Notes under the pieces: model-generated
Seen by the model: only the letters and a program-made list of their open reading frames with translations
The model's database searches: none
Told to the model about the DNA's origin: nothing
Source: Caldicellulosiruptor obsidiansis OB47
GTDB lineage: Bacteria > Bacillota > Thermoanaerobacteria > Caldicellulosiruptorales > Caldicellulosiruptoraceae
DNA length: 64,000 nt
Direction of reading: 5' to 3'
NCBI RefSeq assembly: GCF_000145215.1
Contig: NC_014392.1
Span: 427,501 to 491,500, forward strand
Program-made: the position numbers and the translations under genes
Shown: in pieces, positions 1-64,000 of the stretch
How positions within the stretch are numbered: the first letter of the stretch is position 1
How the letters are laid out: every line of letters begins with the position of its first letter

Positions 1-2652
<2,652 letters not shown>

Positions 2653-2721
2653 GTGAGCTTTCCTCCTATTCACTTGCGAGGCTGCTTAAAAATGTGCTGA
2701 AAAAGATGAATACAGGTAACA

Positions 2722-2841
<120 letters not shown>

Positions 2842-3182
2842 TTTTATTTTTGTGTATATGTGTTAAAAAAAATAACAAGCAAGCTGAAAACAAAAAATGC
2901 AAATGTTTAGCTACAACTTCTTTTTTAGCAAATTAAAACAATAAAAAACCGGGACGTGTTCGTACTCCGCCCTCTTTTTAACTTTCCTTCTGGTTTCTAT
3001 TTTTATTGTTCTGGATTATTTTAATATATTTATTCCATCTAAATTTTTAACTTTCTTAACTTTCATGTCTTCACTGCATTTATACTTATGAAATTAATTC
3101 TTCCCTGAAACTCCCTGTAAAAAATATTATCTAACATTTCAAGTAGTTTACTTCAGGAAATCGAAAATAAACGAAAACGATA
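2842..3182. other. Intergenic gap after the rrn operon
   Basis: About 340 bases without a convincing coding frame. The only GC-rich patch is near 2951 (CGGGACGTGTTCGTACTCCG), followed by pyrimidine-rich sequence. No hairpin with a clear T-run, tRNA or known riboswitch could be recognised. The right edge passes into the pgmB promoter. Confidence 0.5.
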
Positions 3183-3211
3183 TTGAAAACAATTCGAAAA
3201 CCATTTATAAT
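3183..3211 (+). promoter_or_regulatory. Sigma-A type promoter of pgmB-GH65, with an overlapping candidate operator
   Basis: TTGAAA at 3183-3188 and TATAAT at 3206-3211 are 17 bases apart. The element GAAAACAATTCG (3185-3196) overlaps the -35 region and resembles GAAAACATTTCCG before the solute-binding-protein gene and AAAACATTTC before lacI. Repression by the LacI protein encoded at 9622 is an inference from this shared motif. Confidence 0.7.
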
Positions 3212-3250
3212 AGTCTTATACCACAATTTCAGCAAAGGGGTTTGCTTTTC

Positions 3251-3922
3251 ATGGGAAAAATCAAGGCAGCCATTTTTGACATGGATGGTGTTTTAACAGA
3301 TACTGTAAAGCTACATTTCAAAGCATGGAAGAAGATGTTTGAAAGCCACGGTTATAAGTTTGAATATGAAGATTACAAATGGAAAGTTGATGGAAAGCCA
3401 AGGTTAGATGGAATAAGAAGCATTGCATATGATGTGCCTGAAGACGAGCTAATAGAGATGGCAGAGGAAAAACAGAGATATTTTTTGGAATTTGTTGAAC
3501 AAGAAAATTTAGAAGCTTTTGAAGATAGCATATGGCTTTTAAATCATTTGAAGCAAAACAATATAAGACTTGCTGTTGCTTCTTCAAGCAAAAATACTAC
3601 CAAAATTTTAACCAAAATAGGAATTTACAATATGTTTGACACAATTGTAACAGGGTATGATTTCAAAAAGGGGAAACCTGACCCTGAAATATTTCTTACT
3701 GCTGCACAAAGGCTAAACGTAAATCCAAAAGAGTGCGCCGTGTTTGAAGATGCCATAGATGGTGTTAAGGCAGGTATTCGTGCGGGGATGCTTACAATTG
3801 GTGTCTGTAGAGATGGTCAATTTGATAGGCTCAAAGAAGCTCATTACGTGGTTGATAAATTGACCAATGTTAACTTGGAACTTCTTGAGAATCTTCATGA
3901 AAAACTTTTCAAAATGGTTTAG
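3251..3922 (+). CDS. pgmB: Beta-phosphoglucomutase (HAD superfamily)
   Basis: The 223-residue product should convert beta-glucose-1-phosphate to glucose-6-phosphate in the cytoplasm. The HAD nucleophile motif FDMDGVLTD is at the N-terminus, followed by a helical cap, a Ser-rich motif II (VASSSKN) and a C-terminal GKPDPEIF...FEDAIDGVKAG block, all typical of beta-PGM rather than of general phosphatases. ATG 3251 is chosen because AAAGGGG lies about 9 bases upstream; a TTG at 3242 is in frame but would overlap that site. The gene is followed after 13 bases by a GH65 phosphorylase, which makes exactly its substrate, so the two probably form an operon. Confidence 0.93.
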   Translation: MGKIKAAIFDMDGVLTDTVKLHFKAWKKMFESHGYKFEYEDYKWKVDGKPRLDGIRSIAYDVPEDELIEMAEEKQRYFLEFVEQENLEAFEDSIWLLNHLKQNNIRLAVASSSKNTTKILTKIGIYNMFDTIVTGYDFKKGKPDPEIFLTAAQRLNVNPKECAVFEDAIDGVKAGIRAGMLTIGVCRDGQFDRLKEAHYVVDKLTNVNLELLENLHEKLFKMV

Positions 3923-3935
3923 GAGGTTTTCAATA

Positions 3936-6203
3936 ATGAAACTTTCAGAAAAAAACTGGCTGATTGAACAGGAAAGTTTTGGAGTTTCACATAAACATGA
4001 AACCTGTTTTGCTCTTACAAATGGGTATATAGGAATAAGGGGAATCAACGAAGAGTGTTTTTGTGATGAGATCCCAGGAACTTTCATAGCAAGTGTATTT
4101 GACAAAGACATAGCTCAGGTTACAGAGCTTGTAAATTTGCCAAATCCAATAGGTCTTAGGATATATATAAATAGAGAATATCTGAATCCTTTGAAATGTA
4201 AAGTTCTTGAGTTTAAAAGAGTTTTAGATTTAAAACAGGGACTGCTTTTCAGAAAATTAAGACTAAAAGATGAAAAGGGTAGAATTACATCAATAGAAGG
4301 ATTTCGATTTGTCAGCATGAAAAATAAAAATCTTATTGTTCAAAAATATAATGTGGTTTGTGAAAACTACTCAGCAGTTTTAAATGTAGAAAGTTTTATC
4401 GATGCCAATACTATGAACTCTAAGGATATTCCAAACGATAGAGTAAAACATTATGAAGTAAAAGATAAAAGGGATTGCAAAAACTGTATATTCCTTGATA
4501 TTACAACAAAGGATAAAAGATATAAAGTAGGAATGGCAAGTTCTACAGAGGTTTTATTAGATGGTCAGAAATGTTATTTTAATAGATTTGTAAAAGATTT
4601 AGGAAGCGTTATTACCGAAAACCTTGAGGTTGAAGCGAAAGAAGGAAAAAGTTATGAGATTGTAAAGCTGAGTGTATTGGTGTCCTCGAGAGAAAACGTT
4701 GAGGATATTTTTGAAAGTTCACAGAACAAGCTTGAAAGAGCAAAAGAATTAGGTGTTGAGAGGCTGCTTTCTGAACATATAGAAGAGTATGACAAGCTTT
4801 GGGATGTTGCTAAGCTTGAGGTAATTGGTGATGAGGTTGCAGATAGAAGTCTTAAATTCAACGTTTTCCATCTGCTTAGTATGGCAAATCCAGAAGATGA
4901 ACATGTTAGCCTTGGTGCAAAAGGCCTTCACGGAGAAGGCTACAAAGGCCATGTTTTTTGGGATACAGAGATATTTATGCTCCCATTTTACATTTACACA
5001 AACCCGAAAGCTGCAAGGTCAATGCTGATGTACAGGTACAATCTTTTGGACGCTGCAAGAGAGAATGCAAGGAAAAATGGATACAAAGGTGCGCAGTTCC
5101 CCTGGGAGTCTGCAGACACCGGACAAGAGGAAACACCAAAGTGGGGATATGATTACCTTGGCAAACCTGTTCGAATATGGACGGGGGATATAGAATATCA
5201 TATTTCAGCAGACATAGCCTTTGCAGTTTTAGAGTATGTGCGTGCAACAGATGACATGGAGTTTCTTTTAAACTATGGTGCGGAAATTGTGATTGAAACA
5301 GCAAGATTTTGGGCTTCTATTTGTAAATACAATGAAGAAAAGGATAAGTATGAAATAAATGATGTGATAGGTCCGGATGAGTTCCATGAACATTGTAACA
5401 ACAATGCCTATACCAATTATCTTGCAAAGTGGAACTTGGAGAAGGCCTATGAAGTATTGACACGCTTAGAGGAAAATTACCCCAGCCATTTTGAAAGGTT
5501 AGTAAAAAAAATAAACTTATCAGAAGATGAACCTTTGAACTGGCTAAAAGTTGCATCAAAGATTTATATTCCATACCATCCTGAAACAAAGCTGATTGAA
5601 CAGTTTGAGGGATATTTTAATCTTAAAGATTTTGTTATTGAAGAATACGACAGCAACAATATGCCAGTCTGGCCAAAAGGTGTTGAGCTTGACAAGCTGA
5701 ATAATTATCAGCTCGTTAAACAAGCAGACGTTGTGATGCTTTTGTATTTGCTCGGCGACCAGTTTGATGAAGAGGTTATAAAAATAAATTATGACTACTA
5801 TGAAAAAAGGACAATGCACAAATCGTCATTGAGCCCGAGCATCTATGCTTTGATGGGAGTAAGAGTGGGCGAGACAAAAAGAGCATATATAAACTTTATG
5901 CGTACCGCTTTGACAGACCTTGAAGACAATCAGGGCAACACAGCTTTGGGGATACATGCTGCCTCTTTGGGCGGCACATGGCAAGCCTTGATATTTGGAT
6001 TTGGTGGTCTGAAAATAGAAAAGGATGATGTTCTATCTGTCAATCCGTGGCTTCCTGAAAGATGGAAAGCTTTGAAATTTAGCATCTGGTGGAAAGGAAA
6101 CTTACTGGATTTTACTGTAACTGCCGAAAATGTTGAGATCAAAAAAAGAGTAGAGAAAAGCAAAATAAAAATCAAGATAAGAGGGAAAGAAATAGTATTA
6201 TAG
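3936..6203 (+). CDS. Glycoside hydrolase family 65 disaccharide phosphorylase (kojibiose/trehalose-type candidate)
   Basis: The 755-residue protein has the GH65 layout: an N-terminal beta-sandwich (about 1-260), an (alpha/alpha)6 catalytic barrel and a small C-terminal sheet. The GPDEFHEH...NNNAYTNYLAKW region near residue 490 holds the catalytic acid, the Glu of GPDE. GAKGLHGEGYKGHVFWDTE and the later HKSSLSPS phosphate-site motif are also visible. The enzyme cleaves an alpha-glucosyl disaccharide with phosphate, releasing beta-glucose-1-phosphate, with no signal peptide. The FHEH variant recalls kojibiose or trehalose phosphorylases more than maltose phosphorylases, but linkage specificity cannot be fixed from sequence. 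AGGAGG lies 9 bases before ATG 3936. It is the second gene after pgmB. Confidence 0.92.
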   Translation: MKLSEKNWLIEQESFGVSHKHETCFALTNGYIGIRGINEECFCDEIPGTFIASVFDKDIAQVTELVNLPNPIGLRIYINREYLNPLKCKVLEFKRVLDLKQGLLFRKLRLKDEKGRITSIEGFRFVSMKNKNLIVQKYNVVCENYSAVLNVESFIDANTMNSKDIPNDRVKHYEVKDKRDCKNCIFLDITTKDKRYKVGMASSTEVLLDGQKCYFNRFVKDLGSVITENLEVEAKEGKSYEIVKLSVLVSSRENVEDIFESSQNKLERAKELGVERLLSEHIEEYDKLWDVAKLEVIGDEVADRSLKFNVFHLLSMANPEDEHVSLGAKGLHGEGYKGHVFWDTEIFMLPFYIYTNPKAARSMLMYRYNLLDAARENARKNGYKGAQFPWESADTGQEETPKWGYDYLGKPVRIWTGDIEYHISADIAFAVLEYVRATDDMEFLLNYGAEIVIETARFWASICKYNEEKDKYEINDVIGPDEFHEHCNNNAYTNYLAKWNLEKAYEVLTRLEENYPSHFERLVKKINLSEDEPLNWLKVASKIYIPYHPETKLIEQFEGYFNLKDFVIEEYDSNNMPVWPKGVELDKLNNYQLVKQADVVMLLYLLGDQFDEEVIKINYDYYEKRTMHKSSLSPSIYALMGVRVGETKRAYINFMRTALTDLEDNQGNTALGIHAASLGGTWQALIFGFGGLKIEKDDVLSVNPWLPERWKALKFSIWWKGNLLDFTVTAENVEIKKRVEKSKIKIKIRGKEIVL

Positions 6204-6216
6204 GCTTTTGAGTAAC

Positions 6217-6250
6217 AACTCCCTGTGGGAAAAAAATTTCACAGGGAGTT
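6217..6250 (+). terminator. Hairpin terminator after the GH65 gene
   Basis: AACTCCCTGTG (6217-6227) and CACAGGGAGTT (6240-6250) form a perfect 11-bp stem. The following tract TAGTTT is only weakly T-rich, so termination may be partial. Confidence 0.7.
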
Positions 6251-6354
6251 TAGTTTCACGAAAAGATTTCGAAAAAAGTTTGGAAGTTTGGAGAATATGA
6301 AACAGCATTGATTATACCTAATAAACAAAATTTAAAAATTAAATTAAAAACCTA

Positions 6355-6405
6355 TAGACAAGATTACTAACTTGTTGTATAATAAAATCATCGAAAACAT
6401 TTCCG
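6355..6405 (+). promoter_or_regulatory. Promoter of the ABC sugar importer with a candidate LacI operator
   Basis: TAGACA (6355-6360) and TATAAT (6378-6383) are 17 bases apart. Just downstream, CGAAAACATTTCCG (6392-6405) is an imperfect inverted repeat (10 of 14 positions symmetric), placed where a bound LacI-family repressor would block transcription. Its core AAAACATTTC recurs before lacI at 9586. Confidence 0.65.
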
Positions 6406-6436
6406 AAATATTTAATTCAAAAAGGAGGTTTGTTTT

Positions 6437-7663
6437 ATGAAAAAATTTCTAACAATTTTATTAACACTAATTTTTCTACTTTCCTTGCTTGCAGGTGCGT
6501 TTGTTACACAAAAAGATGTTTTTGCCACTTCCAAGATAACTTTAAAGCTGGGTGCGTGGTCATCTTCTCCTGCTGAGAAGAAGATTGTTCAAAACCAAAT
6601 TGCAGCCTTCAAAAAGCTCTATCCCAATGTCGATATTAAATTAGTTGAAATTGTCGGTGACTATAATCAAAAGATGCAGCTTCTCATGGCATCTAAAACA
6701 GAACCTGATATCTTTTACATGGATTCAATGCCAGCTTGGCAGTACATTGCAAAGAATGTCTTAGAGCCGCTTGACAGCTGGATGAAAAAGTACAATGTCA
6801 AAACAATTGGTTATGAGTCAGCACTTCTCCAGCCATTCATCTACAAAGGAAAAGTGTATGGACTTCCAAAGGATTATAATACATTAGTTTTGTTCTACAA
6901 TAAAGAGATGTTCAAACAGGCAGGTCTTACACAGCCACCAAAGACATGGCAGGAGCTGAAAGAGTATGCTAAAAAACTTACAACAGACAAAGTTGTAGGT
7001 CTTACCATGAACCTTGAACTTGCAAGAATTCAACCTTTTGCATATCAAAATGGGGGTAAAGTATTTGATGGCAACAAGCCAGTCTTTACAGACCTGAAAG
7101 CTTTGGAGGGTTTAAAGTTTGCACTTGACCTTTTCAAAGAAGGAGTATGCAAGACTCCGAAGGACTTAGGCGCTGGCTGGGTTGGAGATGCATTTGCTGA
7201 CAAGAAAGCTGCTATGACAATTGAAGGTGGCTGGATGATTCCATTCTTAAATGACAGAAAGATACCAAAAGACTCATATGGAATTGCAGAACTTCCCGCA
7301 GGACCAGCTGGTAAGTCAACAATGGCATTCACCGTTGCATATGTAATGAGCAAGAATTCAAAGCACAAACCTGAAGCGTTCAAACTTATAAGATTCTTAA
7401 CTGGAGAAGGTGGACAAAAGTATGTGGTTGAAGCAGGTCTGGCACTTCCTTCATTGAAGAGCGCAGGTGTAAGTTTTGCTAAGACTTATCCAGAGAGAAA
7501 AGCGCTTGTTGATGGTGCGAAATATGCGCAGGTCTATTTCTATGGTCTGGATGGCACAAAAGTTGTGGATGTCTTCAACAAAGCATTTGAAGACTATGTA
7601 ATTGGCAAAAAGTATGACCTTAAGAAGAACATTGAGGAAAGAGTAAAGCAAATCATGAAGTAA
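6437..7663 (+). CDS. Sugar ABC transporter substrate-binding protein
   Basis: The 408-residue protein is an extracellular solute-binding protein of the cluster that binds oligosaccharides (MalE-like, SBP family 1). A signal peptide occupies about residues 1-31: a MKKF start, a hydrophobic core and a VFA cleavage region. The mature part has typical phrases such as EPDIFYMDS, VYGLPKDYNTLVLFYNKE and TIEGGWMIPF. AGGAGG precedes ATG 6437. No lipobox cysteine is present, which is unusual for a Gram-positive binding protein (see findings). Two permease genes follow after a stem-loop. No ATPase gene is nearby, so a shared MsmK-type ATPase encoded elsewhere is likely. The phosphorylase neighbours suggest it captures alpha-linked glucose disaccharides. 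Confidence 0.93.
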   Translation: MKKFLTILLTLIFLLSLLAGAFVTQKDVFATSKITLKLGAWSSSPAEKKIVQNQIAAFKKLYPNVDIKLVEIVGDYNQKMQLLMASKTEPDIFYMDSMPAWQYIAKNVLEPLDSWMKKYNVKTIGYESALLQPFIYKGKVYGLPKDYNTLVLFYNKEMFKQAGLTQPPKTWQELKEYAKKLTTDKVVGLTMNLELARIQPFAYQNGGKVFDGNKPVFTDLKALEGLKFALDLFKEGVCKTPKDLGAGWVGDAFADKKAAMTIEGGWMIPFLNDRKIPKDSYGIAELPAGPAGKSTMAFTVAYVMSKNSKHKPEAFKLIRFLTGEGGQKYVVEAGLALPSLKSAGVSFAKTYPERKALVDGAKYAQVYFYGLDGTKVVDVFNKAFEDYVIGKKYDLKKNIEERVKQIMK

Positions 7664-7689
7664 AATAAAAGAATACTACCTGGGAAAAT

Positions 7690-7721
7690 AATCAAGGCAG
7701 GTAAAAAAGCCTGCCTTGATT
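7690..7721 (+). promoter_or_regulatory. Intercistronic stem-loop between binding protein and permease
   Basis: A perfect 12-bp stem, with arms AATCAAGGCAGG (7690-7701) and CCTGCCTTGATT (7710-7721), encloses an 8-base loop. It is followed by TATAAG, not by a T-run. This is typical of stem-loops that protect the upstream binding-protein mRNA or attenuate read-through, giving more binding protein than permease. Confidence 0.75.
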
Positions 7722-7764
7722 TATAAGAATATAACTGTAAGTTATAGGAGGATGTGAATAAAAA

Positions 7765-8652
7765 ATGAGAAATAGAACAAAAACGCAAGAATACTTGACA
7801 GCTTTTGTCATGCTGCTTCCTTATATACTGTCTTTTTGTGTATTTTTTGCTTACCCGCTTGTAAAAGCTTTTATGATAAGTTTTCAGAACTTTTCATTTT
7901 TAGGAGATACTCCACCTAAATTTGTAGGTTTTGCTAACTATAAAGAAGCGCTGACAAACAAGATGTTTTTAGATTCTATTCTTAATACACTTTATTATTC
8001 AGTTTTAGTTGTTCCTACTCAGCTTATTATTGCTCTCATTTTAGCTGTGATAGTAAATGACAAGGTAAAATTCAAGGAGTTTTTCAGGACAACATATTAT
8101 CTTCCCACAGTTACATCACCTGTAGCAGTATCAATTATATTTCTGTTTTTGTACAAAACAGATGGGATTGTGAATCAGATTTTAAGGCATATTGGGATTA
8201 CTCCACGAAACTGGTTCAATGAACCTTCTTTTGTGATGCCGGCAATTGTCAGTGTTGCTGTTTGGGGGTCTGTAGGGTTTTATATGGTTACATTTTTGTC
8301 TGGACTTTCAACAATTCCAGACCAGCTTTATGAAGCTGCAGAGGTTGAAGGTGCAGGAGAATTTATTAAGCTTATTAAAATCACAGTACCTCTTTTAAAA
8401 CCGATGATATTTTTCAACACAGTTGTATCTTTTATTAGCACTCTTCAAATGTTTGATTTGTCATACATTATAGGCGGTTCTGATGGTGGTCCCATGGGAA
8501 AAGCAATGACAATGGTTGTGATGATATACAGAACAGCTTTTAAAGAGTTCAACATGGGAGTTGCCTCAGCTATGGCATTTGTTGTGTTTGGGATTATCTT
8601 TGTATTAACATTAATTCAGCGAAAGTTCTTTGGTGAGGAAATGTCATATTAA
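7765..8652 (+). CDS. Sugar ABC transporter permease, MalF-like
   Basis: The 295-residue product is an integral membrane protein with about six hydrophobic segments, starting at residues 12-34. It carries the permease EAA loop YEAAEVEGAGEFIKLIKITVP near residue 190, which contacts the transport ATPase. An AGGAGG-like site (ATAGGAGGATG) precedes ATG 7765. It follows the binding-protein gene and precedes the second permease by 43 bases, so the three genes form one importer operon. Substrate is inferred from context only. Confidence 0.93.
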   Translation: MRNRTKTQEYLTAFVMLLPYILSFCVFFAYPLVKAFMISFQNFSFLGDTPPKFVGFANYKEALTNKMFLDSILNTLYYSVLVVPTQLIIALILAVIVNDKVKFKEFFRTTYYLPTVTSPVAVSIIFLFLYKTDGIVNQILRHIGITPRNWFNEPSFVMPAIVSVAVWGSVGFYMVTFLSGLSTIPDQLYEAAEVEGAGEFIKLIKITVPLLKPMIFFNTVVSFISTLQMFDLSYIIGGSDGGPMGKAMTMVVMIYRTAFKEFNMGVASAMAFVVFGIIFVLTLIQRKFFGEEMSY

Positions 8653-8695
8653 GTAACGATTTTTCTGGATTATCGAAAAAGGAGATGAGAAAAAG

Positions 8696-9529
8696 GTGTG
8701 GAAGAAGGAAAATACCTATGGGATTGGAGTCAAAATAGTTCTATATACAATCTGCATTTTATGGGCACTGATAACCTTAGTGCCTTACTTGATTGCAGTT
8801 ATAACTTCTTTAAAACCTATAGAAGATGTGACAAAATTCTCAGTTGACTTTGGAAAGTTGAGCTTCAGTAGCTATAAATACATCACAACAGAGTTTCCGT
8901 TTATGAGGTGGCTTTTTAACAGCTTTGTGGTTGCAGTAGCTGTCACAGCTGGTAATTTGCTTTTTAATTCCATGGCAGCATATGCTCTTGCAAGACTTGA
9001 CTTTCCGCTGAAAAAGGTTATTTTTTACATTATCATAGGTACAATGATGATACCTGGGCAGGTACTCTTGATTCCTATTTACCTTATTCTAAACAGACTT
9101 GGCTGGATTGATTCATACAAAGGACTAATCATTCCATGGCTTGTAAGTGCATTCTATGTATTTTTCATGCGCCAGTACTTTTTGACAATTCCTAAGGATT
9201 TAGAAGAAGCAGCATTGATTGACGGGCTGTCACGGTTTGGAATATTCTTTAAAATATTTTTACCGCTATCCCTGCCAGCTTTGGCTGCTCAAGCTATATT
9301 CATATTTGTGGGCAACTGGAACAGTTTCATGTGGCCAAGCATCATAGCTTCGTCTGAAGAGTTGTATACCCTGCCGGTAGGCCTCAACTCATTTTACGGT
9401 CAGTACTATCAATTTTGGAACCAGGTTTTAGCAGGAGCAATCCTTCTTTCTTTGCCAACCATAATAGTTTTCGTAGCATTTCAGAAATATTTTGTTAGGG
9501 GAATAGTCACAACAGGGCTTAAAGAGTAA
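8696..9529 (+). CDS. Sugar ABC transporter permease, MalG-like
   Basis: The 277-residue second permease of the importer has about six membrane segments and the EAA loop LEEAALIDGLSRFGIFFKIF near residue 170. The start is GTG at 8696, preceded by AAAGGAGATGAG. The product ends GIVTTGLKE, a usual ending for this family. It pairs with the upstream MalF-like subunit, and the ATP-binding subunit is not in this window. Confidence 0.93.
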   Translation: MWKKENTYGIGVKIVLYTICILWALITLVPYLIAVITSLKPIEDVTKFSVDFGKLSFSSYKYITTEFPFMRWLFNSFVVAVAVTAGNLLFNSMAAYALARLDFPLKKVIFYIIIGTMMIPGQVLLIPIYLILNRLGWIDSYKGLIIPWLVSAFYVFFMRQYFLTIPKDLEEAALIDGLSRFGIFFKIFLPLSLPALAAQAIFIFVGNWNSFMWPSIIASSEELYTLPVGLNSFYGQYYQFWNQVLAGAILLSLPTIIVFVAFQKYFVRGIVTTGLKE

Positions 9530-9537
9530 TAAAAATG

Positions 9538-9595
9538 TTGAAAAATAAGGCAAAGAAAGTGTATAATTAATTTCAAGGTTTTAGTAAAACATTTC
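9538..9595 (+). promoter_or_regulatory. lacI-family gene promoter with a putative autoregulatory operator
   Basis: TTGAAA (9538-9543) and TATAAT (9562-9567) are 18 bases apart. Immediately downstream, GTTTTAGTAAAAC (9578-9590) is a perfect 6-bp inverted repeat around one base. It overlaps AAAACATTTC (9586-9595), the core shared with the importer promoter. The position suggests that the LacI protein represses its own gene. Confidence 0.6.
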
Positions 9596-9621
9596 AAAAA
9601 ACAGAGGGAGAAACGCGAAAA

Positions 9622-10641
9622 ATGAGAAAAAATAAGAATGTGACCATAAAAGATATTGCAAAAGCTTTAGGACTGTCACCAAGCACTGTTTCAAGGGCGC
9701 TTAATAATTACTCAGATATAAACCCGGAAACAAGAGACAAGGTAATAGAGATGGCCAAAAAACTAAATTACACACCAAATATCTTTGCAAAAAGCCTTGT
9801 CACAAACAAGACAAAAAGAGTTGGACTGTTCATTGAAGACATGGAGAAAGAAGGTATATATGGTGTTTTCTATTATGAGATACTTATAAGTTTCAGGAAA
9901 GCTGCAATGGACAATGGTTATGAGGTTGTTTTGCTCTCAACATCTTCAGAGGAGCAAAAAAGAATCTCTTTTGATACGGTTATGCAGGAAAAAGGGCTTG
10001 AAGGTGCATTCATTATGGGACTAAAAATGGATGATGAGTATCTGAATGAAATACAAAAAAGTACCTATCCTGTTGTTTTGCTTGACATTCCAATAAAAAA
10101 CTCAAATATAGGTTATGTGACAACAAACAATCTAAAAGGTGCACAGCTTGCAACAGAACACTTGATTAACCTTGGACACAAAAGAATAGGATTTTTGAAT
10201 GGTCACAAAAAAGCATATGTTAGTCAAGAAAGATTGAACGGTTATATATTAGCACTGAGCAAAAACGGACTTCAGGTTGACAGTGAACTTATTTATGAAG
10301 GTGATTTTACAGAGGTAAGCGGGTTTAAAGCAGCAGACTATTTTGTCCAGAAAGGTGTCACAGCAGTGTTTGCTGCATCAGACATGATGGCAATCGGTCT
10401 TATAAAAAGATTAAAGGAACTTGGTGTGGATGTGCCTAAAAAAGTTTCGGTTGTTGGATTTGACGATATATCCTTGGCACGTTACATCACCCCCACTCTT
10501 ACAACAATAAGACAGAACAAGAGTGAGATGGGCAAATCAGCATTTTATCTGCTTTTGAACTTGATTTCAAAGCAGCCAATAAACCACATTATTTTAGAGC
10601 CAGAGCTTGTAAAAAGAGAATCAACAGCAAAGCTGCGCTGA
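9622..10641 (+). CDS. LacI-family transcriptional regulator
   Basis: The 339-residue protein starts with a LacI helix-turn-helix and hinge (VTIKDIAKALGLSPSTVSR, then YTPNIFAKSL). The rest is a periplasmic-binding-protein-like effector domain with motifs such as GHKRIGFLNG, AASDMMAIG and VVGFDDISLARYITPTLTTI. It probably senses the imported disaccharide or a phosphorylated product and controls the surrounding importer and phosphorylase genes; this is an inference from position and the shared promoter motif. The start codon ATG 9622 has GGGAGAAA upstream. A strong hairpin follows and separates it from the convergent GH65 gene. Confidence 0.93.
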   Translation: MRKNKNVTIKDIAKALGLSPSTVSRALNNYSDINPETRDKVIEMAKKLNYTPNIFAKSLVTNKTKRVGLFIEDMEKEGIYGVFYYEILISFRKAAMDNGYEVVLLSTSSEEQKRISFDTVMQEKGLEGAFIMGLKMDDEYLNEIQKSTYPVVLLDIPIKNSNIGYVTTNNLKGAQLATEHLINLGHKRIGFLNGHKKAYVSQERLNGYILALSKNGLQVDSELIYEGDFTEVSGFKAADYFVQKGVTAVFAASDMMAIGLIKRLKELGVDVPKKVSVVGFDDISLARYITPTLTTIRQNKSEMGKSAFYLLLNLISKQPINHIILEPELVKRESTAKLR

Positions 10642-10666
10642 ATATCTTTGTAAGCTCAACAAAAAC

Positions 10667-10701
10667 GGCTGTGAGAAGAAAGCGCAAATCTTCTCACAGC
10701 C
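10667..10701. terminator. Bidirectional terminator between lacI and the convergent GH65 gene
   Basis: GGCTGTGAGAAG (10667-10678) and CTTCTCACAGCC (10690-10701) form a perfect 12-bp stem with an 11-base loop. TTTAAAATTTT follows on the plus strand. The minus strand has TTTTTG after the stem, so it can serve both genes. Confidence 0.85.
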
Positions 10702-10710
10702 TTTAAAATT

Positions 10711-13056
10711 TTAATTGGCAAGTATAAATTCTTTAGTCTGTCCTCTTTTCAATTCAAAACTGCTACCATAGTGTGAAAGCTGAATATTTTCACCTTCCAA
10801 AAGTGTATAGGAAGTAATGCTTTTTGTTGTTTCCACTTTCAAAACTCTTCCTTTGTATCTTACTTTAAACGATAAATATTCAAGTTTTTCAGGAAGCTTT
10901 GGAGCAAAGGAAAGTATACCTTTGTTTGTTCTCATTCCACCAAAACCGAATAGCAAAGCTTGCCAAGCACCGCCCATACAAGCAGCATGGATTCCATCTT
11001 TTGTATTGTCATTTAAATCGTCAAGGTCCATTCTTACTGTATATACAAAGTATTCGTATGCTTTGTCTAAGTACCCAAGTTCTGCTGCAAGGATGCTAAA
11101 GATTGCGGGTGAGAGTGATGAGTCATGTGTTGTAATTGGCTCATAGTATTCATAGTTATTTTTTAAATCCTCAAATGTAAAGTTTTCTCTTAAAAGGTAA
11201 ATGAGCAAAAGAACATCTGGCTGTTTGCAAACTTGATATCTATAGATGTCTAAATAATGCCAGTTCAAAAGAAGAGGAAACTGACTCTCTGGGATTTTTG
11301 ACAAATCAAGCCTCTTTTTATAGATGAATGAATCGTCCTGAGGAATAATCTTCAGCTCTGGATTGTACGGCAAATACATGTTATCAGCAATGTTTTTCCA
11401 CAGCAAGACTTCATCTCTTGAAAGCTCAATTTTTCTGCAAAGCTTTTCAAAAGCATCGCTGTCTTTTTCTTTCAAGAGAGTATAAAGATTTGTAGCAAAC
11501 TCAAGGGTCATCTTTACCATGTAGTTTGTATAAGCGTTGTTGTCAACAAGCGCAGTATACTCATCAGGGCCAGTGACACAGAATATGCAGAACTTTCCGT
11601 TCTTTGCTTCACTGAAATGGCCAAGTTCTGAATAAAATCTTGCAACTTCAAATACAATCTCTGCACCATAACTTTTTATGAATTCTAAATCATCTGTTAC
11701 TTCAAAGTATTTTTTAATGGCATAGACAATATCAGCGTTTATATGATATTGCGCAGTTCCGGCTGGGAAGTAAGTTGAACACTCTTTACCAGCAATTGTT
11801 CGCCATGGATAAAGAGCACCACTATGATGAAGTTCTTTTGCTCTTTGCCTTGCTGCATTTAAAAGATTGTAGCGGTGTATTAGAAGCATTCTTGCAATTT
11901 CTGGATATGTGTAAATAAAAAACGGCATTATATAAATTTCAGAGTCCCAGAAATAATGTCCGCCGTAACCTTCACCTGTGAGACCTTTTGCGGCAATATT
12001 TGAAATACCATTTCTACCTGTTGATTGAAGCAGTGAAAATAGACTAAATCTTATAGCTTGCTGAATCTTAGGATCCCCTTTTACCACAACATCAGCATTT
12101 TCCCAAAAGGTTTCTAAAAATTCTCTTTGCTCTTTCAAAAGATTTTTAAAACCTATCTTTTTTGCTTCAAGTATTTCAGCAGCGCAGCGCTCTTCAATCA
12201 AATCTTCTTCAATATCTCTTTGTGTAAAGTATGAAAAATATTTTGTCAAATTATATTCCATATCTTTTTCAGCATCAAATTCAATCTCAAATATGACAAG
12301 GTTTTTTTCTTTGTCAGTAAAAGATTTATATTGAAAATCATCAAAGTACAAAACATGCTCTACCATGCAGCCATATGAAAGTCTGCTCTTTTTAGTTTTC
12401 TGCATCAAAAAACCACTAAGCTCAGCATGGCAAGCCTTAATTGTTTCAAAAGGAAATTTTTCTATTCCCGAGCCAACTCTCACATCTTCTGTCTCAAGAA
12501 GATTTGAAGAGTTTCCATCTATTTTGCTTACAATTTTTATTCTGCCAGAAAAATTTAAAGGTTTTATTCTGACGTTGATTGCTCCTAAATGCTGTCTTTT
12601 AAAGCATGCAAGACGCTCAAAAGATATATAAATTTTTCTGCCACGTTCAGATTCCCAGAGTATTTCTCGTACTACCGTTCCGCTCTTCATGTCAAGTTTT
12701 CTGATATGTTTATAAATTTTTCCACTGAATAAATTGAATTTTTCACCCTCAATCATTATTTCAAATGTCTTCACATCAGCCACATTTACCATTGCCTCTC
12801 CGCGCTTTGCAAATCCATATCCACCCTCTGGATAGGTTATATCAAACTCTTCATAAAAACCGTTGATATACGTTGCTTTAAAACTTTGTTTTTTGTCGGG
12901 GAAATCTTCATCCAAATTTCCCCTCAGACCCAAATATCCATTTGCAACTGTAAATATGGTCTCAAGCATAAAATTATTTTCAGGATGAAATCCATCTTCT
13001 ATTATGTTCCACTCATCTGGCAAAAATATAGGTTCCTTTTTGGGAAGCTTTCTCAA
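10711..13056 (-). CDS. Glycoside hydrolase family 65 phosphorylase, second copy
   Basis: The 781-residue protein shares GH65 architecture with the gene at 3936 but is clearly diverged. It contains AAKGLTGEGYGGHYFWDSE and VTGPDEYTALVDNNAYTNYM, with the catalytic Glu in GPDE, and the phosphate-site region THDSSLSPAIF. The TALVDNN variant of the active-site loop differs from the FHEH form of the first enzyme, which suggests a different linkage preference (maltose- or nigerose-type cannot be told apart here). A cytoplasmic location is expected because no signal peptide is present. It is convergent with lacI and has its own promoter, probably as part of the same regulon. It likely feeds the same beta-phosphoglucomutase. 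Confidence 0.92.
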   Translation of the reverse strand: MRKLPKKEPIFLPDEWNIIEDGFHPENNFMLETIFTVANGYLGLRGNLDEDFPDKKQSFKATYINGFYEEFDITYPEGGYGFAKRGEAMVNVADVKTFEIMIEGEKFNLFSGKIYKHIRKLDMKSGTVVREILWESERGRKIYISFERLACFKRQHLGAINVRIKPLNFSGRIKIVSKIDGNSSNLLETEDVRVGSGIEKFPFETIKACHAELSGFLMQKTKKSRLSYGCMVEHVLYFDDFQYKSFTDKEKNLVIFEIEFDAEKDMEYNLTKYFSYFTQRDIEEDLIEERCAAEILEAKKIGFKNLLKEQREFLETFWENADVVVKGDPKIQQAIRFSLFSLLQSTGRNGISNIAAKGLTGEGYGGHYFWDSEIYIMPFFIYTYPEIARMLLIHRYNLLNAARQRAKELHHSGALYPWRTIAGKECSTYFPAGTAQYHINADIVYAIKKYFEVTDDLEFIKSYGAEIVFEVARFYSELGHFSEAKNGKFCIFCVTGPDEYTALVDNNAYTNYMVKMTLEFATNLYTLLKEKDSDAFEKLCRKIELSRDEVLLWKNIADNMYLPYNPELKIIPQDDSFIYKKRLDLSKIPESQFPLLLNWHYLDIYRYQVCKQPDVLLLIYLLRENFTFEDLKNNYEYYEPITTHDSSLSPAIFSILAAELGYLDKAYEYFVYTVRMDLDDLNDNTKDGIHAACMGGAWQALLFGFGGMRTNKGILSFAPKLPEKLEYLSFKVRYKGRVLKVETTKSITSYTLLEGENIQLSHYGSSFELKRGQTKEFILAN

Positions 13057-13094
13057 ACTGTATTCTCCTTTCGCTGCAAAATCTTTTTTACGTA

Positions 13095-13123
13095 ATCATA
13101 CCTTATTATAATTTTACAGTCAA
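13095..13123 (-). promoter_or_regulatory. Promoter of the minus-strand GH65 gene
   Basis: On the minus strand TTGACT (13123-13118) and TATGAT (13100-13095) are separated by 17 bases. The -35 box lies inside the repeat that begins at 13104, while the -10 box lies outside it, so the edge of the cassette repeat falls in the promoter spacer. Confidence 0.7.
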
Positions 13124-13156
13124 TGGCTGGAAGTTACTTTTTAAATATGTTTTGGG

Positions 13157-13185
13157 AATGTTACCGAAATATTTTCGGTAACATT
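13157..13185. promoter_or_regulatory. 29-bp palindrome in cassette copy 1
   Basis: The arms AATGTTACCGAAA (13157-13169) and TTTCGGTAACATT (13173-13185) are perfectly complementary around TAT. No T-run follows, which fits an operator better than a terminator. It sits upstream of the minus-strand GH65 promoter and upstream of the plus-strand cassette. The protein that binds it is unknown. Confidence 0.7.
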
Positions 13186-13582
13186 ATGTTCAAATAAATT
13201 ACAGAGAGAATATTCTTGTTTGTGAGCTACTGTGTTTGACATGGGAAATAATACAAGGTTTACTTGGTAGCCACCGAGGTTTGCTTATGTTTAATTATGA
13301 AAGCGAGAGAAAATTGAAGAAATTTCAAGATATTTGGAGGAAGAAGAATTTTATATTGAAAAAATCGCAAAAATTAATTTAAAAAAAGAAAAGACGGGAT
13401 TGACAATATAAAGATGCGTGAGATAAGATTTGCATATAAATTCCAGGGTATAGGTTAACAAAAAGAGAAGTTTTAGTACAAAATTTTATAAAAAAGATTG
13501 TAACTCAATTAAAAAACTAATGAATAAATTGATGGATGAAATGATGAAATATGATATGGAAGGGTAATGGTGAGATATTAAG

Positions 13583-13711
13583 ATGTATGGCAAGGAAATA
13601 GAAATTGGTGGCAAGAAGTTAGCGGTTGCGAATGAGATTTTGAGGAGTCCAGAGGGTAAGATATACTTTATTGTAGAGGAAGTTGCCAGGTGGTTGTGTG
13701 ACGTTATATAG
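13583..13711 (+). pseudogene. Out-of-frame leader fragment of cassette 1 (stalk-domain-like)
   Basis: ATG 13583 opens a 42-codon frame that begins MYGKEIEIGGKKL and ends KIYFIVEEVARWLCDVI before TAG at 13709. It runs into the larger toxin-like frame (from 13683) with a +1 shift: VARWLC in one frame is followed naturally by TLYRSDISWNGYY in the other. A single extra or missing base near 13697-13702 would join them. The fused pattern faintly resembles copper-amine-oxidase-N-like stalk domains, but this is tentative. Fragments further upstream (13325-13582) also look coding yet are broken by stops. Confidence 0.55.
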
Positions 13712-14483
13712 GAGTGATATAAGTTGGAATGGGTATTATACACCGAAGGTGGCAAGTGGAGGTTCAATAACTTTAAAAGGTAATAGTGAGGCAAGCAGGA
13801 AAGAGAGTAGCAGTGCGAGTATAACACCGGGGTATTCAGACAATTTTGTATTGGGTGATAGAGGTTATTCAGGTGGAATATCAGCAAGTGTCTCGCCAGT
13901 GAGGACAGGTGGATGTTATACTACGCCAAGGATAAATGGAGGAGCTTCTTCAACACCAAAGCCTTCAGGTTCTTCAACTCTAACTGAAGTGAAAACAATA
14001 ACTTCTAATATGAGTAAGGAAGATTTTGTGGCTGCTGTATTTGCAGCTGCAAAAGAAGTAGAAAAGAAAACAGGGATTCCAGCTGCAATTATTACAGCTC
14101 AAGCTATACTTGAATCGAATTATGGAAAGTCTGTTCCCGTTGATAAAAAGACAGGACAATATAGTTACAACTTATTTGGGATAAAAGGGGAAGACCCAGC
14201 AGGAAGTGTTACTGTTACTACAACAGAGTATGTCAATGGTAAAAAAATAAAAATTGAAGATAGATTTAGAGCATATAACAACTTTGAAGAATCAATAAAA
14301 GATCATAGTGAATTTTTAAGAAATAATAAACGATATCAAGAATTATTTAAAACAAGTGATCCTATTAAATGGGCAGAAGGGTTACAAAAAGCTGGTTATG
14401 CTACCGATCCTGAATATAGTAAAAAATTAATCAATATCATGACGACATGGAAACTAATTGATACAAAGGAGAAGAAAAAATGA
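13683..14483 (+). CDS. Cassette 1 effector: shared leader plus GH73-type glucosaminidase domain
   Basis: The 266-codon frame has two parts. The first (about residues 1-100) is the shared Ser/Gly/Thr/Pro-rich leader (SWNGYYTPKVASGGSITLKG and following). The second (about 112-262) is a GH73 peptidoglycan hydrolase domain: PAAIITAQAILESNYGKS with the expected catalytic Glu, then YNLFGIKG, FRAYNNFEESIKDH and LQKAGYATDPEYSKKLINI. It should cut glycan strands of peptidoglycan. The only start in this frame is TTG 13683 without a good ribosome site, and the real N-terminus lies in another frame upstream, so expression is uncertain. No signal peptide is visible. The stop overlaps the start of a lipoprotein gene by 4 bases. 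A polymorphic-toxin role is an inference. Confidence 0.75.
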   Translation: MPGGCVTLYRSDISWNGYYTPKVASGGSITLKGNSEASRKESSSASITPGYSDNFVLGDRGYSGGISASVSPVRTGGCYTTPRINGGASSTPKPSGSSTLTEVKTITSNMSKEDFVAAVFAAAKEVEKKTGIPAAIITAQAILESNYGKSVPVDKKTGQYSYNLFGIKGEDPAGSVTVTTTEYVNGKKIKIEDRFRAYNNFEESIKDHSEFLRNNKRYQELFKTSDPIKWAEGLQKAGYATDPEYSKKLINIMTTWKLIDTKEKKK

Positions 14484-15109
14484 AAAAGGCTTTTTGTAGA
14501 ATAATTGTACTAATTTTAATGTGTATTACTTTGATTTCTTGTTCGTTTACCAAAGGCAATACTACATCTGAAATAAAGCAAACTGTCAATAAATTTGTGC
14601 ATGCAATCAAAACAGGAAATATTGAAGAGTTTGTAAACATTGCAAATCCATATGGGATTTTAGTAATAAGAAACTATATAACTGGTGGATATGGCTTGCG
14701 AGGGAAAAACATTAGAAACTTCTATAAACCGAATGAAATATCTTCAGGTCTTATTTTTCCAGTAGATGGAGAACTGCCAGTAAAACTTTCGGAACTTTTT
14801 CATTCTACAGTTCAATTAGGAGGTAAGATTAATAATATCAAAAAGTTAAAAAGTATTTATTTCACAAATAAGATAGAATATATCCAATATAATAATATAC
14901 AATCAACAAAAGAGATTGTTAACAGAATTTACAAAATACTCAATAAGGCAGGTAAAAATTATGAAACACCTGTAATATATGTACTTGATAATGATGAATT
15001 CTTACTTTGTGAAGCAAAAATTATTAATAGTCTACCTGTTGGAAGTTTTGTTTTGTTCAAAAAATTGAAGGGAGATTACAAAGTTATAGCAGTAATTGAT
15101 TTGAAATAA
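14480..15109 (+). CDS. Predicted lipoprotein, candidate immunity protein of cassette 1
   Basis: The 209-residue product starts with a lipoprotein signal: KK, a hydrophobic core, then the lipobox LISCS with Cys near residue 21. It would therefore sit outside the membrane, where the cognate hydrolase acts. Residues about 30-90 (KQTVNKFVHAIKTGNIEEFV...) resemble the first helices of NTF2-like folds, but this is a weak impression. AAGGAG lies 7-13 bases before ATG 14480, and the ATGA overlap with the effector stop implies coupled translation. No family was recognised with confidence. An inhibitor of the adjacent glucosaminidase is the favoured reading. Confidence 0.75.
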   Translation: MKKAFCRIIVLILMCITLISCSFTKGNTTSEIKQTVNKFVHAIKTGNIEEFVNIANPYGILVIRNYITGGYGLRGKNIRNFYKPNEISSGLIFPVDGELPVKLSELFHSTVQLGGKINNIKKLKSIYFTNKIEYIQYNNIQSTKEIVNRIYKILNKAGKNYETPVIYVLDNDEFLLCEAKIINSLPVGSFVLFKKLKGDYKVIAVIDLK

Positions 15110-15195
15110 AATTTTAAATACTTTATCTTTTTCATTTTGTATTTAAATTTAATTTTCTTTTTCGATATTTGCAAATCAATACAAAGCTATAACAG
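15110..15195. other. Spacer between cassettes 1 and 2
   Basis: AT-rich unique sequence with long T-rich stretches. No gene or clear hairpin is seen. It ends exactly where the second repeat copy begins. Confidence 0.4.
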
Positions 15196-15248
15196 TATTA
15201 TAATTTTACAGTCAATAGCTGGAAGTTACTTTTTAAATATGTATTGGG

Positions 15249-15277
15249 AATGTTACCGAAATATTTTCGGTAAAATT
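15249..15277. promoter_or_regulatory. Palindrome in cassette copy 2, one mismatch
   Basis: Same position in the repeat as 13157-13185. The left arm AATGTTACCGAAA is intact, and the right arm reads TTTCGGTAAAATT, one base off perfect complementarity. Confidence 0.65.
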
Positions 15278-15674
15278 ATGTTCAAATAAATTACAGAGAG
15301 AATATTCTTGTTTGTGAGCTACTGTGTTTGACATGGGGAATAATACAAGGTTTACTTGGTAGCCACCGAGGTTTGCTTATGTTTAATTATGAAAGCGAGA
15401 GAAAATTGAAGAAATTTCAAGATATTTGGAGGAAGAAGAATTTTATATTGAAAAAATCGCAAAAATTAATTTAAAAAAAGAAAAGACGGGATTGACAATA
15501 TAAAGATGCGTGAGATAAGATTTGCATATAAATTCCAGGGTATAGGTTAACAAAAAGAAAAGTTTTAGTACAAAATTTTATAAAAAAGATTGTAACTCAA
15601 TTAAAAAACTAATGAATAAATTGATGGACGAAATGATGAAATATGATATTGAAGGGTAATGGTGAGATATTAAG

Positions 15675-15803
15675 ATGTATGGCAAGGAAATAGAAATTGG
15701 TGGCAAGAAGTTAGTGGTTACGAATGAGATTTTGAGGAGTCCAGAGGGTAAGATATACTTTATTGTAGAGGAAGTTGCCAGGTGGTTGTGTGACGTTATA
15801 TAG
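15675..15803 (+). pseudogene. Out-of-frame leader fragment of cassette 2
   Basis: This is the exact counterpart of 13583-13711. ATG 15675 opens a 42-codon frame that ends in TAG at 15801 and overlaps the effector frame (from TTG 15775) with the same +1 shift. The shift site is base-identical in both copies, so the break predates the duplication or was spread by gene conversion, or it is a functional frameshift. Confidence 0.55.
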
Positions 15804-16707
15804 GAGTGATATAAGTTGGAATGGGTATTATACACCGAAGGTGGCAAGTGAAGGTTCAATAACTTTAAAGGGTAATAGTGAGGCAAGCAGGAAAGAGAGT
15901 AGCAGCGCGAGTATAACACTGGGGTATTCAGACAGTTTTGTATTGGGTGATAGAGGTTATTCAGGTGGAATATCAGCAAGTGTCTCGCCAGTGAGGACAG
16001 GTGGATGTTATACGCCTAAGATAAATGGAGGTGGTTCCTTAACACCGAAACTTTCAGGTTCTCTTTCAATAGCGGATAAATTCAGAGATTTTTTAGATGG
16101 CATTGGACAAAAAGTTGAGGATTTCTCATCTAAAACTGAAAAAATTGTATTAAGAGTAATATTAAAAGATCTTTTAGAAGCGTTAAGACATGCCAGCAGT
16201 AATAGTTTGAAATATTCCATAAATTTTTTAGAACATTCCTTGCAGGATAATCCGAATGATATTATAATTTCCAATGAAAAAAGTGAATTGTCTCAAAAAA
16301 TAAGGGAGAATGAAGATTATAAGAAAGTTAGGAAGTATATTATTTCTATAGCTAAAGAATTACTCCCTGCAATGAAAGTTGGGGAAGAAAAAGAGAAAGA
16401 TCAAAATGGAAAATTTTTTAAAGTAACATTTTCTAAGGAGCAAGATTTAGATCTCTATTTGGCAATAAACAATGCTAACCTGTATTTTAAAAAAGAAAAT
16501 GAAAACACCATAAGTATATGGCTTAAGGATACATATAACTTTGATAACAATGTTAAGAAAGAAAGTTCAATAGTACAAATATTGGACTTGGTAAGGGGAG
16601 AAATAGGTGTTGGTAAATGGCTGAATGAATTTGGAGAAGATTTGCAGAATATGGATGTTGTTAACTCATACGAAATTTTGATCAAAATAGAAACAGTTAA
16701 GTTTTAG
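15775..16707 (+). CDS. Cassette 2 effector: shared leader plus unrecognised C-terminal domain
   Basis: The 310-codon frame begins with the shared Ser/Gly-rich leader (about residues 1-100) and continues into a unique region of about 210 residues, which is helical and charged (ADKFRDFLDGIGQKVEDFSS, then KKVRKYIISIAKELLPAM). It ends with a block containing YLAINNANLYFKKENENT and IWLKDTYNFD. The LKDTYNFD-type ending recalls terminal domains seen in other modular toxins, but no family or catalytic residues could be named. The start problem is the same as in cassette 1 (TTG 15775 without a ribosome site). The downstream membrane protein is its candidate immunity partner. Confidence 0.65.
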   Translation: MPGGCVTLYRSDISWNGYYTPKVASEGSITLKGNSEASRKESSSASITLGYSDSFVLGDRGYSGGISASVSPVRTGGCYTPKINGGGSLTPKLSGSLSIADKFRDFLDGIGQKVEDFSSKTEKIVLRVILKDLLEALRHASSNSLKYSINFLEHSLQDNPNDIIISNEKSELSQKIRENEDYKKVRKYIISIAKELLPAMKVGEEKEKDQNGKFFKVTFSKEQDLDLYLAINNANLYFKKENENTISIWLKDTYNFDNNVKKESSIVQILDLVRGEIGVGKWLNEFGEDLQNMDVVNSYEILIKIETVKF

Positions 16708-16740
16708 TTTCTTTTACAAAAATAAAGGCGGTGATAATCC

Positions 16741-17403
16741 ATGATAGGCAAAAAAACTTTGAGAGGTTTCTGTTTACTAATTGTTTTATCAGTCATGGGT
16801 TTTTTTGTTTTTATAGTTGGTATAATAGTATTTTCGATTTATTTCAATTCCAATCCGCCGAAGCATGTAAAAAACAGAGCTGAATGGATTAGGTTGTATA
16901 AGATATTTAATATAGAGTTTCCTGAACCGATAAAAGAAGAGAAAATTGTAAAATGCGAAACCTACTTTCTTGACCTATTAATTTTTGATGAAAAAGCCAA
17001 ACCCAAATTAGAAAAGCTGACTTCAAACTGGCTTTATATCAGAAATAATAAGATACCAGACAATTTAGATAGGAAAATGCAAGATGACATTAAAACAGTT
17101 TTATATCATGTAAAAACCTTTTCCTTAGGAAAAAAGAAGCTTCCTGATGACTTGAAACCACTTTTTTTCGACGAAAATGGAAAGGAAGATGATGAGTCAA
17201 TTTTGAATGAAAAATTAGTTCAAAATATGCTCTTTGAAATGAAAGAAGGATATAAATTTTATAGATATTACAGAAAAGGCAAGCGCGTATTTGGAGAGCT
17301 TTCTCTTTATTTTGTATATATTCCAAAAATGAATCATTTGTATGTGTATAATGATACTTTTTATACTGAAAGAATAGATTACATTAAAAAAGCTTTACAG
17401 TAG
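16741..17403 (+). CDS. Single-pass membrane protein, candidate immunity protein of cassette 2
   Basis: The 220-residue product has one N-terminal membrane anchor (about residues 8-36, FCLLIVLSVMGFFVFIVGII) and a charged domain of about 180 residues that should face outward. AAAGGCGGTG lies just before ATG 16741, 34 bases after the effector stop. No known family was recognised. Its place and topology match the exported partners of cassettes 1 and 3, although its sequence is unrelated to theirs. Confidence 0.7.
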   Translation: MIGKKTLRGFCLLIVLSVMGFFVFIVGIIVFSIYFNSNPPKHVKNRAEWIRLYKIFNIEFPEPIKEEKIVKCETYFLDLLIFDEKAKPKLEKLTSNWLYIRNNKIPDNLDRKMQDDIKTVLYHVKTFSLGKKKLPDDLKPLFFDENGKEDDESILNEKLVQNMLFEMKEGYKFYRYYRKGKRVFGELSLYFVYIPKMNHLYVYNDTFYTERIDYIKKALQ

Positions 17404-17652
17404 GAATAGGAATCTTAGGCTTTAAAGATATAAGAAAAAGATAAATTAAAATCGACAGAAATGGCGATAAAAATCATTTAAAAACTACTTAAAATGAAAC
17501 TTTTTAGAGTTATGTATATTTTTTAGCGTTGCCATTTTTAAAGTTTTTATAAGTCAAGAGCACTGAATAGAGTATAATGAAGTTGAAAAAAGTTATACTT
17601 GAGACTTGTCAAAAATTTTGTATTTCCAATTTATAACGTAAGTTGTAAAGTT
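17404..17652. other. Gap between cassette 2 and the IS256 remnant
   Basis: AT-rich sequence with no convincing coding frame. It probably contains the end of cassette 2 and the eroded left edge of the insertion element. Confidence 0.4.
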
Positions 17653-18822
17653 GGGTTATATTATTAAGACACTTTCTAATTATTTAGAACTCCATTCTTC
17701 CATTTTGTACGACGCAAGTTTTCTCGCTGTAAGTAAATATTAATTTCTAAAACCTCAACAGACTGAAAATATCCACCTGAGTTTACTTCTTTTTTTTTCA
17801 ATCATACTGTTTGTACTTTCAACGGCGTTTGTGGTATAGATATGTTTCCTCAATTCCTCAGGATATTTCATATGAGTAAGGTAAAACTTTGCTTTTTCTG
17901 ATATTGCTTTAATAAATCGAGTATATTATGAAAGGTATCCATCACAAAGTTCTTTAAATTTCAACACAGCTTCATCGGAGTCAAAAGAAGAGATTTTGAT
18001 TTTGTCTAAACTCTTGTTAAACGCTGAAGCATCTTCTCATGTCTATGTTTTATGCCATTTAGGCTTAAGGTGTACAAAAGCAAGCTAAAGGTCGGCAAAT
18101 GGGTAAGCAAGTTTGATAGCGTCTATAATACCAATAACAATTAGAACTTCCTTAAGCCCTCTTGTAATTAGGTCTTCAAATACTTTTGTTTAAGTAAGCC
18201 TTATTTTCTTTGCCCAAAGAAAGTATAGACACCAAAAAATATTTATTTTACCTTTCTTGAATTGATACCAAGAACAACATAACAAGTAGCCTGTTTAACT
18301 TTAGAACTATCTTTAATTTCACTTCTGAATAACCATCAATAATAAGTGCAAAAGCACTTGTTGGTAGTTCTCTTTGTTTGGGAAACTCAAGCTCATTTTT
18401 AAGGTCTTCTTTGATTTTTAGTATTTCATTTTCGGAATATGGAAGATTCAAAGCTTTCAAAGTTTGAACAAGGGAACGCTCAAGAATAACCATTGGCATA
18501 CTTGCGACATAAGCAGGTAAGTAGGAAAACTATCAACTCTTTTGTAGTGGGAAGAAGAGGATAGAAGGTCGGAAATTGGAAGTAGCGTGTGCGAGGGACA
18601 GAGATTTCAAGACTTGAGGCAGGTGTTGCAAGTTTTACTTTTAGTTGCTTTAGAGCTGGGCGGTTAGGATCATCACAGGAAGCAATACATATTTAATACT
18701 TGCTTCTTTTGCCATGTTTTTAGCAGTCTCAATAATTTCGTTTTTATTCATTCTTAAGTAGCCCCCTTCGATGATTATTTCAATACTAATTATACAGTGG
18801 ACACAATTTTATTTTAACTCCC
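17653..18822 (-). mobile_element. Degenerate IS256 (Mutator) family insertion sequence
   Basis: The interval holds a broken Mutator-type transposase on the minus strand. The right edge is sharp at 18822/18823, where cassette sequence resumes in the middle of the leader (TTGGAATGGGTATTATAC). The inner right end, read inward on the minus strand, begins GGGAGTTAAAATAAAATTG. A left edge at 17653 (GGGTTATATTATTAAG) resembles it only loosely, so it is an estimate. No target-site duplication could be found. Confidence 0.75.
17676..18751 (-). pseudogene. IS256-family transposase pseudogene
   Basis: Read on the minus strand from ATG 18751 (MNKNEIIETAKNMAKEA), the family sequence appears in pieces with several frameshifts. 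LPTSAFALIIDGYSEVK (about 18320-18370) carries an expected catalytic Asp. QATCYVVLGINSRK (about 18245-18290), LRKHIYTTNAVESTNSMIEK (about 17800-17860) and LQRENLRRTKWKNG near 17700 follow. The 83-residue open frame at 18248-18499 is only one of these pieces. At least three frame breaks make it inactive. Confidence 0.85.
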
Positions 18823-19069
18823 TTGGAATGGGTATTATACACCGAAGGTGGCAAGTGGAGGTTCAATAACTTTAAAAGGTAAAAGTGAGGCAAGCAGGAA
18901 AGAGAGTAGCAGTGCGAGTATAACACCGGGGTATTCAGACAATTTTGTATTGGGTGATAGAGGTTATTCAGGTGGAATATCAGCAAGTGTCTCGCCAGTG
19001 AGGACGAGTGGATGTTATACGCCTAAGATAAATGGAGGTGGTTCCTTAACACCGAAACTTTCAGGTTCT
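18823..19069 (+). repeat. Cassette repeat, copy 3 (5'-truncated)
   Basis: About 247 bases of the shared leader are present, starting abruptly at TTGGAATGGG next to the IS256 end. The palindrome, promoter-like boxes and leader start of copies 1 and 2 are missing. Its 3' part (GCCTAAGATAAATGGAGGTGG) matches copy 2 closely. Confidence 0.93.
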
Positions 19070-19720
19070 ACAACACTGCCAACTTTAAATTCTCAACTGT
19101 CTTCCACGAAAATAGATGCTGCTTCAAAAACTCAAAATATTCCAGCAGCAATAAAAAGATTAGAACCAAGCAAAGCTCTATTTGAATTTGTTAAGTCATA
19201 TGAAGGATACTCCTCCATTGCTTATAGAGACAAAGATGGTGTTTGGACTATCGGAATTGGACATGTACTCAGAGACAAAGAATTGGGAGAATATGTTGAC
19301 CTTAAAACTAACAAACCCAAGAAAGCAATAACTGAAGAAAAAGCATATGAGTTTTTCAAAAATGATATCAAAGGTGCAACTGATGCAATAAACAAGTTTA
19401 TGGAAAACAATAAGATTCAACTTTCACAAAATCAATTTGATGCTTTAGTGAGCTTTACTTTCAATGTTGGTTCGGCATGGACAAATAATGAAATGTCTAA
19501 GACTCGTGATGATATAATTAAAGTTGTTAAAAATGGTATTGACACTAAATTAGAAAGAGAGCTCAGAGACGATTTTCTTTCTTGGTCAAAAGCTAAGGGA
19601 CAAGTTTTAGAAGGTTTACAAAGGCGCAGATACGACGAATGGAAGATGTTTGTAAAGGGAGATTACAAGATTACAGATATAAATACTTGGAGAAAGATAA
19701 AAAAGGAAATTGGTCTTTAG
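18848..19720 (+). CDS. Cassette 3 effector: truncated leader plus GH24 (T4-type) lysozyme domain
   Basis: The 290-codon frame starts at GTG 18848 inside the truncated leader. The unique region (about residues 120-285) is a GH24 lysozyme: ALFEFVKSYEGYSSIAYRDK and DGVWTIGIGHV hold the Glu, Asp and Thr at T4 lysozyme spacing, followed by SQNQFDALVSFTFNVGSAW and a C-terminal RRRYDEWKMF. It should cut the MurNAc-GlcNAc bond of peptidoglycan. The upstream leader was lost at the IS256 junction, so this copy has no evident start signal. No phage structural genes lie nearby, which argues against an ordinary prophage endolysin. Confidence 0.78.
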   Translation: MASGGSITLKGKSEASRKESSSASITPGYSDNFVLGDRGYSGGISASVSPVRTSGCYTPKINGGGSLTPKLSGSTTLPTLNSQLSSTKIDAASKTQNIPAAIKRLEPSKALFEFVKSYEGYSSIAYRDKDGVWTIGIGHVLRDKELGEYVDLKTNKPKKAITEEKAYEFFKNDIKGATDAINKFMENNKIQLSQNQFDALVSFTFNVGSAWTNNEMSKTRDDIIKVVKNGIDTKLERELRDDFLSWSKAKGQVLEGLQRRRYDEWKMFVKGDYKITDINTWRKIKKEIGL

Positions 19721-19833
19721 AGATTTTATTAATTTTTGGACTCTGGAAGGAAATGAATAATAAACTACTTTTTGAGGGAAATTTATTTTTATGTTTTGGG
19801 CAAAAACTGACGAAATTAGTGAGGTGGTATCTT

Positions 19834-20583
19834 GTGAAGTTAATAAAAAAAGTTGTCACTACATTCTTAATTATGTTTTTAATTTTGCCTAATGCAGTTG
19901 TTTTAAGCAACGATAAAATTGAAAGAGGCTATTATGATTACAGTGGTAAAAAAGGGAACAACGATGTAGTAATGAGTATATACCTTAACAACTCAAAAGT
20001 TACAGGGTTATATGCTTACAAGGGTGTAAAAAAGTATATAAAGTTAGAAGGAATAATTAAGGAAGAGAAAATAAAATTGAATGAACTCGACCAAAAAGGT
20101 AAAGTAATTGGAACATTTAGAGGTAATATAAAAACAGCAGATATAATTGAGGGAACTTGGAGTAATGGCAAAGATAAGGAAATTTTTAAACTTAAGCTTA
20201 TTGGAAAAAACTACGCTGAATACGGTAGAAGATTCGATTTGGTTGGTTTTCCAGATGAAGAAGTAGTGAAATTCGCTATTAGTGTTCAAAACTATTTAAT
20301 AAGAAACAACAGAAAAGCACTTGCAAAATTAATAGCATATCCTATTGATGTCAAAATTAATGGTAAAAAGAAAACTATAAAAAATGAAAAAGAATTTGTT
20401 AATAGTTTTGACAAGATATTCAATGTTAATTTAAAAAAAGCAATTATCAAAGCTGAGCCTTTGTTTATGTTTGTAAACCAATATGGAGCTATGTTGGGCG
20501 AAAGTGGATATAACGTTTGGTTTGCAGCAGTAGAAAAGAAGGATAAAAAGCACTACTTGTTAATTCATACTATTAATAACTAA
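19834..20583 (+). CDS. Exported protein, candidate immunity protein (lysozyme inhibitor) of cassette 3
   Basis: GTG 19834 is preferred: GAGGTGG lies 7 bases upstream and the product then begins with a signal peptide (KLIKKVVTTFLIMFLILPN, cleavage after about residue 26). An in-frame start at 19639 would overlap the lysozyme gene. The mature protein (about 220 residues) has a beta-rich first half with Gly/Tyr repeats (GYYDYSGKKG, KVIGTFRGN, EGTWSNGKDKE), and a second half (about 145-249) resembling NTF2-like domains (VQNYLIRNNRKALAKLIAYP). Location outside the membrane and position after a lysozyme suggest an inhibitor. The specific fold is a guess. Confidence 0.72.
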   Translation: MKLIKKVVTTFLIMFLILPNAVVLSNDKIERGYYDYSGKKGNNDVVMSIYLNNSKVTGLYAYKGVKKYIKLEGIIKEEKIKLNELDQKGKVIGTFRGNIKTADIIEGTWSNGKDKEIFKLKLIGKNYAEYGRRFDLVGFPDEEVVKFAISVQNYLIRNNRKALAKLIAYPIDVKINGKKKTIKNEKEFVNSFDKIFNVNLKKAIIKAEPLFMFVNQYGAMLGESGYNVWFAAVEKKDKKHYLLIHTINN

Positions 20584-20632
20584 TTGTTCCTTTAAATTGA
20601 AAGAACTATATTGCCTTTTATTATATACCAGA

Positions 20633-20803
20633 AAAATTCACGCCCAGCTTTTCAAAGTTGCTTTGGATGCTGCAAAAGAAGGACAGAATATTGAGATTAA
20701 AAATGTTTATATCTGCACTGTTTGAGGACATACAGTTTTAGATGAAGCTCTGGAATTTTACCCAATATGTGGGACAAAAAGAGAAATGTATAAAAAGTTT
20801 TGA
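20633..20803 (+). pseudogene. Rubrerythrin C-terminal remnant
   Basis: The frame reads KIHAQLFKVALDAAKEGQ, then IEIKNVYICTV, a TGA stop (at the place of the first rubredoxin motif's second Cys, CPVCG), then GHTVLDEALEFYPICGTKRE and a final KKF. This is the end of the four-helix domain and the rubredoxin-like iron site of rubrerythrin. The N-terminal two thirds are gone and no start is visible, so it is dead. Confidence 0.8.
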
Positions 20804-20815
20804 AGAGTGATTTTC

Positions 20816-20846
20816 AAAAAGCTGCCTTTTTATACGGCAGCTTTTT
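20816..20846 (+). terminator. Rho-independent terminator
   Basis: AAAAAGCTGCC (20816-20826) and GGCAGCTTTTT (20836-20846) form an 11-bp stem ending in T residues. It follows the rubrerythrin remnant and probably once terminated that gene. Confidence 0.85.
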
Positions 20847-21003
20847 ACATATCTTAAGTCATTATTTGTGCGTATTATAAAGACATTTTGCTTGTAACAA
20901 TAATTGTTTTTGTAACAAACTATTATTGACTTTTTTTTTTTTGATAAATTTGACTTCAGAAAATTTTATACTATTACGCTTAAAGGAGGATGGAGGGGTA
21001 AAA

Positions 21004-21381
21004 ATGAATAGTATCCAAAAAATAGCTCATCATATTGTAAGTTCTATTGCTAATGATTTACGAGAAAATACGTTGACAAATATAGTATCAATTGCAGCAG
21101 GTGGAATAGGTGGAGGAGTGAAAGCGTACAGGGCTGCCACAAGTGGTTTTACAATGCTGGAGAGAAAGGTTGCAAGTAAAACAGTAAGTGGAGTATTGAA
21201 AGGTATGGGCGAAGGATATCTTTTCGGGAAAGGCACAGTAAGTGTTATTGCGACTGTTACTAATAAAATAGCAAGTGTAGAAAAGTGGTTTGATAATACC
21301 AAAGTGGGTAAAGCAATTGATAATGCCATCACAAAAGTGGAGTATGGATTACACAAACTTATTGGTGGAGGAACATATTAG
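21004..21381 (+). CDS. Small glycine-rich protein, unknown function
   Basis: The 125-residue product starts at ATG 21004, with AAAGGAGG at 20983 and GGAGGGG closer to the start. It contains IAAGGIGGGVKAYRAATSG and a further mildly hydrophobic, Gly-rich stretch (VSGVLKGMGEGYLFGKGTVS), then an amphipathic helix VEKWFDNTKVGKAIDNAI and a GGGTY end. The pattern recalls small proteins associated with secretion or bacteriocins, but no family was recognised. It is the first of a run of small genes at the right end of the cassette island. Confidence 0.7.
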   Translation: MNSIQKIAHHIVSSIANDLRENTLTNIVSIAAGGIGGGVKAYRAATSGFTMLERKVASKTVSGVLKGMGEGYLFGKGTVSVIATVTNKIASVEKWFDNTKVGKAIDNAITKVEYGLHKLIGGGTY

Positions 21382-21548
21382 TTAAAATATTTAAAAAATA
21401 CGAAAAGAATATTATAAGGCAAATACGTAAAACAAGAGAAATTCTTTTTCATATGATGTTGATGTTTGTTATTTTAGTTGTTTTAGTAATTTTGATTATT
21501 GTGAGCAGCTTAATAAGAGTACTTCTGAAAGATTTGAAAGTAGAGTAG
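21375..21548 (+). CDS. Small membrane protein, start unresolved
   Basis: This frame, open to TAG at 21546-21548, gives a basic segment (VKIFKKYEKNIIRQIRKTRE) and then one strong membrane helix (MMLMFVILVVLVILIIVSSL). GGTGGAGG (21364-21371) overlaps the end of the previous gene, but no ATG, GTG or TTG stands at a suitable distance; only ATA codons do. The first ATG in frame is at 21453 and would give a 31-residue peptide. A basic head plus a single helix is typical of small membrane peptides. Translation is uncertain. Confidence 0.35.
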   Translation: MLVKIFKKYEKNIIRQIRKTREILFHMMLMFVILVVLVILIIVSSLIRVLLKDLKVE

Positions 21549-21653
21549 CTTTAGTATATAGGTGCTTTAATTATATGTGCTTATTGTATTTAAGAGAAAA
21601 TTTTCAAAGTTCCTTTTTCTAATGAATAGCGGGCATAGTTCACAAAATAAAAA

Positions 21654-21860
21654 ATGGTATTGCAAGTTTTAGAGAAGGCAAGTAACAGAATAAATGAAGA
21701 TGGGGAATTTAGGAAAGCAAAAAGTGACAGTACAAAAGCCCGGCTCATTATTATTTTACAAAGAGCTGTAATGGAAGAAAAATATTTATTTGATATAAGA
21801 GAAGTACTGGGTAGCAACAATAGTTCCAGACACTTGATGGAGGAGCATATTAAAATGTAG
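21654..21860 (+). CDS. Small charged ORF, doubtful
   Basis: The 68-residue frame begins at ATG 21654, two codons after an in-frame stop, without a good ribosome site. The product is charged and helical (LEKASNRINEDGEFRKAKSD). It ends 23 bases before the next small gene. It is included because the spacing fits a run of small genes, but it could be chance. Confidence 0.35.
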   Translation: MVLQVLEKASNRINEDGEFRKAKSDSTKARLIIILQRAVMEEKYLFDIREVLGSNNSSRHLMEEHIKM

Positions 21861-21883
21861 ATAAAAAAGGAAGGGAAAATGTC

Positions 21884-22135
21884 ATGAGTAAAAAATTCAA
21901 GGCAAAGGATATTCTTTTTCGAATATCCATAGTATTTATTATTTTTATAACTATTTTAACAGGGTTTATCGTTATACCTGTTTTGGGCAGTTTAATAAAT
22001 GTAGCACTAAAAGCCTTGAAAATTGAATGGCTTTGGTCAGTAGCTGCTTTTGGGTTGGTTGGTTATTATGTTTACAAATTTGTATCAAAGAGAATAAATA
22101 ACAGAAAACTAAGGAAAGAAGGGATGCAAGATTGA
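21884..22135 (+). CDS. Small two-helix membrane protein, unknown function
   Basis: The 83-residue product starts at ATG 21884 with AAGGAAGGG upstream. Two membrane segments are evident (about 12-35, ISIVFIIFITILTGFIVIPV, and 48-66, WSVAAFGLVGYYVYKFV), flanked by Lys/Arg-rich ends. It lies between small ORFs of the cassette island, and the next frame overlaps its stop. No family was recognised; an anchor or immunity-like role is only a guess. Confidence 0.6.
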   Translation: MSKKFKAKDILFRISIVFIIFITILTGFIVIPVLGSLINVALKALKIEWLWSVAAFGLVGYYVYKFVSKRINNRKLRKEGMQD

Positions 22136-22184
22136 AATTGTTACAATTTATTCTTGTAATGGTTTAGACGAAAATTATCAACCA

Positions 22185-22541
22185 GTGAATATAAAAAAGG
22201 TGTTCAGTGAAGTAGATGACTTTATAATTGTATGGTGTCAGGCTAAGAATATTAAAAAGGAAAGCCAAGTGTCAATGGAATGGTATAATCCAGAAGGAAA
22301 ACTTGTATTTACAATAAACATTGATGTAAAGCCTACAAACCAAGAACATCCTTATAGATATTTTTGGAGTGTTATGAGGTATAATTTTATAAATGCAATC
22401 AAAGGTAAAGTGTTTGGTGTATGGAAAGTAAAAATAAAACCTTTTGACATTGAATATGAATTTGTAATAAAAGATTTAAAGAGTTATAGTTTATTTAAAG
22501 AAAGCAAAACAATTAGTGGAGTACTTGATGAAATAGTTTGA
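22185..22541 (+). CDS. Conserved-looking hypothetical protein; true start probably upstream
   Basis: From GTG 22185 the frame encodes 118 residues with features of a beta-rich small domain (QVSMEWYNPEGKLVFTINID, FGVWKVKIKPF). The open frame continues upstream to overlap the previous gene, and the extra residues (IEIVTIYSCNGLDENYQP) look coding. A start at ATT 22131, just after GGAAAGAAGGG and overlapping the previous stop, would include them. The TTG at 22132 is in another frame. Either a rare ATT start or an indel near 22131 is possible. Function is unknown. Confidence 0.55.
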   Translation: MNIKKVFSEVDDFIIVWCQAKNIKKESQVSMEWYNPEGKLVFTINIDVKPTNQEHPYRYFWSVMRYNFINAIKGKVFGVWKVKIKPFDIEYEFVIKDLKSYSLFKESKTISGVLDEIV

Positions 22542-22611
22542 AATATTACAACAATATGGAAAGCAAAAAATTGATTATTCAAGAAACACATGATAAAAAC
22601 TAAAAAAACAG

Positions 22612-22644
22612 GGGCTGCTTATTCCAATTGAAGAAAAACAGCCC
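22612..22644. terminator. Convergent terminator
   Basis: GGGCTG (22612-22617) and CAGCCC (22639-22644) form a short GC-rich stem, with ATTTTTCTTTT on the plus strand and a purine-rich left flank that gives T residues on the minus strand. It separates the island from the aldo/keto reductase gene. Confidence 0.65.
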
Positions 22645-22671
22645 ATTTTTCTTTTAAAAGAAAAATAATGA

Positions 22672-23658
22672 TTATTTCAAAATTTCTTCAATTTCTTTTA
22701 ATTCTTCTTCTGAAAACTCAAGATTATTGATACATCCCACATTATCTTCAATCTGAGATACCTTGCTTGCACCAACAATTACTGATGCTACAACTTTATT
22801 TCGCAAAATCCAAGCAAGTGCAAGCTGTGAAACTGTCTGACCGCGCCTTTTTGCAATCTCAGATAATTTTTTAACCTTTTCAATTCTCTCAGGTGTTATA
22901 TCACTTTCTTTTAAGAACACACCTGATTTTCTAACCCGTGAGTCTTCAGGAATACCATCTAAGTATCTATCACTCAGAAGTCCTTGAGCAAGAGGCGAGT
23001 AGATGACAGCTCCCATGCCAAGCTCATTTAATGTATCAAAAAGACCATTTTCAACGTCTCTTGCAAACATGTTGTATCGAACTTGATTTACTATAAGCTT
23101 TAATCCCATTTGTTTGGCAGCTGAATACGCCAGTTTGGTTTGTTCAGGATTATAATTTGAAATACCAGCATATAAAGCTTTTCCTTGATGTACTGCCTGA
23201 TACAAAGCCTCCATTGTCTCTTCAATTGGCGTTTGAGGGTCTGGTCTATGAGAGTAAAAGATATCAACATAGTCGAGGTTCATTCTTTTTAGACTTTGGT
23301 CTAAGCTTGCAAGAAGATATTTTTTTGAGCCCCAGTCGCCATAAGGACCTTCCCACATTGTGTATCCTGCTTTTGTTGCAACAATTATTTGGTCTCTGTA
23401 AGGCTTTAAGTCAAGCTTAAAAATCCTTCCAAAATTTTCTTCAGCCGCACCTGGTGGAGGACCATAATTGTTTGCCAAATCAAAGTATGTGATTCCAAGG
23501 TCAAAAGCCTTTTGAACTATTTTGCGCATGTTGTCAAATTGATCACCATCTCCAAAATTGTGCCAAAAGCCAAGAGATATGGCCGAAAGCTTTAGTCCGC
23601 TTTGACCGCATCGTAGGTATAACATGTTGTTGTATCTGTTTGAATCTGCTACATACAT
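22672..23658 (-). CDS. Aldo/keto reductase, YghZ/GSP69-like
   Basis: The 328-residue protein is an NADPH-dependent aldo/keto reductase of the subgroup that includes E. coli YghZ (L-glyceraldehyde-3-phosphate reductase). The catalytic Asp/Tyr pair is in TYFDLANNYGPPPG, the Lys in IVATKAGYTMWEGPYGDW, and the His in DIFYSHRPDPQTPIEETM. The C-terminal cofactor region includes ASVIVGASKVSQIEDN. It is monocistronic with its own promoter region and convergent to the island. The natural substrate is unknown; detoxification of sugar aldehydes is typical of relatives. Confidence 0.92.
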   Translation of the reverse strand: MYVADSNRYNNMLYLRCGQSGLKLSAISLGFWHNFGDGDQFDNMRKIVQKAFDLGITYFDLANNYGPPPGAAEENFGRIFKLDLKPYRDQIIVATKAGYTMWEGPYGDWGSKKYLLASLDQSLKRMNLDYVDIFYSHRPDPQTPIEETMEALYQAVHQGKALYAGISNYNPEQTKLAYSAAKQMGLKLIVNQVRYNMFARDVENGLFDTLNELGMGAVIYSPLAQGLLSDRYLDGIPEDSRVRKSGVFLKESDITPERIEKVKKLSEIAKRRGQTVSQLALAWILRNKVVASVIVGASKVSQIEDNVGCINNLEFSEEELKEIEEILK

Positions 23659-23810
23659 GCTGAGTTATCCCCTTTTAAAAGTATTTTTAATAATTTGATT
23701 TTATCTTTTTGAATTCAACAATACAAGTACTTTTCTAAATCTCAATTGCAAATAAACCTAAAAAAATCTATAATATAGTTAACAACACTTTCAAAGCTTT
23801 TTAAGGATGT

Positions 23811-24290
23811 ATGCCGATGGATGAAAATATCAGGAGAGAAGATAATTTGAAGAGAATTGAAGTAAAGATTGCAGGTATGAATTATGTATTGAAAACTGAC
23901 GAAGATGAAGAGTACATAATGAAAATTGCAAATTATATAAACAAGAAGATGTCTGAGGTTGTGGCTAATGAGCCGCAGCTTTCTACGTCTTTGTCAGCAA
24001 TGCTTACAGCATTTTTAGTGGCAGACGAGTATTTTAAGCATCTTTTAGAATGTGATGATAAGCTTTCAAAGGTGATTTCAGAAAAGGAAAAATATCAAAA
24101 AGAAGTTGATGAATACAAAGAGAAATTAAAAGAGGCAGAGGAAAAGCTCTTGCAGCAAAATCAAGAGATTGAAAAGTTAAATGAAATTATTCAAAATCTT
24201 AATCAAGAACTTGAAAAGACAAAGCAGGAACTTGAAAAAACCAAAAAAGAACTTGATGATTTTATAAACGCATTTGACGGTGATAGGTAA
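23811..24290 (+). CDS. zapA: Cell division protein ZapA
   Basis: The 159-residue product has the ZapA core (RIEVKIAGMNYVLKTDEDEEYIMKIANYINKK) followed by a helix (TSLSAMLTAFLVADEY), then a long C-terminal coiled coil (about residues 85-150) rich in Glu/Lys heptads. ZapA bundles FtsZ filaments. Its coiled coil is longer than in E. coli ZapA (about 109 residues), as is often seen in Firmicutes. AAGGATGT precedes ATG 23811, and a second ATG at 23817 is equally possible. It opens a long, tightly spaced gene run that continues to 33254. Confidence 0.88.
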   Translation: MPMDENIRREDNLKRIEVKIAGMNYVLKTDEDEEYIMKIANYINKKMSEVVANEPQLSTSLSAMLTAFLVADEYFKHLLECDDKLSKVISEKEKYQKEVDEYKEKLKEAEEKLLQQNQEIEKLNEIIQNLNQELEKTKQELEKTKKELDDFINAFDGDR

Positions 24291-24291
24291 A

Positions 24292-25173
24292 ATGAAAATG
24301 CTATTTATATTCTTAGACGGTGTTGGAAAAGGGGAGAAAAGTGAACACAACCCCTTTTTTTATTATCATCCAAAAGCATATGACATTTTTTTAAAAGAAG
24401 GAAATGTCTTGTTTTTAGATGCAACACTTGGTGTTGAAGGTCTGCCACAAAGTGCAACTGGTCAGGTTACAATCTATTCAGGTATAAATGCGGCAAAAGA
24501 GGTAGGTTTTCACATTAACGGGCAGATTACCCCAAGCCTCAAGCGAATAATTGAAAGACAAAATATTTTTACTACTCTTTTACACAAAGGCTTTAAAGTA
24601 GACTTCGCAAATGTTTACAGAAACGAGTATTTGCAAAAGCTATTAAATGACAAGAATTTTAAGATGTCTGTGACAAGCTACATGACCTTGATATCAGGAA
24701 TAAAATTTAAAACAGTGGAAGACCTTTTAAGAGGAGAAGGGGTTTATTTTGACATCACAAACCACGTTTTAATTGAAAGTGGATATGAGGTACCAGTTTT
24801 TTTACCTGAAAAGGCAGCTGAAAATCTTTTGAATGTACTACACAAAAATGATTTTGTCCTGTTTGAACATTTTAAAACAGACATTATAGGGCACTCATGT
24901 GATATGGAAAAAGCTTTAGAGCTTTTAAAACTTTTAGATGAGTTTATGCTATACCTAATTGAGAATCTTCCGGAAAATACTTGTCTTATTGTGACATCTG
25001 ACCATGGTAATGTAGAGGATTTGTCAACAAAAACGCATACAAAAAATAAAGTCCCTTTTTTAGCGTATGGGAACAAAAAAGAAATCTTTAAATTAGAATC
25101 AATTGACCAGATTTACAGAAGTATTTTGAAATACTTTGAAAAAGAAGCGCAGAGGGATGACAAAGAAATATGA
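24292..25173 (+). CDS. Alkaline-phosphatase-superfamily metalloenzyme (phosphoglycerate-mutase/phosphopentomutase-like)
   Basis: The 293-residue protein has the metal-site pattern of the superfamily. These are the FIFLDGVGKG Asp, the SATGQVTIYSG Thr at the nucleophile position, GHSCDM with a His, LIVTSDHGNVED with Asp-His, and a late THTKNKVPF His. It is smaller than iPGM (about 510 residues), and the exact reaction is unknown. ATG 24292 follows the zapA stop directly; a TTG at 24274 lies inside zapA. Its stop overlaps the next start by 4 bases, so expression is coupled. Confidence 0.82.
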   Translation: MKMLFIFLDGVGKGEKSEHNPFFYYHPKAYDIFLKEGNVLFLDATLGVEGLPQSATGQVTIYSGINAAKEVGFHINGQITPSLKRIIERQNIFTTLLHKGFKVDFANVYRNEYLQKLLNDKNFKMSVTSYMTLISGIKFKTVEDLLRGEGVYFDITNHVLIESGYEVPVFLPEKAAENLLNVLHKNDFVLFEHFKTDIIGHSCDMEKALELLKLLDEFMLYLIENLPENTCLIVTSDHGNVEDLSTKTHTKNKVPFLAYGNKKEIFKLESIDQIYRSILKYFEKEAQRDDKEI

Positions 25174-27473
25174 AAAAGGTAGAGTTATTATCACCGGCAG
25201 GCGGGTTTGAAGAACTTGTTGCGGCAGTCAAAGCTGGGGCTGACAGCGTGTATGTTGGTGCAAAAGAGTTTTCAGCAAGGGCATATGCAAAGAACTTTTC
25301 AGAAGATGAGCTTAGAAAAGCTATAGATTTTTGCCATGAGCGAGGGAAAAAAATATATCTTGCAATAAACACCCTGATTTACAATGACGAGATGCCAAAA
25401 GCTTTAAAACTTGTAGAATTTGCAAACAAGGAAGGAATTGATGCTGTAATTGTGCAAGATTTAGGTTTGCTCTTTATTATTTTAAAAGAGTTTCCAGGCA
25501 TGCCTGTTCATGCAAGTACACAGATGACAGTTCATAACTGTGCTCAGGTAAAGTTTTTGGAGAACTTAGGAGTAAAAAGAGTTATACTCTCAAGAGAGCT
25601 ATCCATAGATGAGATAAAAAACATAAGACAGCAAAGCAGTATTGAACTTGAGGTTTTTGTGCATGGAGCTTTATGTGTTTCATATTCTGGTCAATGTTTG
25701 TTTTCAAGCATTCTTTTCAAAAGAAGCGGCAACAGAGGGCAGTGTGCTCAAGTTTGCAGGCTTTATTATAAACTTTTAGACAAAGAGAAAAAAGAAATTG
25801 ATGAAGGTTTTCTTCTTTCACCAAAGGACATTTGTCTTTTGGAAAATATTGATACGCTAATAAAAGCAGGAGTTGAATCTTTCAAGATAGAGGGGAGATT
25901 AAAGGACCAGTATTATGTGTATACTGTGACCTCAATATATAGAAAATATATTGATATGTATTACGAGAAAGGCAAAATAACAATTGATAGTGCTGATAGG
26001 CAAAAACTCTTACTTGTTTTTAATAGGGGGAATTTCTGCTCTGGATATTTAGAAAATGCTGGTATAGATAGAATAATCTTTAAATCTGCACCTAATAATA
26101 CAGGTCTTTTTATTGGAAAATTCTATTTTAAGAATGGAAAACTTTTTTTACAGACTTCATATAATCTTTCAAATGGTGATGTAATTTCTTTTAGGAATAA
26201 AAATTTCGAAGAGATTCTTCTTGAAATAAATAACAATATTGCAAAAGAAGACGATAAGATATTTGAAGTAAAAGTTGATTTTGAAAGAAAAAAGAGATTA
26301 AAAGAATTTTCAGAGGGTCAGGTGTTTATTGTAAGAAGCAAAGAACATGAAAAAGAGATAGAAAAAGAGCTGAAGCTGGAAAAAAAGTTTAGGAAGGTTG
26401 ATTTCAAGATATGGATTGAAAAAGGAAAGAGAATAAAAGCTTTAGCTATGAGTGATGGATTTGTGGTAGAAGAAGAAGGAGAAGTTGTTCAGCAGGCAAA
26501 AGAGAAAGAGGTTACATCTGAGGCTGTAATCAGCAGCTTTTCAAAACTTGGTGGGACAGTTTTTGAGATGGGAAATTTTGATGCGCATATTGAAGATGGC
26601 TGTTTTGTGAAAGTTTCAGAATTAAACCGTCTGAGAAAGCTTTTGATTGAAAAGCTTTCTCAAAAGATAATTAGCTCTTACAAGAAAGAGCTAAACCAAG
26701 ATATTGAAATTTCAAGGTATCTTGGAGATTGTTATGTACGGTCATTTGACAGGAACCACCGGTTTTCTTTTATGGTGGATTCTATCTGGCAACTTGAAAA
26801 GCTTAAAAAGTGGTGTGAGTTACGCAATCTTTCAGACTATGAAATTTATGTGCCTTACAATATAATTTTTGATGTTAAGATAGATGACAACATGGTTGTT
26901 TATCTTGACAGGATAACACACGATGAAGATTTGAAAAGGGTTGAGGTTGAGAAGATAAAAGAAAAGGGTATAAAGAAGGTTTTAGTAAGGAACCTTGGAC
27001 AGTATGAGATTTTCAAGCACCACTTTGAAATTTATTTTGATTTTAGCTTGAACACAACAAACTCTGCCTCATTAAGATTTTTAGAGCAACTTAATTGTAA
27101 AAGAATCTGTCTTTCTGTTGAGCTATCTAAAACAAGAATTGCAGAAATCTACACGAGTGCACGAAAAAGTGAAATAGAGATAATTATCTTTGGCAAAATT
27201 CCACTTATGATAAATAGACTCAAATTTTTCGAAAAAGGAGAGTATTTACAGGACCGAAAAGGAGAACTTTTGAAACTTATAAAAACCCAGAGCGAGAAAA
27301 ACGAAATATTAAACCCGGCGTTTTTATATATAGATGATAAAGATGTGATGGCTGATGTGTTGAGATTTGACTTTACAGGCGCAACTAAAAATGAAATGGA
27401 AAAAGCACTGGAAGGATATTTTGATGCAAAAAAGATTTTTCTAAAAATCACAAAGGGGTATTATTTGTCATGA
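25170..27473 (+). CDS. U32-family protein with C-terminal extension (RlhA/TrhP-like)
   Basis: The 767-residue protein begins with the U32 signature (ELLSPAGGFEELVAAVKAGADSVYVG) and contains the family Cys-rich segment FVHGALCVSYSGQCLFS, then GNRGQCAQVCR, near residues 165-195. A middle DUF3656-like segment and a second barrel-like half (about 500-760) follow, as in long Firmicute U32 proteins. E. coli relatives of this size (RlhA) hydroxylate a 23S rRNA cytidine, and TrhP modifies tRNA. Older annotation as a collagenase-like peptidase is not supported by any visible protease site. The start overlaps the upstream stop (ATGA). Confidence 0.88.
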   Translation: MKKVELLSPAGGFEELVAAVKAGADSVYVGAKEFSARAYAKNFSEDELRKAIDFCHERGKKIYLAINTLIYNDEMPKALKLVEFANKEGIDAVIVQDLGLLFIILKEFPGMPVHASTQMTVHNCAQVKFLENLGVKRVILSRELSIDEIKNIRQQSSIELEVFVHGALCVSYSGQCLFSSILFKRSGNRGQCAQVCRLYYKLLDKEKKEIDEGFLLSPKDICLLENIDTLIKAGVESFKIEGRLKDQYYVYTVTSIYRKYIDMYYEKGKITIDSADRQKLLLVFNRGNFCSGYLENAGIDRIIFKSAPNNTGLFIGKFYFKNGKLFLQTSYNLSNGDVISFRNKNFEEILLEINNNIAKEDDKIFEVKVDFERKKRLKEFSEGQVFIVRSKEHEKEIEKELKLEKKFRKVDFKIWIEKGKRIKALAMSDGFVVEEEGEVVQQAKEKEVTSEAVISSFSKLGGTVFEMGNFDAHIEDGCFVKVSELNRLRKLLIEKLSQKIISSYKKELNQDIEISRYLGDCYVRSFDRNHRFSFMVDSIWQLEKLKKWCELRNLSDYEIYVPYNIIFDVKIDDNMVVYLDRITHDEDLKRVEVEKIKEKGIKKVLVRNLGQYEIFKHHFEIYFDFSLNTTNSASLRFLEQLNCKRICLSVELSKTRIAEIYTSARKSEIEIIIFGKIPLMINRLKFFEKGEYLQDRKGELLKLIKTQSEKNEILNPAFLYIDDKDVMADVLRFDFTGATKNEMEKALEGYFDAKKIFLKITKGYYLS

Positions 27474-28585
27474 TGAGGGAGTTTACAAAAAACCGGTTTG
27501 TGGTTGCTATGATTTATGTTATCCTAATTAGCGCATTTATATTTTCATGTGCGTATTTAATCAGGACATTTGACATTTTTATGAGGTTTGTTATAAAGGC
27601 TTTTATTCCGGTTATTATTGGACTTTTCATTGCAGAGGTGTCTGAACCGCTTTTAAAATACCTGGAAAAAAGAAAGGTAAGCAGAACAATCTCTGCAATT
27701 CTTATACTGATTGCTTTGAATTTAATACTTGGTTTTATGCTTGCAGAAGGCATATACATTCTTGTAAATGAGTGTATGAGTTTAGTTTCAAGCCTTCAAA
27801 ACATAGACTATGACAAAATATACCAGATGTTAGATAAGCTCTTTGCAAGTGTAAAAAATATATATTCAGGTCTGCCGGTACCTATTGTGAATTTCATTCA
27901 ATCTGGTGTGAATGAGATTACAAATGTTTTAAATCAGATTGCCACATTGAGTCTAAAAGTTGTGAAGGTTATACCTGCAACTTTAAAAGGTATTACTATA
28001 TGGTTTTTTTCTGTTTTATCAAGCTTTTTCTTTATGCGCGACAGACATAAAATGAGAGCATGGCTGATTCAAAATTTCTCAGCTCAGCTTTACCGAGAAA
28101 TTTCATCAATTGTTTTTAAAGTTATAGATTCTGTTGTAGATTATGCGAAATCTCAGATAATTTTGTCGGCTTTGATGTTTCTCTCAGGACTGATAGGACT
28201 TTCTATAATAAGAGCACCTTACTTTTTGGTAGTAAGCCTCCTTCTGGGCCTTTTGAGCATAATTCCAATTATAGGTTCTGGCATAATATTGCTTCCGTGG
28301 ATAGCTGGCAGTTTTATAGCTGGGGACACTAATTTTGGGATGAAACTTTTGGTTGTTTATCTCATAATCTTAGGTCTTCGCGAATTTGCGTCTATCAAGA
28401 TTGTTGCAAGCCAGGTGGGAATTTCGACCTTTACAACACTTGTCTCTATCTATGCAGGTGTTGAAGTGTTTGGAGCATGGGGATTTGTAATAGGGCCACT
28501 TCTGGTTGTGTTTTTGAAGGCAGTGTATGAGACAGGGGCAATTAAAAAGATAAGAGAAAATCTTTTTATGCCAAAAAAGGAGTGA
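27470..28585 (+). CDS. AI-2E/YtvI-type membrane transporter
   Basis: The 371-residue integral membrane protein of the AI-2 exporter superfamily has two N-terminal helices (about 10-60), a central amphipathic region (about 100-150), then several C-terminal helices. Family motifs include LLGLLSIIPIIGSGIILLPW and the VEVFGAWGFVIGPLLVVF block near the end. In Firmicutes this group includes YtvI, named after sporulation expression. The substrate is unknown. It overlaps the preceding U32 gene by 4 bases and is followed directly by the ferredoxin/ASKHA gene. Confidence 0.88.
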   Translation: MMREFTKNRFVVAMIYVILISAFIFSCAYLIRTFDIFMRFVIKAFIPVIIGLFIAEVSEPLLKYLEKRKVSRTISAILILIALNLILGFMLAEGIYILVNECMSLVSSLQNIDYDKIYQMLDKLFASVKNIYSGLPVPIVNFIQSGVNEITNVLNQIATLSLKVVKVIPATLKGITIWFFSVLSSFFFMRDRHKMRAWLIQNFSAQLYREISSIVFKVIDSVVDYAKSQIILSALMFLSGLIGLSIIRAPYFLVVSLLLGLLSIIPIIGSGIILLPWIAGSFIAGDTNFGMKLLVVYLIILGLREFASIKIVASQVGISTFTTLVSIYAGVEVFGAWGFVIGPLLVVFLKAVYETGAIKKIRENLFMPKKE

Positions 28586-28596
28586 ACTTATATAAA

Positions 28597-30414
28597 ATGC
28601 CTATTGTAAAAGTTTATGCAAAAAATCAGATTGTTGCAGAGATAGAAGTAGAAAAGGGTTCAATTCTTTTGGATGTATTACAGAGAAACTCAGTTGAAAT
28701 TGTGGCAAGCTGTGGGGGAAAGGGCGTATGTGGAAAGTGCAAAGTAACAGTAAAAAAGGGTCAAACTCCTTACATGGATAATTTTACATCAGAAGAGGAG
28801 AAACACTTAAGAAGTGAAGAAATTTCGCGTGGAGTTAGACTTGCATGTTGCCTGAAGGTCTATGAGGATATAGAGATATTTTTAGAAGAATCTTCTGAAA
28901 ATGCGAATATACTTTCACATTTTGTCATGAATGATTTCGGGTATGAAGAAAATATAATTGTAAAAAAAGTGGTTTTACAAAGACCTTCTCTGGATGGTCA
29001 GAAGAGTTTTGATTTAATACTAAAAGAAGCAATTGGAGATAATAAGCTAAAAATTTTGCCAAAAACTTTGCAAAAGCTTGCGAAAATGAAAGACAGTGAA
29101 TTTTATGCGGTGGTATATTCAGAAGAGATTATAGATGTAAAGATTTCATCTTTTGTATTTGGTGTTGCTGTGGATATAGGGACAACCACTGTTGTTTGCT
29201 ATCTTGTTGACTTGATTCAAAAAAAGGTTGTGGATTATTATTCCTTTATAAATCCACAGAGAAAATTTGGTGCTGACGTTATATCAAGGATAGATTTTGC
29301 AAGAGAAAAAGAAGATGGACTTTTTATACTTCAAAATGAGATTATAAATGCATTGAATACAGCAATAAAAGTGCTTGTTGATAGAAATTCTATTTCGACA
29401 GAGGATATTGTTCGAATAGTTATTGTTGGCAATCCAACCATGCTACACCTTCTCTTGGGAGTTGACCCACAGACAATTGCTATTTCACCATTTGTTCCTG
29501 TTTTTACTGAGAGGATTTATGCAAAACCGGCTGACATAGGGCTAAAAATAAATCAAGCAGGAACAGTTGAGGTTTTAAACAGCATCTCAGCATATGTTGG
29601 TGCTGATATAGTTGCGGGAGTACTTTCAACGAAGATGTACAAGAACCCCAGAATTTCTCTTCTTTTAGATCTTGGGACAAACGGTGAGATGGTGCTTGGA
29701 AGCAGCAGTTTTATGCTTGCATGTTCGACTGCAGCAGGACCTGCATTTGAAGGTGTAAACATTTCATGCGGAATGGGTGCAGTTGAAGGTGCAATTGACA
29801 GTGTTAAAATAGAAAATGGCAAAGTGCATTTTACCACAATAGGGGCAAAATGGCCGATTGGAATTTGTGGTTCTGGAATAGTAGATGCTATTGCTTATAT
29901 GCTAAAAGAAGGTATAATAGATGAAACAGGTAAGTTTTGTGATAAAAATGAGACATATAAAGAATATTTGAAGGAGGTAAACGGACAACAGGCATTTTTC
30001 ATAACCGACTCAGTCTATATAACTCAGAAAGATATAAGAGAGATTCAGCTTGCAAAAGCAGCAATCTCAGCCGGGATAAAGACAATGATTCAACATGCCA
30101 ACGTTACAGAAGATGAAATTGAAAATGTATATTTAGCAGGTGGATTTGGTAATTACATAAATCCCCGGTCGGCTGTTGAAATTGGCATAATCCCAAAGAA
30201 ACTACAAGATAAAATAGTGGCTGTTGGAAACAGTGCTGTAGCAGGTGCTGTGCTTGTTCTGTTAAGTAGCAAAGCAGCCATTGAAGCACAAAGTCTGTGT
30301 AAAAATGTAAACTACATTGAACTTTCGAATTCTCAGGATTTTAACCAATTTTTTATTGAAAGTATGATATTTGAGAGTTTCGAACAAGAAGGTGAGCAAA
30401 GTCGAAATGGTTGA
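28597..30414 (+). CDS. 2Fe-2S ferredoxin/ASKHA protein, reductive activator of corrinoid proteins family
   Basis: The 605-residue protein has an N-terminal 2Fe-2S ferredoxin domain (IVASCGGKGVCGKCKV, Cys spacing x5-x2, and a fourth Cys in RLACCLKV). A large C-terminal ASKHA-type ATPase domain follows (FGVAVDIGTTTVVCYLVDL, LLLDLGTNGEMVLG, VYLAGGFGNYINP). Such proteins (RACo, RamA) use ATP to reduce inactive Co(II) corrinoid cofactors to Co(I). No corrinoid protein lies in the window, so the client is unknown. ATG 28597 is preferred; a GTG at 28582 overlaps the AAGGAG site. It is part of the zapA-led gene run. Confidence 0.86.
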   Translation: MPIVKVYAKNQIVAEIEVEKGSILLDVLQRNSVEIVASCGGKGVCGKCKVTVKKGQTPYMDNFTSEEEKHLRSEEISRGVRLACCLKVYEDIEIFLEESSENANILSHFVMNDFGYEENIIVKKVVLQRPSLDGQKSFDLILKEAIGDNKLKILPKTLQKLAKMKDSEFYAVVYSEEIIDVKISSFVFGVAVDIGTTTVVCYLVDLIQKKVVDYYSFINPQRKFGADVISRIDFAREKEDGLFILQNEIINALNTAIKVLVDRNSISTEDIVRIVIVGNPTMLHLLLGVDPQTIAISPFVPVFTERIYAKPADIGLKINQAGTVEVLNSISAYVGADIVAGVLSTKMYKNPRISLLLDLGTNGEMVLGSSSFMLACSTAAGPAFEGVNISCGMGAVEGAIDSVKIENGKVHFTTIGAKWPIGICGSGIVDAIAYMLKEGIIDETGKFCDKNETYKEYLKEVNGQQAFFITDSVYITQKDIREIQLAKAAISAGIKTMIQHANVTEDEIENVYLAGGFGNYINPRSAVEIGIIPKKLQDKIVAVGNSAVAGAVLVLLSSKAAIEAQSLCKNVNYIELSNSQDFNQFFIESMIFESFEQEGEQSRNG

Positions 30415-31105
30415 TGAGGTAAGAGCAAAGGATAAGATTAAACTCTGGATATTTATTTTTATCATAGTGCTTTCAATGTTTGCTCTTGTATACGCAGAAA
30501 AGCAGCATCAGTTGAACCCTAAATATATAAAACAATATATTTCTCATTTTGGTGTATGGGCTCCAGTTGTGTTTTTAATACTCTATTCAATAAAATCATT
30601 TATAATCTTTATTCCTGCAGGAGTATTTATGCTGGCAGCTGGACTTTCGTTTGGTACTATGTTTGGAGCAATAATTCTCATTATTGGGACTATTCTTTCT
30701 TCTACTATTGGTTTTGTGTTTGCAAGGTATTTTGGTAAAGACTATGTACAAAAAAGATTGCAAAACACAAAGTTTTCAGATGTAGGAAAGAAGATAGCAG
30801 AAAAAGGTTTTTTAATCATACTACTTTTGAGGCTTGTGCCAATCCTTCCTTACGATGTAATAAATTATATATGCGGTCTTTCAAAGATAAGGTACAGAGA
30901 CTTTATACTTGCCACATTTATAGGAACAGTGCCTGCATGTTTTTTATATGCTTACCTTGGTGAAAATATCTTAAAGCCATTTTCTAAAGGGTTTTACTTG
31001 AGTTTGTGTTTAGTGATTGTTATATCTCTCACACCAGTTCTTTTTGCAAAGAGTATAAAAGAATTTTTACAGGATGATAAAGAAGAAGATGAGCATAAAA
31101 TTTAA
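30407..31105 (+). CDS. TVP38/TMEM64 (VTT domain) family membrane protein
   Basis: The 232-residue membrane protein has about five helices and the VTT/DedA-like signature FIIFIPAGVFMLAAGLSFG, then IIGTILSSTIGFVFARYFGKD and RLVPILPYDVINYICGLSKI. Bacterial members are membrane proteins of unclear transport role, possibly lipid scramblases by analogy with eukaryotic VTT proteins. ATG 30407 overlaps the previous gene by 8 bases; an in-frame TTG at 30371 lies deep inside that gene and is less likely. Confidence 0.88.
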   Translation: MVDEVRAKDKIKLWIFIFIIVLSMFALVYAEKQHQLNPKYIKQYISHFGVWAPVVFLILYSIKSFIIFIPAGVFMLAAGLSFGTMFGAIILIIGTILSSTIGFVFARYFGKDYVQKRLQNTKFSDVGKKIAEKGFLIILLLRLVPILPYDVINYICGLSKIRYRDFILATFIGTVPACFLYAYLGENILKPFSKGFYLSLCLVIVISLTPVLFAKSIKEFLQDDKEEDEHKI

Positions 31106-31147
31106 TTATGAGAATGAAAAAGTAGGAACAAGGAAAGGATAGAAGGG

Positions 31148-31870
31148 TTGAAAAGTATAAGAGAAAATCTATTTTTGATTTGTATATCACTTTTTACTTT
31201 TGGAATTTTGATAGCATGTTTATTTATAAATCGGTATGTATTCGAAATTGCTGAAATTTTTAATGAGGATACTTATCAAGGTAAGAATCTTGTTGTTATT
31301 GACCCCGGGCACGGTGGGTTTGACCCGGGAGCAGTGATCGGCGATATAAAAGAGTCTGTGATAAACCTTCAGATTGCAAAAAAGCTGAAAGAGTATTTTG
31401 AGATGTTCGGATTTAGAGTGGTTCTTACGCGCTCAACAGAAGATGATTTGAGCGAACACGACAAAAAGTCGCATGACCTGAAAAAAAGAAAAGAGATTGT
31501 GCTTGCAAACAATCCTCAAGTTTTTATTTCCATTCATTTAAACAGCTTTCCTGTGAGCAAGTACTTTGGTGCGCAGGTGTTTTATGACAAATCAAATGAG
31601 GAGGCGAAAAAAGTTGCTTTGTTTGTCCAAAATGAGCTAAGATATATGCCAAATGGGCTTGTAAACAGACGACAGCCAAAACCAATAGATGTGTATATCC
31701 TAAAAAACCTCAAAATTCCTGCTATATTGGTGGAATGTGGTTTTATGTCAAACAAGATGGAGTTATCTTTACTTCAAAGCCAGCAGTATCAGGACTGGCT
31801 TTCATACTCAATATTGAAAGGAGTTTTAAACTATTTAGACCAGAGGGAGGAGAAGGGGAAAAATGGATGA
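31148..31870 (+). CDS. cwlD: N-acetylmuramoyl-L-alanine amidase, CwlD-like
   Basis: The 240-residue protein has an N-terminal membrane segment (about 7-27) and an Amidase_3 catalytic domain. Zinc ligands and the catalytic Glu are in place: VVIDPGHGGFDPGA (His), DIKESVINLQ (Glu), FISIHLNSFP (His), ILVECGFMSN (Glu). Size and anchor match CwlD, which makes muramic-delta-lactam in spore cortex, although vegetative relatives look alike. The start is TTG 31148 after a purine-rich stretch. The end overlaps the next start by 8 bases. Confidence 0.85.
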   Translation: MKSIRENLFLICISLFTFGILIACLFINRYVFEIAEIFNEDTYQGKNLVVIDPGHGGFDPGAVIGDIKESVINLQIAKKLKEYFEMFGFRVVLTRSTEDDLSEHDKKSHDLKKRKEIVLANNPQVFISIHLNSFPVSKYFGAQVFYDKSNEEAKKVALFVQNELRYMPNGLVNRRQPKPIDVYILKNLKIPAILVECGFMSNKMELSLLQSQQYQDWLSYSILKGVLNYLDQREEKGKNG

Positions 31871-33254
31871 GGTAAAAGCGCTGATAGACAAAGAAATTGA
31901 AGATTTAAAAGATGATATAATAAATACTACTGTGCAGCTTATAAAAATCAGGAGCGTTGAGGATATGCCTGCACCTAATATGCCGTTTGGCAAGGCAATA
32001 AACGATGCGCTACTTACGTGTGAAAATCTTTGCAAAAACTTGGGATTTGAAACAAAGAACTATGACGGATATGCGCTTGAGGCAGTATATGGGAATCAGG
32101 ATGAGGATGTGTGCGTGATAGGTCATCTGGATGTTGTACCTGAGGGGGAAGGCTGGAGCGTACCGCCTTATGAAGGTGTTGTAAAGGACGGTAAAATTTT
32201 TGGACGTGGTGCAGTTGATGATAAAGGTCCAACTGTGGCAGCTCTTTATGGCATGTATGTGCTTAAAAAGCTTGCCGAAGAAAAGAAGATTTCTCTTAAA
32301 AGAAAGCTCAGGTTTGTATTTGGTACAAACGAAGAAGGTGGTTCTAAATGTCTGCAGTATTATTTTGAAAGAGCAAAATATCCTACTGTTGGGTTTACTC
32401 CAGATGCCGATTTTCCAGTCATCCAGGGTGAAAAAGGTTTTTTGGTGTTTGAGTTTGCAAAAGATGTGGAAGATACCTTTGAGATTGAGGGTGGACAGCG
32501 ACCTAACATGGTGCCTGACAGGTGCAGGTTCGAAGGTAGTTTTGATGTCCAAAAAGCCAAAGAAATTATTGCCAAAAAAGGACTAAATGATAAGGCAGAG
32601 GTTTTTGAAGAAGCTGGCAAGACAATTATAGTTACAAAGGGAGTATCTGCCCACGGGAGCCTGCCTTTTAAGGGCGAGAATGCCATATCTTATATGTTCG
32701 ATATTTTAGATGAGCTTTGGACAAAAGAGGATGAGTTTAGAAGATTTATTGACTTTTACAATACTCATATTGGATTTGACGTGTTTGGCGAGAAACTCTC
32801 AATTGGATTTGAGGATGAAAAGTCAGGTAAGCTTGTGTTAAATGCCGGGATGATACGCAAAGAAAAAGATAAACTTATCCTTACAATAAATGTTCGATAT
32901 CCAGTTGACACCTCATATGATGAGATAGAAAAGATAGTAAAAGAAGTAGTTCAAAATTACAATATTGAATATCGACTTGTCACAAACGTTCCCCCTCTTT
33001 ATTTTGAAGCTGACCACTTTTTAATCAGAACGTTGCTTGAGGTTTACAGAGAATTTACAAATGACGATACACAGCCGCTTGTGATTGGCGGTGGAACATA
33101 CGCAAGGTGGGCGAAAAATGTTGTTGCTTTTGGTCCAAATATGCCGGGTGATGAAGAGGTTGCACACCAAAAAGATGAATATATCCTTATAGACAGGCTC
33201 ATGCTGTGTAGCAAAATCTATGCAAATGCTATTTACAGACTTGCCAAAGAATAG
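31863..33254 (+). CDS. pepV: M20-family dipeptidase, PepV-like
   Basis: The 463-residue protein has all M20 metal-site blocks: VCVIGHLDVVPEG (His), GAVDDKGPTVAA (bridging Asp), FGTNEEGGSKC (catalytic and ligand Glu), TPDADFPVIQGEKG (Asp) and DEEVAHQKDEY (last His). The EKG after ADFPVI and the lid domain (about 190-360) fit PepV-type Xaa-dipeptidases. It is a cytoplasmic enzyme for peptide use. GGAGGAGAAGGGG precedes ATG 31863. It closes the long gene run, and a strong hairpin follows. Confidence 0.9.
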   Translation: MDEVKALIDKEIEDLKDDIINTTVQLIKIRSVEDMPAPNMPFGKAINDALLTCENLCKNLGFETKNYDGYALEAVYGNQDEDVCVIGHLDVVPEGEGWSVPPYEGVVKDGKIFGRGAVDDKGPTVAALYGMYVLKKLAEEKKISLKRKLRFVFGTNEEGGSKCLQYYFERAKYPTVGFTPDADFPVIQGEKGFLVFEFAKDVEDTFEIEGGQRPNMVPDRCRFEGSFDVQKAKEIIAKKGLNDKAEVFEEAGKTIIVTKGVSAHGSLPFKGENAISYMFDILDELWTKEDEFRRFIDFYNTHIGFDVFGEKLSIGFEDEKSGKLVLNAGMIRKEKDKLILTINVRYPVDTSYDEIEKIVKEVVQNYNIEYRLVTNVPPLYFEADHFLIRTLLEVYREFTNDDTQPLVIGGGTYARWAKNVVAFGPNMPGDEEVAHQKDEYILIDRLMLCSKIYANAIYRLAKE

Positions 33255-33262
33255 TAAAAAGT

Positions 33263-33307
33263 AAAGAGGCTGTAGTCTTGCTATGTGTAAGACTTTTCAG
33301 CCTCTTT
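33263..33307. terminator. Bidirectional terminator between pepV and ytaF
   Basis: AAAGAGGCTG (33263-33272) pairs with CAGCCTCTTT (33298-33307). An inner stem, AGTCTT with AAGACT, extends it. GTCTTTTTT follows on the plus strand. Confidence 0.85.
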
Positions 33308-33314
33308 GTCTTTT

Positions 33315-33959
33315 TTAAAATAGATTGTAAATTCCAAGAAGAATTAGAACAATCCCCGGGATGTAATTGGCAATAAGTGATTTTTTGAAAGTCTTAAAAA
33401 AGTAGGCAAAGACATTTCCTGCAGAGATAGCTATAAATTGAAATACTGGTATGAGAAATATTTGCTCTATATTTGCAAGGTTTGAAAGACCCAATGAGAA
33501 TGAAGCTGAAAGACCATCAAGCGAAAGTGCAAGAGCAACCAGGAATGCTTCTACTGGTTCTATTGAGCCTGAGCTGTCGATGTCGGATAGTACAGGCTCT
33601 TTTATGATTTTTATAGTAAGTCCGAGCGATTTTAAAGACAGGTTAACAAGTGTCTTAGGTAAAGGGCTGCTGTTCTTCTCAAGAAGTGTTCTAATTACGA
33701 ATACTATGCCGATTATTATCATAAAAATGGCGCCCAAGTGTGAAGAAAGTTGAGGTTCAAGGAATTTGCCAAACCATCTTCCCATGAAAAATGAAATTAT
33801 GGTGATACTCATAGATGTGAAAAATATGATTACCTTTGATTTTGTAAGAATTTTAATACCTTTTGTACCAAAAGCGACTCCAAAAAAAAGTGCGTCGATG
33901 TTGAGAGAGAGAGTTATAACAAATATCTGATATATATTCATTGTCTGAAATCTATACAC
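33315..33959 (-). CDS. ytaF: Sporulation membrane protein YtaF (MntP-like)
   Basis: The 214-residue protein has six predicted helices in two repeats, each with the conserved Asp helix of MntP-type proteins (LNIDALFFGVAFGTKGI and LALSLDGLSASFSLGLSN). The loop of about 55 residues between the halves and the motif AFLVALALSLDGLSA match YtaF, a Firmicute sporulation-associated relative of the manganese exporter MntP. A second start Met at residue 7 (33941) fits the family better. It is convergent with pepV. Confidence 0.85.
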   Translation of the reverse strand: MYRFQTMNIYQIFVITLSLNIDALFFGVAFGTKGIKILTKSKVIIFFTSMSITIISFFMGRWFGKFLEPQLSSHLGAIFMIIIGIVFVIRTLLEKNSSPLPKTLVNLSLKSLGLTIKIIKEPVLSDIDSSGSIEPVEAFLVALALSLDGLSASFSLGLSNLANIEQIFLIPVFQFIAISAGNVFAYFFKTFKKSLIANYIPGIVLILLGIYNLF

Positions 33960-34109
33960 TCACCATTTTTTGGTCTTTATTATTATACGACCAAGCAAGT
34001 TATTTTGGTAATAGAGCAAAACGAAATTTTTGCTTTTCGCGTTATAATAAATATAGTAAAATTTTAGGTGTGTGATAAAAAATAAGTAAGAGGGGATTAA
34101 AAGTAAACA

Positions 34110-34652
34110 ATGGATGAGAGAGAATTGGTGGAGAGAGCAAAGAAGGATAAGAAATACTTTGAAAAGTTATATGAGATGTATTTTGACAAAATTTATTCTT
34201 ACATATACTACAGAACGTTCAACCATCCGATTACAGAGGACCTGACTAGCGAGACCTTTATGAAAGTGCTAAGGTCACTTGACAGGTTTGAGTGGAAGGA
34301 AAATGGTTCTTTTTGTGCATGGATATTTCGTATTGCTCAGAATGTTGTAAATGACTATTACAGAGCTAAAAAAGAATTTATTGGTATTGAAAAAATATCT
34401 GGTAGTTCAGTGCTAAGAAATCCGGAAGATGAGTTTTTAGATAAAGTAGAGAAAGATATGATAAAAAGTGCGCTTAAAAAACTTACAAAAGACCAGCAGG
34501 AAGTTGTGATTTTGCGGTATGGTGCAAACATGAAGTTTAACGAAATTGCAAAGATAAAAAACAAATCGGATGTGGCTGTAAGAGCCTTATTTTTCAGAGC
34601 AATGCATTCGCTCAAAGAAATGCTTTTAAAAGAGGTGCATGAAAGTGAATGA
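34110..34652 (+). CDS. RNA polymerase sigma factor, ECF-type
   Basis: The 180-residue protein has sigma-70 region 2 (YEMYFDKIYSYIYYRTFN, then AWIFRIAQNVVNDYYRAK) and region 4 (LTKDQQEVVILRYGANMKFNEIAKI with AVRALFFRAMHSLKEML). No region 3 lies between, as in ECF factors. GAGGGG precedes the start. Its end overlaps the next gene, which encodes a single-pass membrane protein, the usual place for an anti-sigma factor. Confidence 0.9.
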   Translation: MDERELVERAKKDKKYFEKLYEMYFDKIYSYIYYRTFNHPITEDLTSETFMKVLRSLDRFEWKENGSFCAWIFRIAQNVVNDYYRAKKEFIGIEKISGSSVLRNPEDEFLDKVEKDMIKSALKKLTKDQQEVVILRYGANMKFNEIAKIKNKSDVAVRALFFRAMHSLKEMLLKEVHESE

Positions 34653-35997
34653 TGAAAAACTTGACAGAATTTTTGAAGAGGCTTTTAAAGTGGAGTATCG
34701 GAAAGAGTTTAAACAGGAATTAAAAGAGATGTTGTTAAAAGAGTATGACAGAAGGGAAAAAAGAAGGTATTTCCTAAAAATATCCACTGTAGTTGCAGCA
34801 TTTATAGTGTTAGCTATTGTGGCTTTTGGAACTATAAAACTTGATTTGATGAGATTAAATGTTCAGGACACCTCGTTTGTAAAGACAGAGATGGAGAATG
34901 CTTTCCACAAAGAGGATACAAGTACAAGACAAGAGACTAAACAAAATGATAATAAAAATAAAAGTGGAGATTTTACTGCTCAGCAGAAGGTTTCGCAAGA
35001 TATTAATATTCCTGAGAAAAGTCAAACACGGGTAAAAGAAAAGCAAAGTACAAACAATACTTTTTTTGCATCATCTTCAAAAAAGACAGAATTCCAAAAA
35101 TCTTCTGACATTATTGAAAAACCAGCTACTATTAAAAATAACAACAAGAATGCATTTAGTTCCCAAAAACCAGCTATCAGCAGTTCTTTACCAAGATCTT
35201 CAACCAAAAAGATTATTGAAAACGATGTAAAAAAGGTACCTGAGCAGAATACTAAAAAGGTTTCTAAAGCAGCTTCTGAAACCAAAAGTTCAGATACATC
35301 TGTGGTTGTTACAACACAAAATAAGGAAATTAAAAAAGAAAATCAATATGTGATAGTAAAAGAAGATGAAAAAGTGTCTGAAAGTGTTTATGTTTTGAAA
35401 GAAGAAGATCTAAAAATTGACAAAGAATATATTTTAGATGTTCTATCAAGTGTTGTATCTTCTAATGTATATGAAAAAGAAAATTCTACGTTACAAGATA
35501 CTGTTGTGGCAAATGTCTATGAAGGATATTTTAATTTTAAGGTAGCCAAAAGTGATACACCAATATTAATTTCCCGATTTTCAGAATTTGAATCGCAGGA
35601 AGATGTTCTTAAAAGTGTTTATGACAAAACCAACTTCATTTTACAAGGACTTGGCATAAAGGATTATAAAATTACTGTTTTTCCTGTAGATGAGGGATAC
35701 AGGGCAGAGATTACAGTTTTCTTTGACGGATATAGAATATTTGATGTTGACAGCTTTATAGATTATTCGAGCAGCGCAGATGTTATTAGTGGCAAAATTT
35801 ATCTAAAAGGTTTTTCAGTATTAAAAAGCATGAAAATAATAGACAAAAAAACAGCTGCGCAAGAGTTTGAGAAAAAGTACAATCTCAAAGATATAAATCC
35901 ATCTGATATTGCTATTGTATACAAGAAAACAGAAAAACTTTTTATTCCAACATATATTTACATTCATGAAAACAAAATATACTGGTTGGAAAAGTAG
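34639..35997 (+). CDS. Single-pass membrane protein, probable anti-sigma partner
   Basis: The 452-residue product has a short cytoplasmic N-terminus (about 1-45, charged), one membrane helix (about 47-68, ISTVVAAFIVLAIVAFGTIK), a long Ser/Lys/Thr/Gln-rich disordered stretch (about 80-260) and a folded C-terminal domain (about 265-452) outside the membrane. Start ATG 34639 lies 14 bases inside the sigma gene. Topology and overlap suggest that it holds the sigma factor and senses an envelope signal, but no zinc-binding anti-sigma motif (HxxxCxxC) is visible. No family was recognised for the outer domain. Confidence 0.72.
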   Translation: MKVNDEKLDRIFEEAFKVEYRKEFKQELKEMLLKEYDRREKRRYFLKISTVVAAFIVLAIVAFGTIKLDLMRLNVQDTSFVKTEMENAFHKEDTSTRQETKQNDNKNKSGDFTAQQKVSQDINIPEKSQTRVKEKQSTNNTFFASSSKKTEFQKSSDIIEKPATIKNNNKNAFSSQKPAISSSLPRSSTKKIIENDVKKVPEQNTKKVSKAASETKSSDTSVVVTTQNKEIKKENQYVIVKEDEKVSESVYVLKEEDLKIDKEYILDVLSSVVSSNVYEKENSTLQDTVVANVYEGYFNFKVAKSDTPILISRFSEFESQEDVLKSVYDKTNFILQGLGIKDYKITVFPVDEGYRAEITVFFDGYRIFDVDSFIDYSSSADVISGKIYLKGFSVLKSMKIIDKKTAAQEFEKKYNLKDINPSDIAIVYKKTEKLFIPTYIYIHENKIYWLEK

Positions 35998-36048
35998 AGT
36001 TTAAAATGATATAATAAGTATACAAAAATGTTTACGGAGGTTTTTGTT

Positions 36049-36357
36049 ATGAACCTTGATTTAAAAGAGAGAATTTCTGAGAATGGTATTGTGATTGAGC
36101 TAAAAGGTGAACTTGACATATTTTCTTCACCAACTTTGAAAGACAAGCTCTATTCATTGATTGATACATCGTCAAATGACGTTATTATTGATATGAACGA
36201 TGTTACCTATATTGACTCTACTGGGCTTGGTGTATTTGTAGGTGCTTTAAAAAAGTCAAGACAAAAAGGTACAAACATTGTGCTTAAAAACTTAAAACCC
36301 AATGTAAGGAAAGTTTTTACTATCACCGGGCTTGATAAAGTCTTCAGAATTGAATGA
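36049..36357 (+). CDS. Anti-sigma factor antagonist (STAS domain), RsbV/SpoIIAA-like
   Basis: The 102-residue protein is a lone STAS domain: VIELKGELDIFSSPTLKD, then VIIDMNDVTYIDSTGLGVFVGALKKSR, where the Ser of DSTGLG is the phosphorylation site. GGAGG lies just before ATG 36049; an in-frame ATG at 36028 is upstream of that site and unlikely. It is the first of three overlapping genes that form a partner-switching module, and it should release the sigma factor when unphosphorylated. Confidence 0.92.
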   Translation: MNLDLKERISENGIVIELKGELDIFSSPTLKDKLYSLIDTSSNDVIIDMNDVTYIDSTGLGVFVGALKKSRQKGTNIVLKNLKPNVRKVFTITGLDKVFRIE

Positions 36358-36374
36358 GGAGGCAATTATCAAAT

Positions 36375-36731
36375 ATGGACCAAATTATGTTAACAATTCC
36401 GCCTAAAGCTGAATATATTATGGTAGTAAGGTTAACGTTGTCGGGTATAGCTGCACGAGCTGGTTTTGATTTTGAGACAATAGAGGATTTGAAAATGGCA
36501 ATATCAGAGGTTTTTAACCTTTTTGAAATAGAAAAGCTAAGTAGAAAAATATCTATTGAGTTTAACGTTACAAGTGAGTATTTGGATATAAGAATTGATG
36601 TACCAAATGGCGAGTTAACAGGCAACGACCTTGCAAAGATGATTCTTCAAACCCTGATTGATGAGGCTGAGTTTGAAAAAACCGAAGATGGTCATATTGT
36701 GAAACTAAAAAAATATCATCGAGGGGTCTGA
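36375..36731 (+). CDS. Anti-sigma factor serine kinase, RsbW-like
   Basis: The 118-residue protein resembles RsbW/SpoIIAB (GHKL ATPase fold). It has an N-terminal PPKAEYIMVVRLTLSGIA and an N-box-like helix FETIEDLKMAISEVFNLF with an Asn at the metal position. A DVPNGEL segment lies where the G1-type Asp box is expected, and the C-terminal half is abbreviated. It should bind and hold the downstream sigma factor and phosphorylate the STAS protein. ATG 36375 has GAGGAGG upstream; an ATG at 36354 overlaps the previous stop. Its identity is well supported by context. Confidence 0.85.
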   Translation: MDQIMLTIPPKAEYIMVVRLTLSGIAARAGFDFETIEDLKMAISEVFNLFEIEKLSRKISIEFNVTSEYLDIRIDVPNGELTGNDLAKMILQTLIDEAEFEKTEDGHIVKLKKYHRGV

Positions 36732-36735
36732 TTTG

Positions 36736-37506
36736 ATGGTTGATGAAAAAAGGACATTAGAGATTGATGATGAAAAAATAGATAGACTCTTCGAAGAGTA
36801 TCAGAGAACCAAGGCTATTGAGCTTAGGAATGAACTTGTAAACAAGTACCTTTATATAGCTGAAATTATCGCAAAAAAGTTTGTCAACAGAGGAATAGAC
36901 TATGATGACCTTTACCAGGTTGCATGCGTTGCACTAATAAATGCTGTGGAGAGGTTTGAACCCAACAAAGGTTATAAATTTACAAGTTTTGCAACTCCAA
37001 CTATAATGGGAGAAATAAAAAGATATTTCAGAGATAGAGCTTCAATTATTAGACTTCCAAGGAGATTATATGAAACTTCTGCCAAGATAAAACTTGTGAC
37101 AGAAATGCTTTCTTCAAAGTTAAAAAGACCGCCGAAGGTAGAAGAGATTGCTCAGCATCTTAACATGAGCACAGAAGAAGTCTTAGAGGTAATGGAAGCA
37201 TCAAATAGTTATCTTCCCCAGTCTTTGGACCAGACCATGTATGAGGATGAAGAGATGACGCTTGGAGATGTTCTTGGCAAGAGCGATGAGAACATCTTAC
37301 AGATAGAAAATGTTGAAGCTGTAAAGAAGGCAATTGAGAGGCTTTCACCTTTTGAGAGAGAGTTTGTTCAAAAGCGATTTTTTGAAGAAAAGACTCAAAA
37401 GGAAATTGCAGAGGAGATGAACGTTTCACAGATGTACATTTCACGGCTTGAAAAAAAGGTGTTAAAGAAATTGAAGGATTTCATTGAAGAGAAAAAAGAG
37501 GAATAA
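36736..37506 (+). CDS. RNA polymerase sigma factor of the SigB/SigF group
   Basis: The 256-residue protein has regions 2, 3 and 4 of a group 3 sigma factor: DDLYQVACVALINAVERF, FTSFATPTIMGEIKRYFRD, RPPKVEEIAQHLNMSTEEV, and EKTQKEIAEEMNVSQMYISRLEK. With the two upstream genes it makes an RsbV-RsbW-SigB-type switch, used for general stress or early sporulation control. Which of these cannot be told from sequence. ATG 36736 follows TTG 36733; either may be used. A strong terminator follows. Confidence 0.92.
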   Translation: MVDEKRTLEIDDEKIDRLFEEYQRTKAIELRNELVNKYLYIAEIIAKKFVNRGIDYDDLYQVACVALINAVERFEPNKGYKFTSFATPTIMGEIKRYFRDRASIIRLPRRLYETSAKIKLVTEMLSSKLKRPPKVEEIAQHLNMSTEEVLEVMEASNSYLPQSLDQTMYEDEEMTLGDVLGKSDENILQIENVEAVKKAIERLSPFEREFVQKRFFEEKTQKEIAEEMNVSQMYISRLEKKVLKKLKDFIEEKKEE

Positions 37507-37516
37507 AAAAACATAC

Positions 37517-37564
37517 AAGACTGCCGTGGAGGACAAAACCCAATTTTTTCTGCACGGCAGTCTT
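37517..37564 (+). terminator. Rho-independent terminator after the sigma factor operon
   Basis: AAGACTGCCGTG (37517-37528) and CACGGCAGTCTT (37553-37564) form a perfect 12-bp stem with a 24-base loop, followed by TTTTAT. Confidence 0.88.
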
Positions 37565-37581
37565 TTTTATCTTCCTTTTTC

Positions 37582-37610
37582 TAAACATTTTCCAAAAAAC
37601 GTGATATAAT
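37582..37610 (+). promoter_or_regulatory. Promoter of the SLH surface protein
   Basis: TAAACA (37582-37587) and TATAAT (37605-37610) are separated by 17 bases. The untranslated leader to ATG 37666 is about 50 bases and has AAAGGAG near 37651. Confidence 0.6.
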
Positions 37611-37665
37611 ACCTTGTATAAATGCTGTGAAGAAATACAAATATTGAACAAAGGAGAGAACAGCA

Positions 37666-40600
37666 ATGTTAAAAAGAAGGGGTAAAAGACTTTTTGCTTT
37701 TCTAACCTTACTGAGTTTTCTGTTAAGCTTTTTGGTAAATACTTCATTTTCTCAAAACCTTTCTTACTATCAGCAGGCAGCACAGGTTTTAAAGCAAAAA
37801 GGAATAATGACAGGTGACACAAAAGGAAATTTGAATCTTGACAAACCTCTTAAACGGTCAGAGATTTCTAAAATGATTATCATGCTGCTTGGCAAAAAGC
37901 CTTTAGCAGATTTTTATGCAAATCAAAAAAGGTCTTCTTTTAAAGATATTAAGACAGATTACTGGGGGCTTGGATACATAGAAGCTGCAAAGGCAATAGG
38001 ATTGATTTCAGGGTATACAGATGGGACTTTCAAACCAGAACAGTACTTAAAAGTTGAAGAGTTAACTGCCATAGTTGTAAGAGCACTTGGTGTGAGGGAG
38101 TCGGAGCTCAAAGGCAAGTGGCCACTGAACTATATCCAGAAAGCATATTCGATGAACATTTTTTATGGGATAGAATCCGAAATTGAGATAGGAAAGCTTG
38201 TCACAAGAGGTCAGACAGCAGCTATACTTTACAATGCCTTTTTAAACGAAAGCTTGAAAGCTACAAAGCCTGTCGGTATTGAAATAATTGACCTGCAAAA
38301 TTTAAAGGTGACATTTGATAAGGAACTTTCTTCAATTGTTAAATCTGACTTTTCGTTTGATGGAGGACTTTCTGTTTTGGATGCAAAGTTTGCAGACTCA
38401 AGCAAAAAGGTTGTTGAGATAAAAACATCTGCTCAGCAAGAAGGAAAAGAATACACGCTTTTTTACAAAGGGCAAGCTACAACTTTGAAGTTTGTAGCAA
38501 AGACAATGCCTTTTTCCTTTGCAGAGGATATCAAAATTGAGAGTTTAAAGAAAGTGGATTTGAAGTTTACAAAGCCGATTTCAAAGAGCCAGCAGGATAA
38601 CCTGCCGATAAAAATCTATGTCAATGGCAAAGAAGTTACAGATGTGAAAAAGAGTATTTCGAGCGATTTTAAAACTGTGAGTATAATCTTCCCAAGCAGA
38701 TTAAATCAAACTGACAAGCTGATGGTTGAGATTACAAACCTTCTTTCAGAAACAGGTCAGATCTTAAGCATAACAAAAGAGCTAACAGTTATTGATGCAA
38801 CCCAGCCAAAGGTTGTGGATTTTAGACTCATTAACAGCAAAAAGTTTAAAGTTATCTTCACTGAGCCTATGAATATTGATTCTGCAAATGCTTACAAGGT
38901 ATGTGATTTATCTTCGGTTGGAGCAAATATAAGAATTGATTCGAATTATGTGTATGCAAAAGTTTCACCAGACCATCAAGAGAATGCTGTTGATATTGAA
39001 CTTTTATATCCTCTTGCTGATGGGAATCATACGGTTGAAATAACAGAAGCGAAAGACTTTGCAGGATATAAAGCTCCTGACTTTAAAGCTACATTTACAA
39101 CAGTGCTTGAAAAAAATCCGCCAAAGCTTGTGTCCTTAGAGCTTGTTTCAAACAATCGAATAAGACTTGTATTTGATGAAGAGATTAGAAGCTTAGATGG
39201 TTTGATTCCAACAGGCGAATATGAGATTTATCAGGCTCAAGATAGTACCAACCACGCAATTGGGGCAAAAATAACACTTCTTTCAGATGAAAAAACAATT
39301 GACATTCAGTTAAATCAACAATTGAAGCTTGACAGCAGAGCACTTGTTTCATTTGAAGTGAGGTTCCGATACGTTGAAGACCTTTTGGGCAACAAGGTAT
39401 CAGATTGGGTATCAGTTGCAGGCAAAGCACAGGATGATACTACAAAACCAGCAGTAAAAAGCATTGAAGTATTGGATGGGAATATAATTAAAGTAACATT
39501 TACTGAAAATGTGAATGCAGATGACAGAGTTCAGAGCTTTTCTCTGCTTTCAGCAGATAGTATGCAAATAATAGAATCGCAGGCAAAAAGCGTAAAGAAG
39601 TTAAAAGAAAATGACAGTTCAATATTTGTGGTTGAGTTTTCGGCACTTGCAGCAATAAATGGTGGAAGATATACTTTGAAGATTTCAGGTATTTGTGATA
39701 CGTCTGTAAAAGAAAATGTTATGGACACCAGTATTTATTCAATAGATGTAAAAGACACGCTTGCGCCAACTATCACTGCTGCAATTGCCAAGTATGATTC
39801 TTCTTCAGATATGGACAAAATAGATATATTTTTCTCAGAACCTATGGATATTGAAAAATTGAAGAATTTGAGCAGTTATTTTGTAGGGGCATCAAGCGCA
39901 ACAATTCCACTTTCGAGTATCAAAGGGGCAAAAGTTGATTATATCTCTCCAAACGGCGACAGAATCACCCTTTTAATTCCAGGGGCAGACGATACATCTC
40001 CTGGCAAGTGGAGTCAATCTGGAGCTGTAGTAGACAAATTGGCAGTTCCTACTCTTACTGATAAAGCAGGGAACTTTATAGCAAATGCTACAATTGCAAT
40101 GCCGGTTTCTGTGTCGGCAAACTTTAGAGGAATATCTGCACAAGACATAGAGGTTGTGGCACTGGATAAAAATACAATTGAAATAAGAAGTTTGAATGGA
40201 TACATCTTTGCATCCTTTGACCCTGCAGCAATAATGTTCAGAAATGCATATTCAACATCAAGTTTAAATGGTAATCCGGACAACGATAAAGTGGTCAGCC
40301 TTGGTTTTGTAAGTTATACAATTTCTCAAGATAAAAAAGCCATTACTTTAAAAACATCAATTTCTTTAACTTCGAGTGCTATGGCTGATACAAATGATTC
40401 CGGACAGGATGTAGAACCACTGAAAATATTTACGGTAAATTCGAATATAAAAGACCAATTTGAACAGAGCCTTGTAATTTCACCCACGCTTGATATAAGT
40501 TTTTATCCTTCAATATTGTTAAAGGACAAGATTTCTCCACAGCAGACAGGTATTTCGGTTGGAAGTGGTAATCAGTCAGACACAATAGCTATTACATTCG

Positions 40601-41139
40601 ATGAACCAGTTTTTGCTCTATCAGGTATAAATAATACAGTGCTGGCTGCAGGAATTGAGCTAAAGGTTGGAGGTATTACTTTAATTCCTGATGTTGACTA
40701 CACAGCTTATATTCAAAACGGCATAGTTTATGTTAAGATAAAAAGAGCGGGTATAGTAGACAGTAAAGTAAGCGTAGAGATAAAAAGACCGGATTTAATA
40801 GTGGATAACAGTGGAAATTCGGCTTCTGTGTTGAAAGCTCAAACTGTTGAACATGTGACAGAAAGAACTTCACCTGATGTCACGGCAGAGTTTTCTTCGA
40901 CAGATACAAGAAAAGTCAAGCTCACATTTTCTGAACCTATAGATGCTTCAACGCTAATTGCTCAAAACTTTTCGTGCGTTGCAGGGGGCAGTATTGTGAG
41001 CTTTGTAAAGTCTTCTGATAACAAGGTTGTTGAGATTACATTTACAAACCCGCTTCTGTCAGGGAGCATTATAAATATATCACCAAATGTCAAAGATTTG
41101 GCGGGAAATTCAGTGTCAGTCCAAGCAGTGAGAAAATAG
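37666..41139 (+). CDS. SLH-domain surface protein with repeated Ig-like domains
   Basis: The 1157-residue protein has a signal peptide (about 1-33: LKRRGKRLF, then a hydrophobic core ending NTSFSQ). Up to three SLH domains follow (about 35-90; 91-145 with DIKTDYWGLGYIEAAKAIGL and GYTDGTFKPEQ; and 150-200), which bind pyruvylated cell-wall polymer. The rest is a chain of SbsA-type Ig-like modules, recognisable by repeats such as KKFKVIFTEPMN, NRIRLVFDEEI, NIIKVTFTEN, DKIDIFFSEPMD and RKVKLTFSEPID. It is a cell-surface or S-layer-associated protein with no enzymatic domain. It has its own promoter. Confidence 0.92.
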   Translation: MLKRRGKRLFAFLTLLSFLLSFLVNTSFSQNLSYYQQAAQVLKQKGIMTGDTKGNLNLDKPLKRSEISKMIIMLLGKKPLADFYANQKRSSFKDIKTDYWGLGYIEAAKAIGLISGYTDGTFKPEQYLKVEELTAIVVRALGVRESELKGKWPLNYIQKAYSMNIFYGIESEIEIGKLVTRGQTAAILYNAFLNESLKATKPVGIEIIDLQNLKVTFDKELSSIVKSDFSFDGGLSVLDAKFADSSKKVVEIKTSAQQEGKEYTLFYKGQATTLKFVAKTMPFSFAEDIKIESLKKVDLKFTKPISKSQQDNLPIKIYVNGKEVTDVKKSISSDFKTVSIIFPSRLNQTDKLMVEITNLLSETGQILSITKELTVIDATQPKVVDFRLINSKKFKVIFTEPMNIDSANAYKVCDLSSVGANIRIDSNYVYAKVSPDHQENAVDIELLYPLADGNHTVEITEAKDFAGYKAPDFKATFTTVLEKNPPKLVSLELVSNNRIRLVFDEEIRSLDGLIPTGEYEIYQAQDSTNHAIGAKITLLSDEKTIDIQLNQQLKLDSRALVSFEVRFRYVEDLLGNKVSDWVSVAGKAQDDTTKPAVKSIEVLDGNIIKVTFTENVNADDRVQSFSLLSADSMQIIESQAKSVKKLKENDSSIFVVEFSALAAINGGRYTLKISGICDTSVKENVMDTSIYSIDVKDTLAPTITAAIAKYDSSSDMDKIDIFFSEPMDIEKLKNLSSYFVGASSATIPLSSIKGAKVDYISPNGDRITLLIPGADDTSPGKWSQSGAVVDKLAVPTLTDKAGNFIANATIAMPVSVSANFRGISAQDIEVVALDKNTIEIRSLNGYIFASFDPAAIMFRNAYSTSSLNGNPDNDKVVSLGFVSYTISQDKKAITLKTSISLTSSAMADTNDSGQDVEPLKIFTVNSNIKDQFEQSLVISPTLDISFYPSILLKDKISPQQTGISVGSGNQSDTIAITFDEPVFALSGINNTVLAAGIELKVGGITLIPDVDYTAYIQNGIVYVKIKRAGIVDSKVSVEIKRPDLIVDNSGNSASVLKAQTVEHVTERTSPDVTAEFSSTDTRKVKLTFSEPIDASTLIAQNFSCVAGGSIVSFVKSSDNKVVEITFTNPLLSGSIINISPNVKDLAGNSVSVQAVRK

Positions 41140-41272
41140 CCAAAGAATGTGGTATAATAAATTTTGAAAGCAATGCTATATGAATAAAGTGATTTGTAAT
41201 TATAATAACAGATGCAGAAAAGATAGCTCATTGAAGAATTCTACTTTAATGTTTTTGAGTTAGAACTTTAAA

Positions 41273-41310
41273 AAGAGGCTGTTATGTGATTGTCAAAAGA
41301 GCAGCCTCTT
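41273..41310 (+). terminator. Terminator between the SLH gene and queD
   Basis: AAGAGGCTG (41273-41281) pairs with CAGCCTCTT (41302-41310), followed by AAATTTTTAG. It could also act as a leader attenuator for queD, but no riboswitch core is recognised. Confidence 0.7.
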
Positions 41311-41355
41311 AAATTTTTAGTTAATATTTATTATGGGTTGGGAGTGATTTTCGTT

Positions 41356-41718
41356 ATGCTTCTCAAAAAAATCTTTAAATTTGACGCGGCGCATAATCTC
41401 ACAAAGTATAATGGGAAATGTGAAAACCTTCACGGGCACACCTACAAGCTTGTTGTTACAGTTGAGGGGAAACCTGATAACCAGGACATGGTGATAGACT
41501 TTGTGCTTTTAAAGAAGATTGTACAGAATGAGGTGATTGACATCTTAGACCATGCGTATATAAACGATATAATAGAAAATCCTACTGCTGAGAACATTGC
41601 AAAATGGATATGGGGAAAACTTAGCAAAAAAATAGAAGAACAAGGCGTCAAGCTTTATGAAATTGAAGTGTGGGAGACAGAGGACAGTAGCGTCATATAC
41701 AGGGGTGAAGATGAATGA
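41356..41718 (+). CDS. queD: 6-carboxytetrahydropterin synthase (PTPS family), QueD-like
   Basis: The 120-residue protein has the PTPS zinc site: FDAAHNL (His) and NLHGHTYKL (two His). A catalytic Cys precedes them in GKCENLHGH, and a C-terminal VWETEDSSVIYRG carries the substrate Glu. It converts 7,8-dihydroneopterin triphosphate to 6-carboxytetrahydropterin for queuosine. ATG 41356 is chosen because GGGAGTG lies about 10 bases upstream, while an in-frame ATG-like start at 41290 lies inside the hairpin. Its stop overlaps the folE2 start, so substrate-forming and substrate-using enzymes are coupled. Confidence 0.92.
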   Translation: MLLKKIFKFDAAHNLTKYNGKCENLHGHTYKLVVTVEGKPDNQDMVIDFVLLKKIVQNEVIDILDHAYINDIIENPTAENIAKWIWGKLSKKIEEQGVKLYEIEVWETEDSSVIYRGEDE

Positions 41719-42485
41719 TTGATGTTCAGAGTCAGAAGGACCTTCGCGGTATTAGTATTCAAAAAGTTGGGATAAAGGATTTAAACTGGCCAATTGTCGT
41801 AATGGATAGAGAAAACAAAACTCAGACAACAATTGCAAAAATTACTGCTGCAGCAGAGCTAAAAGGGGATATCAGAGGCACACACATGTCCAGGTTCATT
41901 GAAGCTATAGATGAGCTGAAAGTTGTGGGACCTAAGGAGATAGAAAAGCTTTTGGATAGAATAAAAGAAAAGCTGAATTCAGAGAAAGCCTATATAAGGT
42001 TTGATTTTCCTTACTTTATAAACAAAAGAACACCTGTGACAGGAACGCTTTCTCCACTTAAAGTTGACTGCTATTTCGAAGCAGAAAGAGACAACAAATT
42101 TGACCTTAAAGTAGGTGTGGTTGTTCCTGTTCACACTCTGTGTCCATGCTCAAAAGAAATTTCAGAATATGGAGCTCACAACCAGAGAGCTTATGTGACA
42201 ATAGAGGTAAAGATGAGAAAATTTATGTGGATTGAAGAGCTTGTTGAGATTGCAGAATCTTCTGCATCATGCCCTCTTTATTCTATCTTGAAAAGGCCTG
42301 ACGAGAAATGGGTAACAGAGAGAGCTTATCAGAACCCTCGCTTTGTTGAAGACCTTTTGAGAGAGGTTGTTTTAAAAATAAGGGAAGATGGGCGAATTAA
42401 ATGGTATAAGGTTTTTGTTGAGTCAATTGAGAGTATTCACAACCACAATGCTTTTGCGTATATTGAAGGTGAAATAACAAAATGA
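41715..42485 (+). CDS. folE2: GTP cyclohydrolase FolE2 (type IB)
   Basis: The 256-residue product belongs to the COG1469 cyclohydrolases. Landmarks are RGTHMSRFIEAI near residue 55, the Cys of VPVHTLCPCSKEIS near residue 145, YGAHNQRAYV and ESSASCPLYSILKRPDEK. It makes dihydroneopterin triphosphate from GTP, feeding the QueD enzyme encoded just upstream and possibly folate. FolE2 enzymes can use metals other than zinc. No zinc-uptake regulator site was identified. The start overlaps queD by 4 bases (ATGA). Confidence 0.93.
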   Translation: MIDVQSQKDLRGISIQKVGIKDLNWPIVVMDRENKTQTTIAKITAAAELKGDIRGTHMSRFIEAIDELKVVGPKEIEKLLDRIKEKLNSEKAYIRFDFPYFINKRTPVTGTLSPLKVDCYFEAERDNKFDLKVGVVVPVHTLCPCSKEISEYGAHNQRAYVTIEVKMRKFMWIEELVEIAESSASCPLYSILKRPDEKWVTERAYQNPRFVEDLLREVVLKIREDGRIKWYKVFVESIESIHNHNAFAYIEGEITK

Positions 42486-42548
42486 TACAATTAAAGTAAC
42501 AATCTGCTTTTAAAAAAGCGAGGGAAGGTTTTAAAAAGACCGAGTGTT

Positions 42549-43988
42549 ATGAAAATAAAGATTTATACAAAAAGGCTTGGAATAAGCATTGCAGCATTTG
42601 TATTTGGAATTTTGTTTATAATCCTTTTAATCAGAAATTTTACAATCAAAAATACACCAACCCAAAATGACAACATAACCTATGTAAAAAATATGTTTGA
42701 ACTGAAAAATGCAAAGCTTGTTGAAGACAACATTCTCATCGAGAAGTTACCAGACGATGCCTTTATGTTCAAATATCTTTTTGAAGATTCAAAATCAAAA
42801 TATGAAATTTATATGAAAGAGGACCAGACTATAGTTTATTTCAAGAAATTTACTCCTTCTGATATAGTTAATAGGTTTTCAATAAGTGATGTGAAAACAA
42901 AAGCTTTTAAGATTTTATACAAGCTTGCACCTTATACAAAAGGAAATGTTGATATTGAGGTGGCTTCATCGCAAAATGCCTACGTTTGTGTTTTTAATCG
43001 ATATGAAGGCGACAAAAAGGTTTTAGGAGACTGGGCAACTGTTGTACTAAACAAAGATAACGGAGAACTTTTGGAGTTTAACATAAACTGGCATCAAGAT
43101 ATTAACTTTAGGAATGCAGGCAAAAAAGGCGACGAAGAGAGTAAAATCTTAAGTAGCATAAAGGTTGTACCTGTTTTGAGTTCGGATTCTTTTTTAAAGT
43201 ATACCACAGTGAACAATGTCCTTGGATTAAAAGATGTCTATTACGACTTTGTTGATGGCAAGGTATATCCACAGCTTAACCTGCCTGTAAATACTTTAAA
43301 TATAAAGGATTATAACAGCTATGTTGAGTACGCTCAAAAAAAAGCGCACGCGGAATATGTAAAGTTGAAATTTGAAAAGATTTTAAATCTACTTTCTTCT
43401 AAGACAAGGCGTCTTCCTTTTTCTTCCTCTGAGTTCAATATTTCTTCCAGCGGTGAATACTTGTATACTAAAAAAAGTATTTTTGGCAATGTAGAGATAA
43501 CTGCTGATAAGTACGGAAACATCTTGAAAGCTGTGGCACATTTAAAACCGTCTGATGAAATAAAAAAAATTGAGTCTAAGGTCTTAAATGATTGGGCTGA
43601 ACAGATTATGCAGGTGCTTGTTGGGAAATTTGTTCATGCAAAATCCTATATATTCGAAAATAAAAGTCAACATACTGTGAGTTACAAGTTCTATATAGGA
43701 AATGCATACATAATGAATGGTAGACTTGAAGTAACATTTGATAGACCTTCTGGAGAAGTAATAAAACTTGATTTTGATCTTGGTATAAGACCAGAGTTTA
43801 TGGAAAAGGTGAAAACTTTAAAAAGTCCATCCGAGTATATGAATCTCATAAAATCAAGTGGATTTGAAGAGGTTTATGTTTTGACAAAAGATTATGGAAA
43901 GGTGTACCTTTATCAAAAGCCTGTTGAAGCACACTTAGCGCTGAAACCCAAATTTGATATGACATATCTTATGCATGCAACAAAATAA
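42549..43988 (+). CDS. Membrane-anchored protein, unknown function (possible PepSY/YcdB-like repeats)
   Basis: The 479-residue product has one N-terminal membrane helix (about 11-29, ISIAAFVFGILFIILLIRN) and a large outer part. Two similar stretches contain phrases such as WATVVLNKDNGELLEFNINW (about 175-195) and GRLEVTFDRPSGEVIKLDFD (about 395-415), each resembling the strand pattern of PepSY-type repeats. Confident family assignment is not possible. It starts with ATG 42549 and overlaps upstream of the amidohydrolase gene start by open frame only. Confidence 0.6.
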   Translation: MKIKIYTKRLGISIAAFVFGILFIILLIRNFTIKNTPTQNDNITYVKNMFELKNAKLVEDNILIEKLPDDAFMFKYLFEDSKSKYEIYMKEDQTIVYFKKFTPSDIVNRFSISDVKTKAFKILYKLAPYTKGNVDIEVASSQNAYVCVFNRYEGDKKVLGDWATVVLNKDNGELLEFNINWHQDINFRNAGKKGDEESKILSSIKVVPVLSSDSFLKYTTVNNVLGLKDVYYDFVDGKVYPQLNLPVNTLNIKDYNSYVEYAQKKAHAEYVKLKFEKILNLLSSKTRRLPFSSSEFNISSSGEYLYTKKSIFGNVEITADKYGNILKAVAHLKPSDEIKKIESKVLNDWAEQIMQVLVGKFVHAKSYIFENKSQHTVSYKFYIGNAYIMNGRLEVTFDRPSGEVIKLDFDLGIRPEFMEKVKTLKSPSEYMNLIKSSGFEEVYVLTKDYGKVYLYQKPVEAHLALKPKFDMTYLMHATK

Positions 43989-44022
43989 AATAATAGTTAT
44001 TTGTTTGGGAGGCAATCAATTT

Positions 44023-45192
44023 ATGGAAAGCATTTTAATAAAAAACGCAAAAATATATACAATGGATGAAAAAGGTATCATTGAAAGAGGAGATATACTT
44101 ATCAAAGATGGAAAGATAGCAATGATTGACAATAATATAAATGAATATGCAGATCATGTAATAGAGGCAAAAGACAGGCTTGTCTTTCCAGGGTTTATAG
44201 ATGCGCATTCACACATAGGAATGTGGGAAGATTCTGTCGGGTTTGAAGGTGCTGATGGAAACGAAGACTCAGACCCTGTCACGCCACACCTTAGAGCAAT
44301 TGATGCTATAAATCCGTTTGACAGAAGTTTTGAAGAGGCAATTGAAGGTGGTGTTACATGTGTTGCAACAGGACCGGGAAGTGCCAATGTGATAGGCGGT
44401 CAGTTTTGTGTCATCAAGACGTTTGGCAAGAGAATTGACAAGATGGTTGTAAAAGAACCTGCTGCAATGAAGGTTGCATTTGGGGAAAACCCAAAAAGCG
44501 TGTACCATGAAAAACACCAGATGCCTCAAACACGCATGGCAACTGCTGCAATCTTAAGAGAAGCACTTTTTAAAGCAAGAGAGTACTTAAATAAAAAGCT
44601 TGAAGCTCAGCAGGATGAAGAGAAAGATATGCCAGAGTTTGATATGAAAAGTGAAAGCCTTATAAAGGTTTTAACAAAAGAGATTCCTCTCAAAGCTCAT
44701 GCTCACAGAGCAGACGATATATTTACAGCTATAAGAATAGCTAAGGAATTTGATGTAAATCTTACCCTTGACCATGTAACAGATGGATATTTGATAGTTG
44801 ACGAGCTAAAACAAGAGAATATCCCATGTATTGTTGGACCGAACCTTACTGATAGGTCAAAGGTTGAGCTCAAAAACCTTGACTTCAAAAACCCTGGGAT
44901 ACTTTCTAAAAACGGTATTCTTGTAGCTATCATGACAGACCATCCTGTCATTCCGCAAAAATATCTTGTGCTATGTAGTGCACTTGCATGTAAAAGCGGA
45001 ATGGACGAGATAGACGCTCTAAAAGCAATTACTATAAACCCTGCAAAGATTTTAGGGATTGATAATAGGGTTGGTAGTATAAAAGAAGGTAAAGATGCTG
45101 ATATTGTAGTTTACAAGGGTCATCCTTTTGACATATTTTCTGAGGTTGAATATGTTTTAATTGATGGCAAAGTTGTATATCATCGCAAATAA
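44023..45192 (+). CDS. Metal-dependent amidohydrolase (imidazolonepropionase-like)
   Basis: The 389-residue protein is of the amidohydrolase superfamily. It starts with a beta-sandwich strand set (SILIKNAKIYTMDEKGII...GDILIKDGKIAMI). The metal motif FPGFIDAHSHIGMWEDS follows near residue 60, then GGVTCVATGPGSANVIGGQ, PLKAHAHRADDI with a ligand His, LTLDHVTDGY, and the Asp in AIMTDHPVIP. The C-terminal SIKEGKDADIVVYKGHPF is typical. Substrate is unknown; relatives act on cyclic amides or peptides. GGGAGG lies upstream of ATG 44023, and an in-frame ATG at 43975 overlaps the previous gene. Confidence 0.9.
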   Translation: MESILIKNAKIYTMDEKGIIERGDILIKDGKIAMIDNNINEYADHVIEAKDRLVFPGFIDAHSHIGMWEDSVGFEGADGNEDSDPVTPHLRAIDAINPFDRSFEEAIEGGVTCVATGPGSANVIGGQFCVIKTFGKRIDKMVVKEPAAMKVAFGENPKSVYHEKHQMPQTRMATAAILREALFKAREYLNKKLEAQQDEEKDMPEFDMKSESLIKVLTKEIPLKAHAHRADDIFTAIRIAKEFDVNLTLDHVTDGYLIVDELKQENIPCIVGPNLTDRSKVELKNLDFKNPGILSKNGILVAIMTDHPVIPQKYLVLCSALACKSGMDEIDALKAITINPAKILGIDNRVGSIKEGKDADIVVYKGHPFDIFSEVEYVLIDGKVVYHRK

Positions 45193-45212
45193 AAAAGGGG
45201 AAATCATGCAAA

Positions 45213-45686
45213 ATGAAAGAAATAATATCTTATTCATATGAAGAAACAGTAGCGATTGGATACAATATTGGTAAGAATCTTTTTAAAGGTTCAATTGTAG
45301 CTTTAGAAGGTGATCTTGGTAGTGGAAAAACTGCACTAACACGCGGTATTGCCAAGGCTTTTGGGATTGAAGATATTTCAAGCCCAACGTTTACCATATT
45401 TCATGTCTATGAAGGGAAAGATGACATTTTAGTTTATCATTTTGATATTTATAGAATTGAAGAGACAGAACTTGAGGACATAGGATATGAAGAGTATTTT
45501 TATGGTGATGGTATAGTGATAATTGAGTGGGCTGATAAGTTAAAAAGGCTTTATCCCAAGGAGTGTTTAAAAGTTTGTATTCAAAAGATAGATGAAAATG
45601 TGCGAAATATAGTGATAACCGGTATTGGAGAAAGGTACAAAAAAGTTGAGGATGTGATAGAAAGAGATGAAGATATTGGCGATTGA
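45213..45686 (+). CDS. tsaE: tRNA threonylcarbamoyladenosine biosynthesis ATPase TsaE
   Basis: The 157-residue protein carries a Walker A (LEGDLGSGKTALTRGIAKAF) and the TsaE core (SSPTFTIFHVYEG, VYHFDIYRIE, GDGIVIIEWADKL). It works with TsaB and TsaD in making the t6A base next to the anticodon of ANN-reading tRNAs. It heads a tsaE-tsaB-rimI operon; the 20-base overlap with tsaB suggests coupled translation. tsaD and tsaC are not in this window. Confidence 0.95.
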   Translation: MKEIISYSYEETVAIGYNIGKNLFKGSIVALEGDLGSGKTALTRGIAKAFGIEDISSPTFTIFHVYEGKDDILVYHFDIYRIEETELEDIGYEEYFYGDGIVIIEWADKLKRLYPKECLKVCIQKIDENVRNIVITGIGERYKKVEDVIERDEDIGD

Positions 45687-46332
45687 GACGTCCGGCAAGG
45701 TAGCAAGCGCTGCTTTGCTGGAAGATTGCAAGGTAATTTCTGAGGTGGTTTTAAACACAAAACTTGTTCATTCGGTGATGTTGATTGATTTAATTGATCA
45801 GGTATTAAAAAATGCTTCTGTTAATATTGCAGAGATTGATCTTTTTGCGGTAGCAGTAGGACCAGGATCTTTTACCGGGCTCAGAATAGGTGTTTCAACA
45901 ATAAAAGGTTTTTGCTATGCCACTTCAAAACCCTGTGTAGGTGTTGATACATTGAAAGCTCTTTGTTATAACTTCTGGGCTTGTTCAGATTTTCTAATGC
46001 CTATTTTGGATGCAAAATCACAAAAGGTGTTTACTGGAATTTTCAGATTCGAGGATGGCAAGCTAAAAACATATCATCCAACTTCTATAGTTGATATTGA
46101 AGAAGCAAAAGAGCTTGCAAAAAAGTATAACCCTGTTTTGCTTGGTGAGGGTTTAGATGTTTATGATTTTTCTCAGTTTAAACTTTCACCTAAGTTTTTG
46201 CAGTATCAAAAAGCGTCAAATGTTGGATTATTAGCTTATGAACTTGCACAAGAAGGAGAAGTTATTTCTCATTTTGACCTTGTACCAGTTTACCTTAAAA
46301 AATCGTACGCAGAAAGGGAACAGGGTACATGA
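45667..46332 (+). CDS. tsaB: tRNA threonylcarbamoyladenosine biosynthesis protein TsaB
   Basis: The 221-residue protein is a small ASKHA-fold member: MKILAIETSGKVASAAL at the start, VGPGSFTGLRIGVSTIKG near residue 65, and LLGEGLDVYDF. TsaB is a noncatalytic partner that stabilises TsaD. It starts inside tsaE and ends with a 4-base overlap with rimI. Confidence 0.95.
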   Translation: MKILAIETSGKVASAALLEDCKVISEVVLNTKLVHSVMLIDLIDQVLKNASVNIAEIDLFAVAVGPGSFTGLRIGVSTIKGFCYATSKPCVGVDTLKALCYNFWACSDFLMPILDAKSQKVFTGIFRFEDGKLKTYHPTSIVDIEEAKELAKKYNPVLLGEGLDVYDFSQFKLSPKFLQYQKASNVGLLAYELAQEGEVISHFDLVPVYLKKSYAEREQGT

Positions 46333-46772
46333 CAAAAGGTGTAATAAGAAGGATGACAGAAAAAGACATTGATATGGTACATGAAATAGAAATTTTGTCA
46401 TTCTCTGTACCATGGAGTAAAGAAAGTTTTATAGATGAGGTTAAAAATGAAAATGCGATATACTATGTATATGAAGAGGATAGTAAAGTATGGGGATTTG
46501 CAGGGATGCATCATATAGTAGATGAAGGACACATTACAAATATTGCTGTGCATCCCCAAAAAAGGGGGCAGGGAATAGGGAGACTTTTACTTTCTGCCCT
46601 CATTTCATATGCAAAGGAAAATGGACTTGTTGGTCTTACGCTTGAGGTAAGGAGCAAAAATTATGTTGCTATCTCACTTTACAAAAGCTTAGGATTTGTC
46701 CAGGAAGGTATAAGAAAAAATTATTATTCCGATCCACCAGATGATGCCATAATTATGTGGCTGTGGTTATAG
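46329..46772 (+). CDS. rimI: Ribosomal protein S18-alanine N-acetyltransferase RimI
   Basis: The 147-residue GNAT acetyltransferase has motif A (ITNIAVHPQKRGQGIGRLLLSAL), which binds acetyl-CoA, then LTLEVRSKNYVAISLYKSLGF, GIRKNYYSDPPDDAIIMW, all highly typical of RimI. It acetylates the N-terminus of ribosomal protein S18. It is the last gene of the tsaE operon. Confidence 0.94.
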   Translation: MTKGVIRRMTEKDIDMVHEIEILSFSVPWSKESFIDEVKNENAIYYVYEEDSKVWGFAGMHHIVDEGHITNIAVHPQKRGQGIGRLLLSALISYAKENGLVGLTLEVRSKNYVAISLYKSLGFVQEGIRKNYYSDPPDDAIIMWLWL

Positions 46773-46804
46773 ATTTGTACTTAATACTTCTTCAATTTTT
46801 CTCA

Positions 46805-46963
46805 TTATTTTCTGAGTAATTTGAAGGCATTCTTCTCAACAGCTTGTTGGCAATGGAAACAAACAAGTCCTCTGTCCCCTTCATGCTCATATAAAATTTG
46901 AGCAGCTCTAAAGTCCTTTTTACCCATTTGAATCCAGTCAATGAATTTTTTAGAATCTACCAA
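46805..46963 (-). pseudogene. Truncated HEPN-domain protein
   Basis: On the minus strand, TTG 46963 (with CAGGAG upstream) opens a frame of 52 residues: VDSKKFIDWIQMGKKDFRAA, then QILYEHEGDRGLVCFHCQQA and VEKNAFKLLRK. CFHCQQAVEK is the classic helix of HEPN proteins, which are often toxins or RNases paired with a nucleotidyltransferase antitoxin. Full-length relatives are about 120-130 residues, so more than half is missing. No partner gene is visible. It was likely a HEPN/MNT pair that decayed. Confidence 0.7.
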
Positions 46964-47040
46964 GAAGACTCACTCCTGTTCTGTAGATTAAGTTAGCGAA
47001 TGTGGCTTTGTCATCTTTTAACCTCTGCCACTTTTGCTAT

Positions 47041-48705
47041 TCAAAACCTCTTTGCAAGCTCCATAAATTGGTCTTTCGGAAGTGGTTTGCCAAACAAATA
47101 CCCCTGTCCGAAATCACACTCAAAAGATTTTAGTATCTCAGCCTGCTGACTATCCTCAATACCCTCTGCCACAACTTTTAACTCTAAGATGTGAGAAAGG
47201 TCAATTATACTTTTAGCTATTTTTTGTTCTTTTATATCCTTGTTCATATTTGCTATAAAACTTCTATCAATTTTAACAACGTCAATAGGAAGTTCTTTCA
47301 AATAGTTCAGAGAAGAATAGCCTGTACCAAAATCGTCAAGTAAAACTTTCATACCCTTTTCTTTAAAAGTTTTAAGTGACTTTATGGTATTTTGTGGATC
47401 TGCCATTGCAACTGATTCGGTAATCTCTATTCCTAAATAAGCAGGATCAATATTTGAAGTTTCGATGGTATAAAGTACGTCATCAATAAAATTTGCGCTT
47501 GAAAACTCTCTTAAAGATGTGTTAAATGAGATATAAAAATTGTAATTTACTACTTCTCTTATGTTCTTCAAATCTGAAATGACCTTTGTCACCACCCATT
47601 TACCAATTTGAGTTATTAATCCTGTCTGTTCAGCAATTGGGATGAAAGACATAGGTGGTATAATACCTTTTTGTGGATGTATCCAGCGAATAAGTCCTTC
47701 TGCACCACATAATTGTATTTTTTTAAGATCCACAATTGGTTGATAATATAAAATAAACTGTTCTTCTTCTATAGCTTTTCTCAAATCTGATTCAAATTCC
47801 AGTCTCTGCTGAAGAATATTATCCATTTCCAGACTATAAAAACAGAAAGTGTTTTTGCCTTTTTCTTTGGCAAGCTTTAAAGCTTTATCAGCGTTTGTCA
47901 GAAGCGAGGTGCTATCTTTTCCGTCTGAAGGATATATAGCTATTCCCATGCTTGGTGTGATATAAAAATTATATTTCATTATTTCCCATGATGTAGAAAA
48001 AGAATTAAAGATTTTATAGATGAAATAGTTCAGAATATTGAGATCAGGAAAGCTATAAACTACTATTCCAAATTCGTCTCCTGTCAGCCTTGCCACAAAA
48101 CCATTGGTACCTATTGATTCTTTAAGTTTTTGCGCAATTTCTTTTAGAACAATATCACCAGTTGTATGCCCAAGAGTATTATTTATCTTACCAAAATTGT
48201 CAATATCAATCAATATTAATGCAAACTGCTGTCCTTTAAAATTGGATTCCTTAATAGTCTTTTCAAGTGTAAGCATAAAATGATTTTTGTTTGGAAGACC
48301 TGTTAGCTGGTCAAAGTAAGCAAGTTCTTTTATCTTTTCCTGGTTTTTGGCAAGTTTTTTATACTGGACAACAAGTTTTTCCTGTGTTTTGGAAAGCTCA
48401 GCATTTGTCTTTTGAAGTTCATTTAATGCATTTTGGAGATTATTTTCAGACAGGTAAAGCGAATAGATTTTTTTGCGAATCAGAAAATACAAAAGACTTG
48501 CAGTAACAAGTACAAAGAGCCAGCCTTTGATGATAGAAAACATTGCAAATAGATTTTTGCTAGAAAGAAGTTTAGTTGTCAGCATATCAGATACTAAAAT
48601 CCATATAGCACTTGCAACTGCATATATTATTGATATTTTGGCTGCATAGTTGTTTGCTTTGCAATTTAAATCCTTGTTTTTTTCATACATTTTGATAATC
48701 ACCAC
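47041..48705 (-). CDS. GGDEF/EAL membrane protein, cyclic-di-GMP signalling
   Basis: The 554-residue protein has two membrane helices (about 22-43 and 55-76), a short coiled coil (about 85-125), a GGDEF domain (about 130-290) and an EAL domain (about 300-550). The GGDEF signature reads FVARLTGDEFGIV, with Thr in the first position. The EAL signature reads EGLIRW, with Gly in the second. The substrate and metal loop DDFGTGYSSLNYLKELPIDVVKIDRSFI and the AEGIEDSQQAE loop are intact. Cyclase activity, phosphodiesterase activity or both are possible. It is a single gene, opposite to the tsaE operon. Confidence 0.9.
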   Translation of the reverse strand: MVIIKMYEKNKDLNCKANNYAAKISIIYAVASAIWILVSDMLTTKLLSSKNLFAMFSIIKGWLFVLVTASLLYFLIRKKIYSLYLSENNLQNALNELQKTNAELSKTQEKLVVQYKKLAKNQEKIKELAYFDQLTGLPNKNHFMLTLEKTIKESNFKGQQFALILIDIDNFGKINNTLGHTTGDIVLKEIAQKLKESIGTNGFVARLTGDEFGIVVYSFPDLNILNYFIYKIFNSFSTSWEIMKYNFYITPSMGIAIYPSDGKDSTSLLTNADKALKLAKEKGKNTFCFYSLEMDNILQQRLEFESDLRKAIEEEQFILYYQPIVDLKKIQLCGAEGLIRWIHPQKGIIPPMSFIPIAEQTGLITQIGKWVVTKVISDLKNIREVVNYNFYISFNTSLREFSSANFIDDVLYTIETSNIDPAYLGIEITESVAMADPQNTIKSLKTFKEKGMKVLLDDFGTGYSSLNYLKELPIDVVKIDRSFIANMNKDIKEQKIAKSIIDLSHILELKVVAEGIEDSQQAEILKSFECDFGQGYLFGKPLPKDQFMELAKRF

Positions 48706-48881
48706 AGATTCTAAATAAAATTTTTCTTCTTTTATTTATACCCCAATAAAAGGGAATAAAAACATTTTATAATTTATAATTCTCAGTCAACAAATTTTTT
48801 TATTTCAAAAAAGGGTATAAATGATATATAATTTCTTAAGTATTGCATATCTTATTATTTAGAAAAAGACAGGTGGTTTTA

Positions 48882-51359
48882 ATGATAGTGAAAGCTTATA
48901 TTGATGATTTTAACGAGATAATTGTTATTCTTTCTCAAATGGTTCACTCTGTAAAGAAGGAAGATTTTAAAATATTTTTAAATGAAGAAGAAATAGATAT
49001 AGAAAGAATTGATAAAATAGTTCCTCATTCTGATAGTCCATATGAAGCAGAGATGAGAGGATATGAAATTTGCGAAGAAAAAGGGAAAATCAGGTTTGTT
49101 TTAAAGGAAGGATATTTTGACTATCACCGAAAACCACTAAGTAAACCAGTGTTTGTAATTGGCGAGATGAATAATTGGCAGATTTCACCAGAATGGGAAA
49201 TGACATATTCAAAACTGCGTGGAAGATATGAGCTTATAAAAGATCTGAAAGAGATAAAAATTGGGCAAAAATTTAAATTTGCAGAGGGTGCAAGTCAAAA
49301 ACTTTGGTATCCTCCGGGATTTGGCAACGATATCGTAATAAATGAGTACTTTGACAGAGAATCTGCTTTTACAAATATGATAAAAATAGTTACTTCAAAA
49401 AGACTTTTGCCAAATTTGAAATACAAAATTACTTATAAAACTGAGCATATATGGGCAAGACCAAGGGGAATTTTAACAGCACCAGAGTTTTTTTATCCTT
49501 ATGAACTTGGTATGAAATATGAATCATATGGTACCTACTTTAAACTCTGGGCACCTTCGGCATATAAAGTTAAAATAAAAATATTTGATGAGAGTGAAAA
49601 TTACAGGTTTGAAAAAGAAATGGCTCGAGAAGAAAACGGTGTATGGAATATTTATCTCACTGGTAACTTGAAAAACCATTATTATCTTTATGAGGTCTGG
49701 CATTACAACTATGATGATGACGAAGGGTTTGTTGTGTATGAAGTTCCTGATCCTTACTCAAGAGCTTCTTCCTCAAACTCTCAAAAATCTTTCATATTTG
49801 ACCCGGCAGATATACAAATTGAAGGATGGCAGCAAGATACTTATATCAAGAACATAGAAAAACAACAAGATGCTATAATATATGAAATGCATGTAAGAGA
49901 CTTTACGATTGATAAAACCTCAGGTGTGGAAGAGAGACTCAGAGGAAAGTTTTTGGGACTTTGTCAGCAAAGCTACTACAAAGAAAAGTTTTCAACGGGA
50001 CTTTTACACCTTAAAGAACTTGGAATTACTCATATTCATCTTCTTCCTATTTCTGATTTTGGAAGTGTGGATGACAAAAATCCTGATAAAAAATATAACT
50101 GGGGATACGATCCTGTACTTTATCAGTGTCCTGAGTACTGGTATTCAACAAAAAGCGGAGGAATTGAAGCTTTAAAAGAGCTCAAAACTATGGTTAAAAC
50201 TTTGCATGAAAACAACATTGGAGTTGTAATGGATGTTGTGTTTAATCACACGTACCATATAAAGGGTGGTAGATTTTCTATCTTTGATAAGATTGTTCCC
50301 GGATATTTTTACCGCATAGATGATTATGGCGAATATTCAAATGCAACAGGTTGTGGTAATGAAATTGCAACAGAAAAACCAATGGTTCGAAAATTTATAC
50401 TTGATACAATAATATACTGGGCAGAAGAATTTCATATAGATGGTTTCAGGTTTGATCTCATGGGGCTTATTGATACTCAAACTATGAGAACAATTGCCAG
50501 AGAGGTTCGCAAGAGGAATCCAAAAGCTCTTATTTATGGTGAAGGTTGGGTGATGGGAGATAGTTTGTGTCTTGTGGAAGAAAGAGCAACAATTGAATCA
50601 AGTGCACATAAGGGATATTCCATTGGACTTTTCAATGATAGAATAAGAGATAGTATAAGAGGTGACCTTGACGGGTTCAGAACTGGCTATATGCATGGGA
50701 ACCTTTCGGATGTTGAAAGATTAAAGCAGGGTATAAAAGCAGCTATTGATGATTTTGCCAAAGAACCTGACGAATGTGTTAACTATGTTTCCTGCCACGA
50801 CAATTTAACTCTTTTTGATAAAGCCCAAAAAACTATGGTTGGTGAAGATATATTCTGGATTGACAGGGCGTGTCGACTGGCAAATGCAATTATTTTGACC
50901 TCTCAAGGTATAGCGTTTTTGCATGGTGGAGTTGAATTCAACAGAAGTAAAGGTGGGCATCCAAACACATATAACGCAGGAGATAGCATAAACAAGATTG
51001 ACTGGAGTCTAAAAGAAAAGTTCTATGACACATTTAAGTTTTATTGTGACCTCATAAAGTTGCGAAAAGAACATTTAGCGTTCAGAATGCGCTCATCAGG
51101 TGAAATAAGAAAATATCTAAAATTCTTGCCAGCATCTGATGGCATTGTGGCGTTTTTGATTTCATATCCTTATGATGTGTGGAAAAAAATTATTGTTGCA
51201 TATAATCCTTTTAAAGAAAAAAAGGTCATTGCGCTTCCTGATGGAATATGGAAAATAAAAGCGAATGATGGAGTTATATTTTCAGAAGAAAATGAACAGG
51301 AAGCGATAGGTAGTTTTGAAATTGCACCTAGCAGTCTTTTCATAGCATATCAGGAATGA
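48882..51359 (+). CDS. pulA: Type I pullulanase (GH13), cytoplasmic form
   Basis: The 825-residue protein has an N-terminal starch-binding-like region (about 80-170: PVFVIGEMNNWQ, GQKFKFAEGASQKLWYPPG), a CBM48-type domain (about 210-310: YFKLWAPSAYKVKIKIFD) and a GH13 barrel. The YNWGYDP motif of type I pullulanases is present, as are DVVFNHT, GFRFDLMGLID (nucleophile Asp), LIYGEGW (acid Glu) and VSCHDNLTLFDK. It should debranch alpha-1,6 links of pullulan or glycogen-like glucans. No signal peptide is visible, so it likely acts inside the cell. ATG 48882 has AGGTGG upstream; the in-frame ATG 48843 does not. Confidence 0.93.
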   Translation: MIVKAYIDDFNEIIVILSQMVHSVKKEDFKIFLNEEEIDIERIDKIVPHSDSPYEAEMRGYEICEEKGKIRFVLKEGYFDYHRKPLSKPVFVIGEMNNWQISPEWEMTYSKLRGRYELIKDLKEIKIGQKFKFAEGASQKLWYPPGFGNDIVINEYFDRESAFTNMIKIVTSKRLLPNLKYKITYKTEHIWARPRGILTAPEFFYPYELGMKYESYGTYFKLWAPSAYKVKIKIFDESENYRFEKEMAREENGVWNIYLTGNLKNHYYLYEVWHYNYDDDEGFVVYEVPDPYSRASSSNSQKSFIFDPADIQIEGWQQDTYIKNIEKQQDAIIYEMHVRDFTIDKTSGVEERLRGKFLGLCQQSYYKEKFSTGLLHLKELGITHIHLLPISDFGSVDDKNPDKKYNWGYDPVLYQCPEYWYSTKSGGIEALKELKTMVKTLHENNIGVVMDVVFNHTYHIKGGRFSIFDKIVPGYFYRIDDYGEYSNATGCGNEIATEKPMVRKFILDTIIYWAEEFHIDGFRFDLMGLIDTQTMRTIAREVRKRNPKALIYGEGWVMGDSLCLVEERATIESSAHKGYSIGLFNDRIRDSIRGDLDGFRTGYMHGNLSDVERLKQGIKAAIDDFAKEPDECVNYVSCHDNLTLFDKAQKTMVGEDIFWIDRACRLANAIILTSQGIAFLHGGVEFNRSKGGHPNTYNAGDSINKIDWSLKEKFYDTFKFYCDLIKLRKEHLAFRMRSSGEIRKYLKFLPASDGIVAFLISYPYDVWKKIIVAYNPFKEKKVIALPDGIWKIKANDGVIFSEENEQEAIGSFEIAPSSLFIAYQE

Positions 51360-51390
51360 TATCTTTTTTGCTTTCCAAAAGAAAACTTAA

Positions 51391-51433
51391 GCCGCAGGTG
51401 TAAATAACAAACATAATAGAATGTGCCTGCGGC
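51391..51433. terminator. Bidirectional terminator between pulA and the DUF58 gene
   Basis: GCCGCAGG (51391-51398) and CCTGCGGC (51426-51433) form a GC-rich stem, followed by GATTTTTA on the plus strand. Confidence 0.75.
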
Positions 51434-51442
51434 GATTTTTAC

Positions 51443-52588
51443 TTAGGCTCTGGTGCTTTCTAAAATATTCTGTTTTGCCAGAAAAATTCTTACATTTTCT
51501 GATTCTAAGTTTAAAGCTTTATCATTATATTCAAGAAGGATAATGGTAAACTTAACTCCAAGTGAGGAGTAAAGGAGAATAGAATCTTCCATCTCCTTGT
51601 TCACAAATGAGGTAATTATAAAAAGCTCGCGGAAGTTGTAACTTCTTAAGACCTGATAAAGTAGAACTTCAAAGTATTCGTTTACCTGAATTTTAATGTG
51701 TGCAAGGGTTTCGAGAATTTTTAGAAGCTGATTTGAGTCTTGTGATGGAAGCAGAATTTCAAGCGGCTGCAGGGTTTCTTCATCTACACCATTGCAAACA
51801 AAACCAACTGGAATGTGAGCATCCAAGCATTCTTTTGCCAAGCTTGCTGCAATCTTTATTCCAAACTCAATAGCGTTTTTGTTGAAAACCTCTTTTCTTT
51901 CATACTCTGAACTCTGGACATTCAAAAGTATCAAAGCCTCACCTGATGAGGTGTATTCGTACTTGTTTACCATCAAAGTATTATACTTTGCAGTTGCGTT
52001 CCAGTTTATTCTATTGAAAGAATCAAAAGACTGATACTCTCTTATTCCTGCGAAGTGAAATATATCTTCATAATAATGTCTTTTTACCACAACCTCACCT
52101 GAGAGGCTTGAGCGGGGCAGAAGGTGTTTTTTCAGGTCCAAAAATGCTGGGTAAATGGTAATGTTGGAATTTACATAGTAGCACCTGTCATCTGTCGAAA
52201 GACCGAAAAGGTCTCCTGTCACAAGATAGATCTTGTCGAGCTTATAAAATCCTCTTTTTGTTGCAACAAATCTGTGCCGCCTTACTATTTGCTGGTAAGG
52301 CAGAAAAAAGAAAATGCTGATGTACCTTAGCTTATCTCCCACTACATAATTTTTTGCATTTTCCATGAAAAAGAATGCTGACACTTCAAATTCAGATTTT
52401 ACCCATGGAAGCGGCAGGATCTTACCGTTGTAAATTCTTTCGATAATGTGGATTTCATCACCTTCAGATTTTTTGTTCTCTTCAAAGTGGATTTCATACT
52501 CTACACTTTTGAGTCCAAATTTTTTAGTTATAAAAAAGTTCAGAGCAAATAGCAAAGAACATATTATAAACAACCAGAAAGTTTCCAT
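51443..52588 (-). CDS. DUF58-domain protein
   Basis: The 381-residue protein has an N-terminal membrane segment (about 3-22) and the DUF58 core: KRHYYEDIFHFAGIREYQSFDSFNRINWNATAK is the family signature (DSFNRINW near residue 200), followed by a vWA-like fold with LILLNVQSSE. DUF58 proteins usually stand beside MoxR ATPases and transglutaminase-like genes; none lie next to it here. Function is unknown, possibly assembly of a surface or secreted protein. It is convergent with pulA. Confidence 0.85.
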   Translation of the reverse strand: METFWLFIICSLLFALNFFITKKFGLKSVEYEIHFEENKKSEGDEIHIIERIYNGKILPLPWVKSEFEVSAFFFMENAKNYVVGDKLRYISIFFFLPYQQIVRRHRFVATKRGFYKLDKIYLVTGDLFGLSTDDRCYYVNSNITIYPAFLDLKKHLLPRSSLSGEVVVKRHYYEDIFHFAGIREYQSFDSFNRINWNATAKYNTLMVNKYEYTSSGEALILLNVQSSEYERKEVFNKNAIEFGIKIAASLAKECLDAHIPVGFVCNGVDEETLQPLEILLPSQDSNQLLKILETLAHIKIQVNEYFEVLLYQVLRSYNFRELFIITSFVNKEMEDSILLYSSLGVKFTIILLEYNDKALNLESENVRIFLAKQNILESTRA

Positions 52589-52817
52589 TCAAATAACCTC
52601 GCGCTTTTTTGAGTTTATTTCTATTATATCCCAACCATTTGAATATTAAAACTTAAAAATTTTTCAGAGAATTTGTTGGTGTTAATATCCCTTTTAAAAA
52701 ACTGACCCGAGTGTAATTAATTTTTTGATTTTAGCCCCTTGACTTTTTACCGTGAAAGACAGTAAAATGAAGTTGGTAACTCAATCTGCCAGCAGGATTT
52801 TATCAAAATCTACGGCT

Positions 52818-52846
52818 TTGACAATCTCAAAAATTTATGATATAAT
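52818..52846 (+). promoter_or_regulatory. tRNA-Leu promoter
   Basis: TTGACA (52818-52823, perfect consensus) and TATAAT (52841-52846, perfect consensus) have a 17-base spacer. The tRNA begins 32 bases after the -10 box. Confidence 0.88.
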
Positions 52847-52877
52847 CTATTTTGCTTGAAAATTCAAAGGAAAATGT

Positions 52878-52964
52878 GCCGAAGTGGTGGAACTGGCAGA
52901 CGCGCTGGACTCAAAATCCAGTGGCCGCGAGGCCGTGCGGGTTCGACTCCCGCCTTCGGCACCA
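52878..52964 (+). tRNA. tRNA-Leu, anticodon CAA
   Basis: The 87-base gene has acceptor arms GCCGAAG/CTTCGGC, a long variable arm (TGGCCGCGAGGCCGTG region) typical of class II tRNAs, an anticodon loop CTCAAAA with anticodon CAA, a T-loop GTTCGACTC and an encoded CCA end. Confidence 0.97.
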
Positions 52965-52983
52965 TAATAGGTTTTGAGTATAG

Positions 52984-53025
52984 CCCCTTTTTTTAAACCT
53001 GTACAGGGTTCAAAGAAAAAAGGGG
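52984..53025 (+). terminator. Terminator after tRNA-Leu
   Basis: CCCCTTTTTT (from 52984) pairs with AAAAAAGGGG (53016-53025), with an inner AACC/GGTT stem, followed by TTTTTTATTTTT. Confidence 0.82.
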
Positions 53026-53102
53026 TTTTTTATTTTTGTTTTAAAAGATTAAAAATGGGTAAAAGAAAGTCAGGATGGTATTTGAAGATGGGAGAGCATC
53101 TT

Positions 53103-53861
53103 ATGATAGTTAAGAATATATTAATTGCGGATGAAAATGAGTATGTAAGAAAAGCGATAAGAGAGAGGTTTGAAAATTCTTTTGATCCGATACATCATTA
53201 TATGTTTTTTGAAGCTGTTGATGGTGAGGAAGCTTTAAATAAGATTGGTGAGAATAATATTCATATTGCCATAATAGATACAAATTTATCCAAAATAAAT
53301 GGCTTTGAAGTTTTGAGAACTATTAAAAGAAGTCCTGTTAAAGCTCACATTCCAGTAATTTTGCTGAGTAGCAATATTCACCGTGCGACAAGATTGAAGG
53401 CATATGAACTTGGTGCTGTTGGAATCATACCAAAGCCGTTTTCAACTTTAGAGGTATTCAATATAGTTAAATCACTTTTGTACACCCAGGATGAATATTT
53501 ACATATTCATGAGATTATGCATATTATTTCTTTTTTAGAACAAATGTCAAATAAGCATATTATTGTAGTTCCCAAGATTGTGGATGAGTTTTTGTCAGAA
53601 TACTTTACTTCGTATAAATTTTTAGCTGTAAATGCTTCAACTGGAGAGCTGCTTTATAACAGAGATTTTGATGAAGACGAGATTAAAGAAATTTTGAGTT
53701 ATTTAAAAAATGGGCAGAAAATAAATTCGAATGCCTTAACTATAAAGATTAACGTTAAAAATGAGATTTTTCATTTTATATTCAAGATTTTTAGTGACAA
53801 TAAAAGATTTGTACTTTTAAAAAAAGTTTTAGATTTTTGGAGTGAATTAAATGATAGATAG
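53103..53861 (+). CDS. Response regulator receiver protein with unknown C-terminal part
   Basis: The 252-residue product begins with a complete receiver domain (about 1-125): acidic pair in ILIADENEYVRK, phosphoacceptor Asp in IAIIDTNLSKINGFE, Ser in VILLSSNIH and Lys in GIIPKPFS. The C-terminal part (about 130-252) is not a recognised output domain and has no DNA-binding helix-turn-helix. ATG 53103 has GGGAG upstream at a good distance; the longer open frame to 52974 begins in the tRNA terminator. It overlaps the HEAT-repeat gene by 11 bases. No kinase gene is nearby. Confidence 0.85.
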   Translation: MIVKNILIADENEYVRKAIRERFENSFDPIHHYMFFEAVDGEEALNKIGENNIHIAIIDTNLSKINGFEVLRTIKRSPVKAHIPVILLSSNIHRATRLKAYELGAVGIIPKPFSTLEVFNIVKSLLYTQDEYLHIHEIMHIISFLEQMSNKHIIVVPKIVDEFLSEYFTSYKFLAVNASTGELLYNRDFDEDEIKEILSYLKNGQKINSNALTIKINVKNEIFHFIFKIFSDNKRFVLLKKVLDFWSELNDR

Positions 53862-55071
53862 TATAAACTTTGTAATCTTATGTGTTATATGTATTGTAAT
53901 TCTTCTAATTGTTACTTCGGGAATTGTTTTTTTATACAAAATTATAAATAGTATTCGTCAGGGAAAAATGAGACAGGTTTTTGAAAATTACAGTAAAATT
54001 GTTTATGATGTAATAACAGGAAAGAGAAGTATTATCTCTGCTGAAAATTTTTATCTTCTGAGTGATGTTATAAATACAAATTATCCATGGATAGATGGGG
54101 AAGAAAAGAAAAATCTTTATGTAGCCCTGAAAAATTCGGATTTTTTTGACTTTGCGATAGATAAAATTCAAAAAGGTAATAGAGCTCAAAAATTAAGATT
54201 TGCAAAGGTTTTAAGTGTGGTGGGTGGAGAAGATGAACTGAAAATGCTTTTAAATATGAGTATTAAGGCACCTTATCTTATAGATATAACTGCTGAAGCT
54301 ATTTTCAAAAATATAGATAAGATACAGGATTTAAATATATTTAAACCTTTCTTAAAAACAGTCTTTTTGGAAATGGATAAATACCCCTATGCAATTAGAA
54401 GAAGAATAGAGTTTTTTGCAGTTTACGGTGGAGAAAAAATAAAAGATATTCTTTTCTATGTTATAAAAGAAAATCCATCAGACAAGGTATTAATATCATG
54501 TTTAAATATATTTTCAGAGATTGCAACATTGGAAGATTTAAAGAACATTGATTTTCTTATAAACCATTCATCACCAGAAGTTAGAGCTGCTTTCTGCAAA
54601 GCTACAGAAAAAGTGGGATGTATAAACTGTGCTGAAAAACTTGAAACACTAATAAACAACGAAAAGGTGAATTTTGTAAAACTGCGGGCTTTAAGAGCTT
54701 TAAGCAATGTATACCCTAAAAGTTCCTTGAAATATCTGCTTTCTGCCCTTGAAGATGATTGGTTTTATATGAGAGATTTTGCGAAAAATATGCTTTCAGA
54801 ATTCGGACCTGTTGTGTTGAAAGAACTTTTAACATTTTACTTTTCAACAAATGATAAATTTGCAAAGGATAAGATAAGAGAAGTGTTTTATAGTCCTGTC
54901 AATTTTGAGTATATTATAAAAAGTTTTTTGAATTATAGAACTGATTATGAGAAAAATTTAGCTTTGGAAATAATAAAAATACTGGAGTCGTCTAATCCAC
55001 AATGTTTTTATCAAAGACTTAAAGAAGAGGGATATGATTATCTTATAACAATAAAAAGAGGTAGTGAATAG
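53851..55071 (+). CDS. HEAT-repeat protein with N-terminal membrane anchor
   Basis: The 406-residue product has a membrane helix (about 5-30, FVILCVICIVILLIVTSGIV) and a helical repeat region. From about residue 215 the HEAT-like pattern is visible: DLKNIDFLINHSSPEVRAAF, KLRALRALSNVYPKSSLKYL, and MRDFAKNMLSEFGP. HEAT repeats are protein-binding scaffolds. Being translationally coupled to a response regulator and followed by a glycosyltransferase, it may link a signal to polysaccharide synthesis; this is inference. Confidence 0.82.
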   Translation: MIDSINFVILCVICIVILLIVTSGIVFLYKIINSIRQGKMRQVFENYSKIVYDVITGKRSIISAENFYLLSDVINTNYPWIDGEEKKNLYVALKNSDFFDFAIDKIQKGNRAQKLRFAKVLSVVGGEDELKMLLNMSIKAPYLIDITAEAIFKNIDKIQDLNIFKPFLKTVFLEMDKYPYAIRRRIEFFAVYGGEKIKDILFYVIKENPSDKVLISCLNIFSEIATLEDLKNIDFLINHSSPEVRAAFCKATEKVGCINCAEKLETLINNEKVNFVKLRALRALSNVYPKSSLKYLLSALEDDWFYMRDFAKNMLSEFGPVVLKELLTFYFSTNDKFAKDKIREVFYSPVNFEYIIKSFLNYRTDYEKNLALEIIKILESSNPQCFYQRLKEEGYDYLITIKRGSE

Positions 55072-55075
55072 TAAG

Positions 55076-56470
55076 ATGAAACAGATTATGTTGTGGTTTT
55101 CATGGTTTGTATCGTATTATGTCTTGGTTTTAAATACCATTTATGCAGTTTTGATTTTAATATCTCTTTTTGGCATTGTAAGTTACTGGAGAAACAAAAT
55201 AAAAGGAAGGATTGTTGAGATTGTTTCATCTGATTTTGCACCACCTGTATCACTGCTTGTTCCAGCATATAACGAAGAAGAAACAATAGCAAAATCTGTA
55301 AAGTCATTTCTACAAATAGACTATCCAGAGTATGAAGTAGTTGTGATTAATGATGGTTCAAAAGATGGGACCATGGATGTATTAAAAAGTGAATTTGAAC
55401 TTTACATTGTAGATAGAAAATTTAGGAAGGTTCTTCCTACAAAAGATATAAAGGCTATATATTATTCTAAAAAATATTCAAATTTGATTGTAGTTGATAA
55501 AGAAAACGGGGGTAAGGCTGATGCCCTCAATGCGGGTATAAATGTATGTACATATCCATATGTTTGTTCGCTTGACGCTGACTCGATTTTAGAAAGAGAT
55601 TCAATAGCAAAGGTTATGCAACCGTTCTTTGATAACCCAGATGAAGTTGTTGTAACAACAGGTATTGTTAGAATAGTAAATGGATGTAAATTAGATACGT
55701 TTGGTAACATTCAGGAACTACATCTTCCAAAGTCGGCTATAGCAAAGTTTCAAATAATAGAATATCTAAGAGCTTTTTTAGGCGCAAGAAAAGGACTTTC
55801 TATGATAGGGAGTCTTGTCATTGCTTCAGGTGCATTTGCAGCATTTAACAAAAATGCTATTGTAAAAGTTGGGGGATTTTCTCATAAGACTGTTGGAGAA
55901 GATATGGAAGTTGTCGTAAAACTCAGAAAAAATTCATACAAAGAAGGTGGGCATGGCAAAGTTGAGTTTGTGCCAGACCCTATTGTTTGGACACAATGTC
56001 CAGAGAGTATACAAGACCTGTCAAAACAACGCAGAAGATGGCAAAGATGTCTTTGCCAGGTACTTTTTATGCACAAAGACCTTTTGTTCAACCCTCGATA
56101 TAGGATGTTAGGGCTCTTTGCTATGCCGTATCAATTTATATTTGAGCTATTAGGTCCATTTGTGGAGATTATGGGATATATCTTTATACCTTTTGCATAT
56201 TTTACACATATAATTAATTTAGAAGTTGCGTTGTTTTTCTTTGTAGTGGAAATATTATATGGTATTGTTATTTCTATTTTAGCAGTTCTGCTTGGAGAGT
56301 TTTCTGAGAAAAAATACGAAGAGTGGAGAGAGTTTGGCTTGCTTGTGTTATTTGCTATATTAGAAAATTTTGGTTACAGACAAATGACAGTATTATTTAG
56401 AATTATCGGTACATTTGAAGCTATACTAAACAAAAAGGGATGGGCAAAGCCTGAGAGAAAAAAACTGTAA
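55076..56470 (+). CDS. Processive glycosyltransferase family 2, membrane-bound
   Basis: The 464-residue protein is a GT2 synthase of the BcsA/PgaC/NodC type: N-terminal helix (about 15-38), LLVPAYNEEETIAKSVKSFL, VVINDGSKDGT, CSLDADSILERDS, TVGEDMEVVVKLRK and the QRRRW motif (DLSKQRRRWQRCL), then C-terminal helices. It adds sugars from a nucleotide donor into a growing polymer. Which sugar is unknown. GTG 55064 is an alternative start overlapping the HEAT gene. An exopolysaccharide under control of the upstream receiver is plausible. Confidence 0.9.
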   Translation: MKQIMLWFSWFVSYYVLVLNTIYAVLILISLFGIVSYWRNKIKGRIVEIVSSDFAPPVSLLVPAYNEEETIAKSVKSFLQIDYPEYEVVVINDGSKDGTMDVLKSEFELYIVDRKFRKVLPTKDIKAIYYSKKYSNLIVVDKENGGKADALNAGINVCTYPYVCSLDADSILERDSIAKVMQPFFDNPDEVVVTTGIVRIVNGCKLDTFGNIQELHLPKSAIAKFQIIEYLRAFLGARKGLSMIGSLVIASGAFAAFNKNAIVKVGGFSHKTVGEDMEVVVKLRKNSYKEGGHGKVEFVPDPIVWTQCPESIQDLSKQRRRWQRCLCQVLFMHKDLLFNPRYRMLGLFAMPYQFIFELLGPFVEIMGYIFIPFAYFTHIINLEVALFFFVVEILYGIVISILAVLLGEFSEKKYEEWREFGLLVLFAILENFGYRQMTVLFRIIGTFEAILNKKGWAKPERKKL

Positions 56471-56550
56471 TGTTTTGTGTTAGTAATGGCAGATAAGAGG
56501 GTATAAACTATTTAAAAAGATTAATTAATTACAGGGGGGGTAATAAGAAA

Positions 56551-56970
56551 ATGCCACAAATAGAATGGCTTGATCAGTACTCTGTTGGAGTTGAGTCTAT
56601 AGACAACCAGCACAAAGAGCTTTTTGAGAGAGTAAACAGGCTTTTGAATGCTTGTGCTCAGGGTGAAGGTAAGAAAGTTTTGCCAGAAGTTTTAGACTTT
56701 TTAGGTGATTATGTTGTTTTTCATTTTTCAACTGAAGAAAAGTACATGAAAGAGTATTTGTATCCAGATTATTTAACTCATAAGAAAGAACACGACAGCT
56801 TTGTTGAAACCTACAAAAAGTTTCGAGAGGAGATAGAGAAAGAAGGAGCAGGAGTTGCTGCAGTTATAAAGACAAACAAACTTATTGTTGACTGGCTTAA
56901 AAATCATATCCTTGGAACAGATAGAAAACTTGGGGTTTTTTTAAAAGAAAGAAAAATACAAACGGAGTAA
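56551..56970 (+). CDS. Bacteriohemerythrin
   Basis: The 139-residue protein has the di-iron site of hemerythrins: WLDQYSVGVESIDNQHKELF (His), VVFHFSTEEKYM (His, Glu), THKKEHDSF (two His) and WLKNHILGTDRKLG (His, Asp). It binds oxygen, either for sensing, storage or protection in this strict anaerobe. AGGGGGGG precedes the start. It follows the glycosyltransferase after 80 bases and ends with a terminator, so it may share the transcript. Confidence 0.95.
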   Translation: MPQIEWLDQYSVGVESIDNQHKELFERVNRLLNACAQGEGKKVLPEVLDFLGDYVVFHFSTEEKYMKEYLYPDYLTHKKEHDSFVETYKKFREEIEKEGAGVAAVIKTNKLIVDWLKNHILGTDRKLGVFLKERKIQTE

Positions 56971-56992
56971 TTTAGTAGATTATAAAAATTGC

Positions 56993-57027
56993 AAAAAGCT
57001 GTCCACCACAAGGGTAGACAGCTTTTT
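56993..57027. terminator. Terminator after the hemerythrin gene
   Basis: AAAAAGCTGTC (56993-57003) pairs with GACAGCTTTTT (57017-57027). The T tract serves the plus strand, and a matching tract is present on the minus strand. Confidence 0.85.
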
Positions 57028-57029
57028 GT

Positions 57030-57572
57030 TTATATGCTAACAAGCTTTTTCTGCATTTTTCTTTTAATTGAAATATTGTCTTCTTTTCTATTTCTCAAAC
57101 TTTCAATTGGGTGTGGAGCCATCTCCCACTTGTAATCTTCATCTTTTACCGTGTTGTGCTTATCAATTACCACATGACTTGCAACCAAATTTATATAATG
57201 ATTTACTTTGTTCTGAAACCAGAAGAATGTGTGGTTTTCTGGCAAGTCATTTACGTTTCTCAGGTTTTCTTTGTCGGCTGTGATTTCAACCATCTGGGAA
57301 AGAACTTTGCGGACATATTCGCTTGTGTCATGGAACATTAAAAGATTTGGGAACTGTCAAAAAGGAATGACCTCGCACCAAGATTTGTTTTCATGTTTTT
57401 GTAATAGCCCAGCTGCTTTGTAAAGATGTGCAATTTCTGCATCAAGATGTATCTCCCAGATGGATTTTATATTTGAGTCAACCTCAGATTCATAGAATGA
57501 ATAATACAGATAGCATTCGGTGTATTCATGCAAAAGAAGATTTTCAAACCATGTGAATCTCGGGTCAATCAA
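57030..57572 (-). pseudogene. Ferritin-like protein gene, interrupted by an in-frame TGA and 5'-truncated
   Basis: Two pieces in the same minus-strand frame (57572-57360 and 57356-57030) are separated only by TGA at 57359-57357 and read together as one protein: PRFTWFENLLLHEYTECYLY, then EIHLDAEIAHLYKAAGLL, SWCEVIPF, stop, QFPNLLMFHDTSEYVRKVL. The E...H spacing in EIHLDAEIAH suggests a ferritin-like helical bundle. The first helix seems incomplete and no ribosome site is present. A nonsense mutation in an already truncated gene is the simplest reading. Confidence 0.7.
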
Positions 57573-57697
57573 TGAACTATAACTTTATGAGATTATTATT
57601 TTCTTGCTATAAAAAATGGTGTAGAATATTAAGACGTAAAAAAATAAAAAAGTAGCAGGAGGAAAAAAATGGGGTAAAAAAATCAAAAGAGTATGTT

Positions 57698-59026
57698 GTG
57701 AAAATTGACACGCTCAATCACCAGGCACAGGGCATTGCAAGAATTGGTGGATTTGTGGTGTTTGTTGACAATGTTCTTGTGGATGAGGTTGTAAAGATCA
57801 AAATAGAAGAAGTAAAAAAAGAATATGCCAGAGCAAAATTGATAAAAATTTTAGAAAAAAGTCCCCATAGAAAACAGCCAGAATGTCCTTATTATTACTT
57901 ATGTGGTGGATGTCATTTGATGCATGCAAAATATCAGTATCAATTGAGTCTTAAAAAGCTTCTTGTTGAGGATGCTTTTAGACGAATAGGGAAACTAAAC
58001 CCCAGGATAAATGATGTAATTGGAATGGAAAAGCCTTTTAGATACAGAAACAAAACTGCACTTCCAGTAGGTGAAGATTATAAAAATCCTCAAATAGGAT
58101 TTTATAAAAAGATGACACATGACATTGTTGATATAGATTACTGTCTTATTCAGCATGAGGTTTGCGATGACGTAATAAAAGGTATGAAAGATCTGATCCG
58201 AAAGTACAATATTGAGGTGTATAGCGAAAAAAAGCATCAGGGAGTTTTGAGACACATTGTTGTTAGAAACTCATTTGCATTTAATGAGATGATGCTCATT
58301 CTTGTTTGTACAAAAGTACCTGAGGATTTGGAGAATATTAAAAAAGATATTTTAAACAAGTTTCCAAACATTAAATCACTTTATGTAAACTTGAATCCTA
58401 AAAGGACAAATGTAATATTGGGTGAGGAAGATATATTGATCTGGGGAAGTAACACAATAAAAGATAAGATAGGGAATTTAATATTTGAGATTTCTCCAAA
58501 ATCATTTTTTCAGGTAAATTCTATTCAAACAGAGCTACTTTACAATCAGGTAGTGAAATATCTAAGGAATATTGATGCAGAAGTTGTGTTTGATGTATAC
58601 TCTGGAATAGGTACCATTTCGATGTTTGTCGCTCCTTTTTGTAAAAAAGTATACTCCATAGAGATTGTTGAAGATGCAGTTGAAGATGCAAAAAAGAGCA
58701 GCAAAAACAATGGTATATCAAATATTGAGTTTATATGTGCAAATGCTGAGATTGAAATTCCAAAGCTTATGGAAAAAGGAATTATACCTCAGGTTGTGAT
58801 ACTTGACCCTCCTCGAAGTGGATGTGAAAAAGCTCTCTTAGAAAGCTTGATAAAGCAGAAGATTCCAAACATAATTTATGTATCTTGCAATCCATCAACA
58901 CTTGCAAGGGATAGCAGTATTCTTTGTTCAAATGGTTATGAAATTGTGGAAGTTCAGCCTGTTGATATGTTTCCACAGACATTTCATGTAGAGTGCGTGG
59001 TGTTGATGTCAAGGGTGGATAAATAG
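57698..59026 (+). CDS. 23S rRNA (uracil-C5)-methyltransferase, RlmD/RlmCD-like
   Basis: The 442-residue protein starts with a TRAM-like domain (HQAQGIARIGGFVVFVDNVL), then an iron-sulfur cluster motif CPYYYLCGGCHLMH with a later fourth Cys (DIDYCLIQHE). A SAM-dependent methyltransferase domain follows (FDVYSGIGTISMFVA; LDPPRSGCEK; VSCNPSTLARD with the nucleophilic Cys). It methylates U in rRNA (or tRNA in TrmA relatives). The annotated start GTG 57698 has no clear ribosome site. AGGAGG at 57658 serves an ATG at 57669 that is out of frame by one base (see findings). Confidence 0.9.
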   Translation: MKIDTLNHQAQGIARIGGFVVFVDNVLVDEVVKIKIEEVKKEYARAKLIKILEKSPHRKQPECPYYYLCGGCHLMHAKYQYQLSLKKLLVEDAFRRIGKLNPRINDVIGMEKPFRYRNKTALPVGEDYKNPQIGFYKKMTHDIVDIDYCLIQHEVCDDVIKGMKDLIRKYNIEVYSEKKHQGVLRHIVVRNSFAFNEMMLILVCTKVPEDLENIKKDILNKFPNIKSLYVNLNPKRTNVILGEEDILIWGSNTIKDKIGNLIFEISPKSFFQVNSIQTELLYNQVVKYLRNIDAEVVFDVYSGIGTISMFVAPFCKKVYSIEIVEDAVEDAKKSSKNNGISNIEFICANAEIEIPKLMEKGIIPQVVILDPPRSGCEKALLESLIKQKIPNIIYVSCNPSTLARDSSILCSNGYEIVEVQPVDMFPQTFHVECVVLMSRVDK

Positions 59027-59109
59027 AACAAAGAAGAATAATTGCAAGGAGGGCACAACAGTTGAAAATAACAAGACAAAAAGGTATAATTTTGATTAGG
59101 TGGTATTGA

Positions 59110-59720
59110 ATGTTGCTGAGTATGCAAAAACTTAAAGAGATATATAGCATTAGCCGAAGGCTATTTCCTAAACTGGGAAAAGGAAGGGGTTAATAATACC
59201 TCTCAAGCTACCTAAGGGAAGGAGAAGGTACAAAAAAGAAGACATAAAAAACTACTTGGCATGACAGAAGAAAAACCAAAACCAACCGTTGTTTTGTATG
59301 CAAGAGTCTCCACTAAAAAGCAAGAAGAGTACCTTAAAAACCAGCTCAGAAGACTTGAGGAATACGCAGAGTCTCAAGGTTGGCAGTATGAGGTTATATC
59401 TGAAATAGCCAGCAAAGTAGAATAAAAACAGGAGAGGGCTATTAAAACTTTTGAACAAAATCAAAAGAGGAGAAGTTGTAAAAGTTGTAATAGAGTATCC
59501 TGACAGACTTGCAAGGTTTGGATTTGAATATCTTAAGTTTTTCATGGAGAGTTTTGGGGTAGAACTTGTAGTGTTAAACGGTAGAGAAAACGAAGAAGAA
59601 ATAAAAGAAGAACTAGCAGAGGATTTAATAGCGGCAGTAAAATCTTTTGCAGCAAGGATTTATTGGCAAAGAGGTGCTAATAAAAGACATGATAACAGTT
59701 CAGACCAAGCTAATTTTTGA
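59110..59720 (+). pseudogene. IS607-type serine recombinase (tnpA) pseudogene
   Basis: Fragments in different frames give the expected protein in order. A MerR-like helix-turn-helix start (MQKLKEIYSISRR) comes first, then LKLPKGRRRYKKEDIKNYL. The catalytic segment VVLYARVSTKKQEEYLKNQL, with the nucleophile Ser in ARVST, lies in the frame 59261-59425. VVIEYPDRLARFGFEYLKFF and LAEDLIAAVKSFAARIY lie in the frame 59451-59720. Frameshifts near 59190, 59260 and 59425 inactivate it, so mobility would need another copy. Confidence 0.85.
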
Positions 59721-61227
59721 GGGCAGTGAAGATAAGCAGAAGGTATTAGACCTTATGAGAAGATGGTCCTCTTGTATGAGGTATGCATATAAGAGGCTTC
59801 TGGAAGGGCATAAAAGGAATGAACTCAAAAAGCAGCTGCAGGGGATTTTCAATCTTAATTCTCGATACGTTGATGATGCGATAATGAAAGCAAAAAGCAT
59901 TTTGACCTCATGCAAAGAAAGAGGAGAAAATCCCAAGAAGGTTGTTTTTGGTGGCAGGCAGCTTTTTGAAAAACTCCAGAAGAGGCACATAAACGGTAAA
60001 GCGTACAAGAAACTTCAACTTAAGTGGCAGGAGAAGAGGAAAGGGAATCTGTACTCAAGAGGAGACAGGAGCAAGAAGGGGAATCTCAACACAAGGATTG
60101 AGATAGATGAAGATTGTACAAGACTTAGAATCAACGTAGGAGAAAGGGAGTACGTATATGCGAGAATACAGCCCGGATGGAAGATAAAAGATGGGAGGTA
60201 TATTGATAGGAATCAACTTCTTGAGGCGATAAGTATTTGTGGACAGCCATATTCTGTCCAGCTGAAACTTAAAAGTGGTGTAGTATATGCCTACTTTGCT
60301 ATTGAAGAAGTTTTTCCTCAGCCTGCGATAACGAGAGCGAATGGAGTTATAGGGATAGACACGAACGCATATCCGAGGCACGTGGCATGGGTAGAAACAG
60401 ATGAGCATGGACAGCTTCTGGGATATGGCAGAATACCAATGCCAGAACTTGAGAGCGGGAGTTTTGAGAAAAAGGAGTATTACAGGTGGCAGTATGCACA
60501 CATGATAGTACAGATGGCGAAAGAGAAGCAAAAAGCCATAGTGATTGAGAGCCTTAGCATAAAAGACAGGGGAAGAAGAGAAGATTTTTCAGGTAGAAGA
60601 TCAAGACGAATAAGGCATTACTTTGGGTACAGATCACTTCTGGAGAAGGTAAAACTTTTAGCAAAGCGAGAAGGGATAGAGGTTATAGAAGTAAACCCTG
60701 CATATACTTCGGTAATAGGGATGCTGAAGTATGCACCGCAGTTTATGGTGAGCAAGGATGTTGCTAGCTCGTACGTGATAGCTCGAAGAGGGCTTGGCTT
60801 GAGAGACAGAATACCGCACAACTATATGATGTTTCTCGGTAGACTTGATGTAAACGAACTGGAGGAACTGAAGGAGTACGTAAGGAAGGTAGTTAAGAAC
60901 ACATACGTTAGGAAAAAGCAACTCAGAGAGATAGGTAGAGTGATAAAGTTTTTACAAAGCCTTGAGAGTGAGACAGAGAGACTATCTGTACCACTGGATG
61001 GAACAAGTACAGGTAGTCGTGGCAAAAACCACAATCTCTGGCAAGTTCTCAGGGTAGCGGTGGTGACTCCACTCTCTCCTGAGAGGGTTTTAAGAGACCT
61101 CTCTGTCCTGAAATCGCTTTTGGTTTCGGGGCAAGTGGGGAAGACCTATAAAGGCGCAAGTTCCTGTTTCTTGGGACAGGGGCTATGGCTTTCCCAAATA
61201 CCGCCTGCTGGGGCTGGGAAAGCCTGA
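59689..61227 (+). CDS. tnpB: TnpB-family RNA-guided nuclease of an IS607-type element
   Basis: The 512-residue protein has a split RuvC nuclease core: IGIDTNAYPRHVAWVE (first Asp), KAIVIESLSIKDRG (Glu), and VSKDVASSYVIARRGLGL (third Asp). The zinc-finger CxxC pairs found between the last two blocks in many TnpB proteins are absent, as in some longer thermophile members. TnpB cuts DNA guided by an RNA from the element's 3' end. ATG 59689 gives the family start ITVQTKLIFEG; the frame is open from 59647. Its last 70 codons overlap the GC-rich structured region. Confidence 0.88.
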   Translation: MITVQTKLIFEGSEDKQKVLDLMRRWSSCMRYAYKRLLEGHKRNELKKQLQGIFNLNSRYVDDAIMKAKSILTSCKERGENPKKVVFGGRQLFEKLQKRHINGKAYKKLQLKWQEKRKGNLYSRGDRSKKGNLNTRIEIDEDCTRLRINVGEREYVYARIQPGWKIKDGRYIDRNQLLEAISICGQPYSVQLKLKSGVVYAYFAIEEVFPQPAITRANGVIGIDTNAYPRHVAWVETDEHGQLLGYGRIPMPELESGSFEKKEYYRWQYAHMIVQMAKEKQKAIVIESLSIKDRGRREDFSGRRSRRIRHYFGYRSLLEKVKLLAKREGIEVIEVNPAYTSVIGMLKYAPQFMVSKDVASSYVIARRGLGLRDRIPHNYMMFLGRLDVNELEELKEYVRKVVKNTYVRKKQLREIGRVIKFLQSLESETERLSVPLDGTSTGSRGKNHNLWQVLRVAVVTPLSPERVLRDLSVLKSLLVSGQVGKTYKGASSCFLGQGLWLSQIPPAGAGKA

Positions 61228-61290
61228 AAGGCGGAATATAAATACCCCAGCCGCCAAACTCGTGCTAGTGTGCACAGTTTGGTTGACCAG
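61020..61290 (+). ncRNA. Candidate omega RNA (TnpB guide RNA scaffold)
   Basis: The region overlaps the tnpB 3' end and passes it by about 60 bases. It is GC-rich in an AT-rich genome and full of pairings: CCTGT/ACAGG near 61163-61180, GGCTTTCCC (61187-61195) with GGGAAAGCC (61216-61224), CCGCCT (61201-61206) with AGGCGG (61229-61234), CTGGGG (61208-61213) with CCCCAG (61245-61250), and a last hairpin CCAAACT (61254-61260) with AGTTTGG (61276-61282). Some of these cross, giving a pseudoknot, as known for omega RNAs. The guide would be the bases just after the element. Ends are estimates. Confidence 0.65.
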
Positions 61291-61303
61291 GTAAATCAAA
61301 CTT

Positions 61304-62539
61304 ATGAGTAATAATTCGAAAAACCAATTTACATCGGCGACAATTTTGATAATCATATTTGGTATTATCAGTATGTTAGGTGATGTAATTTATGAAACTG
61401 CAAGGAGTGCCAACAGCCAGTATTTAAATTTATTGGGCGTTAGTGCAGCTCAAGTCGGACTGGTATTTGGTATTGGAGAGTTCTTAGGGTATTTTCTGAG
61501 GCTTGTTGCAGGAAGCTTGTCTGATAAGAGCGGTAAACACTGGATTTTTATGTTCCTGGGCTATGGTATGCTACTGGTTGTACCTCTGATGGGATTTTCT
61601 ATGAACTGGAAAATTCTCTTTGTGCTGATTTTAATGGAACGAATAGGAAAAGCATTGCGCAGTCCAGCAAAGGATACTATTCTTTCTTGTGTTGCAGAAA
61701 AAGAAGCTGGTGTTGGATTTGCCTTCGGTCTTCAGGAAGCTCTGGATCAAATAGGAGCTTTTATTGGTCCTCTTATTTTGACTATGTTTTTTCATTTTTC
61801 AGGGAAGAATGGAATTACCCAGTATCAGTTGGGATATAAATCATTATTTATTCCGTTTGTGATCCTAATGTTATTTTTGATATATGCATATGGAAAGATT
61901 AAACGAGAAAATCTTATTCCTGCAGGTATAAAAAAGGATTTTCATACAGAGCGCCTTAAACCGATTTTTTGGATCTATACAGCTTTTACATTTTTCTGTA
62001 CATTGGGATTTGTCAATTTTAGTACAATAGGTTACCACCTGAAAGCTAAAAACTTGATGTCAGATGAAAGTATAACCTTGCTTTATTCAATAGCTATGGT
62101 TGTTGATGCTGTTACAGCGCTGCTTATCGGAAAGGCTTATGATCGACTGAAAGTTAAAACAGAAAATAAAACCGGTGGTCTTTTAGTTTTGATGGCAATT
62201 CCGTTTCTGACATTGTTGTTACCATTTTTGACATTGAGCAATTCGGCAGTGCTTATTGTTATTGGGATGATTATTTTTGGCATAGTTATGGGAACACATG
62301 AAACTGTTATGCGCTCTGCCATTGCCGATATTACACCATTTTATAAACGTGGTACCGGGTATGGAATATTTAATACCAGTTATGGTTTAGCTTTGCTTGG
62401 CGGAGCAGCATTGATGGGTCTGTTTTATGATATGAATATGATAAAGATTATAATTGCTATCACTTGTATTACTGAATTGATTGCTATTATCCTATATTTC
62501 AAAATGAACAATATGGTAAGAAACAGCAATCAAGTATAG
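61304..62539 (+). CDS. Major facilitator superfamily transporter
   Basis: The 411-residue protein has about 12 membrane helices in two halves. Landmarks are YFLRLVAGSLSDKSGKHW (the GxLsDrxGrr-type loop 2-3 motif), ERIGKALRSPAKDTILS and GTGYGIFNTSYGLALLGGAALMG. The PAKD/ALR motif is typical of MFS_1 proteins near drug or metabolite exporters. Substrate is unknown. It follows the IS607 element by a short gap (ATG 61304) and may use a promoter within it, as its own promoter could not be made out. Confidence 0.88.
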   Translation: MSNNSKNQFTSATILIIIFGIISMLGDVIYETARSANSQYLNLLGVSAAQVGLVFGIGEFLGYFLRLVAGSLSDKSGKHWIFMFLGYGMLLVVPLMGFSMNWKILFVLILMERIGKALRSPAKDTILSCVAEKEAGVGFAFGLQEALDQIGAFIGPLILTMFFHFSGKNGITQYQLGYKSLFIPFVILMLFLIYAYGKIKRENLIPAGIKKDFHTERLKPIFWIYTAFTFFCTLGFVNFSTIGYHLKAKNLMSDESITLLYSIAMVVDAVTALLIGKAYDRLKVKTENKTGGLLVLMAIPFLTLLLPFLTLSNSAVLIVIGMIIFGIVMGTHETVMRSAIADITPFYKRGTGYGIFNTSYGLALLGGAALMGLFYDMNMIKIIIAITCITELIAIILYFKMNNMVRNSNQV

Positions 62540-62691
62540 TTTTAATTCGGTTACAAAAAATGGATTGATATATTTCTTCAGACAAGTGACTTCTAAAATG
62601 GTTTGCAAAAAATTAATTCTGTAATCTTTAAGCCATGCATAATGTGGGACTTTGTTTAAAAAAGTATGCAATTGAAGGTGGAAATTTATTG

Positions 62692-63075
62692 ATGAAAAAA
62701 AATATAAAGGGAAAAGTAAAATTATTAAAAAAGCAAATTCCGGCTATTTTTTTAGCAATGAAAAGAAGAGATACGCCTCTTTTAGCTAAGATATTTGCTT
62801 TGATTACTATTGCATATGCTTTGTCGCCAATCGACTTTGTACCAGATTTTATACCTATTTTGGGTTATCTTGATGACATAATAATACTTCCACTTTTGGT
62901 TACAATAACAATAAAACTTATACCAGATTTTATTTTAAATGAATGCCAGAAAGAGGCAGAAAATCTTTGGCAAGAAGGTAAACCAAAGAAATGGTATTAT
63001 GGTATTCCCATTATTATTTTTTGGAGCTTAATTATAGGAGTAATTATTTACAAAATTGTTGAAGGTATTAGTTAA
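62692..63075 (+). CDS. YkvA/DUF1232 family membrane protein
   Basis: The 127-residue protein has the DUF1232 signature RDTPLLAKIFALITIAYALS followed by PIDFVPDFIPILGYLDD, and a C-terminal membrane helix (about 100-120). Family function is unknown. ATG 62692 is preferred because AAGGTGG lies upstream; the frame is open to ATG 62635. It ends 18 bases before the start of the ogt gene. Confidence 0.88.
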   Translation: MKKNIKGKVKLLKKQIPAIFLAMKRRDTPLLAKIFALITIAYALSPIDFVPDFIPILGYLDDIIILPLLVTITIKLIPDFILNECQKEAENLWQEGKPKKWYYGIPIIIFWSLIIGVIIYKIVEGIS

Positions 63076-63093
63076 AAAATGGAGGAATTTAAA

Positions 63094-63576
63094 TTGAAAA
63101 TATCTATTGGCTATCTGTTATCTCCTATTGGGCTTATAAAAATTGTTGGACAAGACAATAGCATAGTATCAGTAAAGTTTGTTTCGCATAAAGATGAGGA
63201 TGAGTTAATAAGCCCTGTTATAAAGGAAGCTATTTTGCAGCTTAAAGAGTATTTTGAAGGGAAGAGAACCTCTTTTGAGCTAAAACTTCAGCTGCAAGGA
63301 ACAGAGTTTCAAAAAAGAGTTTGGAATGAACTTATAAAGATTCCTTTTGGCTGTGTGATTTCATATAAAGAGCTTGCAAAAAGAGTTGGAAAAACACAGG
63401 GGGCAAGATGTGTTGGAAATGCTGTTGGCAAAAATCCAGCTGTGATAGTTGTTCCGTGCCACAGAGTTGTAAAATCGGATTTAGCCTTGGGCGGTTTTAG
63501 CGGTGGGCTTGAAAAAAAGATTTGGCTACTTTCATATGAGGGATGGAAAATAGAAAACGGGCTTTTGATAAAGTGA
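63094..63576 (+). CDS. ogt: Methylated-DNA-protein-cysteine methyltransferase
   Basis: The 160-residue protein repairs O6-alkylguanine by transfer to its active-site Cys in VIVVPCHRVV. Other family marks are GTEFQKRVWNELIKIPFGCVISYKELA, GNAVGKNPAV and ALGGFSGGLEKKIWLL. TTG 63094 with GGAGG eight bases upstream is the likely start. ATG 63079 in the same frame lies upstream of the ribosome site. It is followed by a terminator hairpin that overlaps its last codons. Confidence 0.93.
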   Translation: MKISIGYLLSPIGLIKIVGQDNSIVSVKFVSHKDEDELISPVIKEAILQLKEYFEGKRTSFELKLQLQGTEFQKRVWNELIKIPFGCVISYKELAKRVGKTQGARCVGNAVGKNPAVIVVPCHRVVKSDLALGGFSGGLEKKIWLLSYEGWKIENGLLIK

Positions 63577-63591
63577 TTTTTCAAAAGCCCG
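63558..63591. terminator. Bidirectional terminator, overlapping the ogt 3' end
   Basis: CGGGCTTTTGA (63558-63568) and TCAAAAGCCCG (63581-63591) form a perfect 11-bp stem between convergent genes. The ogt stop codon lies in the loop. Confidence 0.8.
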
Positions 63592-63604
63592 CTTCTATTT
63601 GTAT

Positions 63605-64000
63605 TTACGAGTTTTCCTTTATATATTTCTGATAAAAATAAAAGCTGTCTTTTTTAATTCTCTTTTGAGTTTCATAATCCACATATATAATTCCAAACCT
63701 TTTTGTGTAACCCATTGCCCATTCAAAGTTGTCTATCAAAGACCACACAAAATATCCTCGCAAGTCAACTCCATTTTCAATTGCCTTTCTTGCTATTTCA
63801 AAGTGCTGTTTTAAATATTCCACCCTCTTTTGATCATGAACCCTTCCATCCTCAACTTTATCGTTATAAGCTGCACCGTTTTCTGTTATATAAATTGGGA
63901 TTTGTGGATAACTTTCCTTGATCCAAGTCAAAAGGTCAAAAAGTCCTTGTGGGAACACTTCCCAGCCCATCTCGGTATATTCTCCTTCAGGATGTTCCCA
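63605..64000 (-). CDS. GH1 beta-glucosidase/beta-glycosidase, C-terminal part
   Basis: About 131 codons lie in the window, and the frame stays open to the right edge. IPIYITENGAAYND carries the nucleophile Glu (ITENG). DLRGYFVWSLIDNFEWAMGYTKRFGIIYVDYETQKR is the usual GH1 C-terminus. The enzyme hydrolyses cellobiose-type beta-glucosides or related sugars. GH1 proteins are about 450 residues, so most of the gene lies outside the window. It is convergent with ogt. Confidence 0.93.
   Translation of the reverse strand, partial: WEHPEGEYTEMGWEVFPQGLFDLLTWIKESYPQIPIYITENGAAYNDKVEDGRVHDQKRVEYLKQHFEIARKAIENGVDLRGYFVWSLIDNFEWAMGYTKRFGIIYVDYETQKRIKKDSFYFYQKYIKENS

What the first reader, a model, noticed from the sequence alone, without database searches (positions are those of the whole stretch)
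13104..20583. Tandem polymorphic-toxin-like cassettes with peptidoglycan hydrolase effectors and exported partner proteins
Three cassettes share one leader module but carry different C-terminal domains: a GH73-type glucosaminidase, an unrecognised domain and a GH24 lysozyme. Each is followed by an unrelated small protein that is a lipoprotein, a single-pass membrane protein or a secreted protein. Interchangeable toxin tips plus a tip-specific partner are the hallmarks of polymorphic toxin/immunity arrays. Placing all partners outside the membrane is the right location to protect a cell wall. No phage structural genes or conventional secretion genes (LXG, WXG100, Rhs, CDI) lie nearby. I know of no named system matching this leader.
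Basis: partly seen in the sequence, partly recalled or inferred. Interest (0 to 1): 0.88.

Follow-up and report, generated by a model that had tools for sequence, protein, structure and literature searches.

The report
Swappable wall-cutting toxins with antidotes
This stretch looks like a store of interchangeable cell-wall-cutting toxins, each followed by its own antidote gene, that this group of bacteria reshuffles between two chromosome sites and probably uses against close relatives; how the toxins leave the cell is not known.

Summary
Three cassettes share a leader segment, carry different C-terminal tips (GH73, unknown, GH24) and are each followed by an unrelated, membrane-targeted partner. 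Comparison with the 12 other genomes held for the family supports the toxin/immunity reading and corrects the anatomy. The window copies are 5'-truncated orphan modules. One relative (G007) keeps the intact unit (75-aa protein, GT4 glycosyltransferase, full-length leader plus GH24, partner) with a truncated GH73 orphan downstream. A second chromosomal locus, with a largely different leader, carries SleB-like, M23, GH24 and the same unknown tip. Under both leaders the same partner family follows the same tip: 23 of 24 tip rows, the exception being a short fragment; 12 further partners stand alone. One cassette is a mosaic of the two loci. The unknown tip resembles the C-terminus of an Rhs protein that is followed by a lipoprotein-like gene. 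In the genomes searched neither leader appeared outside the genus. Leaders lack a Sec-type N-terminus and WXG100 is absent (0 of 13 over cut-off), so delivery is unexplained. Toxicity and protection are untested. Verdict: polymorphic toxin/immunity array, a new variant of a known kind; the unknown export route and the wall-directed tips are the interest.

The parts
13104..13973 (+). 5' repeat unit of cassette 1 (upstream region, remnant of a 75-aa gene, truncated leader), repeated at 15196-16062
   Evidence: 97.0% over 870 columns
13583..13711 (+). remnant ORF: start of the 75-aa gene, joined out of frame to the leader
13683..13973 (+). leader-1 remnant, copy 1 (C-terminal ~95 aa of a ~230-aa leader)
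   Evidence: 13683-14013 matches G007 7234-7561; tblastn q126-232/232
13986..14483 (+). tip 1: GH73 glucosaminidase domain
   Evidence: PF01832 E 6.6e-38; tblastn coordinates
14480..15109 (+). partner 1: predicted lipoprotein, putative immunity
   Evidence: homologue follows the GH73 tip in G007 too
15775..16062 (+). leader-1 remnant, copy 2
16060..16707 (+). tip 2: unnamed domain (LQD.P ... DL..A ... D.Y.F), related to the C-terminus of an Rhs protein in G093 and a protein with a signal-peptide-like start in G027
16741..17403 (+). partner 2: membrane-anchored protein, putative immunity
   Evidence: its family follows tip 2 in 9 of 10 tip-2 rows, the tenth being a 52-aa fragment
17601..18641 (-). 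transposase-like remnant upstream of cassette 3 (IS256/mutator type by recall, not scanned against a family library)
   Evidence: 73% DNA match to a 363-aa ORF region in G002; junctions with the leader differ, so probably separate insertions
18823..19077 (+). leader-1 remnant, copy 3
19154..19720 (+). tip 3: GH24 lysozyme domain
   Evidence: PF00959 E 2.8e-29; tblastn coordinates
19834..20583 (+). partner 3: predicted secreted protein, putative immunity
   Evidence: its family follows GH24 in 4 of 4 rows

Best explanation
A polymorphic toxin/immunity locus whose toxins are mostly cell-wall hydrolases. An intact toxin has a Ser-rich leader with no Sec-type start, plus a C-terminal tip that attacks peptidoglycan outside a cell. 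The next gene encodes a lipoprotein, membrane-anchored or secreted protein that sits on the producer's outer face and blocks the matching tip. The window holds three orphan modules (truncated leader, tip, partner) plus homology arms. These could recombine onto an intact leader to change the deployed toxin, or persist because their partners protect against relatives that still use that tip. Shown: shared leader, different tips, partner following tip under two leaders, tip exchange between loci, orphan arrays, truncation, purifying selection. Inferred: export, killing of relatives, inhibition by the partner, silence of the truncated copies, any role of the GT4 enzyme.
For: Tip to first downstream partner cognate in 23 of 24 rows from 9 genomes. 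Leader 1 with GH73, tip2, GH24; leader 2 with M23, SleB-like, GH24, tip2. G002 locus-1 tip2 cassette: first ~290 nt closest to the G000 leader-1 copy (87-91%), then closest to the G002 leader-2 copy (91-93%) through the rest of the tip. Tip2 and partner distances correlate, r 0.74, 4 of 5000 permutations. In G007 the intact unit and its downstream orphan share 422 bp (94.5%) plus 359 bp (97.8%), the orphan lacking the GT4 gene and leader start. Of 35 partner rows, 12 lack a tip and 3 more follow only an M23 scrap of 23 or about 58 aa. Tip2-like domain after an Rhs core, with a lipoprotein-like gene next. dN/dS 0.12-0.36 in 16 of 17 comparisons. One or two members of each of the five partner families were computed and all 8 have hydrophobic N-termini.
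Against: No toxicity, export or protection data. In 13 genomes an intact leader 1 was seen only in G007, and many leader-2 copies carry frameshifts or stops, so much of the system may be decaying. By the criterion tips are intact in 15 of 22 rows and partners in 23 of 35 (22 after dropping an artefact row), so partners are not better preserved than tips. M23 tips and partners do not co-vary (r 0.10, n 4). M23 tips keep HxxxD but seem to lack two histidines of active LytM-type enzymes (motif recalled; sequences). The GH24-partner profile also matches 11 genomes outside the genus; in the 4 loci opened (about 3 kb each, read by eye) no lysozyme gene lies beside it, so that fold is not immunity-specific. 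The Rhs/tip2 link is weak by E-value (0.005) and rests on one genome.
Confidence: 0.85

Rival explanations
1. Prophage-derived lysis genes: endolysin domains with holin-, spanin- or inhibitor-like partners left by a degraded phage.
For: GH73 and GH24 tips match PHROG endolysin families; transposase-like remnants lie in the region.
Against: No phage structural gene was recognised by eye from 70-residue prefixes of the ORFs of 100 aa or more listed for the whole window. Tblastn of the cassette-2 protein found nothing among 50,697 phage records (the other cassettes were not tried), and leader 2 nothing in viral contigs. Lysis genes do not explain five tip classes on two leaders with a tip-specific partner, nor an Rhs protein carrying a tip-2-like domain.
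Confidence: 0.04
2. House-keeping wall enzymes with dedicated inhibitors or chaperones (as SleB with YpeB, recalled) used in sporulation, flagellar assembly or growth, not in conflict.
For: The GH73, SleB-like and M23 tips also match, below cut-off, models of FlgJ, spore SleB and SpoIIQ; the partners are predicted extracytoplasmic.
Against: Patchy: partner families in 9 of 13 family genomes. Tip exchange between leaders and loci, tandem orphan partners and frequent decay do not fit a conserved physiological role.
Confidence: 0.08
3. A relic: once a polymorphic toxin system, now non-functional in this genome because all three window copies lost their leader start and both G000 locus-2 copies are disrupted. 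(Compatible with the best explanation as to origin.)
For: Window leaders truncated; both leader-2 cassettes of G000 are frameshifted.
Against: Tip and partner reading frames in the window are intact and dN/dS is 0.12-0.36 in the comparisons that use window tips and partners; partners may still protect.
Confidence: 0.3

Closest known systems
Polymorphic toxin systems in general (Zhang et al. 2012, PMC3482391; passages, outline, section 3 part 1, sections 37 and 41 read)
   Same: Constant 5' part, variable C-terminal toxin domain, toxin-then-immunity gene order, strings of leftover immunity genes, standalone cassettes. A glucosaminidase toxin domain (PF01832) is already listed there.
   Different: Neither leader matched a known family, so neither is recognisable as one of the listed trafficking domains; both are without a Sec-type start; four of five tips have wall-hydrolase-type domains. 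The one mention of Caldicellulosiruptor in the held text is a table note on ZU5 in Sec-exported toxins.
MafB of Neisseria (genus-restricted N-terminal domain; as described in PMC3482391 section 37)
   Same: A conserved N-terminal module restricted to one genus with polymorphic C-termini.
   Different: MafB has a signal peptide and a lipoprotein (MafA) gene upstream; here there is no signal peptide and leader 1 has a GT4 gene upstream.
Orphan cdiA-CT/cdiI and rhs-CT/rhsI modules (PMC4927057, passages read)
   Same: Displaced toxin/immunity pairs downstream of the full gene, keeping homology to it, with transposases between.
   Different: No Rhs repeats or CDI-type domain recognised in the scanned proteins; mostly wall-directed tips; the orphans also carry upstream homology from a separate 75-aa gene.
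LXG toxins of the type VII (Esx) system, e.g. TelC (PMC5555719, passages read)
   Same: Polymorphic toxins of Firmicutes; TelC attacks the wall precursor lipid II.
   Different: No WXG100 protein over cut-off in any of 13 genomes; no LXG match in the Pfam scans.
Rhs toxins
   Same: A tip2-like domain is the C-terminus of an Rhs core protein in G093, followed by a lipoprotein-like gene.
   Different: The leaders here contain no RHS repeats.

Membership tests
Polymorphic toxin/immunity systems | One conserved N-terminal module joined to different C-terminal toxin domains | tested here: met
   Leader 1 with 3 tips, leader 2 with 4 tips
Polymorphic toxin/immunity systems | A tip-specific gene directly downstream | tested here: met
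   23 of 24 rows; exception a 52-aa tip-2 fragment
Polymorphic toxin/immunity systems | Tip/immunity modules exchanged by recombination | tested here: met
   Mosaic cassette in G002; truncated orphan with homology arms in G007
Polymorphic toxin/immunity systems | Leftover immunity genes and orphan cassettes | tested here: met
   12 orphan partners of 35; M23 scraps before 3 others
Polymorphic toxin/immunity systems | Toxin domain found in an independently recognised polymorphic toxin | tested here: inconclusive
   Tip2-like domain on an Rhs core protein, E 0.005, motifs shared, one genome
Polymorphic toxin/immunity systems | Leader assigned to a known secretion route | tested here: not met
   No Sec-type N-terminus, no WXG100, no family hit to leader 1 or leader 2
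Polymorphic toxin/immunity systems | Tip kills, partner protects specifically | not testable with these tools
   needs bench work
LXG / type VII secreted toxins | LXG domain and WXG100 partners with an Esx apparatus | tested here: not met
   PF06013 0 of 13 over cut-off; the control search rings in 2 of 14 named genomes, 1 over cut-off; no LXG hit. EssC itself was not searched
Rhs toxins | RHS/YD repeats before the tip | tested here: not met
   No RHS hit in the cassette proteins scanned, full-length leaders included
Prophage endolysin module | Phage structural or lysis gene context | tested here: not met
   ORF prefixes of the whole window read by eye; no phage-record match for the cassette-2 protein
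CDI (CdiB/CdiA two-partner) toxins | CdiB-type outer-membrane transporter and TpsA-type leader | not tested
   No dedicated search; only the absence of such hits in the family scans of the cassette proteins

The most novel reading that the evidence does not exclude
The two leaders, without a Sec-type start, Ser-rich and sharing only a short motif around NEFYGK(I/V)VY, are signals for an undescribed export or surface-display route in a bacterium without recognisable WXG100 proteins. For leader 1 the route may be coupled to glycosylation by the adjacent GT4 enzyme. The flagellar export machine (FlhA in 13 of 13 genomes) is one candidate not excluded. It would deliver exchangeable wall hydrolases to kin, with immunity placed on the producer's outer face.
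Probability: 0.35. Interest if true: 0.82.

Novelty: new variant of a known kind. Interest (0 to 1): 0.62.

Why it matters
It would add an arsenal aimed mainly at the cell wall, seen so far in one genus, to the polymorphic toxins. It offers a natural set in which the same tip/immunity pair can be tested under two different leaders, and it poses a clear question about protein export in a bacterium without the usual Esx substrates. Lysozyme, glucosaminidase and M23-type domains with matched inhibitors, probably heat-stable if the genus is the thermophile I take it for, could also be useful reagents.

Tried and rejected
Leader searches outside the genus: genome contigs (leader 1; leader 2) and viral contigs (leader 2) gave nothing; class for leader 2 gave 9 of 37 genomes, all one genus; a phylum sample for leader 1 gave 6 of 398, all one genus. 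The two genome-contig scans also failed to return the genus itself (records near the window's genome may be left out), so they say little. The cassette-2 protein against phages and plasmids: no match; the G093 Rhs tip against plasmids: no match; in the 10 genomes of its class only G093 itself.

Structures: partner 3 mean pLDDT 61 (beta-rich first half; Foldseek hits weak and mixed, none at E <= 0.001); tip 2 mean pLDDT 46, unusable; a PDB sequence search with the tip-2 profile gave only weak hits, best E 0.18. No fold claim is made. Weak tip-2 profile hits in G369, G259, G204 and G062 looked like unrelated proteins on reading and were dropped; those in G027 and G093 were kept.

A shared IS insertion before window copy 3 and the G002 copy was considered and rejected: the junctions with the leader lie 56 columns apart. 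I first guessed that a small deletion in the leader frame explained the frame break near 13700; the G007 comparison showed instead a large deletion joining two genes.

Literature: searches listed no paper whose title or shown abstract describes these loci in the held open-access library; hits were read only as said above, most subscription papers are not held, and the list was cut at 10 of 136, at 15 of 34.
Full report
WHAT IS THERE. The window lies in a 2.53-Mb single-contig genome, G000. Its gene content suggests Caldicellulosiruptor, but that name is recalled and no call gave it. Three cassettes lie at 13104-20583 between a GH65-type phosphorylase gene and an aldo/keto reductase gene (names by eye). 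Copies 1 and 2 share 870 columns at 97.0%, and the leader segment recurs in copy 3. Tips 1 and 3 are GH73 (PF01832, 6.6e-38) and GH24 (PF00959, 2.8e-29); tip 2 and the three partners match no family in Pfam, PHROGs or NCBIfam at a meaningful level.

THE INTACT FORM. G007 has, at the same chromosomal site, a 75-aa gene, a GT4 glycosyltransferase gene (Glycos_transf_1 5e-24; also GT4-conflict PF20706, 28.6 bits against a cut-off of 26), a 429-aa protein (about 230-aa leader 1 plus GH24) and the GH24 partner. About 2 kb downstream lies a truncated GH73 cassette. That orphan shares 422 bp upstream (94.5%) and 359 bp of leader (97.8%) with the intact unit but lacks the GT4 gene and the leader start. 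Window copies 1 and 2 have the same left junction. The window cassettes are therefore orphan modules of a longer system, and in copies 1 and 2 the 75-aa start runs out of frame into the leader remnant. Full-length leader 1 and leader 2 match no Pfam, NCBIfam or PHROG family; the only significant hits of the 429-aa protein lie in its GH24 part.

A SECOND LOCUS. Weak leader hits led to a second chromosomal locus beside ilvC/ilvB/leuA-type genes (by eye) in G000, G001, G003, G008 and G010, and then in G002, G004 and G009. Its leader is about 100 aa (consensus) and shares with leader 1 a short motif around NEFYGK(I/V)VY. It carries tips of SleB type (PG_binding_1 5e-11; Hydrolase_2 4e-4 and NCBIfam spore_SleB 2e-15, both below their cut-offs), M23 (4.9e-13), GH24, and tip 2. 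Partner families occur in 9 of 13 family genomes.

TIP AND PARTNER TRAVEL TOGETHER. I mapped five tips, five partners and two leaders by tblastn on 15 fetched stretches; rows came from 9 genomes. For the 24 tip rows the first downstream partner is cognate in 23. The exception is a 52-aa tip-2 fragment in G001 (40 bits; by the tip-2 profile a true remnant, E 3.7e-10). Permuting labels gives a mean of 6.96 matches and 0 of 100000 at 23. Orthologous copies make this number too favourable; the more telling fact is that GH24 and tip 2 keep their partner family under both leaders. Twelve of 35 partner rows lack a tip, and three more M23 partners follow only a C-terminal scrap of an M23 tip (about 58, 58 and 23 aa).

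EXCHANGE. The G002 locus-1 tip-2 cassette is most like the G000 leader-1 copy for about 290 nt (87-91%) and then most like the G002 leader-2 copy (91-93%) to the end of the tip; in the middle of the partner the two are about equal, and at its end the leader-2 copies are again closer. Tip-2 and partner distances correlate (r 0.74, 4 of 5000 permutations, n 9). GH24 gives r 0.89 (n 4, untested) and M23 gives r 0.10 (n 4), so M23 pairs show no such signal.

SELECTION AND DECAY. dN/dS is 0.12-0.36 in 16 of 17 comparisons, two of them with orphan partners; the other is 0.69, between two similar M23 partners that follow only a tip scrap. By a simple open-frame criterion 15 of 22 tips and 23 of 35 partners are intact; one counted partner (G003 14583) is a merging artefact, so 22 (rows under 60 bits left out). 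Partners are thus not better preserved than tips, which does not favour retention for immunity alone.

WHAT TIP 2 IS. The tip-2 profile hit 10 of 398 phylum genomes at E <= 0.01, four of them in the genus. Of the six others, two make sense on reading: a 284-aa protein with a signal-peptide-like start in G027 (E 4e-4), and the C-terminus of an Rhs core protein in G093 (E 0.005; Rhs core to residue 438 of 629), whose next gene encodes a 118-aa lipoprotein-like protein. The four aligned proteins share LQD.P, DL..A and D.Y.F. I read tip 2 as a toxin domain acting outside the membrane; its chemistry is unknown.

WHERE THE PARTNERS SIT AND HOW THE TOXINS LEAVE. The eight partners computed, from all five families, have a hydrophobic N-terminal stretch (15-residue Kyte-Doolittle mean 2.36 or more); the four leaders computed reach at most 1.27. 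WXG100 is over cut-off in 0 of 13 genomes and FlhA is present in 13 of 13, so an Esx route is disfavoured and flagellar-type export is possible but untested. In a Gram-positive-type cell the wall is exposed, so a surface-displayed or released hydrolase need not enter the target cell; an inhibitor on the outer face is where self-protection is needed. This step is inference.

COMPARISON WITH THE KNOWN. Zhang et al. 2012 (PMC3482391; passages, outline, section 3 part 1 and sections 37 and 41 read) describe the toxin-then-immunity order, strings of leftover immunity genes, and genus-restricted N-terminal domains such as MafB-N. PMC4927057 (passages) describes orphan CDI modules that keep homology to the parent gene. 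This locus behaves like both. It fails tests for LXG/Esx and Rhs leaders. It is best filed as a polymorphic toxin system with two new leaders of unassigned route.

LIMITS. There is no wet evidence. Only one intact leader 1 is known here. The M23 tip lacks two histidines expected in active LytM enzymes (recalled motif; sequences) and may bind rather than cut. The GH24-partner profile also matches 11 genomes outside the genus; four loci of about 3 kb were opened and, by eye, none shows a lysozyme gene beside it.

Noticed in passing
L018 15111-18452; L021 11213-14397; L050 about 14592-17975 (reverse complement): A 475-aa protein (two pieces in L021) with a disordered Ser/Asn-rich start and a pretoxin-looking end (by eye), followed by a 374-aa protein with weak TPR hits and a 227-aa protein with an AMPK1_CBM domain, occurs in G002 at both loci and in G009; it may be a third leader type.
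   Followed up: partly
window 20926-22541: Small genes (about 125-, 83- and 118-aa products) of unknown function downstream of the cassettes, conserved in G007; by eye the 118-aa product resembles the end of the CBM-type protein above.
   Followed up: no
L046, L048 (reverse complement, about 13.4-19.4 kb); L045 15909-17773: Tandem arrays of divergent paralogues of about 203 aa with an N-terminal membrane segment beside the second locus; possibly another immunity-like expansion.
   Followed up: no
L052 8551-9300: A lone GH24-partner gene in G004, away from both loci, with radical-SAM-like and ABC-transporter-like genes (by eye) of a possible peptide cluster on the same stretch.
   Followed up: no
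L075 1003-3270: Rhs core protein with a tip-2-like C-terminal domain and a downstream lipoprotein-like gene: a candidate new Rhs toxin/immunity pair.
   Followed up: partly
L053 12132-13683; L048 16381-17722 and L049 12339-14005 (both reverse complement): A papain-like (by eye) protease-type gene beside a conserved exported protein of about 328 aa near locus 2 in several genomes.
   Followed up: no
window 1-2840: 23S and 5S rRNA genes at the window start; the long minus-strand ORFs there are very likely not genes.
   Followed up: yes
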